NCBI RefSeq assembly: GCF_000153325.1 | Contig: NZ_CH724146.1 | Coordinates: forward strand, 157,836 to 221,835 | Source of the DNA: Photobacterium sp. SKA34 | Lineage (GTDB): Bacteria; Pseudomonadota; Gammaproteobacteria; Enterobacterales; Vibrionaceae | Direction of reading: 5' to 3' | DNA: 64,000 bases | In this document: in pieces, positions 1 through 64,000 of the stretch | Layout: each line of letters starts with the position of its first letter | How positions within the stretch are numbered: the first letter of the stretch is position 1 | Program-made: the position numbers and the translations under genes | The notes under the pieces: generated by a model | Told to the model about the DNA's origin: nothing | The model's database searches: none | What the model saw: the letters and a program-made list of their open reading frames with translations, nothing else

Positions 1-190
1 CTGTCGTGTCAAACACTTTTTTCAACTTATTTTATTAAATCTTTCATCCTATCGTCACTTCCCGAAATCCTTACTGGAAGCCGTTATCGTGTCGATGTGG
101 CGGCATTATAGAGACAAAATGAGGCTTAGCAAGTAACAATTAACTTTTCTTTTAAAAAATAGCACTTTAGATCAAAAAGCAACCAACTCT
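1..190 (-). promoter_or_regulatory. rRNA operon promoter region reading out of the window
   Basis: On the minus strand there is TTGCTA (132-127), a 16-bp spacer and TATAAT (110-105), followed by a GC-rich discriminator and preceded by an A/T-rich stretch like an UP element. A second -35-like TTGACA lies at 12-7, so a second promoter would have its -10 outside the window. In E. coli hemG is followed by an rRNA operon, and hemG is the next gene here. The rrn assignment rests on promoter form and synteny; no rRNA is visible in the window. Confidence 0.6.
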
Positions 191-727
191 CTATTTTTCA
201 TTCCTTTGCTGCTTAAATTGCGCAGCAAAATCGCTCACTTTATTCCAATCCGTGTACTCCACTTCTTTCGTCGTATCCGTTTCTCCACCTGTGATTTTCA
301 TAATCAACTTAATCATTGTGCGATCAAAGAAGTTATAACGAGGATATCTAAGTGCGCCAGCAAAAACGCCGATTAACACAGGGTGCCATGGTGACTTAAT
401 TAAGAACTTCTTAATATAAGCACTGCCCTCTGGCGTATCTTTACCTTCTTTACGCGCAGTGAGATTTACGCAGAAGAAAGCAACATTATGTTGTGACAGT
501 TCTTGTTGGTATTTATTGATAAAGCGATACAGTTTCTTATTGAAGTGGCCATAACGAATAGAAGCACCAATAAGTACACGATCATACAAACTAAAATCAA
601 TATTAAGCTCACTATGAATGTCTACATAGTCGCAGTGATATTGCTCACCTAATTGTTGCTCAATATGATTTAAGATTTTCTTGGTTTGCCCTTCACAACT
701 CGAATGCAGCAACAATACCTTTTCCAT
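191..727 (-). CDS. hemG: Menaquinone-dependent protoporphyrinogen IX oxidase HemG
   Basis: This protein oxidises protoporphyrinogen IX to protoporphyrin IX in haem synthesis and passes the electrons to the quinone pool. It has 178 residues, the usual HemG length. It has a flavodoxin-like fold: an FMN phosphate loop near the N-terminus (LLHSSCEGQT, 6-15) and the motif LIGASIRYGHFNKKL around residues 52-66. The basic, hydrophobic segment in the C-terminal half (HPVLIGVFAGALRYPRYNFF) fits the membrane-contacting insertion of HemG. It starts only 10 bp after trkH ends, so yigZ-trkH-hemG is probably one operon. Confidence 0.92.
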   Translation of the reverse strand: MEKVLLLHSSCEGQTKKILNHIEQQLGEQYHCDYVDIHSELNIDFSLYDRVLIGASIRYGHFNKKLYRFINKYQQELSQHNVAFFCVNLTARKEGKDTPEGSAYIKKFLIKSPWHPVLIGVFAGALRYPRYNFFDRTMIKLIMKITGGETDTTKEVEYTDWNKVSDFAAQFKQQRNEK

Positions 728-737
728 AAGTACTCCT

Positions 738-2195
738 TTAGTTACGCCAGAATGTCGGCGTAAATAAAACTAATAATGTAAAGACTTCTAATCGACCAAA
801 TAACATCGCAATTATTAATATCCATTTTGCGGAATCATTAACTTCACCAAAGTGGACTGCGACTTCTCCTAAACCGGGACCTAAATTATTAAGTGTGGCT
901 GCAACAGCTGAGAATGCAGTCAGCTCATCAAGCCCTGTCGCAATTAATGCCAACATGCAAACCACAAACACTAAGGCGTAAGCCGAGAAGAAACCCCAAA
1001 CAGCATCAACGACTCGCTGGGGTAATGCTTTATTACCCAACTTAATCGTATAAACCGCACGCGGGTGAACAAGGCGTTTTAATTCACGTACACCTTGCAA
1101 AGAAAGCAGCAAAATTCGGATTACTTTCATACCGCCCCCCGTTGATCCTGCACACCCACCAATAAATGAAGAGAATAAAAGTAGCACAGGTAAGAAAAGC
1201 GGCCAGTCAGAAAACCCTGTGGTAGTAAATCCTGCGGTAGTTGAGATAGATACGGTTTGAAATAACGCCTGATCAAATGCCGTAAAATAGGAATCGTAAG
1301 GACTATGTTTGAGTAACAAACCAAAACAGATACCAAATAAAATCACCTGCGCTCCAAGAAATGCTCGAAATTCAGGATCACGCCAGTAGGTTCTTAAATG
1401 CACGCCACCATTTCCGAAGGCAGCAAAGTGCAAAGAAAAATTGCACGCCGAAATTAAAAGAAACACAACTGTGATCATATTAATCGTGGGACTATTAAAA
1501 TACCCGATACTGGCATCATGGGTAGAAAAACCACCAATCGCGATAGTTGAGAAGCTATGTGAGATAGCATCAAAACCTGACATCCCTGCTAACCAAAATG
1601 CGAGTGCGCAAGCCATGGTTAAAGCAAGATAGATATACCACAAAGTTTTTGCTGTCTCAGCAATACGCGGCGTCATCTTACTGTCTTTTACTGGTCCTGG
1701 AATTTCTGCTCGATACAGCTGCATACCACCGATACCAAGTACGGGTAAAATGGCGACGGCAAGTACGATAATCCCCATACCACCAAACCACTGTAATAAC
1801 TGGCGATAAAACAAAATCGCTTTAGGCAGGTAGTCAAGACCGACAATAACGGTTGCTCCCGTGGTTGTCAGCGCGGAAAAAGATTCAAAAAAGGAGTCAG
1901 CAACAGACAGATCAGCCGTTTTAGATAATAAAAATGGGATTGCACCCGCACTACCAATAACCACCCAAAATAAGACAACAATAAGAAAACCGTCTCGAGC
2001 TTTGAGTTCATGGCGATGTCGTCGGTTTGGTAACCACAATAAGCCACCACCCGTAATAAGAATAAAGAACGTCACGACAAACGGGAAACCCGCACCATCA
2101 CGATAGATCAATGCCACCAATGCTGGGATAAGCATGGTGACACTAAATAACGCGAGCAATAGCCCGACGATTCGAATAATTGAACGAAATTGCAT
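738..2195 (-). CDS. trkH: Trk system potassium uptake membrane protein TrkH
   Basis: This is the channel-forming subunit of the Trk potassium uptake system, working in the inner membrane with the cytoplasmic gate TrkA (not in this window). The 485 residues match the family. Four selectivity-filter loops are visible: TTTGATV, IAIGGFSTHD, STTAGFTTTGF and NNLGPGLG. The third pore region is followed by the glycine-rich FIGGCAGSTGGG stretch typical of TrkH. Many hydrophobic helices span the whole protein. It lies between yigZ and hemG on the same strand, an arrangement also found in E. coli. Confidence 0.95.
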   Translation of the reverse strand: MQFRSIIRIVGLLLALFSVTMLIPALVALIYRDGAGFPFVVTFFILITGGGLLWLPNRRHRHELKARDGFLIVVLFWVVIGSAGAIPFLLSKTADLSVADSFFESFSALTTTGATVIVGLDYLPKAILFYRQLLQWFGGMGIIVLAVAILPVLGIGGMQLYRAEIPGPVKDSKMTPRIAETAKTLWYIYLALTMACALAFWLAGMSGFDAISHSFSTIAIGGFSTHDASIGYFNSPTINMITVVFLLISACNFSLHFAAFGNGGVHLRTYWRDPEFRAFLGAQVILFGICFGLLLKHSPYDSYFTAFDQALFQTVSISTTAGFTTTGFSDWPLFLPVLLLFSSFIGGCAGSTGGGMKVIRILLLSLQGVRELKRLVHPRAVYTIKLGNKALPQRVVDAVWGFFSAYALVFVVCMLALIATGLDELTAFSAVAATLNNLGPGLGEVAVHFGEVNDSAKWILIIAMLFGRLEVFTLLVLFTPTFWRN

Positions 2196-2229
2196 GGCCT
2201 AAGCGGCTCTCACCTTTATATGAAAATGA

Positions 2230-2856
2230 TTATATCTCTGAAGCCGAAGCTGCAATAATGCGCCCGCCACTACGATTGGTTAACTTGGCACAGAACTCTT
2301 CCACTATACGATTATCTAGCTCTATCTGCATAGTGACTTGATTACCATAATCAGCATGTAACTGAGTGCCATTGTATTCACTTAATAATGCTTCAACTAA
2401 AGACACTTGATTATATTCACAACTCAAATGCAATGTTGATGTGATCACTTTTTCTTTCGTTTCGAGTAATGTCAGGGCTTGCTGTACCCCGCCACCATAA
2501 GCTTTTACTAACCCACCGGTACCTAAACGAACACCACCATAGTAACGTGTTACAACAGCGGTGATTTCACCGACACCAGAGCCTGTTAGCTGAGCCAATA
2601 TCGGCTTTCCAGCAGTGCCTGATGGTTCGCCATCATCACTAAAACCCCATTTCATTGAGTCACTAGAACGACCTGCGACAAATGCCCAGCAATTATGGCG
2701 CGCATCATGATGACGCTCTTTAATTTGCTGTACGAAATATTTCGCAGCCTCAATATTAGGGGTATGCGCTAAATAAGTAATAAAACGACTTTTCTTGATC
2801 TCTTCTTCAAATATCACTTCTGCAGTAGGAACAAGATAAGGTTCAGAATTCGACAT
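2230..2856 (-). CDS. yigZ: YigZ, IMPACT-family protein
   Basis: This 208-residue protein belongs to the YigZ/IMPACT (UPF0029) family, whose bacterial role is not settled; members resemble eukaryotic IMPACT, a regulator of translation stress. The family signature is clear: NCWAFVAG (55-62), GFSDDGEPSGTAGKPIL (71-87) and YYGGVRLGTGGLVKAY (105-120). A ferredoxin-like C-terminal domain follows. It is the first gene of the likely yigZ-trkH-hemG operon, divergent from fadBA. The family call is firm; the function is not. Confidence 0.9.
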   Translation of the reverse strand: MSNSEPYLVPTAEVIFEEEIKKSRFITYLAHTPNIEAAKYFVQQIKERHHDARHNCWAFVAGRSSDSMKWGFSDDGEPSGTAGKPILAQLTGSGVGEITAVVTRYYGGVRLGTGGLVKAYGGGVQQALTLLETKEKVITSTLHLSCEYNQVSLVEALLSEYNGTQLHADYGNQVTMQIELDNRIVEEFCAKLTNRSGGRIIAASASEI

Positions 2857-3026
2857 TATTTACGCCTTAATGATAAAGGGGAGGCAGGATACCAGATTCC
2901 TCTCTATCTCAAAGTGCTGTCGTTAACACCCCGTTATTACGCTATGCGTAAACTCACACCTTGTCTTGAAGTTGAGTCATTCATCATAATTGTTAAACAA
3001 ATGTTTAAATTAATGTTTGAATTTGT

Positions 3027-3076
3027 TTGTTTCAGGGTTCACACTAGATATATACCTACAACAGGTCAAACCAGTT
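3027..3076 (+). promoter_or_regulatory. fadBA promoter with FadR operator
   Basis: A promoter-like pair TTGTTT (3027-3032) and TATATA (3049-3054) has a 16-bp spacer. Directly downstream, at 3060-3076, lies AACAGGTCAAACCAGTT. Its complement AACTGGTTTGACCTGTT closely follows the FadR operator pattern known from Vibrio and E. coli. The site would cover the transcription start, so FadR should repress fadBA until long-chain acyl-CoA releases it. The match is by eye; FadR itself is not in the window. Confidence 0.75.
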
Positions 3077-3122
3077 AAATCAAACCTAATCCAGCGTAGA
3101 CTGGAACATATGGAGATAGAAC

Positions 3123-6474
<3,352 letters not shown>

Positions 6475-6493
6475 TAGACACGCCATTGACACA

Positions 6494-6523
6494 AAAAGCT
6501 TACCCTCAAGGTAAGCTTTTTTT
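6494..6523 (+). terminator. Rho-independent terminator of fadBA
   Basis: An 11-bp perfect stem (AAAAGCTTACC with GGTAAGCTTTT) and a 5-nt loop end in a T run, 20 bp after the fadA stop codon. Confidence 0.92.
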
Positions 6524-6716
6524 ATTCTCGTTATTTATTTTTTATATTAGAGATATACTCAATGAGGCTATCTACCTAAAAGATAAAGACGATTTCAACG
6601 AATATATGCTAAGTGTACATACATGCCATGATTAAGTTTCATTTTATTCATAACCTAAAGTCGATATACACTTACCTTACATTCACTGTCGAACATGAAT
6701 TTACCGGAGCATTGCT

Positions 6717-7697
6717 ATGTTTAAAGCACTCGTACTAGAACAAGAAGATAAAAAAACAATTGCAGGTATTCGTCAGCTAGAGACATCTGAGCTTCCTGAA
6801 GGTGATGTATTAATTAATGTTGATTACTCTTCACTGAATTACAAAGATGGTTTAGCGATCACCGGTAAAGGTCGCATTGTTCGTCAATTCCCAATGGTGC
6901 CAGGTGTCGATTTAACGGGTACTGTCGCTGAATCGTCAGATGACCGTTACAAAGCAGGTGATAAAGTTGTCTTAACTGGCTGGGGTGTTGGTGAAGGCCA
7001 CTGGGGTGGCATGGCAGAAAAAGCACGACTAAAAGCAGATTGGTTAGTACCGCTACCTACAAAATTCGATGGTAAACAAGCCATGATGATTGGTACTGCA
7101 GGCTTAACAGCAATGCTTTGTGTGCAAGCGCTTATTGATGCTGATGTAAAACCAGAAGACGGTGAAATTTTAGTTACAGGTGCAAGTGGCGGTGTTGGCT
7201 CTGTTGCTGTGACTTTACTTTCTCAACTAGGCTATAAAGTAGCAGCAGTGACAGGTCGTGCAGAAGTTAATGGCGACCTACTGAAAAAGCTTGGCGCAAC
7301 GACAATTATTGAGCGTAGCGTATTTGAAGAGCCTGCTCGCCCATTAGATAAACAACTATGGGCTGGTGCTATTGATACTGTTGGTAGCAAAGTGTTGGCA
7401 AAAGTATTAAGCCAAATTAACTACAATGGTGCGGTTGCTATTTGTGGTCTTGCTGGCGGTTTCGATTTACCAACAACAGTAATGCCATTTATTCTTCGTA
7501 ACGTTCGCCTACAAGGTGTAGATTCTGTAATGTGTCCGTTCGAGAAACGTCAACAAGCATGGCAACGTCTGTCTGAAATTCTACCAGCAAGCTACTTTGA
7601 ACAAGCTTGTCGCGAAGTAGAGCTTGAAGAAGTTGCAGAATGTGCTGAAGCGATCACTAATGGCCAAATCACAGGTCGTGTCGTTATCAAGCTTTAA
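6717..7697 (+). CDS. acuI: Acrylyl-CoA reductase (AcuI/YhdH family)
   Basis: This is a zinc-independent medium-chain dehydrogenase/reductase of the YhdH/AcuI type, which reduces toxic acryloyl-CoA to propionyl-CoA with NADPH. In marine bacteria this links to dimethylsulfoniopropionate breakdown and propionate metabolism. It has 326 residues. The family signs are SSLNYKDGLAITGKG near residue 40, FPMVPGVDLTGTV, and the nucleotide-binding TGASGGVGSVAV near residue 153. It stands alone with its own terminator. The family is certain; the physiological substrate is known from the family, not from this sequence. Confidence 0.88.
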   Translation: MFKALVLEQEDKKTIAGIRQLETSELPEGDVLINVDYSSLNYKDGLAITGKGRIVRQFPMVPGVDLTGTVAESSDDRYKAGDKVVLTGWGVGEGHWGGMAEKARLKADWLVPLPTKFDGKQAMMIGTAGLTAMLCVQALIDADVKPEDGEILVTGASGGVGSVAVTLLSQLGYKVAAVTGRAEVNGDLLKKLGATTIIERSVFEEPARPLDKQLWAGAIDTVGSKVLAKVLSQINYNGAVAICGLAGGFDLPTTVMPFILRNVRLQGVDSVMCPFEKRQQAWQRLSEILPASYFEQACREVELEEVAECAEAITNGQITGRVVIKL

Positions 7698-7718
7698 TCG
7701 ATAACCCTCACACCAACT

Positions 7719-7746
7719 AAGGTCAGCCATTGTGCTGGCCTTTTTG
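7719..7746 (+). terminator. Terminator of acuI
   Basis: The stem AAGGTCAGC / GCTGGCCTT (one G-T pair) has a 6-nt loop and a T tract, 22 bp after acuI. It may also serve the convergent LysR gene, but the T run is clear only on the plus strand. Confidence 0.8.
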
Positions 7747-7753
7747 TTATCCG

Positions 7754-8698
7754 CTACTTTATTAAGCCCATATCAAGAATCCGCGAATCAATCAGTCGAC
7801 TACACTCTTCTTTTATAATATTACGTAGCCATATTTGCGATGCTGAATGCTCACACCGCGAGTGCCAAATAAGAGAGTAATCAAACGGTTTAAACTGAAA
7901 TGGCAGCGGTTTAACCACTAAGTCGTAACGTTCTGCGACTAAATACGCGAGATCGGCAGGTACGGTGATAATCAATGGCATGATCTTGAGAACCGCTAAT
8001 GCAGCTTCTAAGTGGTAAGCCCGTAGCACCAATTTAAGTTCAGGGTGCCCGCGCAACTCATCATCAATTAAAGACTTTACCCCATCACTAATAGCGATCA
8101 TGGCATGAGGGTACGCCAAGTAATCATCAAACGTTAATGGCTCATTGGCTAATGGATGATCGGACGCTATTAAGCAAAACACACTCACTAAGCCAAGTTG
8201 CTGATGGCACAGTGAATCAATATTTCCAACAGGGCGACAAATTGCCATATCACAACCGTCACTGGTTAATTGCTCCAATAAGTGATCATGTTGTAGTGGT
8301 GCAAATTCTAATGATATATGTGGCGCTTCTTTATAAATTCGCGGCAAAGCAAAAGGTAAAATGGTTTGCATCGCATAGTCTGTTGTTGCAATTTTAAACT
8401 GCTGATCACACAGGCTAGGTTGAAAGTCATTAGGCGTTAATAAAAGACGTAGCGACTCCAAAGGTTCATTTAACTGCTCATTGATCTCTAATGCACGTTG
8501 AGTCGGAATTAATGCCTGGCCCTGTCGGGTAAATAAGGGATCATGTAATAAATCACGTAATCGACCTAACACGCGACTCATGGCTGATTGACTTAAATTC
8601 AAACGAACAGCAGCACGACTAACGCTTCCTTCATCCAAAAGAACTTTCAATGCTACCAACAAATTTAAGTCACGACGATAAACTTCTTCTAGTTCCAT
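7754..8698 (-). CDS. LysR-family transcriptional regulator
   Basis: This 314-residue protein has the LysR pattern. A winged helix-turn-helix lies at about residues 10-68 (LNLLVALKVLLDEGSVSRAA, then LNLSQSAMSRVLGRLRD), with PLFTRQGQALIPTQRA after it. A periplasmic-binding-like effector domain covers about 95-300. The N-terminal sequence (RRDLNLLVALKVLL) resembles the LeuO/NodD-like subgroup. It converges on acuI and faces no obvious target operon, so the regulated genes and ligand are unknown. Confidence 0.88.
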   Translation of the reverse strand: MELEEVYRRDLNLLVALKVLLDEGSVSRAAVRLNLSQSAMSRVLGRLRDLLHDPLFTRQGQALIPTQRALEINEQLNEPLESLRLLLTPNDFQPSLCDQQFKIATTDYAMQTILPFALPRIYKEAPHISLEFAPLQHDHLLEQLTSDGCDMAICRPVGNIDSLCHQQLGLVSVFCLIASDHPLANEPLTFDDYLAYPHAMIAISDGVKSLIDDELRGHPELKLVLRAYHLEAALAVLKIMPLIITVPADLAYLVAERYDLVVKPLPFQFKPFDYSLIWHSRCEHSASQIWLRNIIKEECSRLIDSRILDMGLIK

Positions 8699-8754
8699 CA
8701 GGCTCTCAAGGACTCGGAATTAATCAAATGTGGCAATATTATGAGGGGATAGAT

Positions 8755-8781
8755 AAAAAAAATCCCGCTTTAATCGCGGGA
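8755..8781 (-). terminator. Minus-strand terminator after the 59-residue membrane protein gene
   Basis: The inverted repeat TCCCGC / GCGGGA is followed on the minus strand by an eight-T run. It lies 35 bp after the stop of the small gene at 8816-8995. Confidence 0.8.
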
Positions 8782-8815
8782 AAACCCAAGATGATGGGTG
8801 TTAGTTATGAATAAA

Positions 8816-8995
8816 TTAGTTTTCTTCTTCCAATTCAGCATCGCTAGCCAGTTCAAACCATAATCCAAGAGCCGCTGAAAACAGGCCGCCGATAGCAAAA
8901 ATACCCATATCATTTGAACTGGATAACACGATGGTACAGAACGAGATAAAACACAGCACAGCATAAATTGTCAGTCTATCCATTGATGTCAGCAT
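8816..8995 (-). CDS. Small two-helix inner-membrane protein, unknown function
   Basis: The frame can be read from further upstream, but the ATG at 8995 is preferred because a strong ribosome site (GGGGGAAG) sits just before it, giving 59 residues. Two hydrophobic segments (about 10-26 and 30-48) are separated by a short polar turn, and the tail is acidic (SDAELEEEN). It is divergent from tusA and has its own terminator. I do not recognise a named family and assign no function. Confidence 0.65.
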   Translation of the reverse strand: MLTSMDRLTIYAVLCFISFCTIVLSSSNDMGIFAIGGLFSAALGLWFELASDAELEEEN

Positions 8996-9136
8996 ACTAC
9001 TTCCCCCTAATCCTTCAGAAAGAAAAGTTAACAACTTGTTAATTAAGTTACACAGTATATCTTGATTTGCCAAGTGTTATTGATTAATTCTTGTCCATAA
9101 GTATGATCTAACACTTATTAATAAGATGTGTATGTT

Positions 9137-9385
9137 ATGACTGCTATTTTTGATAATCCGACCCACAGCCTAGAAGCACAAGGACTACGCTGCCCTGAGC
9201 CTGTTATGATGGTTCGTAAAACGGTAAGGAAAATGGCCGAAGGTGAAACCCTATTGGTATTAGCTGACGATCCGTCAACTACCCGCGATATTCCTAGTTT
9301 TTGCCGCTTTATGGATCACACACTGCTTGCCGCAGAAACAGAAAGCGTTCCTTATCGCTTCTTGATCCAAAAAGGCACTAATTAA
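9137..9385 (+). CDS. tusA: Sulfur carrier protein TusA
   Basis: TusA takes persulfide sulfur from the cysteine desulfurase IscS and hands it to the TusBCD relay for 2-thiouridine formation at tRNA wobble positions. The sequence is 82 residues from the ATG chosen here. It aligns along its length with E. coli Tus[18 protein letters not shown] holds the sulfur-carrying cysteine near residue 19, and [11 protein letters not shown] and FLIQKG follow. A GTG three codons upstream is in frame but less likely by homology. Confidence 0.93.
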
Positions 9386-9414
9386 GCGGCGTTAAAAATA
9401 CTAAGAAAAACAAC

Positions 9415-9446
9415 AAAAAAGGCAGCTTTAATGAGGCTGCCTTTTT
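9415..9446 (+). terminator. Terminator of tusA
   Basis: The stem AAAAGGCAGC / GCTGCCTTTT, with a 9-nt loop, is followed by T residues. It lies 30 bp after tusA and is partly usable in both directions for the convergent gene. Confidence 0.85.
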
Positions 9447-9481
9447 AATCACTTTTACATTCCTTCTAATGTGAAAGAACA

Positions 9482-9727
9482 CTACACATCATTCATTTTC
9501 TGACGTAATACTGCCAACTCATGATGTAAATCACGTATTTCTTTTTTAAGCGGTAAGACATATCGCAATCGGACTAATGAATCCAACGCCAGATATAACG
9601 TAACAAGCGCCCCTACTACCATGGGAAGCCACATATCCGTTAAAACCATACCAAAGATATTCAGCACCAATGCCAAGTGAAATAACCAACATTGGCTTTT
9701 CAGCGATATCCCTAAAAACTGAGCCAT
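9482..9727 (-). CDS. Small membrane protein with C-terminal coiled coil, unknown function
   Basis: The start is set at the ATG at 9727 because GGAGGGAG lies directly before it; a longer reading adds 13 residues with no better signal. The 81-residue product has two hydrophobic stretches (about 13-32 and 34-50). A charged heptad-like tail follows (LKKEIRDLHHELAVLRQKM), likely a short coiled coil on the cytoplasmic side. It is monocistronic and converges on tusA. No family is recognised. Confidence 0.65.
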   Translation of the reverse strand: MAQFLGISLKSQCWLFHLALVLNIFGMVLTDMWLPMVVGALVTLYLALDSLVRLRYVLPLKKEIRDLHHELAVLRQKMNDV

Positions 9728-9867
9728 ACTCCCTCCTGCAATTGCAGCAAAACGAACAAATGACATAACTTCATTTACTCTAGCATGAGAAAATTAACGC
9801 TTCTTATAGAGCTATCACACTTCATCATAATGAAATAAAACACTTATTCTTGCAGGGTAATAAGTCA

Positions 9868-9883
9868 TGTTTCACATGAAACG
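9868..9883. promoter_or_regulatory. parS: parS-like site (ParB binding), copy 1
   Basis: The sequence TGTTTCACATGAAACG is a near-perfect 16-bp palindrome with core GTTTCAC/ATGAAAC. It is one base from the common chromosomal parS form TGTTTCACGTGAAACA. It is intergenic, just after the manganese exporter gene. ParB is encoded at 38.0 kb and two further copies occur at 14.79 and 18.80 kb. Confidence 0.8.
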
Positions 9884-9894
9884 TTCAGTGATAT

Positions 9895-10452
9895 CTACAT
9901 ACCAAACGCGGCACCAACAGCTAAGAAAACAAATAGCGCAGCAGTAATTTTGCGGATCAGTCCCAGCGGCATTTTTTCAGCTGATAACTTACCAATAAGA
10001 ACCACGGGTACATTAGCCAACAACATCCCAATCGTCGTACCAAGCACAACCCACATTAGCGCATCATGGTATTTCGCCCCTAACATCGTGGTAGCGATTT
10101 GCGTTTTATCACCGATTTCCGCAATAAAGAACGCAATAAAACTGGCAATGAAAGGGCCTCGATTTGATAACTTTTCTTCATCATCGAGTTTATCGGGAAT
10201 TAAGATCCAACCAGCCATTAAAATAAAACTCACCACTAACACCCACTTTAAAATATTCGGCGTTAAATAATCAGCAATAGCGACACCAAGCCATGCAGCT
10301 AATGCATGATTAACAATGGTCGCAAGAAAAATAGCACAGATAATAGGAATCGGTTTGCGGTATCGGCTGGCAAGCAGCAAAGATAAAAGTTGGGTCTTAT
10401 CACCAATTTCAGCTAAGGCAACAGACGTAATAGAAACAGCTAAAACACTCAC
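9895..10452 (-). CDS. mneA: Manganese exporter MneA (TMEM165/GDT1 family)
   Basis: This inner-membrane cation exporter belongs to the UPF0016/GDT1 family; the V. cholerae member MneA exports Mn2+. It has 185 residues and about six hydrophobic helices. The two family signature repeats are ALAEIGDKTQLLS near residue 12 and FIAEIGDKTQIAT near residue 110; their acidic residues bind the ion. A GTG start at 10452 is used. A manganese-sensing yybP-ykoY riboswitch precedes the gene, which supports the Mn2+ role. Confidence 0.9.
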   Translation of the reverse strand: MSVLAVSITSVALAEIGDKTQLLSLLLASRYRKPIPIICAIFLATIVNHALAAWLGVAIADYLTPNILKWVLVVSFILMAGWILIPDKLDDEEKLSNRGPFIASFIAFFIAEIGDKTQIATTMLGAKYHDALMWVVLGTTIGMLLANVPVVLIGKLSAEKMPLGLIRKITAALFVFLAVGAAFGM

Positions 10453-10640
10453 AACATACTCTCAGGGGCGGGAGTTATTGATACCAATAGCAAACATACA
10501 CTCCCACCCCGGTTTGTGTTGTTTGCCGTTGGTCTTGCCAAATTTATCACGTTGGATAAATCATAATCACCACGAAGATTTTGCTTCGATTATGTTGATA
10601 ATTATCTCGCAAGGCGCGAGAGGCTACTCCCCAAAGGAAA
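10453..10640 (-). ncRNA. yybP-ykoY manganese riboswitch upstream of mneA
   Basis: The minus strand carries the two conserved loops of this riboswitch class: GGGGAGTAGC at 10632-10623 and GGCAAGACC at 10540-10532, separated by paired arms. After the aptamer comes an 11-bp hairpin, GGGGTGGGAGT pairing with ACTCCCGCCCC. The hairpin ends about 14 nt before the GTG start and has no T run. It therefore looks able to mask the ribosome site rather than terminate transcription. Class membership is by motif recognition; the switching mode is inference. Confidence 0.85.
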
Positions 10641-10698
10641 GATAAGTGTAACAAAGAAAAGCGGGGATTTTAACTATTAGTTATCATTCTATAGATAC

Positions 10699-10728
10699 AA
10701 AAACGGTGAGCCAACGCTCACCGTTTAA
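10699..10728 (-). terminator. Terminator of the yiaD-like gene
   Basis: The perfect stem AAACGGTGAGC / GCTCACCGTTT has a CAAC loop; on the minus strand it runs into TTTTTG. It lies 20 bp after the lipoprotein gene. Confidence 0.85.
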
Positions 10729-10746
10729 TTACACTAAATGTAATAA

Positions 10747-11436
10747 TTAACCCAGTGGAGAAAGAATAATTTCTACACGACGGTTTTGCGCACGACCGTT
10801 CGAAGTACTGTTAGAGGCAATTGGGTTAGATTCACCACGACCTTGAGATACAACACGATTAGCATTCACACCTTGACGGATTAAGTAGTTAGCAACCGCA
10901 TCAGCACGAACTTGAGATAGACGAAGATTGTATGATTCAGCACCTTTGCTATCAGTGAAACCTAATACATTTAATTGTGTTTTTTCGTATTCTTTAGCCA
11001 CAATTGCAACGTTATGCAGAGCATTCATCGCACGGTCATTTAAGTTTGCCTGATCAAAACCAAACGTAATTTCGTTAGGCATATTCAATACAATGTTATC
11101 ACCGTTACGAGTTACGGTAATACCTGATGAAGATAACTGCTTACGAAGTTTAGCTTCTTGTACATCCATGTAGTAACCAATACCACCGCCAAGCGCAGCA
11201 CCAGAAGCAGCACCAATTAAGGCACCTTTACCGCGGTCATGCTTGCTTGATGACGCAACACCAATTGCAGCACCAGCAAGTGCACCAATGATAGAACCAC
11301 TCGTACCTTTAGCCGTTTGAGATTCACCCGTGTAAGGATTTACAGTTGAACAGCCAGCCATAGTTACAGAAGCTACCACTGAAAGTACAGCAGCGCGCAC
11401 CCACTTTTCAGATGCCATTGCTTGAATTTGAGTCAT
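10747..11436 (-). CDS. yiaD: OmpA-family lipoprotein, YiaD-like
   Basis: This outer-membrane lipoprotein binds peptidoglycan through a C-terminal OmpA domain. A signal peptide ends in the lipobox TMAGCS (about residues 25-30). A glycine-zipper region follows (GSIIGALAGAAIGVASS, then GALIGAASGAALGGGIGYY). The OmpA-like domain covers roughly 115-229 and includes LGFTDSKGAESYN, LSQVRADAVANYL and GRAQNRRVEI. The closest known relative is E. coli YiaD, which it matches over its full length. An internal ATG at residue 7 is an alternative start that keeps the signal peptide. Confidence 0.88.
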   Translation of the reverse strand: MTQIQAMASEKWVRAAVLSVVASVTMAGCSTVNPYTGESQTAKGTSGSIIGALAGAAIGVASSSKHDRGKGALIGAASGAALGGGIGYYMDVQEAKLRKQLSSSGITVTRNGDNIVLNMPNEITFGFDQANLNDRAMNALHNVAIVAKEYEKTQLNVLGFTDSKGAESYNLRLSQVRADAVANYLIRQGVNANRVVSQGRGESNPIASNSTSNGRAQNRRVEIILSPLG

Positions 11437-11727
11437 CTTTTTAATATCCGTATTCTTGATATAAAATCGAAAAGTTTAAAAATTAATACTACTGGATAAT
11501 AAAACTCAGCAATACGTTCCACTTATTGTAATCAACAACAGTATATGAGGCATCAAAAGAATGTAAAAATTCCCTTTATACAAAATAAAAAAGGATAAAG
11601 CTGAAAGAATTTTGGTAAATCCCCCCACAGATGTGTAAAAAACACGCAATGCCCCTACTCGGCTCAGAGTTGGCGAGGTATACTGGATTATTACTCTTTT
11701 TAATCCACTAATCTCGCGAAGCTGACA

Positions 11728-12639
11728 ATGCAGAAATACGATATTAAAACCTTTCAGGGCATGATCCTCGCGCTGCAGGATTACTGGGGCCAACAAGGTT
11801 GTACTATTGTGCAACCACTAGACATGGAAGTGGGCGCAGGTACTTCTCACCCAATGACATGTTTACGTGCTCTAGGTCCAGAACCAATTGCAGCAGCGTA
11901 TGTACAACCATCTCGTCGACCAACTGACGGTCGTTACGGCGAAAACCCTAACCGCCTACAGCACTACTACCAGTTCCAAGTGATGTTAAAACCATCGCCA
12001 GACAATATTCAAGAACTGTACTTAGGCTCATTAGAAGTACTAGGTGTTGATACTAAAGTACACGACATCCGTTTTGTTGAAGACAACTGGGAAAACCCAA
12101 CACTGGGTGCTTGGGGTCTAGGCTGGGAAGTTTGGCTAAACGGCATGGAAGTAACACAGTTTACTTACTTCCAGCAGGTTGGTGGCCTTGAGTGTAAACC
12201 TGTAACCGGTGAAATCACTTACGGTATCGAGCGTCTTGCGATGTACATTCAGAACGTTGATTCTGTGTACGACCTAGTATGGACAGACGGTCCTTTAGGC
12301 AAAGTAACGTATGGTGATATTTTCCACCAGAACGAAGTTGAGCAATCAACGTACAACTTTGAGCACGCTGATGTCGACTTCCTATTCACATTCTTCGATC
12401 AATGTGAAAAAGAATCAATCGAACTGCTAGAGCTAGAGCAACCGCTACCGTTGCCAGCTTACGAGCGTATTCTAAAAGCCGCTCATGCATTTAACCTATT
12501 AGATGCACGTAAAGCGATCTCTGTAACTGAACGTCAACGTTACATTTTGCGTATCCGCAACGTAACTAAACAAGTTGCTGAAGCTTACTACGCATCTCGT
12601 GAAGCACTTGGCTTCCCAATGTGTAAAAAAGACAAGTAA
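11728..12639 (+). CDS. glyQ: Glycyl-tRNA synthetase alpha subunit GlyQ
   Basis: The alpha chain of the alpha2-beta2 bacterial glycyl-tRNA synthetase holds the class II catalytic site for glycyl-adenylate formation. Its 303 residues equal the E. coli length. Characteristic stretches are [20 protein letters not shown] near the N-terminus, [14 protein letters not shown] and [20 protein letters not shown]. It is followed after 9 bp by glyS, and one terminator closes both genes. The 291 bp upstream are shared with the divergent yiaD gene and hold no further gene. Confidence 0.97.
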
Positions 12640-12648
12640 GGGATCGCC

Positions 12649-14718
12649 ATGACACAGAAAAATTTCTTAATCGAACTCGGTACGGAAGACCTACCACCAA
12701 CAGCACTACGTACTCTAGCAGAAGCTTTTGCTACTAACTTTGAAGCTGAATTAAAAGCCGCTGATCTACCTCATGATGGTATCAAGTGGTATGCCGCTCC
12801 TCGTCGCTTAGCCCTTAAGGTAACTGGTCTTGCTGAAAACCAGCCTGATAAAGTGGTTGAAAAACGTGGACCTGCAGTATCAGCAGCATTCGATGCTGAC
12901 GGTAACCCAACGAAAGCTGCTCAAGGTTGGGCTCGCGGTAATGGTATTACGGTTGATCAAGCAGAACGCATGGTTACCGATAAAGGCGAATGGTTACTGT
13001 TCAAGCAAGAAGTCAAAGGCCAACCAGCCCAAGCACTACTGCCTGAACTGGCTGCTGCTGCACTGGCTAAACTACCCATCCCACGTCCAATGCGTTGGGG
13101 TGATAAAGAAACTCAGTTTATCCGTCCAGTGAAAACACTGACCATGCTATTGGGTGACGAGCTAATCGAAGGCACTATCTTAGGTGTTGCTTCTGCACGT
13201 ACTATCCGTGGTCACCGTTTCATGGGTGAAGCAGAGTTCACTATCGACAATGCGGATCAATACCCTGCTATTTTAGAAGAGCGCGGTAAAGTAATGGCTG
13301 ATTATGATGCGCGTAAAGCGATCATTTTGGCTGATGCGAAAAAAGCGGCTGAAGCCGTTGGCGGTATTGCAGATCTTGAAGATGATCTTGTTGAAGAAGT
13401 GACCTCTCTTGTTGAGTGGCCCGTTGTACTAACAGCATCATTTGAAGAGGAATTCTTAAAGGTTCCTTCTGAAGCGCTAGTTTACACCATGAAAGGTGAT
13501 CAGAAGTACTTCCCTGTCTACGATGCGGAAGGCAAACTTGTACCTAAGTTTATCTTCGTATCAAACATCATCTCTAACGATCCAAGCCAAATCATCTCGG
13601 GTAACGAGAAAGTGGTTCGCCCTCGTCTAGCGGATGCTGAGTTCTTCTTTAATACTGACCTTAAGAGCAAATTGGTTGATCGTCTACCTCAACTAGAGAC
13701 AGCTATCTTCCAAAAGCAATTAGGTACAATTAAAGACAAGACAGATCGTATTACTGAGCTTGCTGGCTACATTGCTGACAAGATCGGTGCAGACGTTGAT
13801 AACGCGAAGCGTGCTGGTTTACTTGCTAAATGTGACCTAATGACATCTATGGTATTTGAGTTTACAGATACGCAAGGTGTAATGGGTATGCACTACGCAC
13901 GTCACGACGGTGAACAAGAAGATGTAGCACTAGCCCTAAACGAGCAATACATGCCTCGTTTTGCGGGTGACCAACTACCAAGCACACCGGTATCATCAGC
14001 AGTAGCTATGGCTGATAAGCTAGATACGATTGTCGGTATCTTCGGTATCGGTCAAGCTCCAAAAGGTAGTGATCCATTCGCACTTCGTCGCGCATCTCTA
14101 GGTGTGTTACGTATCATCGTTGAAAATGGTTACGATCTAGACCTTGTTGATCTAATCGCGAAAGCGCACTCACTATTTGGCGACAAGCTAACAAACGACA
14201 ACGTTGATTCAGATGTCATTGAATTCATGCTTGGCCGTTTCCGTGCATGGTACCAAGATGCAGGCTTTAGCATTGATGTTATCCAAGCCGTGCTTGCGAT
14301 GCACCCTACTCAACCAGCTGACTTTGATAAGCGTGTTAAAGCGGTAAGCCACTTCCGTGAGCTTGATGCTGCGGAATCACTAGCAGCAGCGAACAAGCGT
14401 GTGGGTAACATCCTTGCGAAATTCGACGGTGAGCTACCAACTACGGTTGATAACAGCTTACTTGTAGAAGCGGCTGAAAAAGAACTAGCAGAGAAAGTAA
14501 CCGCTGTTGTTGCTGCGCTTGAGTCAGTATTTGCTGCAGGTGACTACCAAACAGCACTATCAGAGCTTGCTTCATTACGTGAGCCTGTTGATGCTTTCTT
14601 TGATAACGTAATGGTAATGGCTGATGACGAGAAACTAAAAGTTAACCGTCTTGCACTGCTTAGCCTACTACGCAACCAATTCTTGAAAGTAGCAGATATC
14701 TCTCTACTGCAAAAATAA
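12649..14718 (+). CDS. glyS: Glycyl-tRNA synthetase beta subunit GlyS
   Basis: The beta chain of tetrameric glycyl-tRNA synthetase carries an HD-like domain and the tRNA-binding C-terminal domain. It has 689 residues, the same as E. coli. The N-terminus [18 protein letters not shown], the central [12 protein letters not shown] and SNIIS, and [17 protein letters not shown] are typical. It follows glyQ closely, so the subunits are made from one mRNA. Confidence 0.97.
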
Positions 14719-14736
14719 GGTTTGTTAACGTTATCT

Positions 14737-14764
14737 AAAACCACGCTCCGGCGTGGTTTTTTTT
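14737..14764 (+). terminator. Terminator of glyQS
   Basis: The stem AAAACCACGC / GCGTGGTTTT has loop TCCG and eight T residues, 18 bp after glyS. Confidence 0.95.
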
Positions 14765-14792
14765 CGCCTGTCTTCTGTTGTGTCTTACGTAT

Positions 14793-14808
14793 TGTTTCAT
14801 GTGAAACA
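14793..14808. promoter_or_regulatory. parS: parS-like site, copy 2
   Basis: The sequence TGTTTCATGTGAAACA is a 16-bp palindrome apart from the central pair. Its 14-bp core is the exact reverse complement of the copy at 9868-9883. It is intergenic between glyS and avtA. Confidence 0.82.
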
Positions 14809-14998
14809 CCTTTTCACTTTAAATAAATACACGTACAGCATCTTTGCCACACGAGGGAGTCCACAGCACCGACCACCACCAATCGATAATATTTCAACTT
14901 TCTCTGAACCTGACAATACGTTATGTTACGCTCAATAAGCCATCATATTGATAGCACTTACATCAAGACTAAATATCGACACTGAGGTTGTAAACGTA

Positions 14999-16246
14999 AT
15001 GGACTTTTCGCGCTTTGGTAATAAGTTTGCAGGCGATTCTGGGATCACCTTATTAATGCAAGATCTCAATGATGGACTCACCAATCCCAATGCCATCATG
15101 CTCGGTGGTGGAAATCCAGCGCAAATCCCAGCCATGAACCACTACTTTACCGAGCTATTAAAAGACATGGCTACTAGTGGTGAACTTACCGCGTCGATGA
15201 CTAACTATGATGGCCCACAAGGTAAAAATCGCTTTCTAGATTCGCTTGCGACACTGTTACAGCAACAATACGGTTGGGAAATTAGTGCTAAAAATATTGT
15301 CTTAACCAATGGCAGCCAAAGTGCGTTCTTTAGCTTATTTAACTTGTTAGCTGGAGAATTTGAAAATGGTAAAAAGAAGAAAATATTACTGCCGTTATCG
15401 CCAGAATATATTGGTTACGCTGATGCTGGTTTAAGCTCTGATATGTTTATCTCGTACCAACCTACAATCAGTATGTTGGAAGATGGCTTTTTTAAATACC
15501 ATGTCGATTTTAGCAAATTAGTCATCGATGACAGCATCGCAGCAATTTGCGCCTCTCGCCCGACAAACCCGACAGGCAATATACTTACAGATAAAGAAAT
15601 TGAACATTTAGCAGCGCTGGCTAAAGAACACCAGATACCATTAATTATTGATAATGCTTACGGCTTACCCTTCCCTGATATTATTTTTGAAGAGGTAACA
15701 CCGTTTTGGGATGACAACACTATTCTGTGTATGAGTTTATCCAAGCTTGGGCTACCCGGTGTCCGCTGCGGTATCGTGATTGCAAATGAAGCGATGGTTA
15801 CTGCTTTGTCTAACATCAATGGTATCGTCAATTTAGCGCCTGGTAGTATTGGCCCCGCGGTAGCAACGAAAATGATCCACCAGCAAGAACTATTACCACT
15901 TAGCCAAAACGTGATTAAGCCGTTTTATCACCAGAAGGTACAACGCGCTGTTGAATTATTGCGTCAAGCTATCCCAGATCCTCGATTTAAAATTCACAAA
16001 CCTGAAGGTGCTATCTTCTTATGGCTATGGTTTGAAGATTTACCGATCACCACGAAGGTACTGTATCAACGCTTAAAACAACGTGGCGTAATGATAGTGC
16101 CTGGTGAATATTTCTTTATCGGATTACAAGATGAGTGGGCACATAGCCATGAATGCTTACGCATGAACTATGTCCAAGGTGATGAAGCAATGCAGCGAGG
16201 TATTGCTATTATTGCAGAAGAAGTCACTAAAGCTTATGCAGAATAA
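14999..16246 (+). CDS. avtA: Valine-pyruvate aminotransferase AvtA
   Basis: This PLP enzyme transfers the amino group between valine and pyruvate, giving alanine and 2-ketoisovalerate. The ATG at 14999 matches the start of E. coli AvtA and gives 415 residues (417 in E. coli). The PLP lysine lies in MSLSKLGLPG near residue 248; other landmarks are MLGGGNPAQIP, TNGSQSAFF, SRPTNPTGN and IDNAYG. The C-terminal EGAIFLWLWF and RMNYV are also conserved. In E. coli the gene is also single. Confidence 0.93.
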   Translation: MDFSRFGNKFAGDSGITLLMQDLNDGLTNPNAIMLGGGNPAQIPAMNHYFTELLKDMATSGELTASMTNYDGPQGKNRFLDSLATLLQQQYGWEISAKNIVLTNGSQSAFFSLFNLLAGEFENGKKKKILLPLSPEYIGYADAGLSSDMFISYQPTISMLEDGFFKYHVDFSKLVIDDSIAAICASRPTNPTGNILTDKEIEHLAALAKEHQIPLIIDNAYGLPFPDIIFEEVTPFWDDNTILCMSLSKLGLPGVRCGIVIANEAMVTALSNINGIVNLAPGSIGPAVATKMIHQQELLPLSQNVIKPFYHQKVQRAVELLRQAIPDPRFKIHKPEGAIFLWLWFEDLPITTKVLYQRLKQRGVMIVPGEYFFIGLQDEWAHSHECLRMNYVQGDEAMQRGIAIIAEEVTKAYAE

Positions 16247-16273
16247 CTGCCTTTATAGCAAATATGGATAAAT

Positions 16274-16306
16274 AAAAAACGCCACTATCACTAGCGGCGT
16301 TTTTTT
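16274..16306. terminator. Bidirectional terminator between avtA and gyrB
   Basis: The stem CGCCACTA / TAGCGGCG (one A-C mismatch) is flanked by an A run on the left and a T run on the right. It can end avtA on the plus strand and the dnaA-gyrB operon on the minus strand. Confidence 0.85.
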
Positions 16307-16335
16307 GAGCTTGAGAGACAAACTATTCGTTTGTG

Positions 16336-18768
<2,433 letters not shown>

Positions 18769-18772
18769 TTAA

Positions 18773-19855
18773 TTATCCTGCGGTTATTTTACCGTGTTCC
18801 ACATGGAACAACTTGCCATTTTCATCAAGCATATCGGCAACTTGATCGTCACTAATAGCACTGATGAAGACTTGGGCGTTCGTTTCCTTTAATCGTTGCG
18901 CTAGCAACGCTCGCCTTTGGCTATCCAATTCGGAAGCAAAATCATCAATAAGGTAAATACATTGTTTGCCAGTCGCTTCTGTAAGATGTAAACCTTGCGC
19001 TAAGCGCAAAGCACACACCATCAATTTCAGTTGTCCACGAGACAACACGTCCTCAACAGGCGTACCGGCAACCTTTATCCGTAAATCAGCTTTATGTGGC
19101 CCACTTACGGTATAGCCAAGTTGGCAATCACGTTCAAAATTGCGCTGCAACAACTCAGCATAAGGTGTTTCTTTTTCCCAGCCTCGGTAAAAGCCGAGTT
19201 GAATATCAAATTCAGGGAGAAAAACCTGAAATATCTCTGCGGCTTTTTCTTTTACCGCAGAAATGTAATCTTTACGCCATACGCTTATTTCTTCTGCCAA
19301 TAAGGCAAGTTCTTGATCCCAATAACTGAGCTCTCGATAACTGCGGGCAGTTTTTAATAAGGCATTACGTTGTTTGGTTAATCGCTTTAAGCGCGCCCAT
19401 GCATGATAGAACTTAGGTTCAACATGAAACACACCCCAATCGATAAACGCTCGGCGATATTTAGGACCGCCGATTAATAAATCAAATCCTTCAGGGGTTA
19501 TCAACTGTAATGGCAAAATCTGAGCAAGTTGTGCCAACTTTTGATTGGACTCCCCAGCTATTTTAACGTCAGTTGTCCCATCACGTTTTTTGTTGATCCC
19601 TATCGGTAGCATTAACTGAGTTTGGTTATCAACCACTCGACCATGAATAAACAGCTCGGCCTGTTCATGGCGGATCACTCTGCTTGTTAAGTGGCTACGG
19701 AACGAACGCCCATGACCTAAGTAATGGATCGCTTCCAATACACTGGTTTTGCCACTGCCGTTAGGGCCCACTAAAAAGTTAAAGCCAGCAGCTAATGCTA
19801 AATCACACGATGCAATATTACGAAAGTCGTGCACCATCAAACGAGTAAGTGCCAT
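18773..19855 (-). CDS. recF: DNA replication and repair protein RecF
   Basis: This SMC-like ATPase loads RecA at single-strand gaps with RecO and RecR. It has 360 residues. The Walker A motif is GPNGSGKTS (about 30-38), the ABC-type signature is LSRGQLKLM, and the Walker B/D-loop is [12 protein letters not shown]. It lies 2 bp after dnaN and 19 bp before gyrB. Its last codons carry a parS-like palindrome (18795-18810). Confidence 0.96.
18795..18810. promoter_or_regulatory. parS: parS-like site, copy 3, inside the recF 3' end
   Basis: The sequence TGTTCCACATGGAACA is a perfect 16-bp palindrome. It sits in the coding sequence for the RecF C-terminus (residues LFHVEHG). It differs from the other two copies symmetrically (TTCC/GGAA in place of TTTC/GAAA), so it may be a weaker ParB site. 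Confidence 0.7.
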
Positions 19856-19857
19856 AC

Positions 19858-20958
19858 CTATAGTCTGATAGGCATCACCACATACATGGCTTCATCGTTA
19901 GTGGCATCTTCAATTAACGACGGCGCATTTGCATCAGATAATGATAAACGGACTTGATCGCATTTAAGGGTATTTAATACATCCAACACATAGCTCACGT
20001 TAAAACCAATTTCTAAGCTATCGCCTTGGTAATCAACATCAAGAAACTCTTCCGCTTCTTCTTGCTCTGGGTTGTTCGCCGTAATACGCATTTCACCATT
20101 AGATAAGTTAACACGCACACCACGGAATTTTTCGTTTGATAAAATCGCCGCTCGAGCAAATGCATTACGCATCTCTTCACAGCCCGCTTCAACAAACTTA
20201 GTACTGTTTTGTGGCATAACACGACGATAATCAGGGAAGCGTCCATCAACTAATTTAGATGTGAAAACAAAGTTGTTCACTGTCGCGCGAATATTTGAAT
20301 TACCAATTTGAATGTTAACTAACGATTCAGGGTTATCAAATAGACGAACCAACTCTAATACCCCTTTACGCGGTACGATAACTTGCTTCGTTGGTAATTC
20401 ATGACCCGTATCAATCGCACACACCGCCATACGGTGGCCATCAGTTGCAACCGATCGTAAATGCTGGCCATCAGTTTCAAACAACATACCATTTAAGTAG
20501 TAACGAACATCTTGGTTAGCCATTGAAAACTGCGTGCTATCAATCAACTGACGCATACGACCTTGTTCAAGCGTAAATGCAACTTCACTTTGCCAATCTT
20601 CAATATTCGGGAAATCAGCAGCAGGCAGTGTGGTTAATGTATAACGGCTACGACTTGAACGAATAAGTACGCGATCACCTTCGTAACTCACCGAAATAGT
20701 GGCATTACTCGGTAAACCACGACAAATATCGAGGAACTTACGAGAAGGTACAGTAACCGTACCGGATTCATAATCCCCTTCAAGGACAACCTTGGCGATA
20801 AGTTCAACTTCAAGATCGGTACCTGTCATCGACAAGCAACCATCTTCTACTTTCAACAAGATATTGCCTAAAATCGGCAATGATGGGCGACCACCAAGAG
20901 CTGCTGCAACTTGTTGTAAAGGCTTTAATAAATATTCGCGTTCGACGGTAAATTTCAT
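19858..20958 (-). CDS. dnaN: DNA polymerase III beta sliding clamp DnaN
   Basis: The ring-shaped processivity clamp is loaded on DNA by the gamma complex and binds Pol III, Hda, MutS and others. Its 366 residues match E. coli exactly. The N-terminus [17 protein letters not shown], the internal GTDLEVEL, and the C-terminal ending [12 protein letters not shown] are conserved. It starts 1 bp after the dnaA stop, which implies translational coupling. Confidence 0.98.
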
Positions 20959-20959
20959 A

Positions 20960-22360
20960 TCAAGACGACAATGTTCTAATTAGGTTTGAATAATCTTCTT
21001 TAATATCGTGGCTCTCTTCACGCAGTTGCTCGATCTTACGGCAAGCGTGAAGCACGGTAGTATGATCGCGACCACCAAAAGCATCGCCGATCTCAGGAAG
21101 ACTGTGGTTGGTCAATTCTTTTGCCAGTGCCATTGCCATCTGACGAGGACGTGCAACACTGCGAGAACGACGTTTAGACAACATATCTGCCATCTTTATT
21201 TTATAGTATTCAGCAACAGTCTTCTGAATATTATCTATCGTAACCAGCTTTTCTTGAAGTGCTAATAAATCACGCAATGCTTCACGAACAAAATCAATCG
21301 TGATCGCACGACCAGTGAAGTTTGCATTGGCAATAACACGGTTCAATGCCCCTTCTAACTCACGAACATTTGAACGAAGACGCTTGGCAATAAAGAACGC
21401 CACTTCATCAGCAAGACGAATATTATGATCTTCCGCCTTCTTCATTAAAATAGCAACGCGTGTTTCAAGCTCCGGCGGCTCAATTGCCACCGTTAAGCCC
21501 CAACCAAAACGTGATTTTAATCGATCCTCAACCCCATTAATTTCACGAGGGTAACGATCTGAAGTCAGAATGATTTGCTGATTACCTTCTAATAACGCAT
21601 TAAAGGTATGGAAGAACTCTTCTTGAGAACGCTCTTTATTAGCAAAAAATTGAATATCATCAATCAATAATGCATCAACGCTACGGTAATAACGTTTAAA
21701 CTCTTCAATCGCATTATTTTGTAAGGCTTTGACCATATCCTGCACAAAACGTTCTGAATGCATGTAAACCACTTTGGCATTCGGTTTACGATTGGCTATC
21801 GCATTACCTACCGCATGCAATAGGTGCGTTTTACCTAACCCAGTACCGCCATATAAAAACAATGGATTATACGCCGCTCCCGGATTATCAGATACCTGAC
21901 GACACGCCGCTAAACCTAACTGGTTCGATTTACCTTCAACAAAATTATTGAAATTATGTTTTGGGTTGACGTTAGAACGGTAACCACCAGGCGATTCATT
22001 TTGCACCGGAGAAGGCGCAGGCTCATGATGGACTGCTGGTTGAGGTTCTACCGCAGGTTTTGACTTTGGCAAAGTAAAGACGGGTGGCGCAACTGGCTGC
22101 GGCGGTGCTGCAACGGGTTTGCTCCCCACTTCAAAATGCAGGCTCGGTGCATCAGCACCACAAAACTCATTAAGTAGACGATTGATGTTATTAAGATATT
22201 TATCGCGAACCCAATCTAATACAAATCGATTAGGAGCAAATAATGTCAAAGTATGATCATTTAATTCAGCCTGAAGCGGACGAAGCCACATACTGAATTC
22301 TGTCGCAGGGAGTTCTTCTTGAAGGCGTTGAAGGCACTGCAACCATAGCGAAGATGACAA
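20960..22360 (-). CDS. dnaA: Chromosomal replication initiator protein DnaA
   Basis: DnaA-ATP binds DnaA boxes at oriC and opens the duplex. I use a TTG start at 22360 (466 residues). It yields the N-terminus [20 protein letters not shown] shared with Vibrio DnaA, and GGAG lies 7 bp before it. An in-frame ATG at 22390 has no ribosome site. The AAA+ domain has Walker [18 protein letters not shown] and Walker [11 protein letters not shown]. The C-terminal box-binding helix-turn-helix includes [16 protein letters not shown] proline-rich linker lies at about residues 85-125. Confidence 0.96.
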
Positions 22361-22835
22361 GGTAGACTCCACACTGAATAAACAAAACATAAAAGGAGGA
22401 TAATTTTATACTCGCTGAACAAGGATCACCAGTAAAGAGATCGCAGATCCAGTGAATAAGATCGAACTTATGCACATAGATCGCACAACAACATGTAAGA
22501 TCAGCACAAATTAACCCATCATTACCCACAGCTATATTAACACAGCTATCACAAAGATAAGTCTTTCATTCCCCGTTTAATACTATTTTTACTTAAGAAT
22601 GACCATTTTATCATCGCCAATTATCATCCACAGGGAAAAGTTTTCATTGTGGGTAACCTTCTCTATCAATTTCCTCGCTCATACCATGCAGAAAAGACAT
22701 GATGAAACACAGTAATATGCTCGTAATTAAACAAATAGTTATTTCAAATAACTGTAAATTATTATCTTTATCATTTAATGCCAAGGTAGGATTAATTACA
22801 CACATAAAACACTACTAATAAAAGGTAAATGCCAA
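22361..22835. promoter_or_regulatory. dnaA upstream region with DnaA boxes
   Basis: No gene is seen in this stretch, which lies between divergent dnaA and an ABC transporter. DnaA-box-like nonamers are TTATGCACA (22468-22476, fits TTATNCACA), TTACCCACA (22522-22530) and TGTGGGTAA (22648-22656, same box inverted). TCATCCACA at 22624-22632 is a weaker match. Several GATC sites lie in 22440-22500. This fits autoregulation of dnaA by DnaA and Dam methylation. I could not place the promoter with confidence. Confidence 0.65.
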
Positions 22836-23591
22836 ATGAAAAACTGGATAAAACCCGCAGTTGTTGCCACAACACTGCTTGCATGTTCTACCACCAGCGT
22901 TATGGCAGAAACTACGGTAAAAGTCGGCATGTCAGGACGTTATTTCCCTTTTACATTTGTTAGTAACGACAAACTACAGGGTTTTGAAGTCGACCTTTGG
23001 CATGAGATAGGTAAACGTAATGACTATAACGTTGAATTTGTCACCGCAAGTTTCTCTGGATTGTTTGGACAATTAGAGACAGGACGTATTGATACCATTT
23101 CAAACCAAATTACCATTACTCCAGAACGTAAAGCCAAATTCTTATTTAGCCAACCTTATGTCATTGATGGTGCGCAATTAGTAGTAAGAAAAGGCAATAA
23201 TACGATCCACTCGACAGCTGATTTAAATAATAAAACCGTTGGCGTTAATCTCGGTTCAAACTACGAGCAATTATTACGAGATCTACCTAACGCTAAACAA
23301 ATCAACATCAAGACATATGACAGTGGTATTGAACAAGATGTCGCACTAGGACGAACAGATGCCTTTGTTATGGATCGTTTATCTTCCGTTGCAATTATCA
23401 AAGATAAACCCCTACCGCTTCAGTTAGCAGGTCAGCCGTTTGCAACCATTGAGAATGCGTGGCCGTTTTTAAATACCGCCCACGGTAAATTGCTTCAACA
23501 GCAAGTTAATACGACATTAGCAGCAATGCGCAAAGACGGCACTTTAACGACTATCTCAACCAAATGGTTCGATAACGATATCACCCAATAA
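22836..23591 (+). CDS. Amino-acid ABC transporter substrate-binding protein
   Basis: This is a periplasmic family-3 solute-binding protein of 251 residues with a signal peptide (MKNWIKPAVVATTLLACSTT, cut after VMAE or nearby). The sequence VKVGMSGRYFPFTFVSNDKLQGFEVDL is the usual opening for polar amino acid or cystine binders, and DTISNQITITPERKAKFLFS fits as well. It heads a three-gene operon beside dnaA, an arrangement I recall from V. cholerae. The substrate cannot be read from sequence; cystine or a polar amino acid is likely. Confidence 0.85.
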   Translation: MKNWIKPAVVATTLLACSTTSVMAETTVKVGMSGRYFPFTFVSNDKLQGFEVDLWHEIGKRNDYNVEFVTASFSGLFGQLETGRIDTISNQITITPERKAKFLFSQPYVIDGAQLVVRKGNNTIHSTADLNNKTVGVNLGSNYEQLLRDLPNAKQINIKTYDSGIEQDVALGRTDAFVMDRLSSVAIIKDKPLPLQLAGQPFATIENAWPFLNTAHGKLLQQQVNTTLAAMRKDGTLTTISTKWFDNDITQ

Positions 23592-23672
23592 CAATCACGA
23601 TTCCACCATTGACCGTTTAGCCCAATGGTGGCCTCTCTAACTTTTATTCAATCAGTACAACGGATCATCATT

Positions 23673-24323
23673 ATGGGTTTTGATTTTGATTACATGCTAT
23701 CGTTGATGCCTATATTGTTGAAATACCTACCAACAACATTATTAATGGCAACCATTGGCGCAATATTTTCCCTCATAGTCGGCCTTATTCTCGCGTTAAT
23801 ACGGATTTACCAATTACCACTACTCAATATACTGACTCAGCTTTATATAAGTTTCTTTCGCGGTACCCCATTACTGGTACAGCTCTTTTTACTTTATTAC
23901 GGCTTACCACAGATCATACCAAGCTTGGTCGGGCTAGATGCATTTAGCGCAGCCGTGATTGGTCTTAGTCTGCATTTTGCCGCTTACATGGCTGAAAGTA
24001 TTCGTGCTGCAATTACAGGGGTTGATCGAAGCCAGCGTGAAGCTAGCTTGACGATAGGTATGACAGAATGGCAAACAATGCGGCGTATTATTTTACCGCA
24101 AGCCACCCGTATCGCCTTACCGTCATTGATGAATTATTTTATCGATATGATCAAATCCACGTCACTCGCGTTTACGCTTGGCGTACCAGAGATTATGGCG
24201 AAAGCACAAATGGAAGCCTCATCAAGCTTTAAATTTTTTGAAGCATTCCTTGCCGTTGCAATGATTTATTGGGCTGTTGTAGTAGTGCTTACTCGCTACA
24301 ACAACTGGCAGAAACCCGTTTAG
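23673..24323 (+). CDS. Amino-acid ABC transporter permease with frameshifted C-terminus
   Basis: This is a His/Glu/Gln-type permease of 216 residues from the ATG at 23673. It has hydrophobic helices and the coupling loop EASLTIGMTEWQTMRRIILPQA. The normal C-terminus is lost. After VVVLTR the frame gives YNNWQKPV and stops, but the next frame from 24296 reads LQQLAETRLDRAYVR. Its TGA (24341-24343) overlaps the ATPase ATG in the ATGA manner common in operons. A single-base deletion at about 24294-24296 explains this. The membrane core is intact, so activity may or may not remain. Confidence 0.8.
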   Translation: MGFDFDYMLSLMPILLKYLPTTLLMATIGAIFSLIVGLILALIRIYQLPLLNILTQLYISFFRGTPLLVQLFLLYYGLPQIIPSLVGLDAFSAAVIGLSLHFAAYMAESIRAAITGVDRSQREASLTIGMTEWQTMRRIILPQATRIALPSLMNYFIDMIKSTSLAFTLGVPEIMAKAQMEASSSFKFFEAFLAVAMIYWAVVVVLTRYNNWQKPV

Positions 24324-24339
24324 ACAGGGCATATGTACG

Positions 24340-25076
24340 ATGATAAAGATCAAACAACTTACCAAACAGTTTGGTGAACATACCGTCTTTAGTAACCTTG
24401 ACTTGAACATAAAAAAGGCGAAATCGTAGCAATTATTGGCCCGTCAGGTACCGGGAAATCGACATTTTTACGCTGCCTTAATTACCTTGATAGCGCTAAT
24501 AGCGGTTCGATCACTATCAATGCAACCACAATTGACTGCAGACAGCCGAAAAAAAGTGAGATTTTAGCCCTTCGCCGCCAAACCGGATTTGTGTTTCAAA
24601 ACTATGCCTTATTTAATCATCTCACAGCGCAACAAAATATCAGTGAAGGATTAGAAGTCGTTAAAGGTCAGAATAAACAACAAGCGAAAGCGCGTGCTTT
24701 AGGCATTTTGAGCGATATTGGTTTATCTGATAAAGCCAACGCTTATCCAGCAGCTCTCTCAGGTGGTCAACAACAGCGCATTGGTATTGGTCGAGCAATG
24801 GCATTAGATGCTGAATTATTGTTGCTTGATGAGCCAACATCAGCCTTGGATCCCCTATGGGTAAATGAGGTATTAAGCTTGATCAAACAATTAGCGCAAC
24901 AACAGCAAACTATGTTGATCGTTACTCATGAATTGCAGTTTGCCCGCGAAGTCGCCGATAGAGTGATCTTCATGGCTGACGGCGAGTTTGTCGAGCAAGG
25001 ACCACCACAACAGATCTTCACTCAACCCAAGGATCCACGGTTACAGGCATTCTTAACGCAAATAGAGATCCAATAA
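24340..25076 (+). pseudogene. Amino-acid ABC transporter ATPase, frameshifted near the N-terminus
   Basis: Translation from the ATG at 24340 gives MIKIKQLTKQFGEHTVF, then stops at a TAG (24427-24429) just after an A6 run at 24411-24416. Adding one A restores GEIVAIIGPSGTGKSTFLRC and an uninterrupted ATPase to 25076. The later part keeps the Q-loop (VFQNYALF), signature LSGGQQQRIGIGRAM, Walker B LLLLDEPTSALDP and H-loop VTHEL. The Walker A lies just downstream of the lesion. Either the gene is broken, it is rescued by slippage at the A run, or one base was lost in sequencing. Confidence 0.85.
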
Positions 25077-25082
25077 GGATCC

Positions 25083-25171
25083 TTGAACTTCGTCTAATAA
25101 AAAGTATAATGCAGCGCCCGTTACCAGTTACACGTATATTTATTGACTCTTTGTTAGTCAGTGATTACAAT
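25083..25171 (+). promoter_or_regulatory. Tandem promoters of the rpmH-rnpA-yidD-yidC operon
   Basis: Promoter 1 is TTGAAC (25083-25088), a 16-bp spacer and TATAAT (25105-25110). Promoter 2 is TTGACT (25143-25148), a 17-bp spacer and TACAAT (25166-25171). Between them and rpmH are two small inverted repeats, CCTCT/AGAGG and TTTGACT/AGTCAAA, which may fold in the leader. Confidence 0.75.
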
Positions 25172-25259
25172 TCCGCCTCTTTGTTAGAGGTATTTGACTA
25201 ATTTAAGTCAAAGACTGGTAACAAACTTAAAAACTGATCAGTTAATTTAAGGTAACAAA

Positions 25260-25397
25260 ATGTCTAAACGTACTTTCCAACCAACTGTTCTTAAGCGTAA
25301 GCGTACTCACGGTTTCCGTGCTCGCATGGCTACTAAGAACGGTCGTGCAACAATCAATGCACGTCGCGCTAAAGGCCGTAAGCGTCTTTCTAAGTAA
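25260..25397 (+). CDS. rpmH: 50S ribosomal protein L34
   Basis: This 45-residue, strongly basic protein begins [19 protein letters not shown] and ends GRKRLSK, a full match to bacterial L34. AAGGTAAC upstream provides the ribosome site. It precedes rnpA by 15 bp, the near-universal bacterial arrangement next to the origin. Confidence 0.97.
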
Positions 25398-25412
25398 TCA
25401 TCGACGATTATT

Positions 25413-25769
25413 TTGAAGAACTACGCTTTTTCTCGGGAGTTACGCTTGTTAACTCCCGAACATTATAAAACTGTCTTCCAGCAAGCTCATCGTGCTGGCT
25501 CTCCTCACTTAACTATTCTTGCCCGTTCTAACGAACTAAACTGCCCCCGTCTTGGTCTGGCTGTTCCCAAAAAACAGATTAAAACTGCTGTAGATAGAAA
25601 TCGCTTTAAACGTATTGTGCGTGAAAGTTTTCGTCTAAAACAACATCAGCTTCCAGCAAAAGACTTCGTAGTGATTGCAAAGAAATCAGCTAACGAGTTG
25701 AGCAACGAAGAACTCTTCAAATTGTTAGATAAGTTATGGCATCGCCTGTCTCGCCCTTCGCGTGGCTAG
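25413..25769 (+). CDS. rnpA: Ribonuclease P protein component RnpA
   Basis: The protein cofactor of RNase P helps the catalytic RNA mature tRNA 5' ends. It has 118 residues from a TTG start. The family's RNR signature appears as [16 protein letters not shown] near residues 58-73, and [16 protein letters not shown] opens the protein. The end overlaps the start of yidD by 34 bp in another frame, which is typical. The start codon is the least certain part. Confidence 0.94.
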
Positions 25770-25993
25770 TCGTAGGACTAGTCCGCTTTTACCAAATGGC
25801 AATCAGTCCTCTCCTTGGGCCACGATGTCGTTTCACTCCAACCTGCTCCCAATATGCGATCGAAGCTGTAAAAACGCATGGAGCGTTAAAAGGTTGTTGG
25901 TTAGCGGCGAAACGTCTATTAAAATGTCACCCTTTAAATGACGGTGGTTACGACCCCGTTCCGCCAACTAAGCATAACGACAGAGAACATTAA
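25736..25993 (+). CDS. yidD: Membrane protein insertion efficiency factor YidD
   Basis: This small, basic, inner-membrane-associated protein assists YidC-dependent insertion. It has 85 residues. The family core is [20 protein letters not shown], then [10 protein letters not shown] and [24 protein letters not shown]. The three conserved cysteines (in PRCRF, PTCSQY and LKCHP) are present. It overlaps rnpA and lies 2 bp before yidC. Confidence 0.95.
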
Positions 25994-25995
25994 CT

Positions 25996-27630
25996 ATGGG
26001 TTCCCAACGTAATATTCTGTTAATTGCCCTACTTTTTGTCTCATTCTTATTATTTCAACAATGGAATGCTGACAAAACTCCTAAGCCTCAAAGCCAAGGT
26101 GTAGCGCAACAATCGACACAAAGCAGTGATATCCCGTCACATTCAGCTGAAGGTCAGCCTCTAACTGATCAAACTAGCTCACAAAACTTAATTACCATTA
26201 AAACGGATGTACTGGAATTAACAGTCGATACGCTTGGTGGTGATGTAGTTGATGCTAAGCTGCTAAAATACAACAACACACTAGATTCAAAAGACCCTTT
26301 TGTACTACTTAACGATACAGATGGTCATGACTACATTGCACAATCAGGTTTAATCGGCCCGAATGGTGCTGATTCTCAACAAGGTGGCCGTGCGCAATAC
26401 AGCGTAACAGCAAAAGACTTTGTAATGGGTCCTGAGCAAAATGAATTACGTGTACCGATGACATTCACTAAAGATGGCATCAATTACACCAAAACATTTG
26501 TTCTTAAGCGTAATGATTACGCTGTTAACGTTGATTACACCGTTGCGAACAACACTGATAAAGCAGCAAGCGTGCAAATGTATGCTCAGCTTCGCCATAA
26601 GTTAAGTGATTCAGGCGGTAGCCTAACAATGCCTACTTACCTAGGTGGCGCATACTCAGCGAACGATACTAAGTACAAGAAATACAGCTTCGACGACATG
26701 AAGGATAAGAACCTTGATGTTGCTGCGAACGAAGGTTGGGTTGCTATCATGCAACACTACTTTGTTTCTGCTTGGATCCCACGTGATGGCGCAGATCAAA
26801 CATCTCAAGTTTACTCGACCACAAGTAATGGTAACGGCTTCATTGGTGTTCGTATGCCAATCGAAACGGTAGCACCGGGTCAAAGTAAAGCAATCAAAGC
26901 AACGCTTTGGGTTGGTCCTAAACTTCAGAACGAAATGGCTGCAACGGCGAAGAACCTTAACCTAACAGTTGATTACGGTTGGCTATGGTTTATCGCAAAC
27001 CCACTACACAAGCTATTGTCATTTATCCATGGCCTTGTGGGTAACTGGGGTATTGCAATCATCATCCTAACGTTCATTGTTCGTGGTGCAATGTACCCAC
27101 TAACAAAAGCGCAATACACGTCAATGGCTAAAATGCGTATGCTACAGCCAAAGATCCAAGCGATGCGTGAGCGTTTAGGTGACGACCGTCAACGCCAAAG
27201 CCAAGAGATGATGGAACTGTACAAGAAAGAGAAAGTTAACCCACTGGGTGGCTGTCTTCCTATCTTGCTACAGATGCCAATCTTCATTGCACTATACTGG
27301 GCATTAATGGAATCAGTTGAATTGCGTCACGCGCCATTCTTCGGCTGGATCCATGACTTGTCAGCACAAGACCCGTACTACGTGCTACCTATCTTAATGG
27401 GTATCACTATGTTCTTTATCCAGAAGATGAGTCCGTCAACAGTGACAGACCCTATGCAGCAGAAGATCATGACCTTTATGCCGGTTATGTTTACTTTCTT
27501 CTTCCTGTTCTTCCCTTCAGGCCTAGTGCTTTACTGGTTAGTGTCAAACATCGTGACGTTAATCCAGCAGACTATTATTTTCCGTGCCCTTGAGAAAAAA
27601 GGCTTACACAGCAGTAAAAAAGCGAAGTAA
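25996..27630 (+). CDS. yidC: Membrane protein insertase YidC (full length)
   Basis: YidC inserts and folds inner-membrane proteins, alone or with SecYEG; known clients include ATP synthase subunit c. Its 544 residues match E. coli (548). A first transmembrane segment (about 5-21) is followed by a low-complexity linker and the large periplasmic P1 domain (about 60-320). The five-helix insertase core begins at [20 protein letters not shown] and keeps the central groove arginine. It closes the rpmH operon with its own terminator. Confidence 0.98.
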
Positions 27631-27644
27631 TCTTCTCTAGCACT

Positions 27645-27674
27645 AAAAAGGCGACCCTCGGGTCGCCTTTTTTA
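27645..27674 (+). terminator. Terminator of the rpmH-yidC operon
   Basis: The 11-bp stem AAAAGGCGACC / GGTCGCCTTTT is followed by a T run, 16 bp after yidC. Confidence 0.95.
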
Positions 27675-27703
27675 TTTGCATTACTCGGACTTTAATACGA
27701 TTA

Positions 27704-27731
27704 TTGATGGTTAAAATTTAATCTTTATATG
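27704..27731 (+). promoter_or_regulatory. Putative promoter of the second yidC copy
   Basis: TTGATG (27704-27709) and TATATG (27726-27731) have a 16-bp spacer. They lie after the yidC terminator and 21 bp before the ATG of the short paralogue, so that gene can be transcribed independently. Confidence 0.5.
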
Positions 27732-27751
27732 GTAGAGCTCGGCACAACATT

Positions 27752-28444
27752 ATGAATCCAGATTTAAATACAGCAGCAATCCCTGATTACGGTTGGTCAT
27801 CCTTTATCGCCAGTCCTTTACATGAGCTTCTTGCCTTTATTCATGGCATTGTAGGTAACTGGGGCATCGCTATCATTATTCTAACGTTGATTGTCCGTGG
27901 CTTAATGTATCCGCTGACTAAAGCGCAATACACATCAATGGCTAAGATGCGTATGCTCCAACCGAAAATCCAAGCGATGCGTGAGCGTTTCGGCGACGAC
28001 CGTCAACGTCAAAGCCAAGAGATGATGGAGCTGTACAAAACAGAGAAAGTTAACCCATTGGGTGGTTGCTTGCCTTTGCTAATACAAATGCCCATTTTTA
28101 TTGCGCTTTATACCGTATTGAATCTATCAACAGAACTACGTAATGCGCCCTTTTTTGGTTGGATCCAAAACTTATCAGCGCAAGACCCATACTACGTGCT
28201 ACCGATTTTAATGGGGATCTCAATGTTCTTTATCCAGAAGAATAGCCCCTCTGCCGTCACCGATCCCATGCAACAGAAAATCATGACTTTCATGCCTGTA
28301 ATATTCACGGTTTTCTTCTTGTACTTCCCTGCCGGACTTGTGTTGTATTGGTTAACCTCCAATATTGTCACCTTGATCCAGCAAACCATTATTTTCCGTA
28401 AATTAGAACAACAAGGCTTACATAGTAGAAAAAATACGAAGTAA
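27752..28444 (+). CDS. Short YidC/Oxa1-type insertase paralogue lacking TM1 and P1
   Basis: This 230-residue protein is nearly identical in large blocks to the C-terminal part of the upstream yidC product, for example [20 protein letters not shown] and [16 protein letters not shown]. It starts at the equivalent of the last stretch before the second transmembrane helix. The first helix and the whole periplasmic P1 domain are missing; all five insertase helices and the groove arginine ([10 protein letters not shown]) remain. The frame is open, with its own promoter-like sequence and terminator, so it looks like a functional tandem partial duplication. Its architecture resembles Gram-positive YidC or mitochondrial Oxa1. 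The ribosome site is weak. Confidence 0.88.
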
Positions 28445-28460
28445 GAGAATATTTGCACTG

Positions 28461-28486
28461 AGGTGGCTTTTTAGTCACCTTTTTTA
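28461..28486 (+). terminator. Terminator of the short yidC paralogue
   Basis: The stem AGGTGGC / GTCACCT (one G-T pair), loop TTTTTA, is followed by a T run 16 bp after the stop codon. Confidence 0.8.
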
Positions 28487-28557
28487 TTTGCCTAATTAGG
28501 TGTTACACGCAACACTAGTTTACAATTCTCCTGTTTTTATCAAGCAAAGCCAAGGTT

Positions 28558-29925
28558 ATGAATCAACACATCGATACTATTGTCGCTCAAGCGACACCGC
28601 CGGGTCGTGGTGGCGTCGGCATCATCCGCGTTTCAGGCCCTAAAGCCAAAGAAGTTGCGCTTGCTGTTGCAGGTCGCGAACTAAAAACGCGTTACGCTGA
28701 ATACCTTCCTTTTAAAAATGAAGATGGCACCGCACTGGATCAGGGCATCGCCCTCTTTTTTAAAGGCCCTAACTCATTTACTGGCGAAGATGTGTTGGAA
28801 CTCCAAGGTCATGGTGGCCCAGTACTGATGGATATGATGATCCGTCGTATCTTAAAAATTGACGGGATCCGTGCAGCACGTCCTGGTGAGTTCTCTGAAC
28901 GCGCCTTTATGAACGACAAGCTCGATTTAGCGCAAGCAGAAGCGATTGCCGACTTAATTGATGCAAGCTCTGAAGAAGCAGCCAAAAGTGCGTTTAAATC
29001 ACTGCAAGGTGCATTCTCAACCAAAGTAAATGAACTGGTTGAAGCCTTGATTCATTTACGTATCTTTGTAGAAGCAGCAATTGACTTCCCTGAAGAAGAA
29101 ATTGATTTTCTTTCTGACGGTAAAGTAGGTGGTGATTTAAATGGCATTATCGATCGCTTAAATGCGGTACGTAAAGAAGCCAACCAAGGCGCGATTATGC
29201 GTGAAGGTATGAAAGTAGTCATTGCTGGTCGCCCTAATGCAGGTAAATCTAGCCTGTTAAATGCTCTATCAGGTAAAGATAGCGCGATTGTGACAGATAT
29301 TGCGGGTACGACTCGTGACGTACTACGTGAGCATATCCACATTGATGGCATGCCACTGCACATTATTGATACCGCAGGTTTGCGTGAAGCCTCTGACGAA
29401 GTAGAGCGCATTGGTATTGAGCGTGCGTGGGATGAAATTGCGCATGCTGATCGCGTTCTGTTTATGGTTGATGGCACCACGACAGATGCGACCGATCCCA
29501 AAGAGATCTGGCCTGACTTCATTGAGCGTCTGCCGGCTGATATGGGCTTAACCGTGATTCGTAACAAAGCAGAGCTTACCGGTGAACAAACTGGTATCTG
29601 TCATGCCAATAATCCAACCTTAATTCGATTATCAGCACGTACGGGTGATGGTGTAGATGCACTACGTGAACACCTAAAACAATGTATGGGGTTCTCTGGT
29701 ACCACTGAAGGCGGCTTTATGGCACGCCGTCGTCACTTAGATGCACTAGAGCGTGCCGCTGAGCACCTTGCTATAGGCAAAGAGCAACTTGAAGGCTTTA
29801 TGGCTGGTGAAATTCTTGCCGAAGAGTTACGTCTTGCTCAACAACACTTAAGTGAGATCACAGGTGAATTTACATCGGATGATTTACTCGGTCGTATCTT
29901 TACCTCGTTCTGTATTGGTAAGTAA
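28558..29925 (+). CDS. mnmE: tRNA modification GTPase MnmE
   Basis: MnmE and MnmG (encoded at 34.7 kb) together form the 5-carboxymethylaminomethyl group on wobble uridine. It has 455 residues (454 in E. coli). The N-terminal folate-binding domain holds [15 protein letters not shown]. The G domain has [10 protein letters not shown] (G1), TTRD (G2), DTAGLREA (G3) and NKAEL (G4). The protein ends in the family's FCIGK with the C-terminal cysteine. Confidence 0.97.
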
Positions 29926-29952
29926 ATACTAACCATTGATAGCAGAAACAAG

Positions 29953-29990
29953 AAAGCGTCATATATATTTGATATATGACGCTTTTTATT
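29953..29990. terminator. Bidirectional terminator after mnmE
   Basis: The 14-bp stem AAAGCGTCATATAT / ATATATGACGCTTT has a 5-nt loop. A flanking T run is present on the plus strand, and the A-rich left side can serve the convergent minus-strand gene. Confidence 0.9.
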
Positions 29991-30000
29991 ATTTTTTATA

Positions 30001-30540
30001 TTAACTTTTCGGCGATTTAGGATAATTAATACTGATATATTCTGGCTCTTCTATTCCCGCTTCTTGGTTCAAGACCCGCGTTAAGGCAAAGTAGTAGTTC
30101 ACTAACAAATTAGCAAAGCGTGGTAAGGTTTCAGGTACCTTTTTCCCCGAAGCATCCACTAACACTAATTGACGTACCACTTTCTTCGCTAAACTTCGAC
30201 ACTGATGTAACAGCACAACCGAACCAACACCACGAGGTAAAACAAAGCGTTTATTGTTATCCGTCACCTGCGCTCGGAAATGGTGGTAATCAGATTTTAG
30301 TTTCTCGATATCAGTTTCAAAAATCCCACATTTTCCCCGAATAGAGCCATTGAGATGGAACAGGTGTGGCTGTAGCCATGCTAATGATTGGCGGATCTCC
30401 CCCTCTTCAAGTTGAGATAATGCCAGCCCTGTATAAGTGCATAACTCATCGGTTAGGATTTCAAAATCACACAAAGGGGAGTCTTCAAAGATAAAGGGAT
30501 AAGCCAGCTCATCAATATTGCCTGAGAACTTTAATGTCAT
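30001..30540 (-). CDS. Divergent PduO-type cobalamin adenosyltransferase-like protein
   Basis: The start is set at the ATG at 30540, with AGGTGG six bases before it (179 residues). The helical-bundle pattern follows PduO-type ATP:cob(I)alamin adenosyltransferases: TDELCTYTGLALS for the VDEL region, FVLPRGVGSVVLLHQCRSLAKKVVRQ for the usual LPGG...CR..RR.ER helix, and FANLLVNYYFALTRVLN near the end. The N-terminal ATP loop (GD.G.T) and the RRAER motif are missing or altered. It may therefore not be an active adenosyltransferase. The adjacent transporter would fit a cobalamin or iron theme. Confidence 0.6.
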   Translation of the reverse strand: MTLKFSGNIDELAYPFIFEDSPLCDFEILTDELCTYTGLALSQLEEGEIRQSLAWLQPHLFHLNGSIRGKCGIFETDIEKLKSDYHHFRAQVTDNNKRFVLPRGVGSVVLLHQCRSLAKKVVRQLVLVDASGKKVPETLPRFANLLVNYYFALTRVLNQEAGIEEPEYISINYPKSPKS

Positions 30541-30686
30541 TGGTACCACCTAAAGATAACGAATACGGCGATATTAACAGAGTGATACACGACTGTAATT
30601 GACAGCATAATCAAAATCGCTAACTATGAGCGCCACCTTTTGTTTGCCCAAGGAAGAGCGACAAGCAGCCTTTATTATGCTTTTCG

Positions 30687-31625
30687 ATGACTATTATGCG
30701 CCAATTTTTTCATGCTTTTTCACTGTGCACAGCTTTACTAGCCAGCAACCTAAGTTACGCTGAACAAGCAACAACCTATCCGCTTACAGTAATGGATGCG
30801 ACCCAAAAAATGGTCTCTCTCGACCATCCGCCATTGCGCGTATCATCAAAAAGTATGTTCAGTGATCAGGTATTAATTGAACTATTGCCACCAGATCAAA
30901 TAAGCAGCTTAAGTCGGTTAAGTAAAGATCCCACCTATTCCTTGATCGCCAATAAATTACCGACAACGATCCCACTGCTAGATCTCAATATTGAAAGTAC
31001 TATTGCCAACCAACCAGATTTACTGATTGCAGCCAATTGGAGCGACCAACAAAAAGTGAATATCCTGCGTCAAGCAGGTATTCATGTTTTTGTATTTAAT
31101 ACCGTATATACATTAGCCGATATTAAAAATAACATTCTCATGTTAGGTAAATTGGTAAATCAAAACCAACGCGCTCAACAGTTAGTCGATACGATGGATC
31201 GTAAACTAAAACAACACGTCGTCATTTCCAAACATCGACTTACCGCCGTTGAATACACCCCATGGGGCGCATCAAGCAACCGCCAATCAACCATTAATAC
31301 CATTTTTGAGCAGGCAGGATTAATCAATGCCATTGCAGCAACTCAAGGGGATAAATACGGTCAAGTACCACTGGCAAAAGAGCAGTTACTACTCCTCAAC
31401 CCTGATGTCATTATTGTTCCTGGAACCTGTGGTAAAGATATCAATGATAGCAGTAACGCCTTTCGTCAGGAGCTATTAAACGATCCTTCACTGCAACAAT
31501 TAAGCGCAATTAAACACCACAAAGTGATCTGTTTACCTCAAGCATTACGTTCAACGGATAGCCAATATATTGTTGATGCCATTATCTATTTAAACCATCA
31601 TGTTTATGGCAAACCTCATGCATAA
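30687..31625 (+). CDS. FecB/BtuF-type ABC transporter substrate-binding protein
   Basis: This periplasmic class III (helical-backbone) binding protein has 312 residues and a signal peptide ending near SNLSYAEQ. The sequence YPLTVMDATQKMVSLDHPPLRV and IANQPDLLIAANW, with AGLINAIAATQG and LLLLNPDVIIVPG later, is the iron-siderophore/cobalamin binder pattern. It leads a binding protein-permease-ATPase operon with overlapping genes. The substrate is not resolved. Iron chelates are the commonest ligand, and cobalamin is suggested only by the neighbouring PduO-like gene. Confidence 0.82.
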   Translation: MTIMRQFFHAFSLCTALLASNLSYAEQATTYPLTVMDATQKMVSLDHPPLRVSSKSMFSDQVLIELLPPDQISSLSRLSKDPTYSLIANKLPTTIPLLDLNIESTIANQPDLLIAANWSDQQKVNILRQAGIHVFVFNTVYTLADIKNNILMLGKLVNQNQRAQQLVDTMDRKLKQHVVISKHRLTAVEYTPWGASSNRQSTINTIFEQAGLINAIAATQGDKYGQVPLAKEQLLLLNPDVIIVPGTCGKDINDSSNAFRQELLNDPSLQQLSAIKHHKVICLPQALRSTDSQYIVDAIIYLNHHVYGKPHA

Positions 31626-32652
31626 ATTAGCAACGCCCTATCAGTGGCTACTGACGAGCGGTATCTTTATTGTTACCGTCATAGCGTATCTCAGCTTAGG
31701 CTCTGTCTCTATCCCAATAACAGATATCACAGGTCTACTACATACTTATCTCGTCCAAGGTAGCCACGCTGCAGTGGAGCAATATCCACTCGCCAATGCT
31801 ATCGTGCTCCATATTCGCCTCCCTCGCGCTTGTGCCGCTATATTAGCTGGTGGTGCATTAGCCCTTGCTGGCGCTTGTAGCCAAGGATTATTTAAAAACC
31901 CCTTGGCCAGTCCTGATATTTTAGGGATCAGTGCCGGTAGCAGCTTTGCTGCTGTTATCGCCATCGTCACAGGGATCAGTGCCACAGCTATAGGTTGGCT
32001 ACCTCTTTTCACTACCATTGGCGCACTTACTAGCGCTTTATTGGTGTATATGCTCGCGGCTAAATCTCAACAACAAGGGCTATTTATTATATTGGCAGGT
32101 CTCGCAGTATCAAGCTTGCTAGGAGGCTTGACCATGGGCGTATTGTTGACTGCGCAACAATATGAGATCAGCGAGTTTGTTTTCTGGACGATGGGAGGAC
32201 TAGACTCTCGCATCTGGCAACAGTTGCTATGGCCCACGCCGATCATAGTTATTACAGCAATCGTGCTGTTACGCCACGGCCAAGTGTTAAATTTGCTGGC
32301 TCTAGGTGAACAAAATGCCCATGGTATGGGCGTTAATGTTAGGCGCAGCCGATTCACATTACTCGTATTAACCACCGTACTCACCGCAATGGCTATTGCT
32401 GTAGCAGGCCCAATTGGCTTTATCGGCTTAATCGTACCGCATTTAATCCGCCTTATTTTAGGGCCAGATAATCGACGTTTATTGCCTTTTTCAGCTATTT
32501 TCGGCGCCTTATTTTTATTACTGTGCGATCTTCTGGCGCGAACCGTGATCGCTCCCAATGAATTAAAAACAGGGATCATTACTGCCGTTATTGGTGGCAT
32601 TTATTTTATTGCCCTATTGATCCGTAGTCAGTACAAAGGGATAGCCCAATGA
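31618..32652 (+). CDS. FecCD-family ABC transporter permease
   Basis: This inner-membrane permease of the FecCD/BtuC family has about ten helices. I use the ATG at 31618, which overlaps the end of the preceding gene (344 residues); ATGs at 31600 and 31606 are alternatives. Family motifs are HIRLPRACAAILAGGALALAG, NPLASPDILGISAG, FWTMGG and AGPIGFIGLIVPHLIR. Its last 4 bp overlap the ATPase start (ATGA type), which indicates tight coupling. Confidence 0.9.
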   Translation: MHKLATPYQWLLTSGIFIVTVIAYLSLGSVSIPITDITGLLHTYLVQGSHAAVEQYPLANAIVLHIRLPRACAAILAGGALALAGACSQGLFKNPLASPDILGISAGSSFAAVIAIVTGISATAIGWLPLFTTIGALTSALLVYMLAAKSQQQGLFIILAGLAVSSLLGGLTMGVLLTAQQYEISEFVFWTMGGLDSRIWQQLLWPTPIIVITAIVLLRHGQVLNLLALGEQNAHGMGVNVRRSRFTLLVLTTVLTAMAIAVAGPIGFIGLIVPHLIRLILGPDNRRLLPFSAIFGALFLLLCDLLARTVIAPNELKTGIITAVIGGIYFIALLIRSQYKGIAQ

Positions 32653-33410
32653 ATACGATCATTCAAGCCAAACACCTTTCTTTTCAGCAAGGAAACAAGC
32701 CGTTATTAACGGATATTAATTTCACAATTGGCGCAGGTGAACTGGTTGGGATTATTGGTCCAAATGGTGCAGGGAAAAGTACATTATTAAAGTGTTTAGC
32801 AGGCTATTTGACGCCATCATCTGGCGAGATATTTCTCAAAGAAAAACGACTTTCCAGTTATCGTCACCAACAACGTGCACAGCACATGAGTTATCTCCCC
32901 CAACATACAGAGCCAGCATTCGCTTTTTTAGTCAAAGATGTAATTGGTTACGGCCGCTATAGTCACAGCAACCCAATAAGTAACAAAGAATTTAATAGAA
33001 TTATCCATCACTTAAACATTGAAAAACTATCAAATCAACCACTTAACCAACTATCGGGAGGAGAACAACAACGAGTACACTTTGCTCGTCTATTACTTCA
33101 AAACGCTGATTGTATGTTACTGGACGAACCCACAGCCAGCCTAGATATCGGCCATGAATCTGAGTTAATGAATATCCTCGCAGCTCAATGCCAACAAGGA
33201 AAGACGGCGCTAGTGGCAATTCATAACCTCAATACTGCACTTGAGTTCTGCGATCAGTTATTACTTTTACAGCAAGGTGAATTAATTGCCTTTGATACAC
33301 CAGATAACGTATTGACCCCTTCTCGATTACATCAACTATACCAAGATAACATCACTATTTATCGCCATCCGGAATCAGATAAACTTTATCTAACGCCACG
33401 AAGAAAATAG
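32649..33410 (+). CDS. FecE/BtuD-type ABC transporter ATP-binding protein
   Basis: The ATPase of the same importer has 253 residues. Walker A is GPNGAGKSTLL (about 37-47), the signature is LSGGEQQRVHFAR, Walker B is CMLLDEPTASLD, and the H-loop is AIHNLN. The similarity is to iron-siderophore and haem importer ATPases. The three genes appear to be one transcript starting before 30687. Confidence 0.92.
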   Translation: MNTIIQAKHLSFQQGNKPLLTDINFTIGAGELVGIIGPNGAGKSTLLKCLAGYLTPSSGEIFLKEKRLSSYRHQQRAQHMSYLPQHTEPAFAFLVKDVIGYGRYSHSNPISNKEFNRIIHHLNIEKLSNQPLNQLSGGEQQRVHFARLLLQNADCMLLDEPTASLDIGHESELMNILAAQCQQGKTALVAIHNLNTALEFCDQLLLLQQGELIAFDTPDNVLTPSRLHQLYQDNITIYRHPESDKLYLTPRRK

Positions 33411-33783
33411 ATCCTTTTCTTTTATAACAAAACGACAGGATCAGCTTTTTTTATGATCATAAGCCTGTGGTTAAAATACCAAGATCATGTGAGTAAGATC
33501 ATCAGTGCTATATTATCCACAACAACACGATCCCTAACCTAAGATCTTCTATCTACTTTATAACGCGACTTTTTCTTATAAAGTACCCACATATTTTCCT
33601 CTTAATTAAGAGTTAATTTGCTGGTGGATATCAGTTAGCCATAGATAAGTGAATAAAATGGCGATAACCTACAACAAAGAATATCTAATTGATGATAAAA
33701 ATCATCGAAATTAGCGATCAACACTCGCTAGATCTTTACTAATTCAAAGGTTCTAGCTTTTTCTATCTATATAAAGGATAACT
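33411..33783. other. Intergenic region before mioC with one DnaA box
   Basis: No gene is seen. A perfect DnaA box TTATCCACA is at 33513-33521 with GATC sites near it, as at the E. coli mioC promoter. GATCCT/AGGATC followed by a T run at about 33411-33453 might end the ABC operon, but its loop is long and I do not call a terminator. Confidence 0.55.
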
Positions 33784-34230
33784 ATGAGCTCACTTAGCCT
33801 TATTACCGGTAGTACTTTAGGTGGCGCAGAATATGTCGCCGATCATTTAGCAGAATTGCTCGAAGATAATGGCCACCAAGCTGAAGTCATCAATCAAGCA
33901 GAGTTTTCAGAGCTCGATCAAGACACTATCTGGCTAATCATTTGCTCAACTCACGGTGCAGGCGACTATCCTGATAACTTTTTGCCATTTGTAGAACAAC
34001 TCACTCAACAACAACCCACACTTAGCGGTGTTAAATTTGCTGTCATAGGGCTTGGTGATAGTAATTACGATACCTTCTGCGCGGCAGGTAAGAAAATAGA
34101 AGGATTGTTACTTTCTTTAGGTGCAAACCAGCTCGGTGAACGTCTTGATATTGATGTTTCAGAGACACCAGTACCTGAAGAACCTGCTGAAGCATGGTTT
34201 AATAGCTGGAAAAACTTGATCGCTGATTAA
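33784..34230 (+). CDS. mioC: Flavodoxin-like protein MioC
   Basis: This 148-residue FMN-binding protein lies beside oriC; E. coli MioC is a flavodoxin reported to support biotin synthase. The FMN loop is LITGSTLGGAEYVADHL (residues 6-22), then CSTHGAGDYPDNF and VIGLGDSNYDTFC. Transcription toward oriC may affect origin activity, as studied in E. coli; that effect here is inference. Confidence 0.92.
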   Translation: MSSLSLITGSTLGGAEYVADHLAELLEDNGHQAEVINQAEFSELDQDTIWLIICSTHGAGDYPDNFLPFVEQLTQQQPTLSGVKFAVIGLGDSNYDTFCAAGKKIEGLLLSLGANQLGERLDIDVSETPVPEEPAEAWFNSWKNLIAD

Positions 34231-34656
34231 AAAACAGTCAATAGTTACTCAATTCCCAGCTTATTTCGATCTTTTTTCTGTGGATAACTATAGATCTAAA
34301 CGGTGATCAACCCATAGTTATCCATTTAATAACTTATATGGTCTCCTCCCCCTGTGTATAAGTGGCTTTTTTGATCCCAGCCTATCCCCGATCAGATCCA
34401 AGCTCCTGCACAAGAAATGATCCTCCTTAAACGCATGATCACTATGATCATTTATCGGTTATCCACACGATCATGCGATCTTAATAGTAGATCTAATAGA
34501 AGATCTCTTTAAAAAGATCTTATATATATTTAAAGAGCATCATTAAACAGATCAAATGATCTTGATGAAAGATTCTCTCTTGCACAGAAAAAGGATAGAA
34601 TGTCCGCCCTTTGCTCGAGTTAACTCACTGGCTATTTAAATACCTGAGGAAGTTCC
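34231..34656. other. oriC: Chromosomal replication origin oriC
   Basis: This gene-free stretch lies between mioC and mnmG, the standard gammaproteobacterial site. Boxes seen are TGTGGATAA (34279-34287, inverted perfect box), TTATCCATT (34318-34326, weak), TGTGTATAA (34353-34361, inverted form of TTATACACA) and TTATCCACA (34459-34467, perfect). More than a dozen GATC sites are spread over 34270-34565. The AT-rich segment at about 34495-34555 has repeated AGATCT-type 13-mer-like units, and lies on the mnmG side as in E. coli. It is the likely duplex unwinding element. Confidence 0.92.
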
Positions 34657-36546
34657 ATGTTTTACCAGGAAAAATTTGATGTCATCGTTGTGGGTGGTGG
34701 TCATGCAGGCACAGAAGCCGCATTGGCAGCAGCCCGAATGGGACAAAAAACCTTACTGTTGACCCATAATATTGATACGTTGGGCCAAATGTCGTGCAAC
34801 CCAGCTATTGGCGGGATCGGGAAAGGACACCTGGTTAAAGAAGTTGATGCCCTTGGTGGATTAATGGCGCAAGCCATTGATAAAGGTGGTATTCAATTCC
34901 GTACACTGAACTCATCGAAAGGTCCTGCAGTACGTGCGACTCGCGCCCAAGCTGATCGCGTATTATATAAAGCGGCTGTTCGTAACGTATTAGAAAACCA
35001 AGAAAATCTAATGATTTTCCAACAAGCAGTTACTGATTTAATTGTTGAAAATCACCGCGCAGTTGGTGTGGTAACGGAAATGGGCTTAAAGTTCCATGCC
35101 AAAGCCGTTGTGTTAACTGTTGGTACTTTCCTTGGTGGGAAGATCCACATTGGTATGGAAAACTACAGTGGCGGTCGTACTGGTGATCCAGCATCAAATG
35201 CGCTAGCGGATCGTCTTCGTGAATTACCATTACGTGTTGATCGTTTAAAAACGGGTACTCCGCCACGTATTGATGCGCGCAGTGTTGATTTTAGTGTGCT
35301 TGAAGAGCAACACGGTGATAACCCAACTCCAACATTTTCATTTATGGGTAAGTCGTCGGATCATCCACGTCAAATCCCATGTTTTATTACTTACACCAAT
35401 GAACGCACACATGAAGTGATTCGTAATAATTTGGATCGTAGCCCAATGTATGCTGGTGTTATTGAAGGTATTGGTCCACGTTATTGCCCTTCAATTGAAG
35501 ATAAAGTGATGCGTTTTGCGGATAAAAATAGCCACCAGATCTTCATTGAGCCAGAAGGCTTAACCACGAATGAATTATATCCAAACGGGATCTCCACCAG
35601 CTTACCGTTTGATGTGCAAATGCAAATTGTTCGTTCAATGCAAGGCTTTGAGAACGCAAGCATTATGCGTCCAGGCTATGCGATTGAATATGATTTCTTT
35701 GACCCTCGCGATCTAAAACAAACCTTCGAAAACAAATATATCGATGGTTTGTTTTTTGCTGGACAAATTAACGGTACGACAGGTTACGAAGAAGCGGCAG
35801 CACAAGGCCTAATGGCGGGTATGAACGCAGCGCTTCAAGTTCAGGATAAAGACGGCTGGAGTCCACGTCGTGATCAAGCGTACATGGGCGTATTGATTGA
35901 TGACTTATCTACGATTGGTACTAAAGAACCATACCGTATGTTTACTTCTCGTGCGGAATACCGCTTATTGCTTCGTGAAGACAATGCTGATTTACGCTTA
36001 ACCCCAATGGGTCGTGAGTTTGGCTTAGTTGATGATGCTCGCTGGTCTCGTTTCAATCAAAAAATTGAAAACATGGAACTTGAACGTCAACGTTTGAAAG
36101 ATATTTGGATCAATCCGAAGTCGGATCATGTTGATGAATTAAACAAAATTCTTAAAGCACCGATCGCTCGTGAAGCCAGTGGTGAAGATCTTCTTCGTCG
36201 TCCTGAAGTGACTTATGAGCAACTGACAAGCATCGAAACATTTGCGCCTGCGCTTGATGATAGAGAAGCGCGTGAGCAAGTTGAGATCCAGGTGAAATAC
36301 CAAGGTTATATTGATCGCCAGCGTGATGAAGTTGAAAAATCATTACGTCATGAAACCACTAAACTGCCATTTGATATTGATTACAGCAATGTAAAAGGGT
36401 TATCTAATGAAGTGGTCGCAAAGCTCAATGATGCAAAACCAGAATCTATAGGCATGGCATCACGAATCTCTGGTATTACCCCCGCAGCGATTTCACTGTT
36501 ATTGGTTTACTTGAAAAAACACGGCTTATTAAAAAAAGGCGAATAA
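34657..36546 (+). CDS. mnmG: tRNA uridine-5-carboxymethylaminomethyl modification enzyme MnmG
   Basis: This FAD protein (GidA) pairs with MnmE to modify U34 of several tRNAs. It has 629 residues, as in E. coli. The FAD motif [19 protein letters not shown] lies near the N-terminus, followed by [15 protein letters not shown] and [20 protein letters not shown]. The C-terminal helical domain contains [15 protein letters not shown]. It forms an operon with rsmG, parA and parB. Confidence 0.98.
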
Positions 36547-36556
36547 GGACTAAACA

Positions 36557-37177
36557 ATGAAACAACGATTGGTACAACTTATCGCCCAAACTGAACTACA
36601 GGTCACAGAACAGCAACTTGACCAGTTGATCGGTTATGTAGAACTGCTGCACAAGTGGAATAAAGCGTATAATTTGACTTCAGTCCGTGATCCTAACGAA
36701 ATGTTAGTTAAACATATTATGGATAGTATTGTCGTCAGCCAGTATTTAGATGGCGATAGTTATATTGATGTTGGTACGGGACCGGGACTGCCAGGTATTC
36801 CGTTGGCTATCATGTGCCCTGATAAATCATTTACCTTGTTAGATAGCTTAGGTAAACGCATACGTTTTATTCGCCAAGTGATCCATGAGCTAAAAATTAC
36901 CAATGTGACACCGGTACAAAGTCGCGTTGAAGAATTTGAAGCTGGGGATGGCTTTGATGCAGTGTTAAGTCGTGCGTTTGCTTCAATGGCTGATATGGTT
37001 AACTGGTGTCACCATCTACCAAAATCAGGTGGTCAGTTCCTCGCATTGAAAGGCCAATATAACGAGCAAGAAGCGGTAGATCTGCCAGAATGGTGCTCAG
37101 TTATAGAAGTGAAATCTTTACAGGTTCCTGATTTAGAAGGTGAGCGTCATTTAGTAGTCTTGACGGCAAAGGATTAA
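36557..37177 (+). CDS. rsmG: 16S rRNA m7G527 methyltransferase RsmG
   Basis: RsmG (GidB) methylates N7 of G527 in 16S rRNA with SAM; loss gives low-level streptomycin resistance in E. coli. It has 206 residues. The SAM-binding motif is [17 protein letters not shown] (about 74-90), preceded by the typical [19 protein letters not shown]. It lies 10 bp after mnmG. Confidence 0.96.
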
Positions 37178-37193
37178 TTGTTGAGGTTTTCTT

Positions 37194-37991
37194 GTGGGAA
37201 GAATCATAGCGGTAGCAAATCAGAAAGGTGGTGTGGGTAAAACCACCACCTGTGTAAATTTAGCAGCATCCTTGGCAGCAACCCAACGTAAAGTGTTAGT
37301 GGTTGATCTTGATCCGCAAGGTAATGCAACCATGGCCAGTGGGGTTGATAAATACCAAGTTGATGCCACCGCTTATGATCTTTTGGTCGAGGAGACGCCA
37401 TTTAATGACGTTGTTATAAAAGAAACGACGGGGGACTATCATTTGATAGCCGCCAATGGTGACGTAACCGCTGCTGAAATAAAATTAATGGAAGTGTTTG
37501 CACGTGAAGTACGTCTACGTACTGCACTTGCAAAGGTTCGTGATGACTACGACTATATTTTTATCGATTGTCCCCCTTCGCTAAACTTACTCACCATTAA
37601 TGCGATGACAGCAGCTGATTCCGTATTAGTTCCGATGCAGTGTGAGTATTTTGCTCTTGAAGGCTTAACGGCATTAATGGACACCATTAGCAAGTTAACT
37701 GCGGTGGTGAATAGTGAACTGAAAATTGAGGGTTTACTGCGCACCATGTTCGATCCTCGCAACAGATTAGCTAACGAAGTCTCTCAACAGCTGAAAAAAC
37801 ACTTTGGCGACAAAGTGTATCGTACAGTTATTCCACGTAATGTCCGTTTAGCAGAAGCGCCAAGCCATGGTCGTCCTGCGATGTATTACGATAAGTATTC
37901 TAGTGGTGCGAAAGCCTATTTAGCGCTGGCGGGTGAAATGATCCGTCGTGATGAATTAGCATTACAAACGGTGACTTCTGAGGACACATAA
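37194..37991 (+). CDS. parA: Chromosome partitioning ATPase ParA
   Basis: This Walker-type ATPase moves the ParB-parS origin complex. It has 265 residues from a GTG start. The deviant Walker A motif is ANQKGGVGKTTTCVNLAASL near residue 7, Walker B is YIFIDCPPSLN, and DPRNRLANEVS and PRNVRLAEAPSHG are typical of chromosomal ParA (Soj). It overlaps no neighbour and is 8 bp before parB. The partner sites are the three parS-like palindromes in this window. Confidence 0.95.
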   Translation: MGRIIAVANQKGGVGKTTTCVNLAASLAATQRKVLVVDLDPQGNATMASGVDKYQVDATAYDLLVEETPFNDVVIKETTGDYHLIAANGDVTAAEIKLMEVFAREVRLRTALAKVRDDYDYIFIDCPPSLNLLTINAMTAADSVLVPMQCEYFALEGLTALMDTISKLTAVVNSELKIEGLLRTMFDPRNRLANEVSQQLKKHFGDKVYRTVIPRNVRLAEAPSHGRPAMYYDKYSSGAKAYLALAGEMIRRDELALQTVTSEDT

Positions 37992-37999
37992 GGCTTTTC

Positions 38000-38899
38000 A
38001 TGAATTTTAATAAACGTGGTCTAGGCAAAGGTCTTGATGCTTTGCTTTCTACCAGTGCTGTTGCACAAGCCAAGCAACAAACCCAACAACAAACATCACT
38101 TTCGACTTCAAACATCGACAGTGAATTACGTGAACTTGAGATCGAACTGCTGCAATCGGGTCAGTTCCAGCCGCGCAAATCGATGACTGATGATACTCTT
38201 GCGGAGCTTGCAGAATCGATTCTAGCCCAAGGGATCATCCAACCTATTGTTGTTCGTCGTTTAGCCGATAAAAGTTTTGAAATTATTGCCGGTGAGCGTC
38301 GTTGGCAAGCAGCTAAAATCGCAGGATTAACGACGGTGCCTTGTTTGATTAAAAGCGTTGATGATCGCGCGACAATTGCCATTGCATTGATTGAAAATAT
38401 TCAACGTGAAGATCTCAATGTAATAGAAGAGGCGGTTGCTTTAGCACGATTACAGCAAGAGTTTTCGCTCACTCATCAGCAAATTGCTGAAGCTGTGGGT
38501 AAATCACGTGCTGCAGTCTCTAACTTATTGCGATTAAACCAGTTAAGCGATCCGATTAAACAATTAGTTGAACAAAAAAAGCTCGAAATGGGTCATGCAA
38601 GGGCTTTATTATCCTTGGATGAATCGCAACAGTTAGCTGCAGCACAAAAAATTATCACTAATTTGTTAACTGTACGCGAAGCTGAAAAACTGGTTAAAAC
38701 ACTCTTAAATCCAACAGAACCTAAAAAGCCTGCACCACAAAGTGAGCAAGTTACTCAGCTACAAAATAGGCTTACTGAGCAATTGGGCACTAAAGTGGCG
38801 ATTAATCAAACTAAAAGTGGCAAAGGAAAAATTGTTATAAGTTTCGAACAGCAAGATAAGTTAGATCAAATACTCCAAATGTTGGAGCAAAAACTGTGA
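38000..38899 (+). CDS. parB: Chromosome partitioning protein ParB
   Basis: This CTP-dependent clamp loads at parS and spreads. It has 299 residues. The N-terminus GLGKGLDALLS is the ParA-activating region. The CTPase fold has QPIVVRRL and GERRWQAAKIAGL, followed by ALIENIQREDLNVIEEA. A helix-turn-helix (LTHQQIAEAVGKSRAAVSNL) recognises parS, and the C-terminal end forms the dimer domain. Confidence 0.96.
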   Translation: MNFNKRGLGKGLDALLSTSAVAQAKQQTQQQTSLSTSNIDSELRELEIELLQSGQFQPRKSMTDDTLAELAESILAQGIIQPIVVRRLADKSFEIIAGERRWQAAKIAGLTTVPCLIKSVDDRATIAIALIENIQREDLNVIEEAVALARLQQEFSLTHQQIAEAVGKSRAAVSNLLRLNQLSDPIKQLVEQKKLEMGHARALLSLDESQQLAAAQKIITNLLTVREAEKLVKTLLNPTEPKKPAPQSEQVTQLQNRLTEQLGTKVAINQTKSGKGKIVISFEQQDKLDQILQMLEQKL

Positions 38900-38989
38900 T
38901 TCTAACGATGTAAACGATGAAAAAATACAATATCTGAGTGATCAAGTTAGAGTGTTGTAAAATCTGCAGACTTTTTTACTTTTATTTGA

Positions 38990-39017
38990 TTGCAATCAAT
39001 TTTATGAGCCGTATAAT
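38990..39017 (+). promoter_or_regulatory. Promoter of the ATP synthase operon
   Basis: TTGCAA (38990-38995), a 16-bp spacer and TATAAT (39012-39017) lie about 58 bp before atpI and after parB. Confidence 0.7.
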
Positions 39018-39074
39018 TTTCGCTGTTTTCCCAAGCACGGATCGTGTAAAGGAATGGACTCGAGGAACGAATAC

Positions 39075-39464
39075 ATGGTATCGACGCTAGCTAAACCGGG
39101 ACGCCAATTGGCAAAACGGTTGTTGTTACTACAATCTGGCGTCGTGATAGCAACGGCATTAACGGCAGTTTTTGCTGTCAATGTTGACTGGGGGATCTCT
39201 GCATTAATTGGTGGCGGTATCTTTGTGATAGCCAATACCGTCTTTGCAATATTTGCCTTCATGTTTAGCGGTGCGAGGAATGCACGGCTAGTCATGGCGT
39301 CATTTTATGGCGGAGAAGTGCTTAAAATTCTAATCACAGTCATCCTTTTTGCCATTGCTTACCTGTATATGGGAGTGGAACTTGTTCCCCTCAAACTAAC
39401 CTATTTGCTGGCCCTTGGTATTAATATTTTTGGACCGGTTTTATTCATTAACAACAACAAATAG
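39075..39464 (+). CDS. atpI: ATP synthase protein I
   Basis: This small membrane protein helps assemble the c-ring. The ATG at 39075 is preferred because it follows a CGAGGAAC ribosome site and matches the E. coli N-terminus (MVSTLAKPGRQLAKRLLLLQ against MSVSLVSRNVARKLLLVQ). That gives 129 residues; an upstream ATG would add seven. Four hydrophobic helices are visible and the protein ends FINNNK, as in other AtpI proteins. It is the first gene of atpIBEFHAGDC. Confidence 0.88.
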   Translation: MVSTLAKPGRQLAKRLLLLQSGVVIATALTAVFAVNVDWGISALIGGGIFVIANTVFAIFAFMFSGARNARLVMASFYGGEVLKILITVILFAIAYLYMGVELVPLKLTYLLALGINIFGPVLFINNNK

Positions 39465-39469
39465 GATGA

Positions 39470-40276
<807 letters not shown>

Positions 40277-40289
40277 CGATTATTTGTAA

Positions 40290-40598
<309 letters not shown>

Positions 40599-40677
40599 TA
40601 AATCGTAATGTCAGCTTGTTTCAAGCTGACATTAAGTAGCAAATGGACTCTAGCAACCCTTTTAAAGGAGATGCGTT

Positions 40678-41148
40678 GTGAATATGAATGCAACTTTGCT
40701 GGGTCAAGCTATCGCTTTTTTCTTCTTCGTGATGTTCTGCATGAAATATGTATGGCCACCGATTATGGAAGCGATTGAAGAACGTCAGAAAAAAATTGCT
40801 GACGGCTTGGCTGCCGCAGATCGCGCAGCTAAAGACCTTGACCTTGCACAAGCGAATGCTTCTGATCAACTAAAAGAAGCGAAACGCGCTGCAAGCGAAT
40901 TGATCGAGCAAGCAAACAAGCGTAAAGCTCAAATTATCGATGAAGCGAAAACGGAAGCACAAACTGAGCGTGAGAAAATCCTTTCGCAAGGTATGGCTGA
41001 AATTGAAGCGGAACGTAATCGTGCTCGTGATGAGTTAAGAAAACAAGTTGCAACTCTAGCTGTGATTGGTGCTGAGAAGATCATTGAGCGCTCCATTGAT
41101 GTGGATGCTCAAACCGATATTCTTAACAAAGTCACTGCAGAACTGTAA
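40678..41148 (+). CDS. atpF: ATP synthase F0 subunit b
   Basis: This is the peripheral stalk. It has 156 residues (156 in E. coli) from a GTG start with AAGGAGAT upstream. One N-terminal helix ([19 protein letters not shown]) is followed by a long charged coiled coil to the C-terminus ILNKVTAEL. Confidence 0.96.
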
Positions 41149-41164
41149 TTAAAGGGGCAAGCAT

Positions 41165-41698
41165 ATGTCACAAATGACTACAATCGCACGCCCCTACGCT
41201 AAAGCAGCTTTTGACTTTGCGGTCGAGACGAACCAACTAGCGCAGTGGGCAGAAATGCTGAACTTTGCTAGTGAAGTAGCAAAAAATGACACTATGCAGG
41301 ATGTACTGGATAGCGGATTTGCTGCGGATAAGCTAACTGAAATTTTTGTTTCAGTATGTGGTGAGCAACTCGATGAATTCGGTCAAAACCTTCTTAAGGT
41401 GATGGCTGAAAATGGACGCCTTAAGGCGCTACCTGATGTCTGTATTGAATTCATGATTATGAAAAATGAACATGAGCACACGATTGAAGCAACAGTGATT
41501 TCTGCTACTGCTTTAGATAAGGTGCAATTAGATGCCATCAGCGAGAAACTTAAGCAGCGTTTAGATCGTAAAGTGATGCTGACTTGCAGTGTAGACGAGA
41601 CCCTGATTGCCGGGGTTGTAATTAGAGCTGGAGACCTTGTTATCGATAACTCTGTACGGGGCAAATTGAACCGTCTGAGCGATACTTTGCAGTCTTGA
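41165..41698 (+). CDS. atpH: ATP synthase F1 subunit delta
   Basis: This subunit joins the stalk to the top of F1. It has 177 residues, the E. coli length. [14 protein letters not shown] at the start and the C-terminal [15 protein letters not shown] are the conserved ends of the family. It sits between atpF and atpA with short gaps. Confidence 0.96.
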
Positions 41699-41714
41699 TT
41701 TGGGGAATTGGAGC

Positions 41715-43256
41715 ATGCAACTTAATTCCACGGAAATTAGCGCACTGATCAAACAACGTATTGAAAACTTCAACGTTGTAAGTGAAGCGCGTAACGAAGG
41801 TACTATCGTTTCTGTAAGCGACGGTATTATTCGTATCCATGGCCTTGCTGACGTAATGCAAGGTGAAATGATTGAACTACCAGGCGGACTATTCGCACTA
41901 GCACTTAACCTTGAGCGTGACTCGGTAGGTGCAGTTGTAATGGGCCCTTATGCTTCTCTACAGGAAGGCATGAAGGTAACCGGTACTGGTCGTATTCTTG
42001 AAGTACCTGTAGGTCCTGCGCTACTTGGTCGTGTTGTGAACACACTAGGTCAGCCTATCGATGGTAAAGGTCCAATTGAAACAGAGACATTCTCTCCTGT
42101 TGAAGTAATTGCACCGGGTGTAATCGATCGTAAATCTGTTGATCAACCAGTACAAACTGGTTACAAAGCAGTTGACTCAATGATCCCTATCGGCCGTGGT
42201 CAGCGTGAGCTTATCATCGGTGACCGTCAGACTGGTAAAACAGCGATGGCTATCGATGCCATCATCAACCAGAAAAACTCTGGTATCTACTCTGTGTATG
42301 TGGCTATTGGCCAGAAAGCTTCAACGATCGCTAACGTAGTTCGTAAGCTTGAAGAGCACGGCGCACTGGAAAACACTATCGTAGTTGTAGCATCAGCATC
42401 AGAAGCTGCTGCGCTACAATACCTCGCACCATACTCTGGTTGTGCGATGGGCGAATACTTCCGTGACCGCGGCGAAGATGCACTGATCGTATACGATGAC
42501 CTGTCTAAGCAGGCTGTTGCTTACCGTCAAATCTCACTATTGCTTAAGCGTCCACCTGGCCGTGAAGCATTCCCTGGTGATGTTTTCTACCTTCACTCAC
42601 GTCTTCTAGAGCGTGCTTCTCGTGTAAGCGAGCACTACGTTGAGAAATTCACTAATGGTGAAGTGAAAGGTCAAACAGGATCGCTAACGGCACTACCGAT
42701 TATCGAAACCCAAGCGGGTGACGTATCGGCATTCGTACCGACTAACGTTATCTCTATCACCGATGGTCAGATCTTCCTACAAACAGAGCTATTCAATGCT
42801 GGTATTCGTCCTGCTGTTGACCCAGGTATCTCTGTATCGCGTGTAGGTGGTGCTGCCCAAACTAAGATCATCAAGAAACTGTCGGGTGGTATTCGTACCG
42901 CACTTGCACAGTACCGTGAACTTGCAGCGTTTGCACAGTTCTCGTCTGACCTTGATGACGCAACGAAGAAGCAGCTTGATCATGGTCAGAAAGTAACTGA
43001 ACTGATGAAGCAGAAACAATACGCGCCAATGTCTGTATTTGAGCAAGCGATTGTTATCTTTGCCGCTGAAAAAGGTTACCTAAACGATGTTGAAATCGTT
43101 AAGTTAGCTGATTTTGAAGCTGCGTTGCTTTCTTACGCGAAAGGTCAGTTTGCTGAGCTTGTAGCTCAGATAGATGAAACGGGTGCTTACAACGATGAAA
43201 TCGCTGCGCAGCTTGCAAAACTGCTAGAAGATTTTAAAGCTACCCAGACTTGGTAA
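41715..43256 (+). CDS. atpA: ATP synthase F1 subunit alpha
   Basis: This non-catalytic nucleotide-binding subunit has 513 residues from the ATG at 41715, the same length and same start context (TGGAGC-ATG-CAACT) as E. coli. The P-loop is [13 protein letters not shown], and VRGIAL-type domains are replaced by the alpha-typical [17 protein letters not shown]. The arginine finger lies in [17 protein letters not shown]. Confidence 0.97.
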
Positions 43257-43300
43257 TTGGTTGGTGATCGCTTGCGATCACCTTCTAACGGAGAGTAACG

Positions 43301-45606
<2,306 letters not shown>

Positions 45607-45623
45607 GCTAATTAGGAGGCGAC

Positions 45624-46046
45624 ATGGCAGCGATAACTTTCCATTTGGAAGTAGTCAGTGCTGAGAAACGTCTGTTCTCTGGTCGTGCTGAAAACATTCA
45701 GGTTACGGGTAGTGAAGGTGAGCTAGGTATTCATGCCGGTCACACGCCACTACTCACAGCTATCACTCCTGGCATGGTACGCATTACCAAGCAAGGTGGT
45801 GAGGAAGATGTAATTTATCTTTCTGGCGGTATGCTTGAAGTTCAGCCTTCTGCAGTGACGGTATTAGCCGATACAGCTATTCGTGGTGTTGATTTAGACG
45901 CCGCGAAAGCAGAAGAAGCTAAACGTCAAGCTGAGGAGCGTATCCATAATCAGCATGGCGATATTGACTTCGCACAGGCAGCCAGTGATTTAGCGAAAGC
46001 TATTGCTCAGCTTCGAGTGATTGAACTAACTAAACGCGCACGCTAG
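45624..46046 (+). CDS. atpC: ATP synthase F1 subunit epsilon
   Basis: This is the regulatory foot of the rotor. It has 140 residues. The N-terminal beta sandwich includes [22 protein letters not shown], with [19 protein letters not shown]; the C-terminal helical hairpin runs from [18 protein letters not shown] to [10 protein letters not shown]. It closes the operon. Confidence 0.96.
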
Positions 46047-46065
46047 TCTGACGTTAAAGAAATAT

Positions 46066-46093
46066 AAAAAGCGACCATTAAGGTCGCTTTTTT
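46066..46093 (+). terminator. Terminator of the atp operon
   Basis: The stem AAAGCGACC / GGTCGCTTT has a 5-nt loop and T run, 20 bp after atpC. Confidence 0.95.
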
Positions 46094-46286
46094 ATTGCTA
46101 AAAATTTTACTGATTGATGTTGTTAGGGGATATTTATTTTTACAACATGATTTTCTCTTAATACTTTTGCGAGGTATACCTGTTATTTCTTGGTGAGAAT
46201 TAAATAATTATGCTTAAATCCAGTAAAACTTGACGGTACAATACCAATCAAATAACAAATTTATGCATCAAGAGGGACATCCCATC

Positions 46287-47645
46287 ATGAGCTTCAGTGC
46301 TGTGATTTTAGCTGCGGGAAAAGGCACCCGCATGTATTCAAACTTGCCAAAAGTGCTTCATACTTTAGCAGGTAAGCCGATGGTCAAACATGTGATCGAC
46401 ACATGTAATGATCTTGGTGCGAAAAATATTAATTTAGTTTATGGCCATGGTGGTGACACCATGCAACAAGTATTGGCTCAAGAATCAGTCAACTGGGTAC
46501 TACAAGCCGAGCAATTAGGAACTGGACACGCGGTTAATCAAGCGACTCCGAACCTTGCTGATGATGAAAAAGCATTGATTTTATACGGTGATGTGCCACT
46601 GATAAGTGCGCAAACATTAGAAAATCTGCTTGATGCTCAGCCTGATGGTGGCATTGCCCTACTGACTGTTGTTCTTGATGACCCAAGTGGTTACGGTCGT
46701 ATTGTACGTCGTAATGGGCCCGTTGTTGCGATCGTAGAGCAAAAAGATGCCACTGAAGAGCAAAAGCTCATTAAAGAAATTAACACTGGTGTAATGGTTG
46801 CTAATGGTGGCGATCTTAAGCGTTGGCTAGCGTCGCTTAAAAACGATAATGCGCAAGGTGAATATTACCTGACTGATATTATTGAGATTGCCCATGATGA
46901 GGGCCGTGCGGTTGAAGCGGTGCACCCGGTTAGTCCAATTGAAGTTGAAGGGGTGAATAACCGTATTCAACTTGCTCGTCTGGAGCGTGCATTCCAAGCT
47001 ATGCAGGCGGAGCGTTTATTAGAGCAAGGCGTAATGCTGCGCGATCCTGCTCGCTTCGATTTACGTGGTTCACTACAGTGTGGCACCGATGTTGAAATTG
47101 ATGTTAACGTGGTGATTGAAGGTAGCGTGAGCATTGGTGATAACGTCGTGATTGGTGCAGGTTGTGTGCTTAAAGACTGTGAGATTGATGATAATTCTAT
47201 TATCAGTCCATACAGTGTGATTGATGGCGCTACGGTTGGTGAAGCTTGTACGGTCGGTCCATTTGCTCGTTTACGTCCAGGTACGGAGCTTCAAACTCAA
47301 GCGCATGTGGGTAACTTTGTTGAAATCAAGCAAACGCGTTTAGGTGAAGGCTCTAAAGCGGGTCATTTGACTTACCTTGGTGATGCTGAGATTGGTGCTA
47401 ACGTCAATATCGGTGCAGGTACTATTACTTGTAACTACGATGGCGCGAACAAATTTAAAACTGAAATTGGCGATGATGTGTTTGTTGGCTCTGATACTCA
47501 ACTTATCGCTCCTGTTAAAGTAGCAAGTGGTGCAACCATTGGTGCTGGTGCAACGATAAATCGTAATGTCGGTGAAGGTGAGTTAGTGATCACTCGCGCA
47601 CCCGCACGAACGATCCAAGGCTGGAAACGCCCAACCAAGAAGTAA
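46287..47645 (+). CDS. glmU: Bifunctional GlmU (acetyltransferase / uridylyltransferase)
   Basis: GlmU acetylates glucosamine-1-phosphate and then forms UDP-N-acetylglucosamine for cell wall and LPS. The ATG at 46287 follows AGAGGGAC and gives 452 residues; a longer reading adds 19 unsupported residues. The nucleotidyl motif is [19 protein letters not shown]. The C-terminal half is a left-handed beta helix of hexapeptide repeats (from about 250), ending near [16 protein letters not shown]. It works just after GlmS in the same pathway. Confidence 0.97.
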
Positions 47646-47667
47646 TTTTCAATTACGTTATCATTTT

Positions 47668-47696
47668 TAAAGCAGGATTTTCTCCTGCTTTTTTAT
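47668..47696 (+). terminator. Terminator of glmU
   Basis: The stem AAGCAGGA / TCCTGCTT, loop TTTTC, has a T run 23 bp after glmU. Confidence 0.93.
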
Positions 47697-47792
47697 TTTT
47701 CATCTTCTAACCCCACCGCGATATTCCTCTAGCTTTTTCCATTCCAGTAGTTATTTCGAGATAAAAATTATACCGAATCTGCATATTTGTTA

Positions 47793-47842
47793 TTGATCGA
47801 TTAATTTTTAAAACGCTATAATAAGTTTCAAATCGAAACTTA
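47793..47842 (+). promoter_or_regulatory. Promoter and operator of the DeoR-type regulator and glmS
   Basis: TTGATC (47793-47798) and TATAAT (47817-47822) have an 18-bp spacer. A perfect inverted repeat starts at the last base of the -10: TAAGTTTC (47822-47829), 5-nt spacer, GAAACTTA (47835-47842). A further half site, AAAACTTA, lies just before the ATG. The operator covers the transcription start, which suggests repression by the adjacent regulator. Confidence 0.7.
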
Positions 47843-47861
47843 ATCTGTCATTTCAAAACTT

Positions 47862-48644
47862 ATGTCTAAACGTAATACGCAACAACGACGCCATGCTATT
47901 GCTGCTATGGTTGGTATTGAAGGCGAAGTTAGTGTGGATACACTTGCTAATCACTTCTCGACCTCTGAGGTCACAATTCGTAAAGATCTCGCAGCGTTAG
48001 AAAGTTCTGGTTTATTACTGCGCAGATATGGTGGCGCTATTGCTATGCCGAGTGAAATAGTTGCAACTGACTTAGAAGAAAAGGTTTCAGAACGAAAGTT
48101 AGCGATTGCGATTGCTGCAGCTGATCAGATCCGCGATCACAATCGCATTATCGTTGATTGTGGCAGTACAACTGCTGCATTAATTAACCTACTCAGTACC
48201 AAGCAAGGCTTAGTCGTAATGACTAATTCCTTGCAAGTCGCGAATGTACTGAATGCGCTTGAGAATGAACCGACCTTATTAATGACTGGCGGTACATGGG
48301 ATCCGCATTCGGAATCCTTCCAAGGCAAAGTTGCAGAATCCGTATTGCGTTCATACGACTTTGATCAGTTATTTATTGGTGCTGATGGTATTGATATCAC
48401 GCGTGGCACAACCACCTTTAATGAGCTGACTGGGTTAAGTCGAGTGATGGCGGAAGTCTCTCGTGAAGTGGTGGTAATGATTGAGTCTTGTAAGGTTGGA
48501 CGAAAAATTCCGAATTTAGAGTTAGCGTGGCAAGGGATCGATACTTTAATTACCGATGATGGCATGAGTGATGCTGATACTGTCGCGATAGAACAACAGG
48601 GTGTGCGAGTGATTCGTGCCTTAGTGAACAATAATAAGTTGTAA
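47862..48644 (+). CDS. DeoR-family transcriptional regulator upstream of glmS
   Basis: This sugar-phosphate-responsive repressor has 260 residues. An N-terminal helix-turn-helix covers about 6-58 (VDTLANHFSTSEVTIRKDLA, then GLLLRRYGGAI). A DeoR sensor domain follows, with IVDCGSTTAALI and LFIGADGID. It lies 12 bp before glmS, so both are probably one transcript. Amino-sugar control of glmS is a reasonable inference; the ligand is unknown. Confidence 0.88.
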   Translation: MSKRNTQQRRHAIAAMVGIEGEVSVDTLANHFSTSEVTIRKDLAALESSGLLLRRYGGAIAMPSEIVATDLEEKVSERKLAIAIAAADQIRDHNRIIVDCGSTTAALINLLSTKQGLVVMTNSLQVANVLNALENEPTLLMTGGTWDPHSESFQGKVAESVLRSYDFDQLFIGADGIDITRGTTTFNELTGLSRVMAEVSREVVVMIESCKVGRKIPNLELAWQGIDTLITDDGMSDADTVAIEQQGVRVIRALVNNNKL

Positions 48645-48656
48645 AGGATAGCAGTT

Positions 48657-50492
48657 ATGTGTGGGATTGTAGGTGCGGTAGCACAACGTGATGTAGCAGA
48701 AATCTTAGTAGAAGGCTTACGTCGATTAGAATATCGAGGGTATGACTCAGCAGGTCTTGCGGTTGTTGATGAACAATTTCAATTACAGCGCTTACGACGT
48801 ATGGGCAAAGTTCAAACCTTAGCTGATGCCGTTAATGAAACGCAAGTTATTGGCGGAACGGGGATCGCGCATACACGTTGGGCAACACATGGCGAGCCCT
48901 CAGAAGCTAACGCCCACCCTCATGTTTCTGGTGAACATATTGCGATTGTTCACAACGGCATTATCGAGAATCACCAAGCATTACGTGAGCTATTACAACA
49001 ACGAGGTTATATTTTTCATTCTCAAACTGATACTGAAGTGATCGCACATTTAGTTGAGTGGGAGCTGCGAACTACCGATTCTTTATTAGCAGCAGTGAAG
49101 CAAGCTGTTGCTCAACTTGAAGGTGCTTATGGTACCGTAGTGATGGATAGTCGTGATCCTGAACGTTTGGTTGTTGCGCGCTCTGGTAGCCCGTTGGTGA
49201 TCGGGTTAGGTGTAGGTGAAAACTTTATTGCGTCTGATCAATTGGCTTTGCTGAATGTGACTCGTCGCTTTATGTTTTTAGAGGAAGGTGATGTTGCCGA
49301 AGTCACCCGTCGTAATATTCGGGTATTTAGTCATCAAGGTGAGTTGGTTGAACGTGAAGTCACCGAATCAAATATTCAACATGATGATACAGATAAAGGT
49401 CATTATCGTCACTATATGCAAAAAGAGATCTTTGAGCAGCCAAGTGCTTTGATTAATACTATGGAAGGTAGGATCCGCAATAATAGTGTGATCTTGGAAA
49501 GTTTTGGTAATGAGGCGAAAACGATCTTTGATCATGTTGAGCATATTCAAATTATTGCTTGTGGGACCTCCTATAATGCAGGCATGGTAGCACGTTACTG
49601 GTTTGAATCTATTGCTGGAATTAGCTGTGATGTTGAAATCGCCTCTGAGTTTCGCTACCGCAAATTTGTTACCCGACCAAATAGCTTATTGATCACCCTC
49701 TCTCAATCAGGTGAAACGGCAGATACCTTAGCAGCGCTGCGTTTAGCAAAAGAAAAAGGCTATATGGCTGCGATGACAATTTGTAATGTTGCTGGTTCAT
49801 CTTTGGTACGTGAATCAGATTTAGCTTTTATGACCCGCGCGGGTGCTGAAATTGGGGTTGCATCAACTAAAGCGTTTACTACACAGTTAGTCGCGTTATT
49901 AATGCTTGTAACGGCGTTAGGTAAGCAGCAAGGTACGATTGATAATGAGCAAGAAGAAAAGATCGTTCATTCACTACTACAATTACCTAGCTTTATAGAG
50001 AAAGCATTAACACTTGATAAGCCAATTGAGTTATTGGCTGAAGAATTCAGCGATAAACAGCACGCATTATTTTTAGGTCGTGGTGAGTTCTACCCTATTG
50101 CAGTTGAAGCTTCACTTAAATTAAAAGAGATCTCGTATATTCATGCTGAAGCTTATGCGGCGGGTGAATTAAAACATGGCCCACTTGCATTAGTTGATGC
50201 TGAGATGCCAGTGATCGTGGTGGCACCTACTAATGATTTATTAGAAAAACTCAAATCCAATATTGAAGAAGTACGTGCTCGCGGCGGCTTATTGTATGTT
50301 TTTGCCGATAGTGAAGCAGGGTTTGAAGAAACAGACGGCATGAAAATTATGACCATGCCGAGTGTGGATGAAATCATTGCACCTATTTTTTATACCATTC
50401 CGATGCAGTTGTTGTCGTATCACGTGGCTTTAATTAAAGGAACTGATGTTGATCAGCCTCGTAATCTAGCCAAAGCCGTGACTGTTGAGTAA
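48657..50492 (+). CDS. glmS: Glutamine-fructose-6-phosphate aminotransferase GlmS
   Basis: This first enzyme of amino-sugar synthesis makes glucosamine-6-phosphate from fructose-6-phosphate and glutamine. It has 611 residues. The N-terminal glutamine amidotransferase begins with the catalytic cysteine ([10 protein letters not shown]). Two SIS domains follow ([14 protein letters not shown] and SQSGETADT), and the protein ends LAKAVTVE. The last codons (about 50435-50492) encode the conserved end recognised as attTn7 by TnsD in Tn7. An element has used this site. Confidence 0.98.
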
Positions 50493-50503
50493 TGTTAAAT
50501 GAG

Positions 50504-50516
50504 AAAAGACGCAACT
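50504..50516 (+). repeat. Left half of the glmS terminator and left 5-bp target duplication
   Basis: AAAAGACGCA (50504-50513) is the left arm of the original glmS terminator. CAACT at 50512-50516 is the target duplication at the tnsA-side end. The matching right arm TGCGTCTTTT is now at 62301-62310. Confidence 0.93.
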
Positions 50517-50586
50517 TGTCGGTAGACATTAAAGTCTGAAACTGTGACACTAAAGTTTGAAACTGTACCATTAAAGTTGAAAACTT
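50517..50586. repeat. Right end of the Tn7-like element with three TnsB-type sites
   Basis: Three abutting sites repeat every 21 bp: GACATTAAAGTCTGAAACTG (50525-50544), GACACTAAAGTTTGAAACTG (50546-50565) and a weaker ACCATTAAAGTTGAAAACTT (50567-50586). The close packing matches the Tn7 right end, which carries four such sites. Confidence 0.9.
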
Positions 50587-50589
50587 TTT

Positions 50590-50627
50590 AAACCCGGTTA
50601 AACTGATTAAAAGTTGACCGGGTTTTT
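50590..50627 (+). terminator. Terminator-like hairpin between the transposon end and tnsA
   Basis: AAACCCGGTTAA (50590-50601) pairs with TTGACCGGGTTT (50614-50625; one G-T pair) and runs into TTTTT, three bases before the tnsA ATG. It can stop read-through from glmS, whose own terminator was split. A weak promoter TTGAAA (50577-50582) with TAAACT (50599-50604) would start RNA inside the hairpin loop, so tnsA mRNA would escape it. That second part is inference. Confidence 0.7.
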
Positions 50628-50630
50628 GTT

Positions 50631-51461
50631 ATGGCAAAATCAAAGTACGTTTTAACTGAAAAGCAAATCATCAAGCGGATAAATGAAGGTCGAGGTGCAG
50701 GAAGACTTTCTGACTATAAGCCGTGGCTGTATGTTAATGAGGTCCCTTCGGAAGGCCGATCTCAGAGAGTCTACTCCCACCTAACGGGCCGGATTCATCA
50801 TGTACTATCGGACCTTGAGTTCGCAGTCTTTCTCCTTCTAGACCATAACCCTGCCGTAACAGACATTCGTGAGCAGTTTCCACTCAACAGAGATGACACT
50901 CTCAATATTTCCAAGGAAGGTCAACTTTGGCACCCTTCGCAAGGAGGGGTAAATCTTGTCATATCCTCTGACTTTTTGGTTAACACCGCTTCTAAAAATC
51001 AGCCCAAGTTCGCTATTCAAGCAAAATATTCCAAAGACTTAAAAGATCCGAGAACTATTGAGAAGCTAGAAATAGAACGCCGTTATTGGCAGCTAAAAAG
51101 AATCCCCTGGTTCCTCGTAACAGATAAAGAGATAGACAAAACAGTCGTATCGAATATTGAGTGGTTATACGGGGTTAAGGGGTACTTTGATGAAGTAATA
51201 ACGGATGAGCTATCGCTTACTTTTGAGCATATCAGTGCTTATTTTGTTCAACACCCAGAAAGAAAAGTCGTTGATCTGTGTAAAGAGTATGACATGGCAT
51301 ACCAGCAAGATCTTGGTCAGTCGCTTTATGATATTCGTTTAATGTGTGCAGCAAGGCTTATAACGTTCGATATTCGTTTACCATTTCATAGATTGAAAGC
51401 GAAAGAAATTGCGTTTAGAAGCGTTTCTTTGTTCGGGGGGCATCGTAATGTGGCCAGTTAA
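50631..51461 (+). CDS. tnsA: Tn7-type transposase endonuclease TnsA
   Basis: TnsA cuts the 5' strands at the transposon ends, so that with TnsB the element moves by cut and paste. It has 276 residues (273 in Tn7). The restriction-endonuclease-like active site is intact and at the same numbers as in Tn7: Glu63 (SDLEFAVF), Asp114 (ISSDFLV) and Lys132 (IQAKYS). The C-terminal domain (about 170-276) would contact TnsC. No good ribosome site is visible before the ATG. It overlaps tnsB by 14 bp. Confidence 0.96.
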   Translation: MAKSKYVLTEKQIIKRINEGRGAGRLSDYKPWLYVNEVPSEGRSQRVYSHLTGRIHHVLSDLEFAVFLLLDHNPAVTDIREQFPLNRDDTLNISKEGQLWHPSQGGVNLVISSDFLVNTASKNQPKFAIQAKYSKDLKDPRTIEKLEIERRYWQLKRIPWFLVTDKEIDKTVVSNIEWLYGVKGYFDEVITDELSLTFEHISAYFVQHPERKVVDLCKEYDMAYQQDLGQSLYDIRLMCAARLITFDIRLPFHRLKAKEIAFRSVSLFGGHRNVAS

Positions 51462-53532
51462 CGAAACTCTAGCGTTTGACGGTAAGGCTTACCGCGTGCT
51501 TTTTACCGAGACAAATTACTTCTATTGGATTGTTATTGATGAGGATAAAGGTTTACCGGAAAGAGTCTATTTTGATGAATGCCGTAACTGGGTTGATGAA
51601 GGGCGTATAGAAAAAATTCCGGACCCTTATTCATATCTTCAAGGAGAGTCTTGGACCAAAGAGTCAAATGCATATCAGAAAAGGCAGAACGACTTTGATT
51701 TGATTAAGCCTATCGTAGATGGTGAAGGAGCATTTGACAAAAGGGTTCGAGCAAAAAGGGTTACTCATGCGGTTGCCAATTCAAATAAAACCAAATCGAC
51801 CATCTATCGTTTAGTTCGGAGATATTGGCAGCGTGGACAAATAAAAAATGCCCTAATACCAGACTACAAAAACTCAGGCGCTGCCGGAAAGAGAAGAAAC
51901 TTCACAACAAATAAAGCTGGTAAGTCTAGGGTTTACGGTGTCGGTGATGGCAAACAAGTCACTGAAGAAATCAGAAAACAGTTCCGAATTATTTGTGATA
52001 AATATTTGATGAATGATAAAGGGAACTCCGTTGCTTATGCACATAGAAAGTTTTCAAAAGCATATAAGTTAAAGAACCCAGGTGTTGAAGAGCATGAAAT
52101 CCCAACACTCCGCCAATTTAGATACTTCTACAAAACCGAGTATAACAAGGTCGAAAAGATTACCGTTCAAACGCCTAAAGGTAATTACAATAAAGATGTT
52201 AGGCCACTCCATGGAACAGCTACAGAACAAGCGTTAGGCCCAGGCAGTCGATATGAGATTGATGCCACCATTGCCGATATTTACTTAGTAGATGATGCAG
52301 ATGCAGACAAGGTTATCGGTAGACCGACGATTTATATGGTGATTGATGTCTTTAGCCGTATGGTTGCAGGGTTTTATATTGGTTTCGATAACCCATCTTT
52401 CCCCGTTGCAATGAAAGCACTGATATGCAGCTTTAGCAGCAAAGTAGAAACTTGCGCAAAGTATGGTATCGATATTTCAGAAGAACAGTGGCCATGTATA
52501 GGTATTCCCGATGTGTTGCTGGCTGATCGCGGTGAATTGATGAGCCACCAAGCAAATTATTTGGTTGATGCTATTGGTGTTCGTCTTGAAAGCGCTCCAC
52601 CTAGAAGGGGCGATGCTAAAGGCATTGTTGAGAGATCATTTGGCACGTTACAAGCTAAGTTTAAGCCCTATATGCCAGGTGTCGTAACTGGTAACAAGGT
52701 CAAGAAGCACGGTGAAAAAGATTATAGAGTTGAAGCTGCTGTGGCGAGATCTGACTTTGTTGAGATATTGCTATATTCAATACTTGCTCACAACTTGAAT
52801 AAGCCTTTAGAGAAGTACGATCGTGCTCCTGATATGCCAGAAAGCCTTCCATCGCTCCCTATTGAGCTTTGGAGGTGGGGCCTACAGAATCGTACTGGGC
52901 GTTTACGAGCTATTGATACGGATATTGCAAAAATACTGCTGTTACCTCGTCAAAAAGTCACTGTGTCTGAATTGGGCATAAAGTTATGGGGATTAACCTA
53001 CACAGGAAAAGAAATTATTCAGACCGGTTGGATGCACCGTTCTTCAGAAGTATCTAGACCTAAAAAACTATTTGCAGCCTATGAGCTTGGTTCTGCTAAT
53101 CACATATATCTGTTTCCTGAAGAAGGAAAAAATACATTTTGGGTTTGTGATCTTTCTAGTCGAAGTAGAGAGTTCCGTGATCTAACTTGGTATCAAGTAT
53201 GGGAACGTCAAGCAGCTCAAAAGCAGATTTTAGCTGAAGCTAAGTATGAATTTGCACCCGTAGAACGAGATTTTGATGATCTTCTTGAAAAGAAACTGAA
53301 GAAAGCTACAAAGAATCGTAAAACCAGTGCATTGAGTAATGCACAAAAGATAAACGAGATTAAAGACAACAAACGGAATGTTCGAGAGCAAGAAAGAAAA
53401 GAGTTAGCAATACAGCCCCCCAGGACTAAACAAGAAGAAGTCGCGTCGGTGATACCAATAAAGGGAGAGGAGGAAAGTTATCAACTGCCTGACTTCATAC
53501 CGGAGCTATTTGATGATGAGGATGATAACTGA
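51448..53532 (+). CDS. tnsB: Tn7-type DDE transposase TnsB
   Basis: TnsB binds the end repeats, cuts the 3' strands and joins them to the target. I choose the ATG at 51448, after GGGGGG, because MWPVNETLAFDG aligns with the Tn7 start; this gives 694 residues (702 in Tn7). The catalytic triad is Asp272 (RYEIDATIADIYLV), Asp360 (LLADRGELM) and Glu395 (GDAKGIVERSF). Two helix-turn-helix regions lie before residue 180 and a charged C-terminal tail probably contacts TnsC. The stop overlaps the tnsC ATG by one base. Confidence 0.96.
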   Translation: MWPVNETLAFDGKAYRVLFTETNYFYWIVIDEDKGLPERVYFDECRNWVDEGRIEKIPDPYSYLQGESWTKESNAYQKRQNDFDLIKPIVDGEGAFDKRVRAKRVTHAVANSNKTKSTIYRLVRRYWQRGQIKNALIPDYKNSGAAGKRRNFTTNKAGKSRVYGVGDGKQVTEEIRKQFRIICDKYLMNDKGNSVAYAHRKFSKAYKLKNPGVEEHEIPTLRQFRYFYKTEYNKVEKITVQTPKGNYNKDVRPLHGTATEQALGPGSRYEIDATIADIYLVDDADADKVIGRPTIYMVIDVFSRMVAGFYIGFDNPSFPVAMKALICSFSSKVETCAKYGIDISEEQWPCIGIPDVLLADRGELMSHQANYLVDAIGVRLESAPPRRGDAKGIVERSFGTLQAKFKPYMPGVVTGNKVKKHGEKDYRVEAAVARSDFVEILLYSILAHNLNKPLEKYDRAPDMPESLPSLPIELWRWGLQNRTGRLRAIDTDIAKILLLPRQKVTVSELGIKLWGLTYTGKEIIQTGWMHRSSEVSRPKKLFAAYELGSANHIYLFPEEGKNTFWVCDLSSRSREFRDLTWYQVWERQAAQKQILAEAKYEFAPVERDFDDLLEKKLKKATKNRKTSALSNAQKINEIKDNKRNVREQERKELAIQPPRTKQEEVASVIPIKGEEESYQLPDFIPELFDDEDDN

Positions 53533-55190
53533 TGAAGAAAAGCCAAGATCATCGTGTAGTAGCCGTCTATCAAAGTGCTACGCTCTCAGCTTATCGAAAT
53601 AACCCGCTGATAGAGGCATTACCACCGATAAATAGTTTCCTAGACGACTCGATTGCTCTGAAGGGCTCGTTAAGGTGTACCGCAGAAGATATCCATCGAA
53701 ATGGCATCGAAAGAGCGCATAGTATCTGTCGTGTTATTGATGATTTTTTCCAGCCCCTCAGTCAGCACATACAGTTGCATGAACGACTTTCATTGATGAT
53801 ACGGCGTGGCTATGTTGGAAGAAATCCCGAAACAGGTGATTGGGCAAGACATATACAAAATGGTTACGAGCGTGTTTTATCTGGTGATTTGAAGGCGATA
53901 AAGTTCACGGAAGTTAGTTCTACAGCCCAAAGCATGACATTGATTGGATGTAGCGGAAATGGCAAAACAACGGCGATCAAGCAGCTTTTGTCGTTATACC
54001 CTCAAGTTATTTACCACCCTGACAGAAATCTTGAGCAAGTCGTTTATCTAAAAATTGACTGCTCCCATGATGGATCACTGAAAGAGCTGTGCTTGAACTT
54101 TTTTCGTGCGATGGATAGAGCATTAGGGACATCCAACTACGAAAGACAATACTCGATGAGCAAAAGACCGAGTATTGAAACACTTTTAGCTGCAATGGCT
54201 CAGGTTGCAAACGCTCATGCAGTTGGTGTTCTTATTATTGATGAAATACAGCACCTTAGCCGTTCTCGCTCTGGTGGCTCTGAGAAAATGCTTAATTTCT
54301 TTGTGACATTAGTAAATACCATTGGCCTTCCTGTTATTTTGGTTGGAACACCACGAGCCCGCGAGATATTTGAGGCTGATATGAGATCTGCAAGGCGAGG
54401 CTCTGGTCTTGGAGCGATTTTTTGGGATCCAATGGAAGAAGGAAGAGAATGGAAAGCGCTCACGGATAAGTTATGGACTCTTCAATGGCTACAAAAACGT
54501 GATGAGGTGTTGTCGGATGACATTCGTTCTCTATGGTATGACCTAAGCCAAGGTGTCTTGGATATTGTGGTTAAGCTATATGTCTTGTGTCAGCTGAGAG
54601 CAATCGCGACAAAAGTAGAAAGGATCACACCTAAATTAATGCAACAGGTTTACGAGGATGAATTAAAACCTGTTCACCCAATGCTAGCTGCTCTTCGCTC
54701 GGGTGATGTCGAAGAAATGATTAAGTTTTCAGACCTTAAACTAAGCAACACTGATAAACGGTTACTTGAGTTGCAAAAACAGGTAGCAACAACTGTTCAG
54801 CAGACACCAGAGGAGTTTGCATATCAACAGCTCAGAACCGATGAAGAGCGACGTGTATATATGGCCATAAAAGATGAGTTTGACTCAACGCTTTTAGCTC
54901 CTGTAATACGACAGCTATTTGATCAACATCCTGATTTGACATGGATAAGCTTACTCCCATTGGTACATGAGCAACTTGCCAATCCTGAGCTGTTAAAATC
55001 TAAAAAAGAGGCTAAGCCAAGTAAGGGCAAGAGGGCATCCGCAATCAAACAGACTCAGTGGCATACCCTTGATAGTGAGGATTTGAGGTTTGTTCACTCT
55101 CAATCTGATTCTGATAATGAAATGTACACAGCAATGTCAAAGTCGGGTTTGATTCTAGACATTCAGTCACTGTTAGAAAAGGCGGTTTAA
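53532..55190 (+). CDS. tnsC: Tn7-type AAA+ regulator TnsC
   Basis: TnsC is the ATPase that links target selection by TnsD to the TnsAB transposase and gives target immunity. It has 552 residues (555 in Tn7). Walker A is GCSGNGKTTA (139-148) and Walker B is VLIIDEIQHL (233-242), followed by VILVGTPRAREIF. The C-terminal 150 residues are charged and fit a TnsA/TnsB contact region. Confidence 0.95.
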   Translation: MKKSQDHRVVAVYQSATLSAYRNNPLIEALPPINSFLDDSIALKGSLRCTAEDIHRNGIERAHSICRVIDDFFQPLSQHIQLHERLSLMIRRGYVGRNPETGDWARHIQNGYERVLSGDLKAIKFTEVSSTAQSMTLIGCSGNGKTTAIKQLLSLYPQVIYHPDRNLEQVVYLKIDCSHDGSLKELCLNFFRAMDRALGTSNYERQYSMSKRPSIETLLAAMAQVANAHAVGVLIIDEIQHLSRSRSGGSEKMLNFFVTLVNTIGLPVILVGTPRAREIFEADMRSARRGSGLGAIFWDPMEEGREWKALTDKLWTLQWLQKRDEVLSDDIRSLWYDLSQGVLDIVVKLYVLCQLRAIATKVERITPKLMQQVYEDELKPVHPMLAALRSGDVEEMIKFSDLKLSNTDKRLLELQKQVATTVQQTPEEFAYQQLRTDEERRVYMAIKDEFDSTLLAPVIRQLFDQHPDLTWISLLPLVHEQLANPELLKSKKEAKPSKGKRASAIKQTQWHTLDSEDLRFVHSQSDSDNEMYTAMSKSGLILDIQSLLEKAV

Positions 55191-55192
55191 TA

Positions 55193-56326
55193 TTGCACTG
55201 CTTCCCTGTCCCTTATCCAGATGAATTAATCTATAGCTTGGTGGCTAGAGCTGGAATTCGCAGTGCGATTACAAGTTCTAAACAGCTACTAGATGAAGTG
55301 TATGGTGACAGAAAAGTGATTGCGACAATTGACCTGCCTAGTCATTTGTCTTCGATATCAGAGCAGCTAGTTAACACGGGACGATTTGACGTCCAACAGC
55401 TTATTTATGAACATACAATGTTCCCGATTTACGCTCCTTTTGTTGATGAAAGCATTAGGATTAGAGCGATGGAGCGAATGGAATATTGTGCTAAGGGCTC
55501 TGTTCATCTAATGCTAGGAGCCCCAGCCTCTATTGTAAAAACGTCGGATAACTTTTGTGTTTGCCCAGCTTGTGTCGCGGAACAAAAGCAAAAATATGGG
55601 GAAAGTTATTGGTCTAGATTGTGGTTTTTGCCATCTTTACCTTACTGCCCTAAGCATGGACTTCTTAGTCAATCGAGAACCTCTTACCATGATAGTAGGC
55701 ACACGTACCATGCATGTGGCCAAATACAATGTCAGCCCTTTCTAAGTAATACCACGGATAAAGCGGAGCAGCAGGTTGCTTATTTGGCCAACAAAGCTAA
55801 AGAGGTAATGTGCTTACCAGCCCAAGACTCTCCGACTCAGCGTCAATGGAGTCTTTTCTACAATCATCTGGCGCATGACTTTGGCTGTGGAAAAGGCACT
55901 AAACAGATTGCACACGATAAGATAGCTGACTTAGTTGTAAGTAAAATCGTTACCCCTGAGTTAACTATCAATTCTGATAGAGATACTAACTGGCTTCGAA
56001 CGATATTTCGCCGCCATCGTAAAGCTTTTAGCTATCTACAGCACTTAACGGTTTGGTCTGCTTTTATTCCTGAAATGTCGGCTAGTGAAATCATTAAAGA
56101 AGTTAAATCAAAAGATAAAGTGACGATATCCTTCTCTAAGGACAATGCTCACCTTATGCCAAATTCAAATGAGAAAAAACGTAAGCAGTGGCGTTACTTA
56201 ATAGACAAGACTCCGATTAAGAAAGCACGCAAACTTCAGGGCGGTGGTGCACTGTATGCTTGGCTGTACCGAAATGATAGAGATTGGCTATTAGATTTCA
56301 ATCGAGTCCATCAATCCCAATTGTAG
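55193..56326 (+). pseudogene. tnsD: TnsD (TniQ family) target selector, C-terminally truncated by an IS
   Basis: TnsD recognises the 3' end of glmS and recruits TnsC. The frame starts at TTG, 2 bp after tnsC, and gives 377 residues, while Tn7 TnsD has 508. The N-terminal TniQ zinc site is intact and numbered as in Tn7: Cys124, Cys127, Cys152 and His155. Similarity runs to ALYAWLYRNDRDWLLDFNRVH, then stops where the IS begins; the last Leu codon and the stop come from the IS. About 130 residues, part of the DNA-binding region, are lost, so it is probably inactive for attTn7. Confidence 0.92.
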
Positions 56327-56393
56327 TGGCATAGTGAATTTGGTCACTTAGTTAGAGGTGATATCATCACTTCATACGTTAACAGGTGACACT

Positions 56394-57571
<1,178 letters not shown>

Positions 57572-57579
57572 CCACTACA

Positions 57580-58916
57580 ACGATAATGCAGTTACATGTG
57601 ATTGGAATAAGATATGTAACCCTAAATCAGGTGAAACATACTTAATTGGAAACCCACCATATCTAGGCTCTAAAGTACAAAATAAAGAGCAAAAAGGTGA
57701 AGTTGTAGACTTATTTACTTTTGATAAAAAATGCAAAACTTATGACTATATTCTTTGTTGGTTTTACAAAGCAGGAATATTCATTCAGAAAAATAATGGA
57801 AAGTATTCTTTTGTTTCGACTAATTCAATTACGCAGGGTGAGCAAGTTAGTTTTTGGAAAAATTTATATCAAAAAGGACTAGAGATTAATTTCGCACACA
57901 CCACATTTTTATGGAAAAACAATGCAAAATCTAATGCTGCTGTAATGTGTGTGATTATAGGAGTTAGGAATATAAGTGCACAAGCTAAGTACCTATATAG
58001 CAATAATATTCGCACTAAAGTTAATAATATTAATTCTTATCTCATAGATGCGGCAGAATCGAACCTAGAGAGAAGACCTTCTCCAATATCTAATATACCT
58101 TTGATGTTGTTTGGGAGTATTGCATACGATGGTGGTCATTTATTTCTTGACGATGATGAGAGACAACAACTAATCGGTAGTTACCCAGATGTATTAAATT
58201 ATATTAGACCTGCAATTGGAGCTGTTGAAATGCTTCGAGGATTAAAAAGGTGGTGTATTTGGGTCGAAGATGATGAATATAAAAAGGCATCTCAAATACC
58301 TCCTTTACTTGAAAGGTTTAAACAGGTTAGTAACTTCAGAATTTCTAGTAAAACAAAATCGACGCAGGACTTTGCTGATCGCCCCTATCGATTTAAACAA
58401 AACACATATAAAAGTGGCGCTGAGAATATAATTATAATACCGAGAGTTTCTTCAGAAAGGCGAGAATATATACCTGTAGGTATATTTTCAGGTGAAACAA
58501 TTACTGTGGATGCTCAAGTTGTATATGACGCATCTTTATTCTTATTTGGTCTCCTATCTTCTAGAATTCACGTAGCTTGGGTAAAACTAACATCAGGAAG
58601 AATGAAAAGCGATATTAGGTACTCATCCGCAGTGTCATATAATAACTTTCCTATTCCTGAGTATACAGAAGAAGAATATCAGGCTATTGAAAGCGCAGCT
58701 CTAAGTATTCTTGAAGCTAGAGAGCTTTATCCAAATTTAACACTTAGTAAGTTATATGACCCGTTAAAAATGCCAATAGAGTTAAGAACAGCTCATGAAA
58801 ATCTAGATAAATCAGTTGAATCCTTATATGAAACAAAACCACTGCTTGATGAGCAGCAGCTTTTGAAAACTTTGTTCTCAACTTATAACAAAATGACAGG
58901 AGGCAACGATGCGTAA
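57580..58916 (+). pseudogene. MmeI-type DNA methyltransferase, N-terminus removed by the IS
   Basis: Reading in frame from 57582 gives continuous protein to 58916. It opens just before the adenine-methylase catalytic motif NPPY (57651-57662). It continues through FVSTNSITQGEQV, NFAHTTFLW and KSNAAVMCVIIGV, with a target-recognition region (about 58100-58600) and the C-terminal ARELYPNLTLSKLYDPLKMP. These are family marks of MmeI-like class I SAM-dependent methylases. The SAM-binding motif I and everything before it are missing, so methylation is not expected. An ATG at 57945 opens a 323-residue fragment. It overlaps the helicase gene by 8 bp. Confidence 0.87.
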
Positions 58917-60837
58917 TTTAATGGAATTCCAATATGCTCAAAGTGGCGCTAGTTCCAATACTAATGATATGGGTATGCGTGCTATGCAATCTCGAGCGTA
59001 TGAAGGGAGAAGCAGTCAATATCTGCTATTAAAAGCCCCCCCTGCTTCAGGTAAGTCTCGTGCATTAATGTTTTTAGCACTAGACAAGTTGCACAATCAA
59101 AGTATTAAAAAAGCGATTGTTGCTGTGCCAGAGCGTTCTATCGGTGGCTCATTTGATACGACTGAATTAAGTAAATATGGTTTCTTCTGTGATTGGGAAG
59201 TCGATAACGATAACAACCTTTGTACGCCTGGTGGTGAAACCAGCAAAACTAAAGCCTTTAAACGCTTTATGGCAGGTAACGATAAAGTGCTTATTTGTAC
59301 GCACGCTACGCTGCGTTTTGCCTTTCAAGAAATAGAAGATACTGCTTTTAATGATTGCTTAATCGCGATTGATGAGTTCCACCACGTTTCGGCTGATGGT
59401 GAAAATGTATTAGGTGATGTTTTACGTTCAATAATGGCAAACAGTAATGCACATATTGTTGCAATGACAGGCTCATACTTCCGTGGTTATAGCGTTCCTG
59501 TTTTAACGCCTGAGCTTGAAGCACAATTTGATAAAATCTCATTTAATTATTACGAGCAGCTTAACGGTTACAATTACTTGAAGTCACTCGGTATCGGTTA
59601 TCACTTCTATCAAGGTAGATACACTGACGTTATTCATGAGGTGCTTAATTCCGAAGAAAACTACGGAAAAAAAACCATTATTCATATCCCTAATGTTAAC
59701 TCAGGTGAATCAACCAAAGAAAAATACGATGAAGTTGATGCCATTTTGGAAGTATTAGGTGAAGCAGGTAAACGTGACCCTGACACTGGTGTTATTCCTG
59801 TAACACGACCTGATGGTACAGTAATTAAGGTAGCTGATTTGGTTGAAGAAAATGACCGTGATGTTATTCAAAACTATCTACGTAACATTAAAAATGTAGA
59901 TGATATGGACGTGATCATCGCATTAGGTATGGCAAAAGAAGGCTTTGACTGGGAGTACTGCGAACATGCATTGACTGTGGGTTACAGAAGTTCGCTGACA
60001 GAAATCATTCAGATTATTGGTCGCTGTACTCGTGATAGTTCAAACAAAACACATGCGCAATTCACTAACCTCATCGCCCAACCTGATGCGGAAAATGATC
60101 AAGTAACGATTGCCGTGAATAACATGCTTAAAGCAATTACTTGTTCATTGCTAATGGAGCAAGTATTGGCACCAAACTTTAAGTTTAAAGCCAAAAAAGA
60201 CGATGATTTTGAGCCAACACCACCGGGGACGATGAAAATTGGCGGCTTTAAAGAGCCAAGTACTAAGCGTACTAAAGACATTATTGAATCAGATTTAGCT
60301 GATTTAAAAGCGGCTATATTGCAAGATGACAAGGTGATTGCTGCATCAGCGGGTAAAGTTGATCCAGAAGTAGTTAATAAAATACTTATCCCTAAGATAA
60401 TCCAACGCAAATATCCTGATTTAACTGAAGCAGAAGTTGAAGAAGTTCGTCAGCAAGTAGTTGTTGATTCAGCGGTAAGTACAGCGGAAGTAAGTGAACA
60501 AGGCGGGAAAAAGTTTGTTCGCTTAGCCGATAAGTTTATCAATATTGATGAACTGAGTATCGATTTAATTGACGAGATTAACCCGTTCCAAAAAGCATTT
60601 GAGATACTGTCGAAATCAGTAACAACTGACGTACTCAAGCTTATTCAAGAGTCGATTGAAACGACACGTATTCAAATGGACTTTGATGAAGCTAAATTGC
60701 TATGGCCTAAAGTTAAACAGTTTGTTCATGAGCAAGGCCGAGAACCTGACTTAAATGCCTCTGATTTTACCGAAAAGCGTTTGGCTGAGTGCTTAATTTA
60801 CATCAAACAAGAAAAGCGCAAAAGGATGCAAGCGTAA
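58909..60837 (+). CDS. SF2 (DEAD/DEAH-type) helicase of a restriction-like system
   Basis: This 642-residue superfamily 2 ATPase has motif I APPASGKSRALM (near residue 43), motif II AIDEFHHV (DEFH box), motif III MTGSYFRG and motif VI EIIQIIGRCTRD. The region after about residue 430 has no motif that I recognise. It overlaps the methylase fragment (8 bp) and the next gene (1 bp), so the three are one operon. Such helicases provide translocation in restriction and other anti-phage systems; the exact system name is not established here. Confidence 0.85.
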   Translation: MRNLMEFQYAQSGASSNTNDMGMRAMQSRAYEGRSSQYLLLKAPPASGKSRALMFLALDKLHNQSIKKAIVAVPERSIGGSFDTTELSKYGFFCDWEVDNDNNLCTPGGETSKTKAFKRFMAGNDKVLICTHATLRFAFQEIEDTAFNDCLIAIDEFHHVSADGENVLGDVLRSIMANSNAHIVAMTGSYFRGYSVPVLTPELEAQFDKISFNYYEQLNGYNYLKSLGIGYHFYQGRYTDVIHEVLNSEENYGKKTIIHIPNVNSGESTKEKYDEVDAILEVLGEAGKRDPDTGVIPVTRPDGTVIKVADLVEENDRDVIQNYLRNIKNVDDMDVIIALGMAKEGFDWEYCEHALTVGYRSSLTEIIQIIGRCTRDSSNKTHAQFTNLIAQPDAENDQVTIAVNNMLKAITCSLLMEQVLAPNFKFKAKKDDDFEPTPPGTMKIGGFKEPSTKRTKDIIESDLADLKAAILQDDKVIAASAGKVDPEVVNKILIPKIIQRKYPDLTEAEVEEVRQQVVVDSAVSTAEVSEQGGKKFVRLADKFINIDELSIDLIDEINPFQKAFEILSKSVTTDVLKLIQESIETTRIQMDFDEAKLLWPKVKQFVHEQGREPDLNASDFTEKRLAECLIYIKQEKRKRMQA

Positions 60838-62111
60838 TGAAAAATGAAGAATGGCAAAAATTAAAGTCGATGGAGATGGATGACTGGTTAAGCTTCATTA
60901 ATGATGATGACGAATTAGGGCTTACTGCGGTTAAAGTAAAGTCAAAAGCGCCAACGGCAGATGAGCACTTGGTTGCTAAGTTTCAGGAGATAAATGACTT
61001 CTATAAAGCGAATGGTCGGTTGCCTGAAAACAATATGGCGAACATTAGTGAACTAATGCTATTTAAACGTTTAGATTCAATAAGAAGTAATGACACCCAG
61101 TGCCAGGCGTTGGTTGATTTTGATGAATTCAATTTGTTGCCATTAACGCATGAAGTGGCAGAACCAGCGGCAGAATATAAAGCAGAACCGAAACCAGAAC
61201 CAAAGCCTGTGGTAAAAGAAATTAACTCAGTTGAAGACATATTCGCTGATGATGACTTTGGTTTACTGGGTGATTCTGACGATAGTATTTTTAACATCAA
61301 GCACGTAAAAACCGACAAACGAGCTGAAAGCGATTTTGTGGCAAGGCGTAAGGCGTGTAAAGATTTTGCTAAATATAAAGACCTTTTTCCTGTTGTTCAG
61401 CAAGAGCTAAATAGTGGTCAGCGTAAAATTATTGAGTTTGATGATAAAGGTGAAAAACTTCAAGCAGGTGAATATTATGTGTTAAGTGGGGTGCTGATGT
61501 ACCTTGAACATATAGATATCACTAGTGAAGCAAAAACTGTGGATGGAAAGCGTTTCAGAAAGGATGGGAGAACTCGGTGTATTTTTGAGAATGGTACAGA
61601 GTCGAACATGCTTTATCGCTCTATTGCTAAGTCACTATATGCTGATGGAAAAATGGTTTCACCAAAAGGCGAACACTTCTCTGATATTAAAAATGTTGGT
61701 GAAGATGATGAGTCGGCAGGCTTTATTTATATATTATCAAGCCAAAGCGAAGATCCTCGAATTAATTCAATTTCTAACTTATACAAAATTGGCTACGCAA
61801 CTACACCTGTTGCCAAACGTATCGCCAATGCAGCAAATGAACCAACTTACTTAATGGCCCCCGTGAATGTTGTTGCTGAATATGAGTGTTACAACATGAA
61901 TACACAGAAGTTTGAAAACCTAATTCATACTGTATTTAAAGATGTTTGCATTGATGTGGAAATAGCCGATTTACAGGGCACTATGTGCAAACCGAGAGAG
62001 TGGTTCAGCGTACCGTTAGGGCAGATTAATACAGCTATTGAGCTTATTGTTAATGGGCAGATTGTAAACTATCGATATAATTCAACATCACAACAGTTAG
62101 AATTGAGATGA
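60837..62111 (+). CDS. GIY-YIG (T5orf172-type) domain protein
   Basis: This protein has 424 residues from the ATG at 60837, which shares one base with the helicase stop (TAATG); an earlier in-frame start would overlap the helicase. The N-terminal part is acidic with a Pro/Glu/Lys-rich linker (about 121-145). The C-terminal part (about 300-405) has the GIY-YIG pattern of the T5orf172/MUG113 type: FIYILSS, NLYKIGYATTPVAKRI and the later KFENLIHTVF and REWF. It is probably the nuclease of the operon. Catalysis is inferred from the fold only. Confidence 0.78.
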   Translation: MKNEEWQKLKSMEMDDWLSFINDDDELGLTAVKVKSKAPTADEHLVAKFQEINDFYKANGRLPENNMANISELMLFKRLDSIRSNDTQCQALVDFDEFNLLPLTHEVAEPAAEYKAEPKPEPKPVVKEINSVEDIFADDDFGLLGDSDDSIFNIKHVKTDKRAESDFVARRKACKDFAKYKDLFPVVQQELNSGQRKIIEFDDKGEKLQAGEYYVLSGVLMYLEHIDITSEAKTVDGKRFRKDGRTRCIFENGTESNMLYRSIAKSLYADGKMVSPKGEHFSDIKNVGEDDESAGFIYILSSQSEDPRINSISNLYKIGYATTPVAKRIANAANEPTYLMAPVNVVAEYECYNMNTQKFENLIHTVFKDVCIDVEIADLQGTMCKPREWFSVPLGQINTAIELIVNGQIVNYRYNSTSQQLELR

Positions 62112-62146
62112 GGTCGATAAGTAAGGAACCATAGTCGTAGTTATAA

Positions 62147-62295
62147 AAGTTTCGATCTTTGCTGTTACAAAATCGATGTATATAACAGTGAGACTGCATT
62201 AGTTTCAAACTTTACTGTTACCTTACTCTCTATAGCGTTACGTAACAACAAGCCCTATACGCGAGAAAAGTTTCAAACTTTAATGCCTACCGACA
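62147..62295. repeat. Left end of the Tn7-like element with three spaced TnsB-type sites
   Basis: Sites on the minus strand are at 62287-62268 (terminal, GGCATTAAAGTTTGAAACTT), 62219-62200 (AACAGTAAAGTTTGAAACTA) and 62166-62147 (AACAGCAAAGATCGAAACTT). Their wide spacing (68 and 53 bp) against the 21-bp spacing of the other end reproduces the left/right asymmetry of Tn7. A palindrome GTTACGTAAC lies between the outer two. Confidence 0.9.
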
Positions 62296-62312
62296 CAACT
62301 TGCGTCTTTTTT
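62296..62312 (+). repeat. Right 5-bp target duplication and right half of the glmS terminator
   Basis: CAACT (62296-62300) repeats the sequence at 50512-50516. TGCGTCTTTT with further Ts (62301-62312) is the displaced right arm of the glmS terminator. Joining the flanks with one CAACT restores a 10-bp stem with an ACT loop. Confidence 0.93.
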
Positions 62313-62444
62313 ATCGGCATTCTTGATAAGGTTTACTGTGTTGCGAAATAAAAAAATGCCTGATTATCCATACGATGTGCGATTCAAATTAAGAATAAAA
62401 GTCTGCTTTGATTTTATCTTATTGAATATTAAGGATTAAAAAAA

Positions 62445-62504
62445 ATGAAAAATTGGCTCATCATCTGCACTGCAACAAATAGTGAAGCGTTCTTCACTAT
62501 CTGA
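62445..62504 (+). promoter_or_regulatory. Leader-like 19-codon frame and hairpin before the first XRE gene
   Basis: An ATG at 62445 with AAGGA upstream opens MKNWLIICTATNSEAFFTI and stops at 62504, 14 bp before the regulator ATG. A perfect 9-bp inverted repeat, ATAGTGAAG / CTTCACTAT (62479-62500), lies inside it. It may be an operator for the regulator, an mRNA hairpin, or a translated leader. Apart from this, 62313-62517 shows no gene. Confidence 0.4.
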
Positions 62505-62517
62505 TTGGAGAAGGTGT

Positions 62518-62895
62518 ATGACAGAGCCAAAGACAAAGATTGCCGCTAGGATCAAGGATGCTCGTGAATGGAAAGGATTAACCCAAGTACATATGGCCCA
62601 GCAGTTGAAAGTTGCTCGCCAAACGTATCTTGATCTTGAAACCGGAAAAACAGAGCCTAAAGTACGATTATTGTCTGAGATCTCGGAGATCACTGAGCGG
62701 CCACTAACTTGGTTTGTTTATGGTGATGAAGGAATAGAAATTTTAGAAAGTGAGTACAAGGAAGAAATTGATCGCTTATTGCAATTTTTTAGTCGCTTGC
62801 CACATTCTGCTCGTCACGTTATTTTGCAGCAATGCATCAACTTAGCGAGTTTCATGGCGGAATACACCCGTGCCTTAACACATAAAAATAAGTAG
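62518..62895 (+). CDS. XRE-family helix-turn-helix regulator (first of two)
   Basis: This 125-residue protein starts from the ATG at 62518, with GGAGAAGG before it; a longer frame adds 12 residues. The helix-turn-helix is IAARIKDAREWKGLTQVHMA, then QQLKVARQTYLDLETGKTEPK (about 8-48). The C-terminal part (LLQFFSRLPHSARHVILQQC) is helical. It is paralogous to the next gene. Its targets are unknown. Confidence 0.82.
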   Translation: MTEPKTKIAARIKDAREWKGLTQVHMAQQLKVARQTYLDLETGKTEPKVRLLSEISEITERPLTWFVYGDEGIEILESEYKEEIDRLLQFFSRLPHSARHVILQQCINLASFMAEYTRALTHKNK

Positions 62896-63063
62896 CCGAA
62901 TCACGATAATCTTTAGTGCCTACTTAGTTGTTCATTTTGGTATTTTTACTGTCTAGCTTTGGTTACAGTGAATATGACGCATCACAAATTTGTATTACTA
63001 CCCATAGACATCTATTTTTGCGAAGAATAGTTTAAGCAAAGTTTTGTGTTTAGTGCGGTTTAA

Positions 63064-63456
63064 ATGTCGATGATGAGTGAACATAGTGTTGAGCGTGAGA
63101 TTAATAACGCAATGACAGAAATAGCGCATATTGCACAAAAGATTCGAGAAGCGAGAGAATGGAAAGGGATCACTCAAGTAAGTATGGCTAAGCAGCTAGG
63201 TGTTGCTCGTCAAACTTACCTTGATTTGGAGTCGGGGAAAACAGAGCCTAGAGTATTAATGCTAATGAACATAGCGAAGATAACAGGGCGTTCTCTGCAT
63301 TGGTTTATTTCAGACGACAATACACCCGAATATGGTGATATCAATCGATTATCGGTAATGTATGCGCAGGTACCTTCTCCTTTACGCCAAAAAATGATTG
63401 AACAAAATATTAATTTGATTTCCAGTTGCCTTGAATATGTTTCGGACAGCCATTAA
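63064..63456 (+). CDS. XRE-family helix-turn-helix regulator (second of two)
   Basis: This 130-residue paralogue of the preceding protein shares REWKGxTQVxMAxQL and ARQTYLDLExGKTEP almost exactly and has a similar C-terminal helix pair (MYAQVPSPLRQKMIEQNINL). A gap of 168 bp separates the two genes. The ATG at residue 17 (MTEIAHIAQKIREA) is an alternative start. The pair looks like a tandem duplication. Confidence 0.82.
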   Translation: MSMMSEHSVEREINNAMTEIAHIAQKIREAREWKGITQVSMAKQLGVARQTYLDLESGKTEPRVLMLMNIAKITGRSLHWFISDDNTPEYGDINRLSVMYAQVPSPLRQKMIEQNINLISSCLEYVSDSH

Positions 63457-63472
63457 TCATATTGATTGTTAT

Positions 63473-63501
63473 AAAAAAGCAGCGATTACGCTGCTTTTTT
63501 T
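63473..63501. terminator. Bidirectional terminator between the XRE gene and ilvA
   Basis: The 11-bp stem AAAAAAGCAGC / GCTGCTTTTTT has a GATTAC loop, with T runs on both strands. It serves the XRE gene and the convergent ilvA. Confidence 0.92.
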
Positions 63502-63515
63502 GTTATGGGCGATCA

Positions 63516-64000
63516 TTACTGAGCAAGAAAAAACTTATAGGCTGGATTTTCTGTTTCGTCTTTCCATTGATAACCAAGTTCGCGTAAGTGGCTTGTAAAT
63601 GACAGTAAATCTTTGTCTTCAAGTTCAAAGCCACATAAGACACGACCATAATCTGCCCCATGATTACGATAATTAAATAAGCTAATATTCCAATGACAAC
63701 CAAGGGTGTTTAAAAAGCGAATAAGTGCACCTGGGTATTCAGGAAACTCAAAGCTATATAAACGTTCTTTAAGCGGTTTTGATGGTCTACCACCAATCAT
63801 ATAACGAACATGGACTTTCGCCATTTCGTCATCAGATAAATCGACCACCGGATATCCGCCTTTTCGCAGATCTTTTATGATGCCATCAAGCTCTTCTTGG
63901 CCTTGAATTAAACGCACACCAACAAAAACATTGGCCAGAGCATCATCGTTATATCGGTAGTTAAACTCGGTTACTGCTCGACCACCAATCAAATGGCAGA
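63516..64000 (-). CDS. ilvA: Threonine deaminase IlvA, C-terminal part (partial)
   Basis: The gene runs off the window; only the 3' part (about 161 codons) is present. This is the regulatory region of biosynthetic threonine deaminase, which makes 2-oxobutyrate for isoleucine synthesis and is inhibited by isoleucine. Two ACT-like repeats are visible: IGGRAVTEFNYRYND with VVDLSDDEMAKVHVRYMIGG, and RLYSFEFPEYPGALIRFLNT with NISLFNYRNHG. The end NPAYKFFLAQ matches E. coli NPAFRFFLAG. Confidence 0.95.
   Translation of the reverse strand, partial: CHLIGGRAVTEFNYRYNDDALANVFVGVRLIQGQEELDGIIKDLRKGGYPVVDLSDDEMAKVHVRYMIGGRPSKPLKERLYSFEFPEYPGALIRFLNTLGCHWNISLFNYRNHGADYGRVLCGFELEDKDLLSFTSHLRELGYQWKDETENPAYKFFLAQ

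Follow-up and report, generated by a model that had tools for sequence, protein, structure and literature searches.

A core-only YidC paralogue encoded beside full-length YidC in one clade of Photobacterium

Introduction

Two YidC proteins per cell have been described as a Gram-positive condition, unlike that of Gram-negative bacteria (PMC10588454). The window analysed here, a stretch of 64,000 nucleotides from Photobacterium sp. SKA34, has the gene order rnpA-yidD-yidC1-yidC2-mnmE (names other than yidC were read from the translations), in which a full-length yidC is followed directly on its 3′ side by a second, much shorter one. The locus raises the questions of whether a stripped YidC core has been kept as a working insertase beside the intact enzyme, how the N-terminus of such a protein would leave the cytoplasm, and where the gene came from. 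A search of the literature by titles and the starts of abstracts found no paper on this gene. A survey of acidophiles (PMC10490939), which names yidC redundancy in its abstract and gives multiple copies in one place but a single copy for all the acidophiles studied in another, was not used.

Results

yidC2 encodes the YidC core without TM1 and P1

The coordinates of the locus are given in Table 1. The only Pfam match of yidC2 is to 60KD_IMP (PF02096, residues 37–215, 220 bits, cut-off 35), and the TIGR03592 match scores 240 bits (cut-off 84.3); yidC1 has both YidC_periplas (PF14849, 306 bits) and 60KD_IMP. The Pfam profile search found no PF14849 (P1 domain) in yidC2, the NCBIfam yidC_nterm model aligns by its last 24 positions only, with a score under cut-off, and the best full-length YidC model gives 451.5 bits against a cut-off of 740, so yidC2 does not count as a full-length YidC with TM1 and P1. 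The first-pass annotation had described a core-only copy starting just before TM2. The absence of TM1 and P1 is borne out, but the gene begins ahead of EH1, and that helix is retained as well. Eleven residues precede the DYGW motif, and the ATG is the sole in-frame ATG, GTG or TTG before TM2 in the window and is invariant in the six genomes that carry the gene. The two cores share 185 of 219 amino acids (84%) and 510 of 657 nucleotides, with dN about 0.10 and dS 1.17–2.03 (three methods).

Table 1. Features of the yidC1-yidC2-mnmE region (window positions)
Feature	Position	Strand	Basis
yidC1, full-length YidC, 544 aa, TM1 + P1 + core	25996..27630	+	Domain matches
Terminator-like hairpin of yidC1, 12 pairs	27645..27672	+	Hairpin scan
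19-bp block TGGTTAAAATTTAATCTTT before yidC2, identical in all six genomes; may be a promoter or regulatory element, no consensus sigma70 match	27708..27726	+	Alignment
yidC2, core-only YidC paralogue, 230 aa	27752..28444	+	ATG ORF; Pfam; 6/52 genus genomes; dN/dS 0–0.057
Codons for acidic N-tail and EH1 (residues 1–34)	27752..27853	+	0 Lys/Arg, 3 Asp/Glu in 6/6 genomes; EH1 helix 14–34 in model
Groove arginine codon, R49 = E. coli R366	27896..27898	+	Alignment
Terminator-like hairpin of yidC2, 9 pairs	28460..28481	+	Hairpin scan
mnmE, gene after yidC2; possible source of yidC2 start region (suggestive)	28558..29925	+	

Predicted fold and conserved residues

The AlphaFold2 model of YidC2, computed from an input alignment of 33 rows drawn from the window and the other loci examined, has a pLDDT of 76.5 and a pTM of 0.73, with residues 1–8 and 227–230 under 50. 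It shows EH1 (14–34), the C1 hairpin and five core helices. Its best PDB match is E. coli YidC [6al2, TM-score 0.84 (by query length), rmsd 1.4]; Bacillus halodurans YidC2 (3wo7) gives a TM-score of 0.77. A plain hydropathy scan returns just three strong peaks (26–44, 105–123 and 180–198), so that the count of five helices depends on homology and on the predicted structure. Positive charge prevails in the C1 loop (10 Lys/Arg, 6 Asp/Glu) and in the C-tail (5 Lys/Arg, 1 Asp/Glu); the short C2 loop has no Lys/Arg and one Asp/Glu, which we count against the explanation preferred below.

By alignment, YidC2 residue n corresponds to E. coli residue n+317. T362, R366 and Y516 (E. coli numbering) are kept in yidC2, the groove arginine having been correctly recognized in the first-pass annotation, and residue 517 is Trp, as it also is in yidC1. 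E. coli YidC with 517W is reported to complement fully even with a neutral residue at 366 (PMC8920935). By its core domain and its predicted core fold, with a groove and a conserved positive residue, YidC2 belongs to the YidC/Oxa1/Alb3 insertase superfamily.

Seventeen alignment columns set all six yidC2 sequences apart from all 19 yidC1 sequences examined. They lie (E. coli numbering) in EH1 (333, 334 and 342), at the outer end of TM3 (438–444) and in the P2 loop (448 and 457), with further ones in TM2, TM5, TM6 and the tail. On our reading by homology, about half would be on a periplasmic surface that could be covered by P1. That location would suit a protein which modulates YidC1 or the Sec holotranslocon as its partner and inserts no clients itself, as would the retention of the C1 loop, a SecY contact (PMC5766551); T362, R366 and the aromatic residue (Trp) at 517 are, however, kept as expected of a working insertase, and we consider a purely regulatory partner distinctly unlikely.

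The N-terminus is acidic and carries no recognizable signal

Gram-positive YidCs carry a lipoprotein signal before the core. Inspection by eye of the YidC2 N-terminus revealed no signal-like hydrophobic stretch and no Cys before TM2, and thus no N-terminal lipoprotein signal of the Gram-positive type. The stretch ahead of GNWG contains three Asp/Glu and is free of Lys/Arg in every one of the six yidC2 sequences. At EH1 position 25 (E. coli 342) each of them has Glu or Asp, where the 19 yidC1 sequences show Lys, Ser or Trp and the seven of the clade all show Lys. This charge pattern fits a signal-less, N-out first helix and so agrees, indirectly, with the earlier proposal that the first helix enters the membrane as in Oxa1.

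Such insertion cannot simply be assumed, because E. coli YidC lacking TM1 alone is expressed and not properly inserted (PMC5766551). The same source describes TM1 and P1 as largely dispensable and reports that the TM1-less protein complements when given a cleavable PelB signal (with SecYEG co-expressed). That construct, as described there, kept P1 and needed the signal, whereas YidC2 has neither TM1 nor P1 nor signal. In our view a likely cause of the failed insertion is that the large P1 is unable to cross without a signal. YidC itself can move short acidic tails of the kind left in YidC2, as in Pf3 coat.

yidC2 is confined to one Photobacterium clade

PF02096 was searched in 52 genomes of the genus, 329 of the family and 281 of the class (own genome included), with one genome per species; the class genomes are an even sample of a larger group, in which less common cases could have escaped notice. 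The number of matches was recorded for every genome, and second matches were inspected singly in the two-match genomes only. Within the genus, 51 of 52 genomes have a match (the exception, G047, is 74% complete), and a short second copy lies at one and the same place, about 0.8 kb behind the yidC1 core, in six (G000, G002, G003, G021, G023 and G039). In the family there is a match in 325 of 329 genomes and two in 14, seven of which belong to this genus (the six carriers and G041); the other seven comprise four split or contig-end genes, two second matches below cut-off and one distant match (84.9 bits, 351-aa frame). At class level 272 of 281 genomes have a match, 257 of them a single one, which supports the earlier view that one yidC is the rule. 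Fifteen have two; the second matches of the 14 besides our own stand in frames of full-length size (six, 536–559 aa, stop to stop), in frames of 830–1540 aa (six) or in a 223-aa frame (one, 40 bits, profile positions 28–154), or fall below cut-off (one), and none is both short and high-scoring. The other 277 genomes of the family and 280 of the class that were searched yielded no further core-only tandem copy. The second copy, for which a survey of Vibrionaceae had been suggested, is thus present in six genomes of one Photobacterium clade and is not general in the family.

G041 lacks yidC2, and the last codons and the terminator of yidC2 remain between its yidC1 and mnmE. In a tree of the yidC1 TM1–P1 region this genome is nested inside the carrier clade (support 89 and 97). 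On these sequences the absence is a derived loss by deletion, which would make yidC2 non-essential.

The searches turned up other YidC-like genes. The second PF02096 match of G041 (L037, 1669–4287, 872 aa) is a YidC-like domain (77 bits) fused to a sulfatase (PF00884, 29 bits, cut-off 25) and sits behind an ABC-transporter-like gene; we found no literature evidently on YidC-sulfatase fusions. In G071, G081 and G322 of the family, the sole yidC match is read as two adjacent pieces, one of which contains a TGA in G071 and G081, through either assembly error or a broken gene. In the class search, all three genomes drawn from one genus (G413, G510 and G584) have a second, diverged YidC match (132–138 bits, 548–559 aa frame).

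Selection and codon adaptation

Over 15 pairs, dN/dS of yidC2 is 0–0.057, compared with 0–0.068 for the yidC1 core; between the two subclades dS reaches 1.55–1.77 for yidC2, which is near saturation and makes the ratios between subclades rough, against 0.27–0.41 for yidC1. The six genomes have neither a stop nor a frameshift in yidC2, which is therefore under purifying selection, and the gene is not a single-strain oddity under relaxed selection. The earlier suggestion of an undecayed gene with a selected role is supported by dN/dS far below 1 in six genomes. That yidC2 is a functionless, decaying fragment of a tandem duplication is accordingly most improbable: the copy is truncated, has no recognizable promoter or Shine-Dalgarno sequence and was deleted in G041, but relaxed selection and disruptions are both missing, and the start codon and the 19-bp upstream block are invariant.

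With three atp genes as reference, the codon adaptation index is 0.56 for yidC2, 0.75 for the yidC1 core, 0.67 for mnmE and 0.59 for rnpA. The poorer codon adaptation suggests a lower level of YidC2 than of YidC1. This has a bearing on the idea that YidC2 does the work of YidC1 and is kept to add insertase capacity, with no specialization. The close similarity of the cores and the retained groove residues T362 and R366 would suit a dosage or backup copy, but lower codon adaptation argues against an increase of the total dose, and the 17 separating columns, many of them in EH1, the TM3 end and the P2 loop, argue for divergence from yidC1. We regard such a copy as unlikely.

Flanking elements

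The first-pass annotation gave yidC2 its own promoter and terminator. A terminator-like hairpin does follow the gene, with the caveat that the 6 kb scanned hold nine such sites against 5.3 (sd 2.3) in shuffles. The + strand showed no sigma70-like site from 27471 to 28364 (11 in the entire scan, against 11.1 in shuffles), and the one element that points to a promoter is the invariant 19-bp block. No Shine-Dalgarno sequence is obvious by eye ahead of yidC2. An ATG uORF of eight codons (27729–27755), the stop of which overlaps the yidC2 start, was considered as a conserved leader peptide and rejected; it is present in G000, G002, G003 and G039 and not in G021 and G023.

The gene had also been placed next to the atp genes. 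The atpI-like gene lies at 39054, 10.6 kb downstream, behind mnmE, ABC-transporter, mnmG, rsmG and parA/parB-like genes (names read from the translations), and a link with the atp genes was rejected on this distance. Elsewhere in the window, an amino-acid-type ABC ATPase gene (24322–25076) is apparently frameshifted, its N-terminus being in one frame and the part from Walker A onward in another, by sequencing error or in reality.

Origin of yidC2

The yidC2 sequences form one clade (100/100), with two subclades identical to those of the yidC1 TM1–P1 region. The hairpins behind yidC1 and yidC2 both continue into TTTTTTATTTGC, which makes it probable that the duplicated piece included the terminator. 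The gene arose once, in an ancestor of one Photobacterium clade, probably when the 3′ part of yidC was duplicated in tandem together with its terminator, a mode in keeping with the spacer and with the repeated terminator.

The start region of yidC2 resembles that of mnmE, with TTATGAATC in common, as expected if the duplicated unit extended into the first codons of mnmE. As a control, every ATG on either strand of the window (2,273–2,275) was used in anchored alignments, the ATG of yidC2 itself and its neighbours being ranked too, in five of the six carriers (all except G002). The mnmE start ranks 5–14 in G000, G003 and G039 for two spans with 21 coding bases and 28–71 for upstream sequence alone; in G021 and G023 it ranks 54–711 and the control fails. 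An mnmE origin of the start region is thus suggestive only.

Transfer from a relative of the phosphoreum type (P. malacitanum / P. piscicola), in place of duplication within the clade, concerns the origin alone and is compatible with any function. The protein tree groups yidC2 with phosphoreum-type yidC (93/88), a placement favoured by 7.9 likelihood units, and two residues (L35 and N153, core alignment) are common to yidC2 and the phosphoreum group alone, in states absent from nine outgroup rows. The nucleotide tree, on the other hand, prefers yidC2 with the yidC1 of its own clade by 3.7 units, the AU test rejects neither placement (p 0.20–0.85), and the sites shared exclusively with its own yidC1 (11 nt and 5 aa, the five aa columns varying among outgroups) outnumber those shared exclusively with the phosphoreum group (4 nt, 2 aa). 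Of the placements compared, one outside either group fares worst (AU p 0.036 and 0.024; KH and SH do not reject it). Transfer seems to us rather doubtful.

Discussion

We think it probable (roughly 0.6) that YidC2 is a minimal, auxiliary five-helix insertase of the YidC/Oxa1 type, derived by partial duplication, weakly expressed and acting mostly apart from Sec. Since YidC2 has no P1 and has an acidic residue in place of the EH1 lysine, its short acidic N-tail would cross the membrane without a signal sequence, probably aided by the resident YidC1 or Sec; TM2 would then enter N-out and the groove would take its normal orientation. The clients inserted by YidC2 would be membrane proteins of small size or simple structure, brought by the ribosome or SRP. 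The lower level suggested by codon adaptation points to an auxiliary rather than a housekeeping insertase.

Largely holotranslocon-independent action is proposed because the P1 contact with SecF and the TM1 contacts with SecY/E/G are missing. SecF is reported to bind P1 residues 215–265 (PMC7618853), loss of TM1 from E. coli YidC to reduce contact with SecE and SecG, and TM1 and C1 to be the main SecY contacts (PMC5766551). Of TM1, C1 and P1, YidC2 keeps only C1. Because crosslinks to SecY persist in E. coli YidC deprived of TM1 (PMC5766551), contact of YidC2 with SecY through the retained C1 loop, and Sec-dependent work with it, may also occur.

E. coli YidC (6al2/3wvf) is the closest known system, with a core 70–78% identical by structure alignment and with the same EH1, C1 hairpin, core helices, groove arginine and positive C-tail; YidC2 differs in the loss of TM1 and the whole of P1, in an N-tail without Lys/Arg and in being a second gene copy. 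The five-helix core-only layout and the presence of two paralogues per cell recall the Gram-positive pairs (B. subtilis SpoIIIJ/YqjG, S. mutans YidC1/2 and B. halodurans 3wo6/3wo7). The fold is similar to 3wo6/3wo7 (TM-score 0.73–0.77), at an identity of just 32–33%, and by descent YidC2 groups with Vibrionaceae YidC: unlike the Gram-positive proteins it derives from a diderm YidC, has no N-terminal signal sequence and has a full-length partner. Mitochondrial Oxa1 and plastid Alb3 are N-out cores without the bacterial TM1–P1 module, a layout that YidC2 would share. YidC2 is distant from them (24% identity to human OXA1L) and lacks their organellar targeting and ribosome- or SRP-binding tails; the absence of TM1 from Alb3 is stated in PMC5766551.

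A more far-reaching version, which we put forward tentatively and would not favour, is that a signal-less, N-out, P1-free YidC evolved de novo in a diderm, is inserted by its parent enzyme and serves a separate Sec-independent route, its start possibly captured from mnmE and the charge switch in EH1 making the N-tail translocatable.

The core-only form is already known from Gram-positive bacteria and mitochondria; what is new is such a form beside full-length YidC in a diderm. The role of TM1 and P1, and the way in which a signal-less YidC core gets its N-terminus out, have so far been addressed through engineered E. coli constructs, among them those of PMC5766551. Here a stripped core is kept beside the intact enzyme, and nature supplies the controls, namely six carriers, one genome with a deletion (G041) and, within each carrier cell, a full-length sister, so that division of labour, like the P1/TM1 question, can be put to a direct test. 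It has been proposed (Lewis and Hegde, PMC8675477) that the groove of an ancestral YidC let its own N-terminus cross, and yidC2 offers a living test of that proposal. If the more far-reaching version were true, YidC2 would be a natural minimal insertase in which the ancestral layout of Oxa1 has arisen again in a Gram-negative cell.
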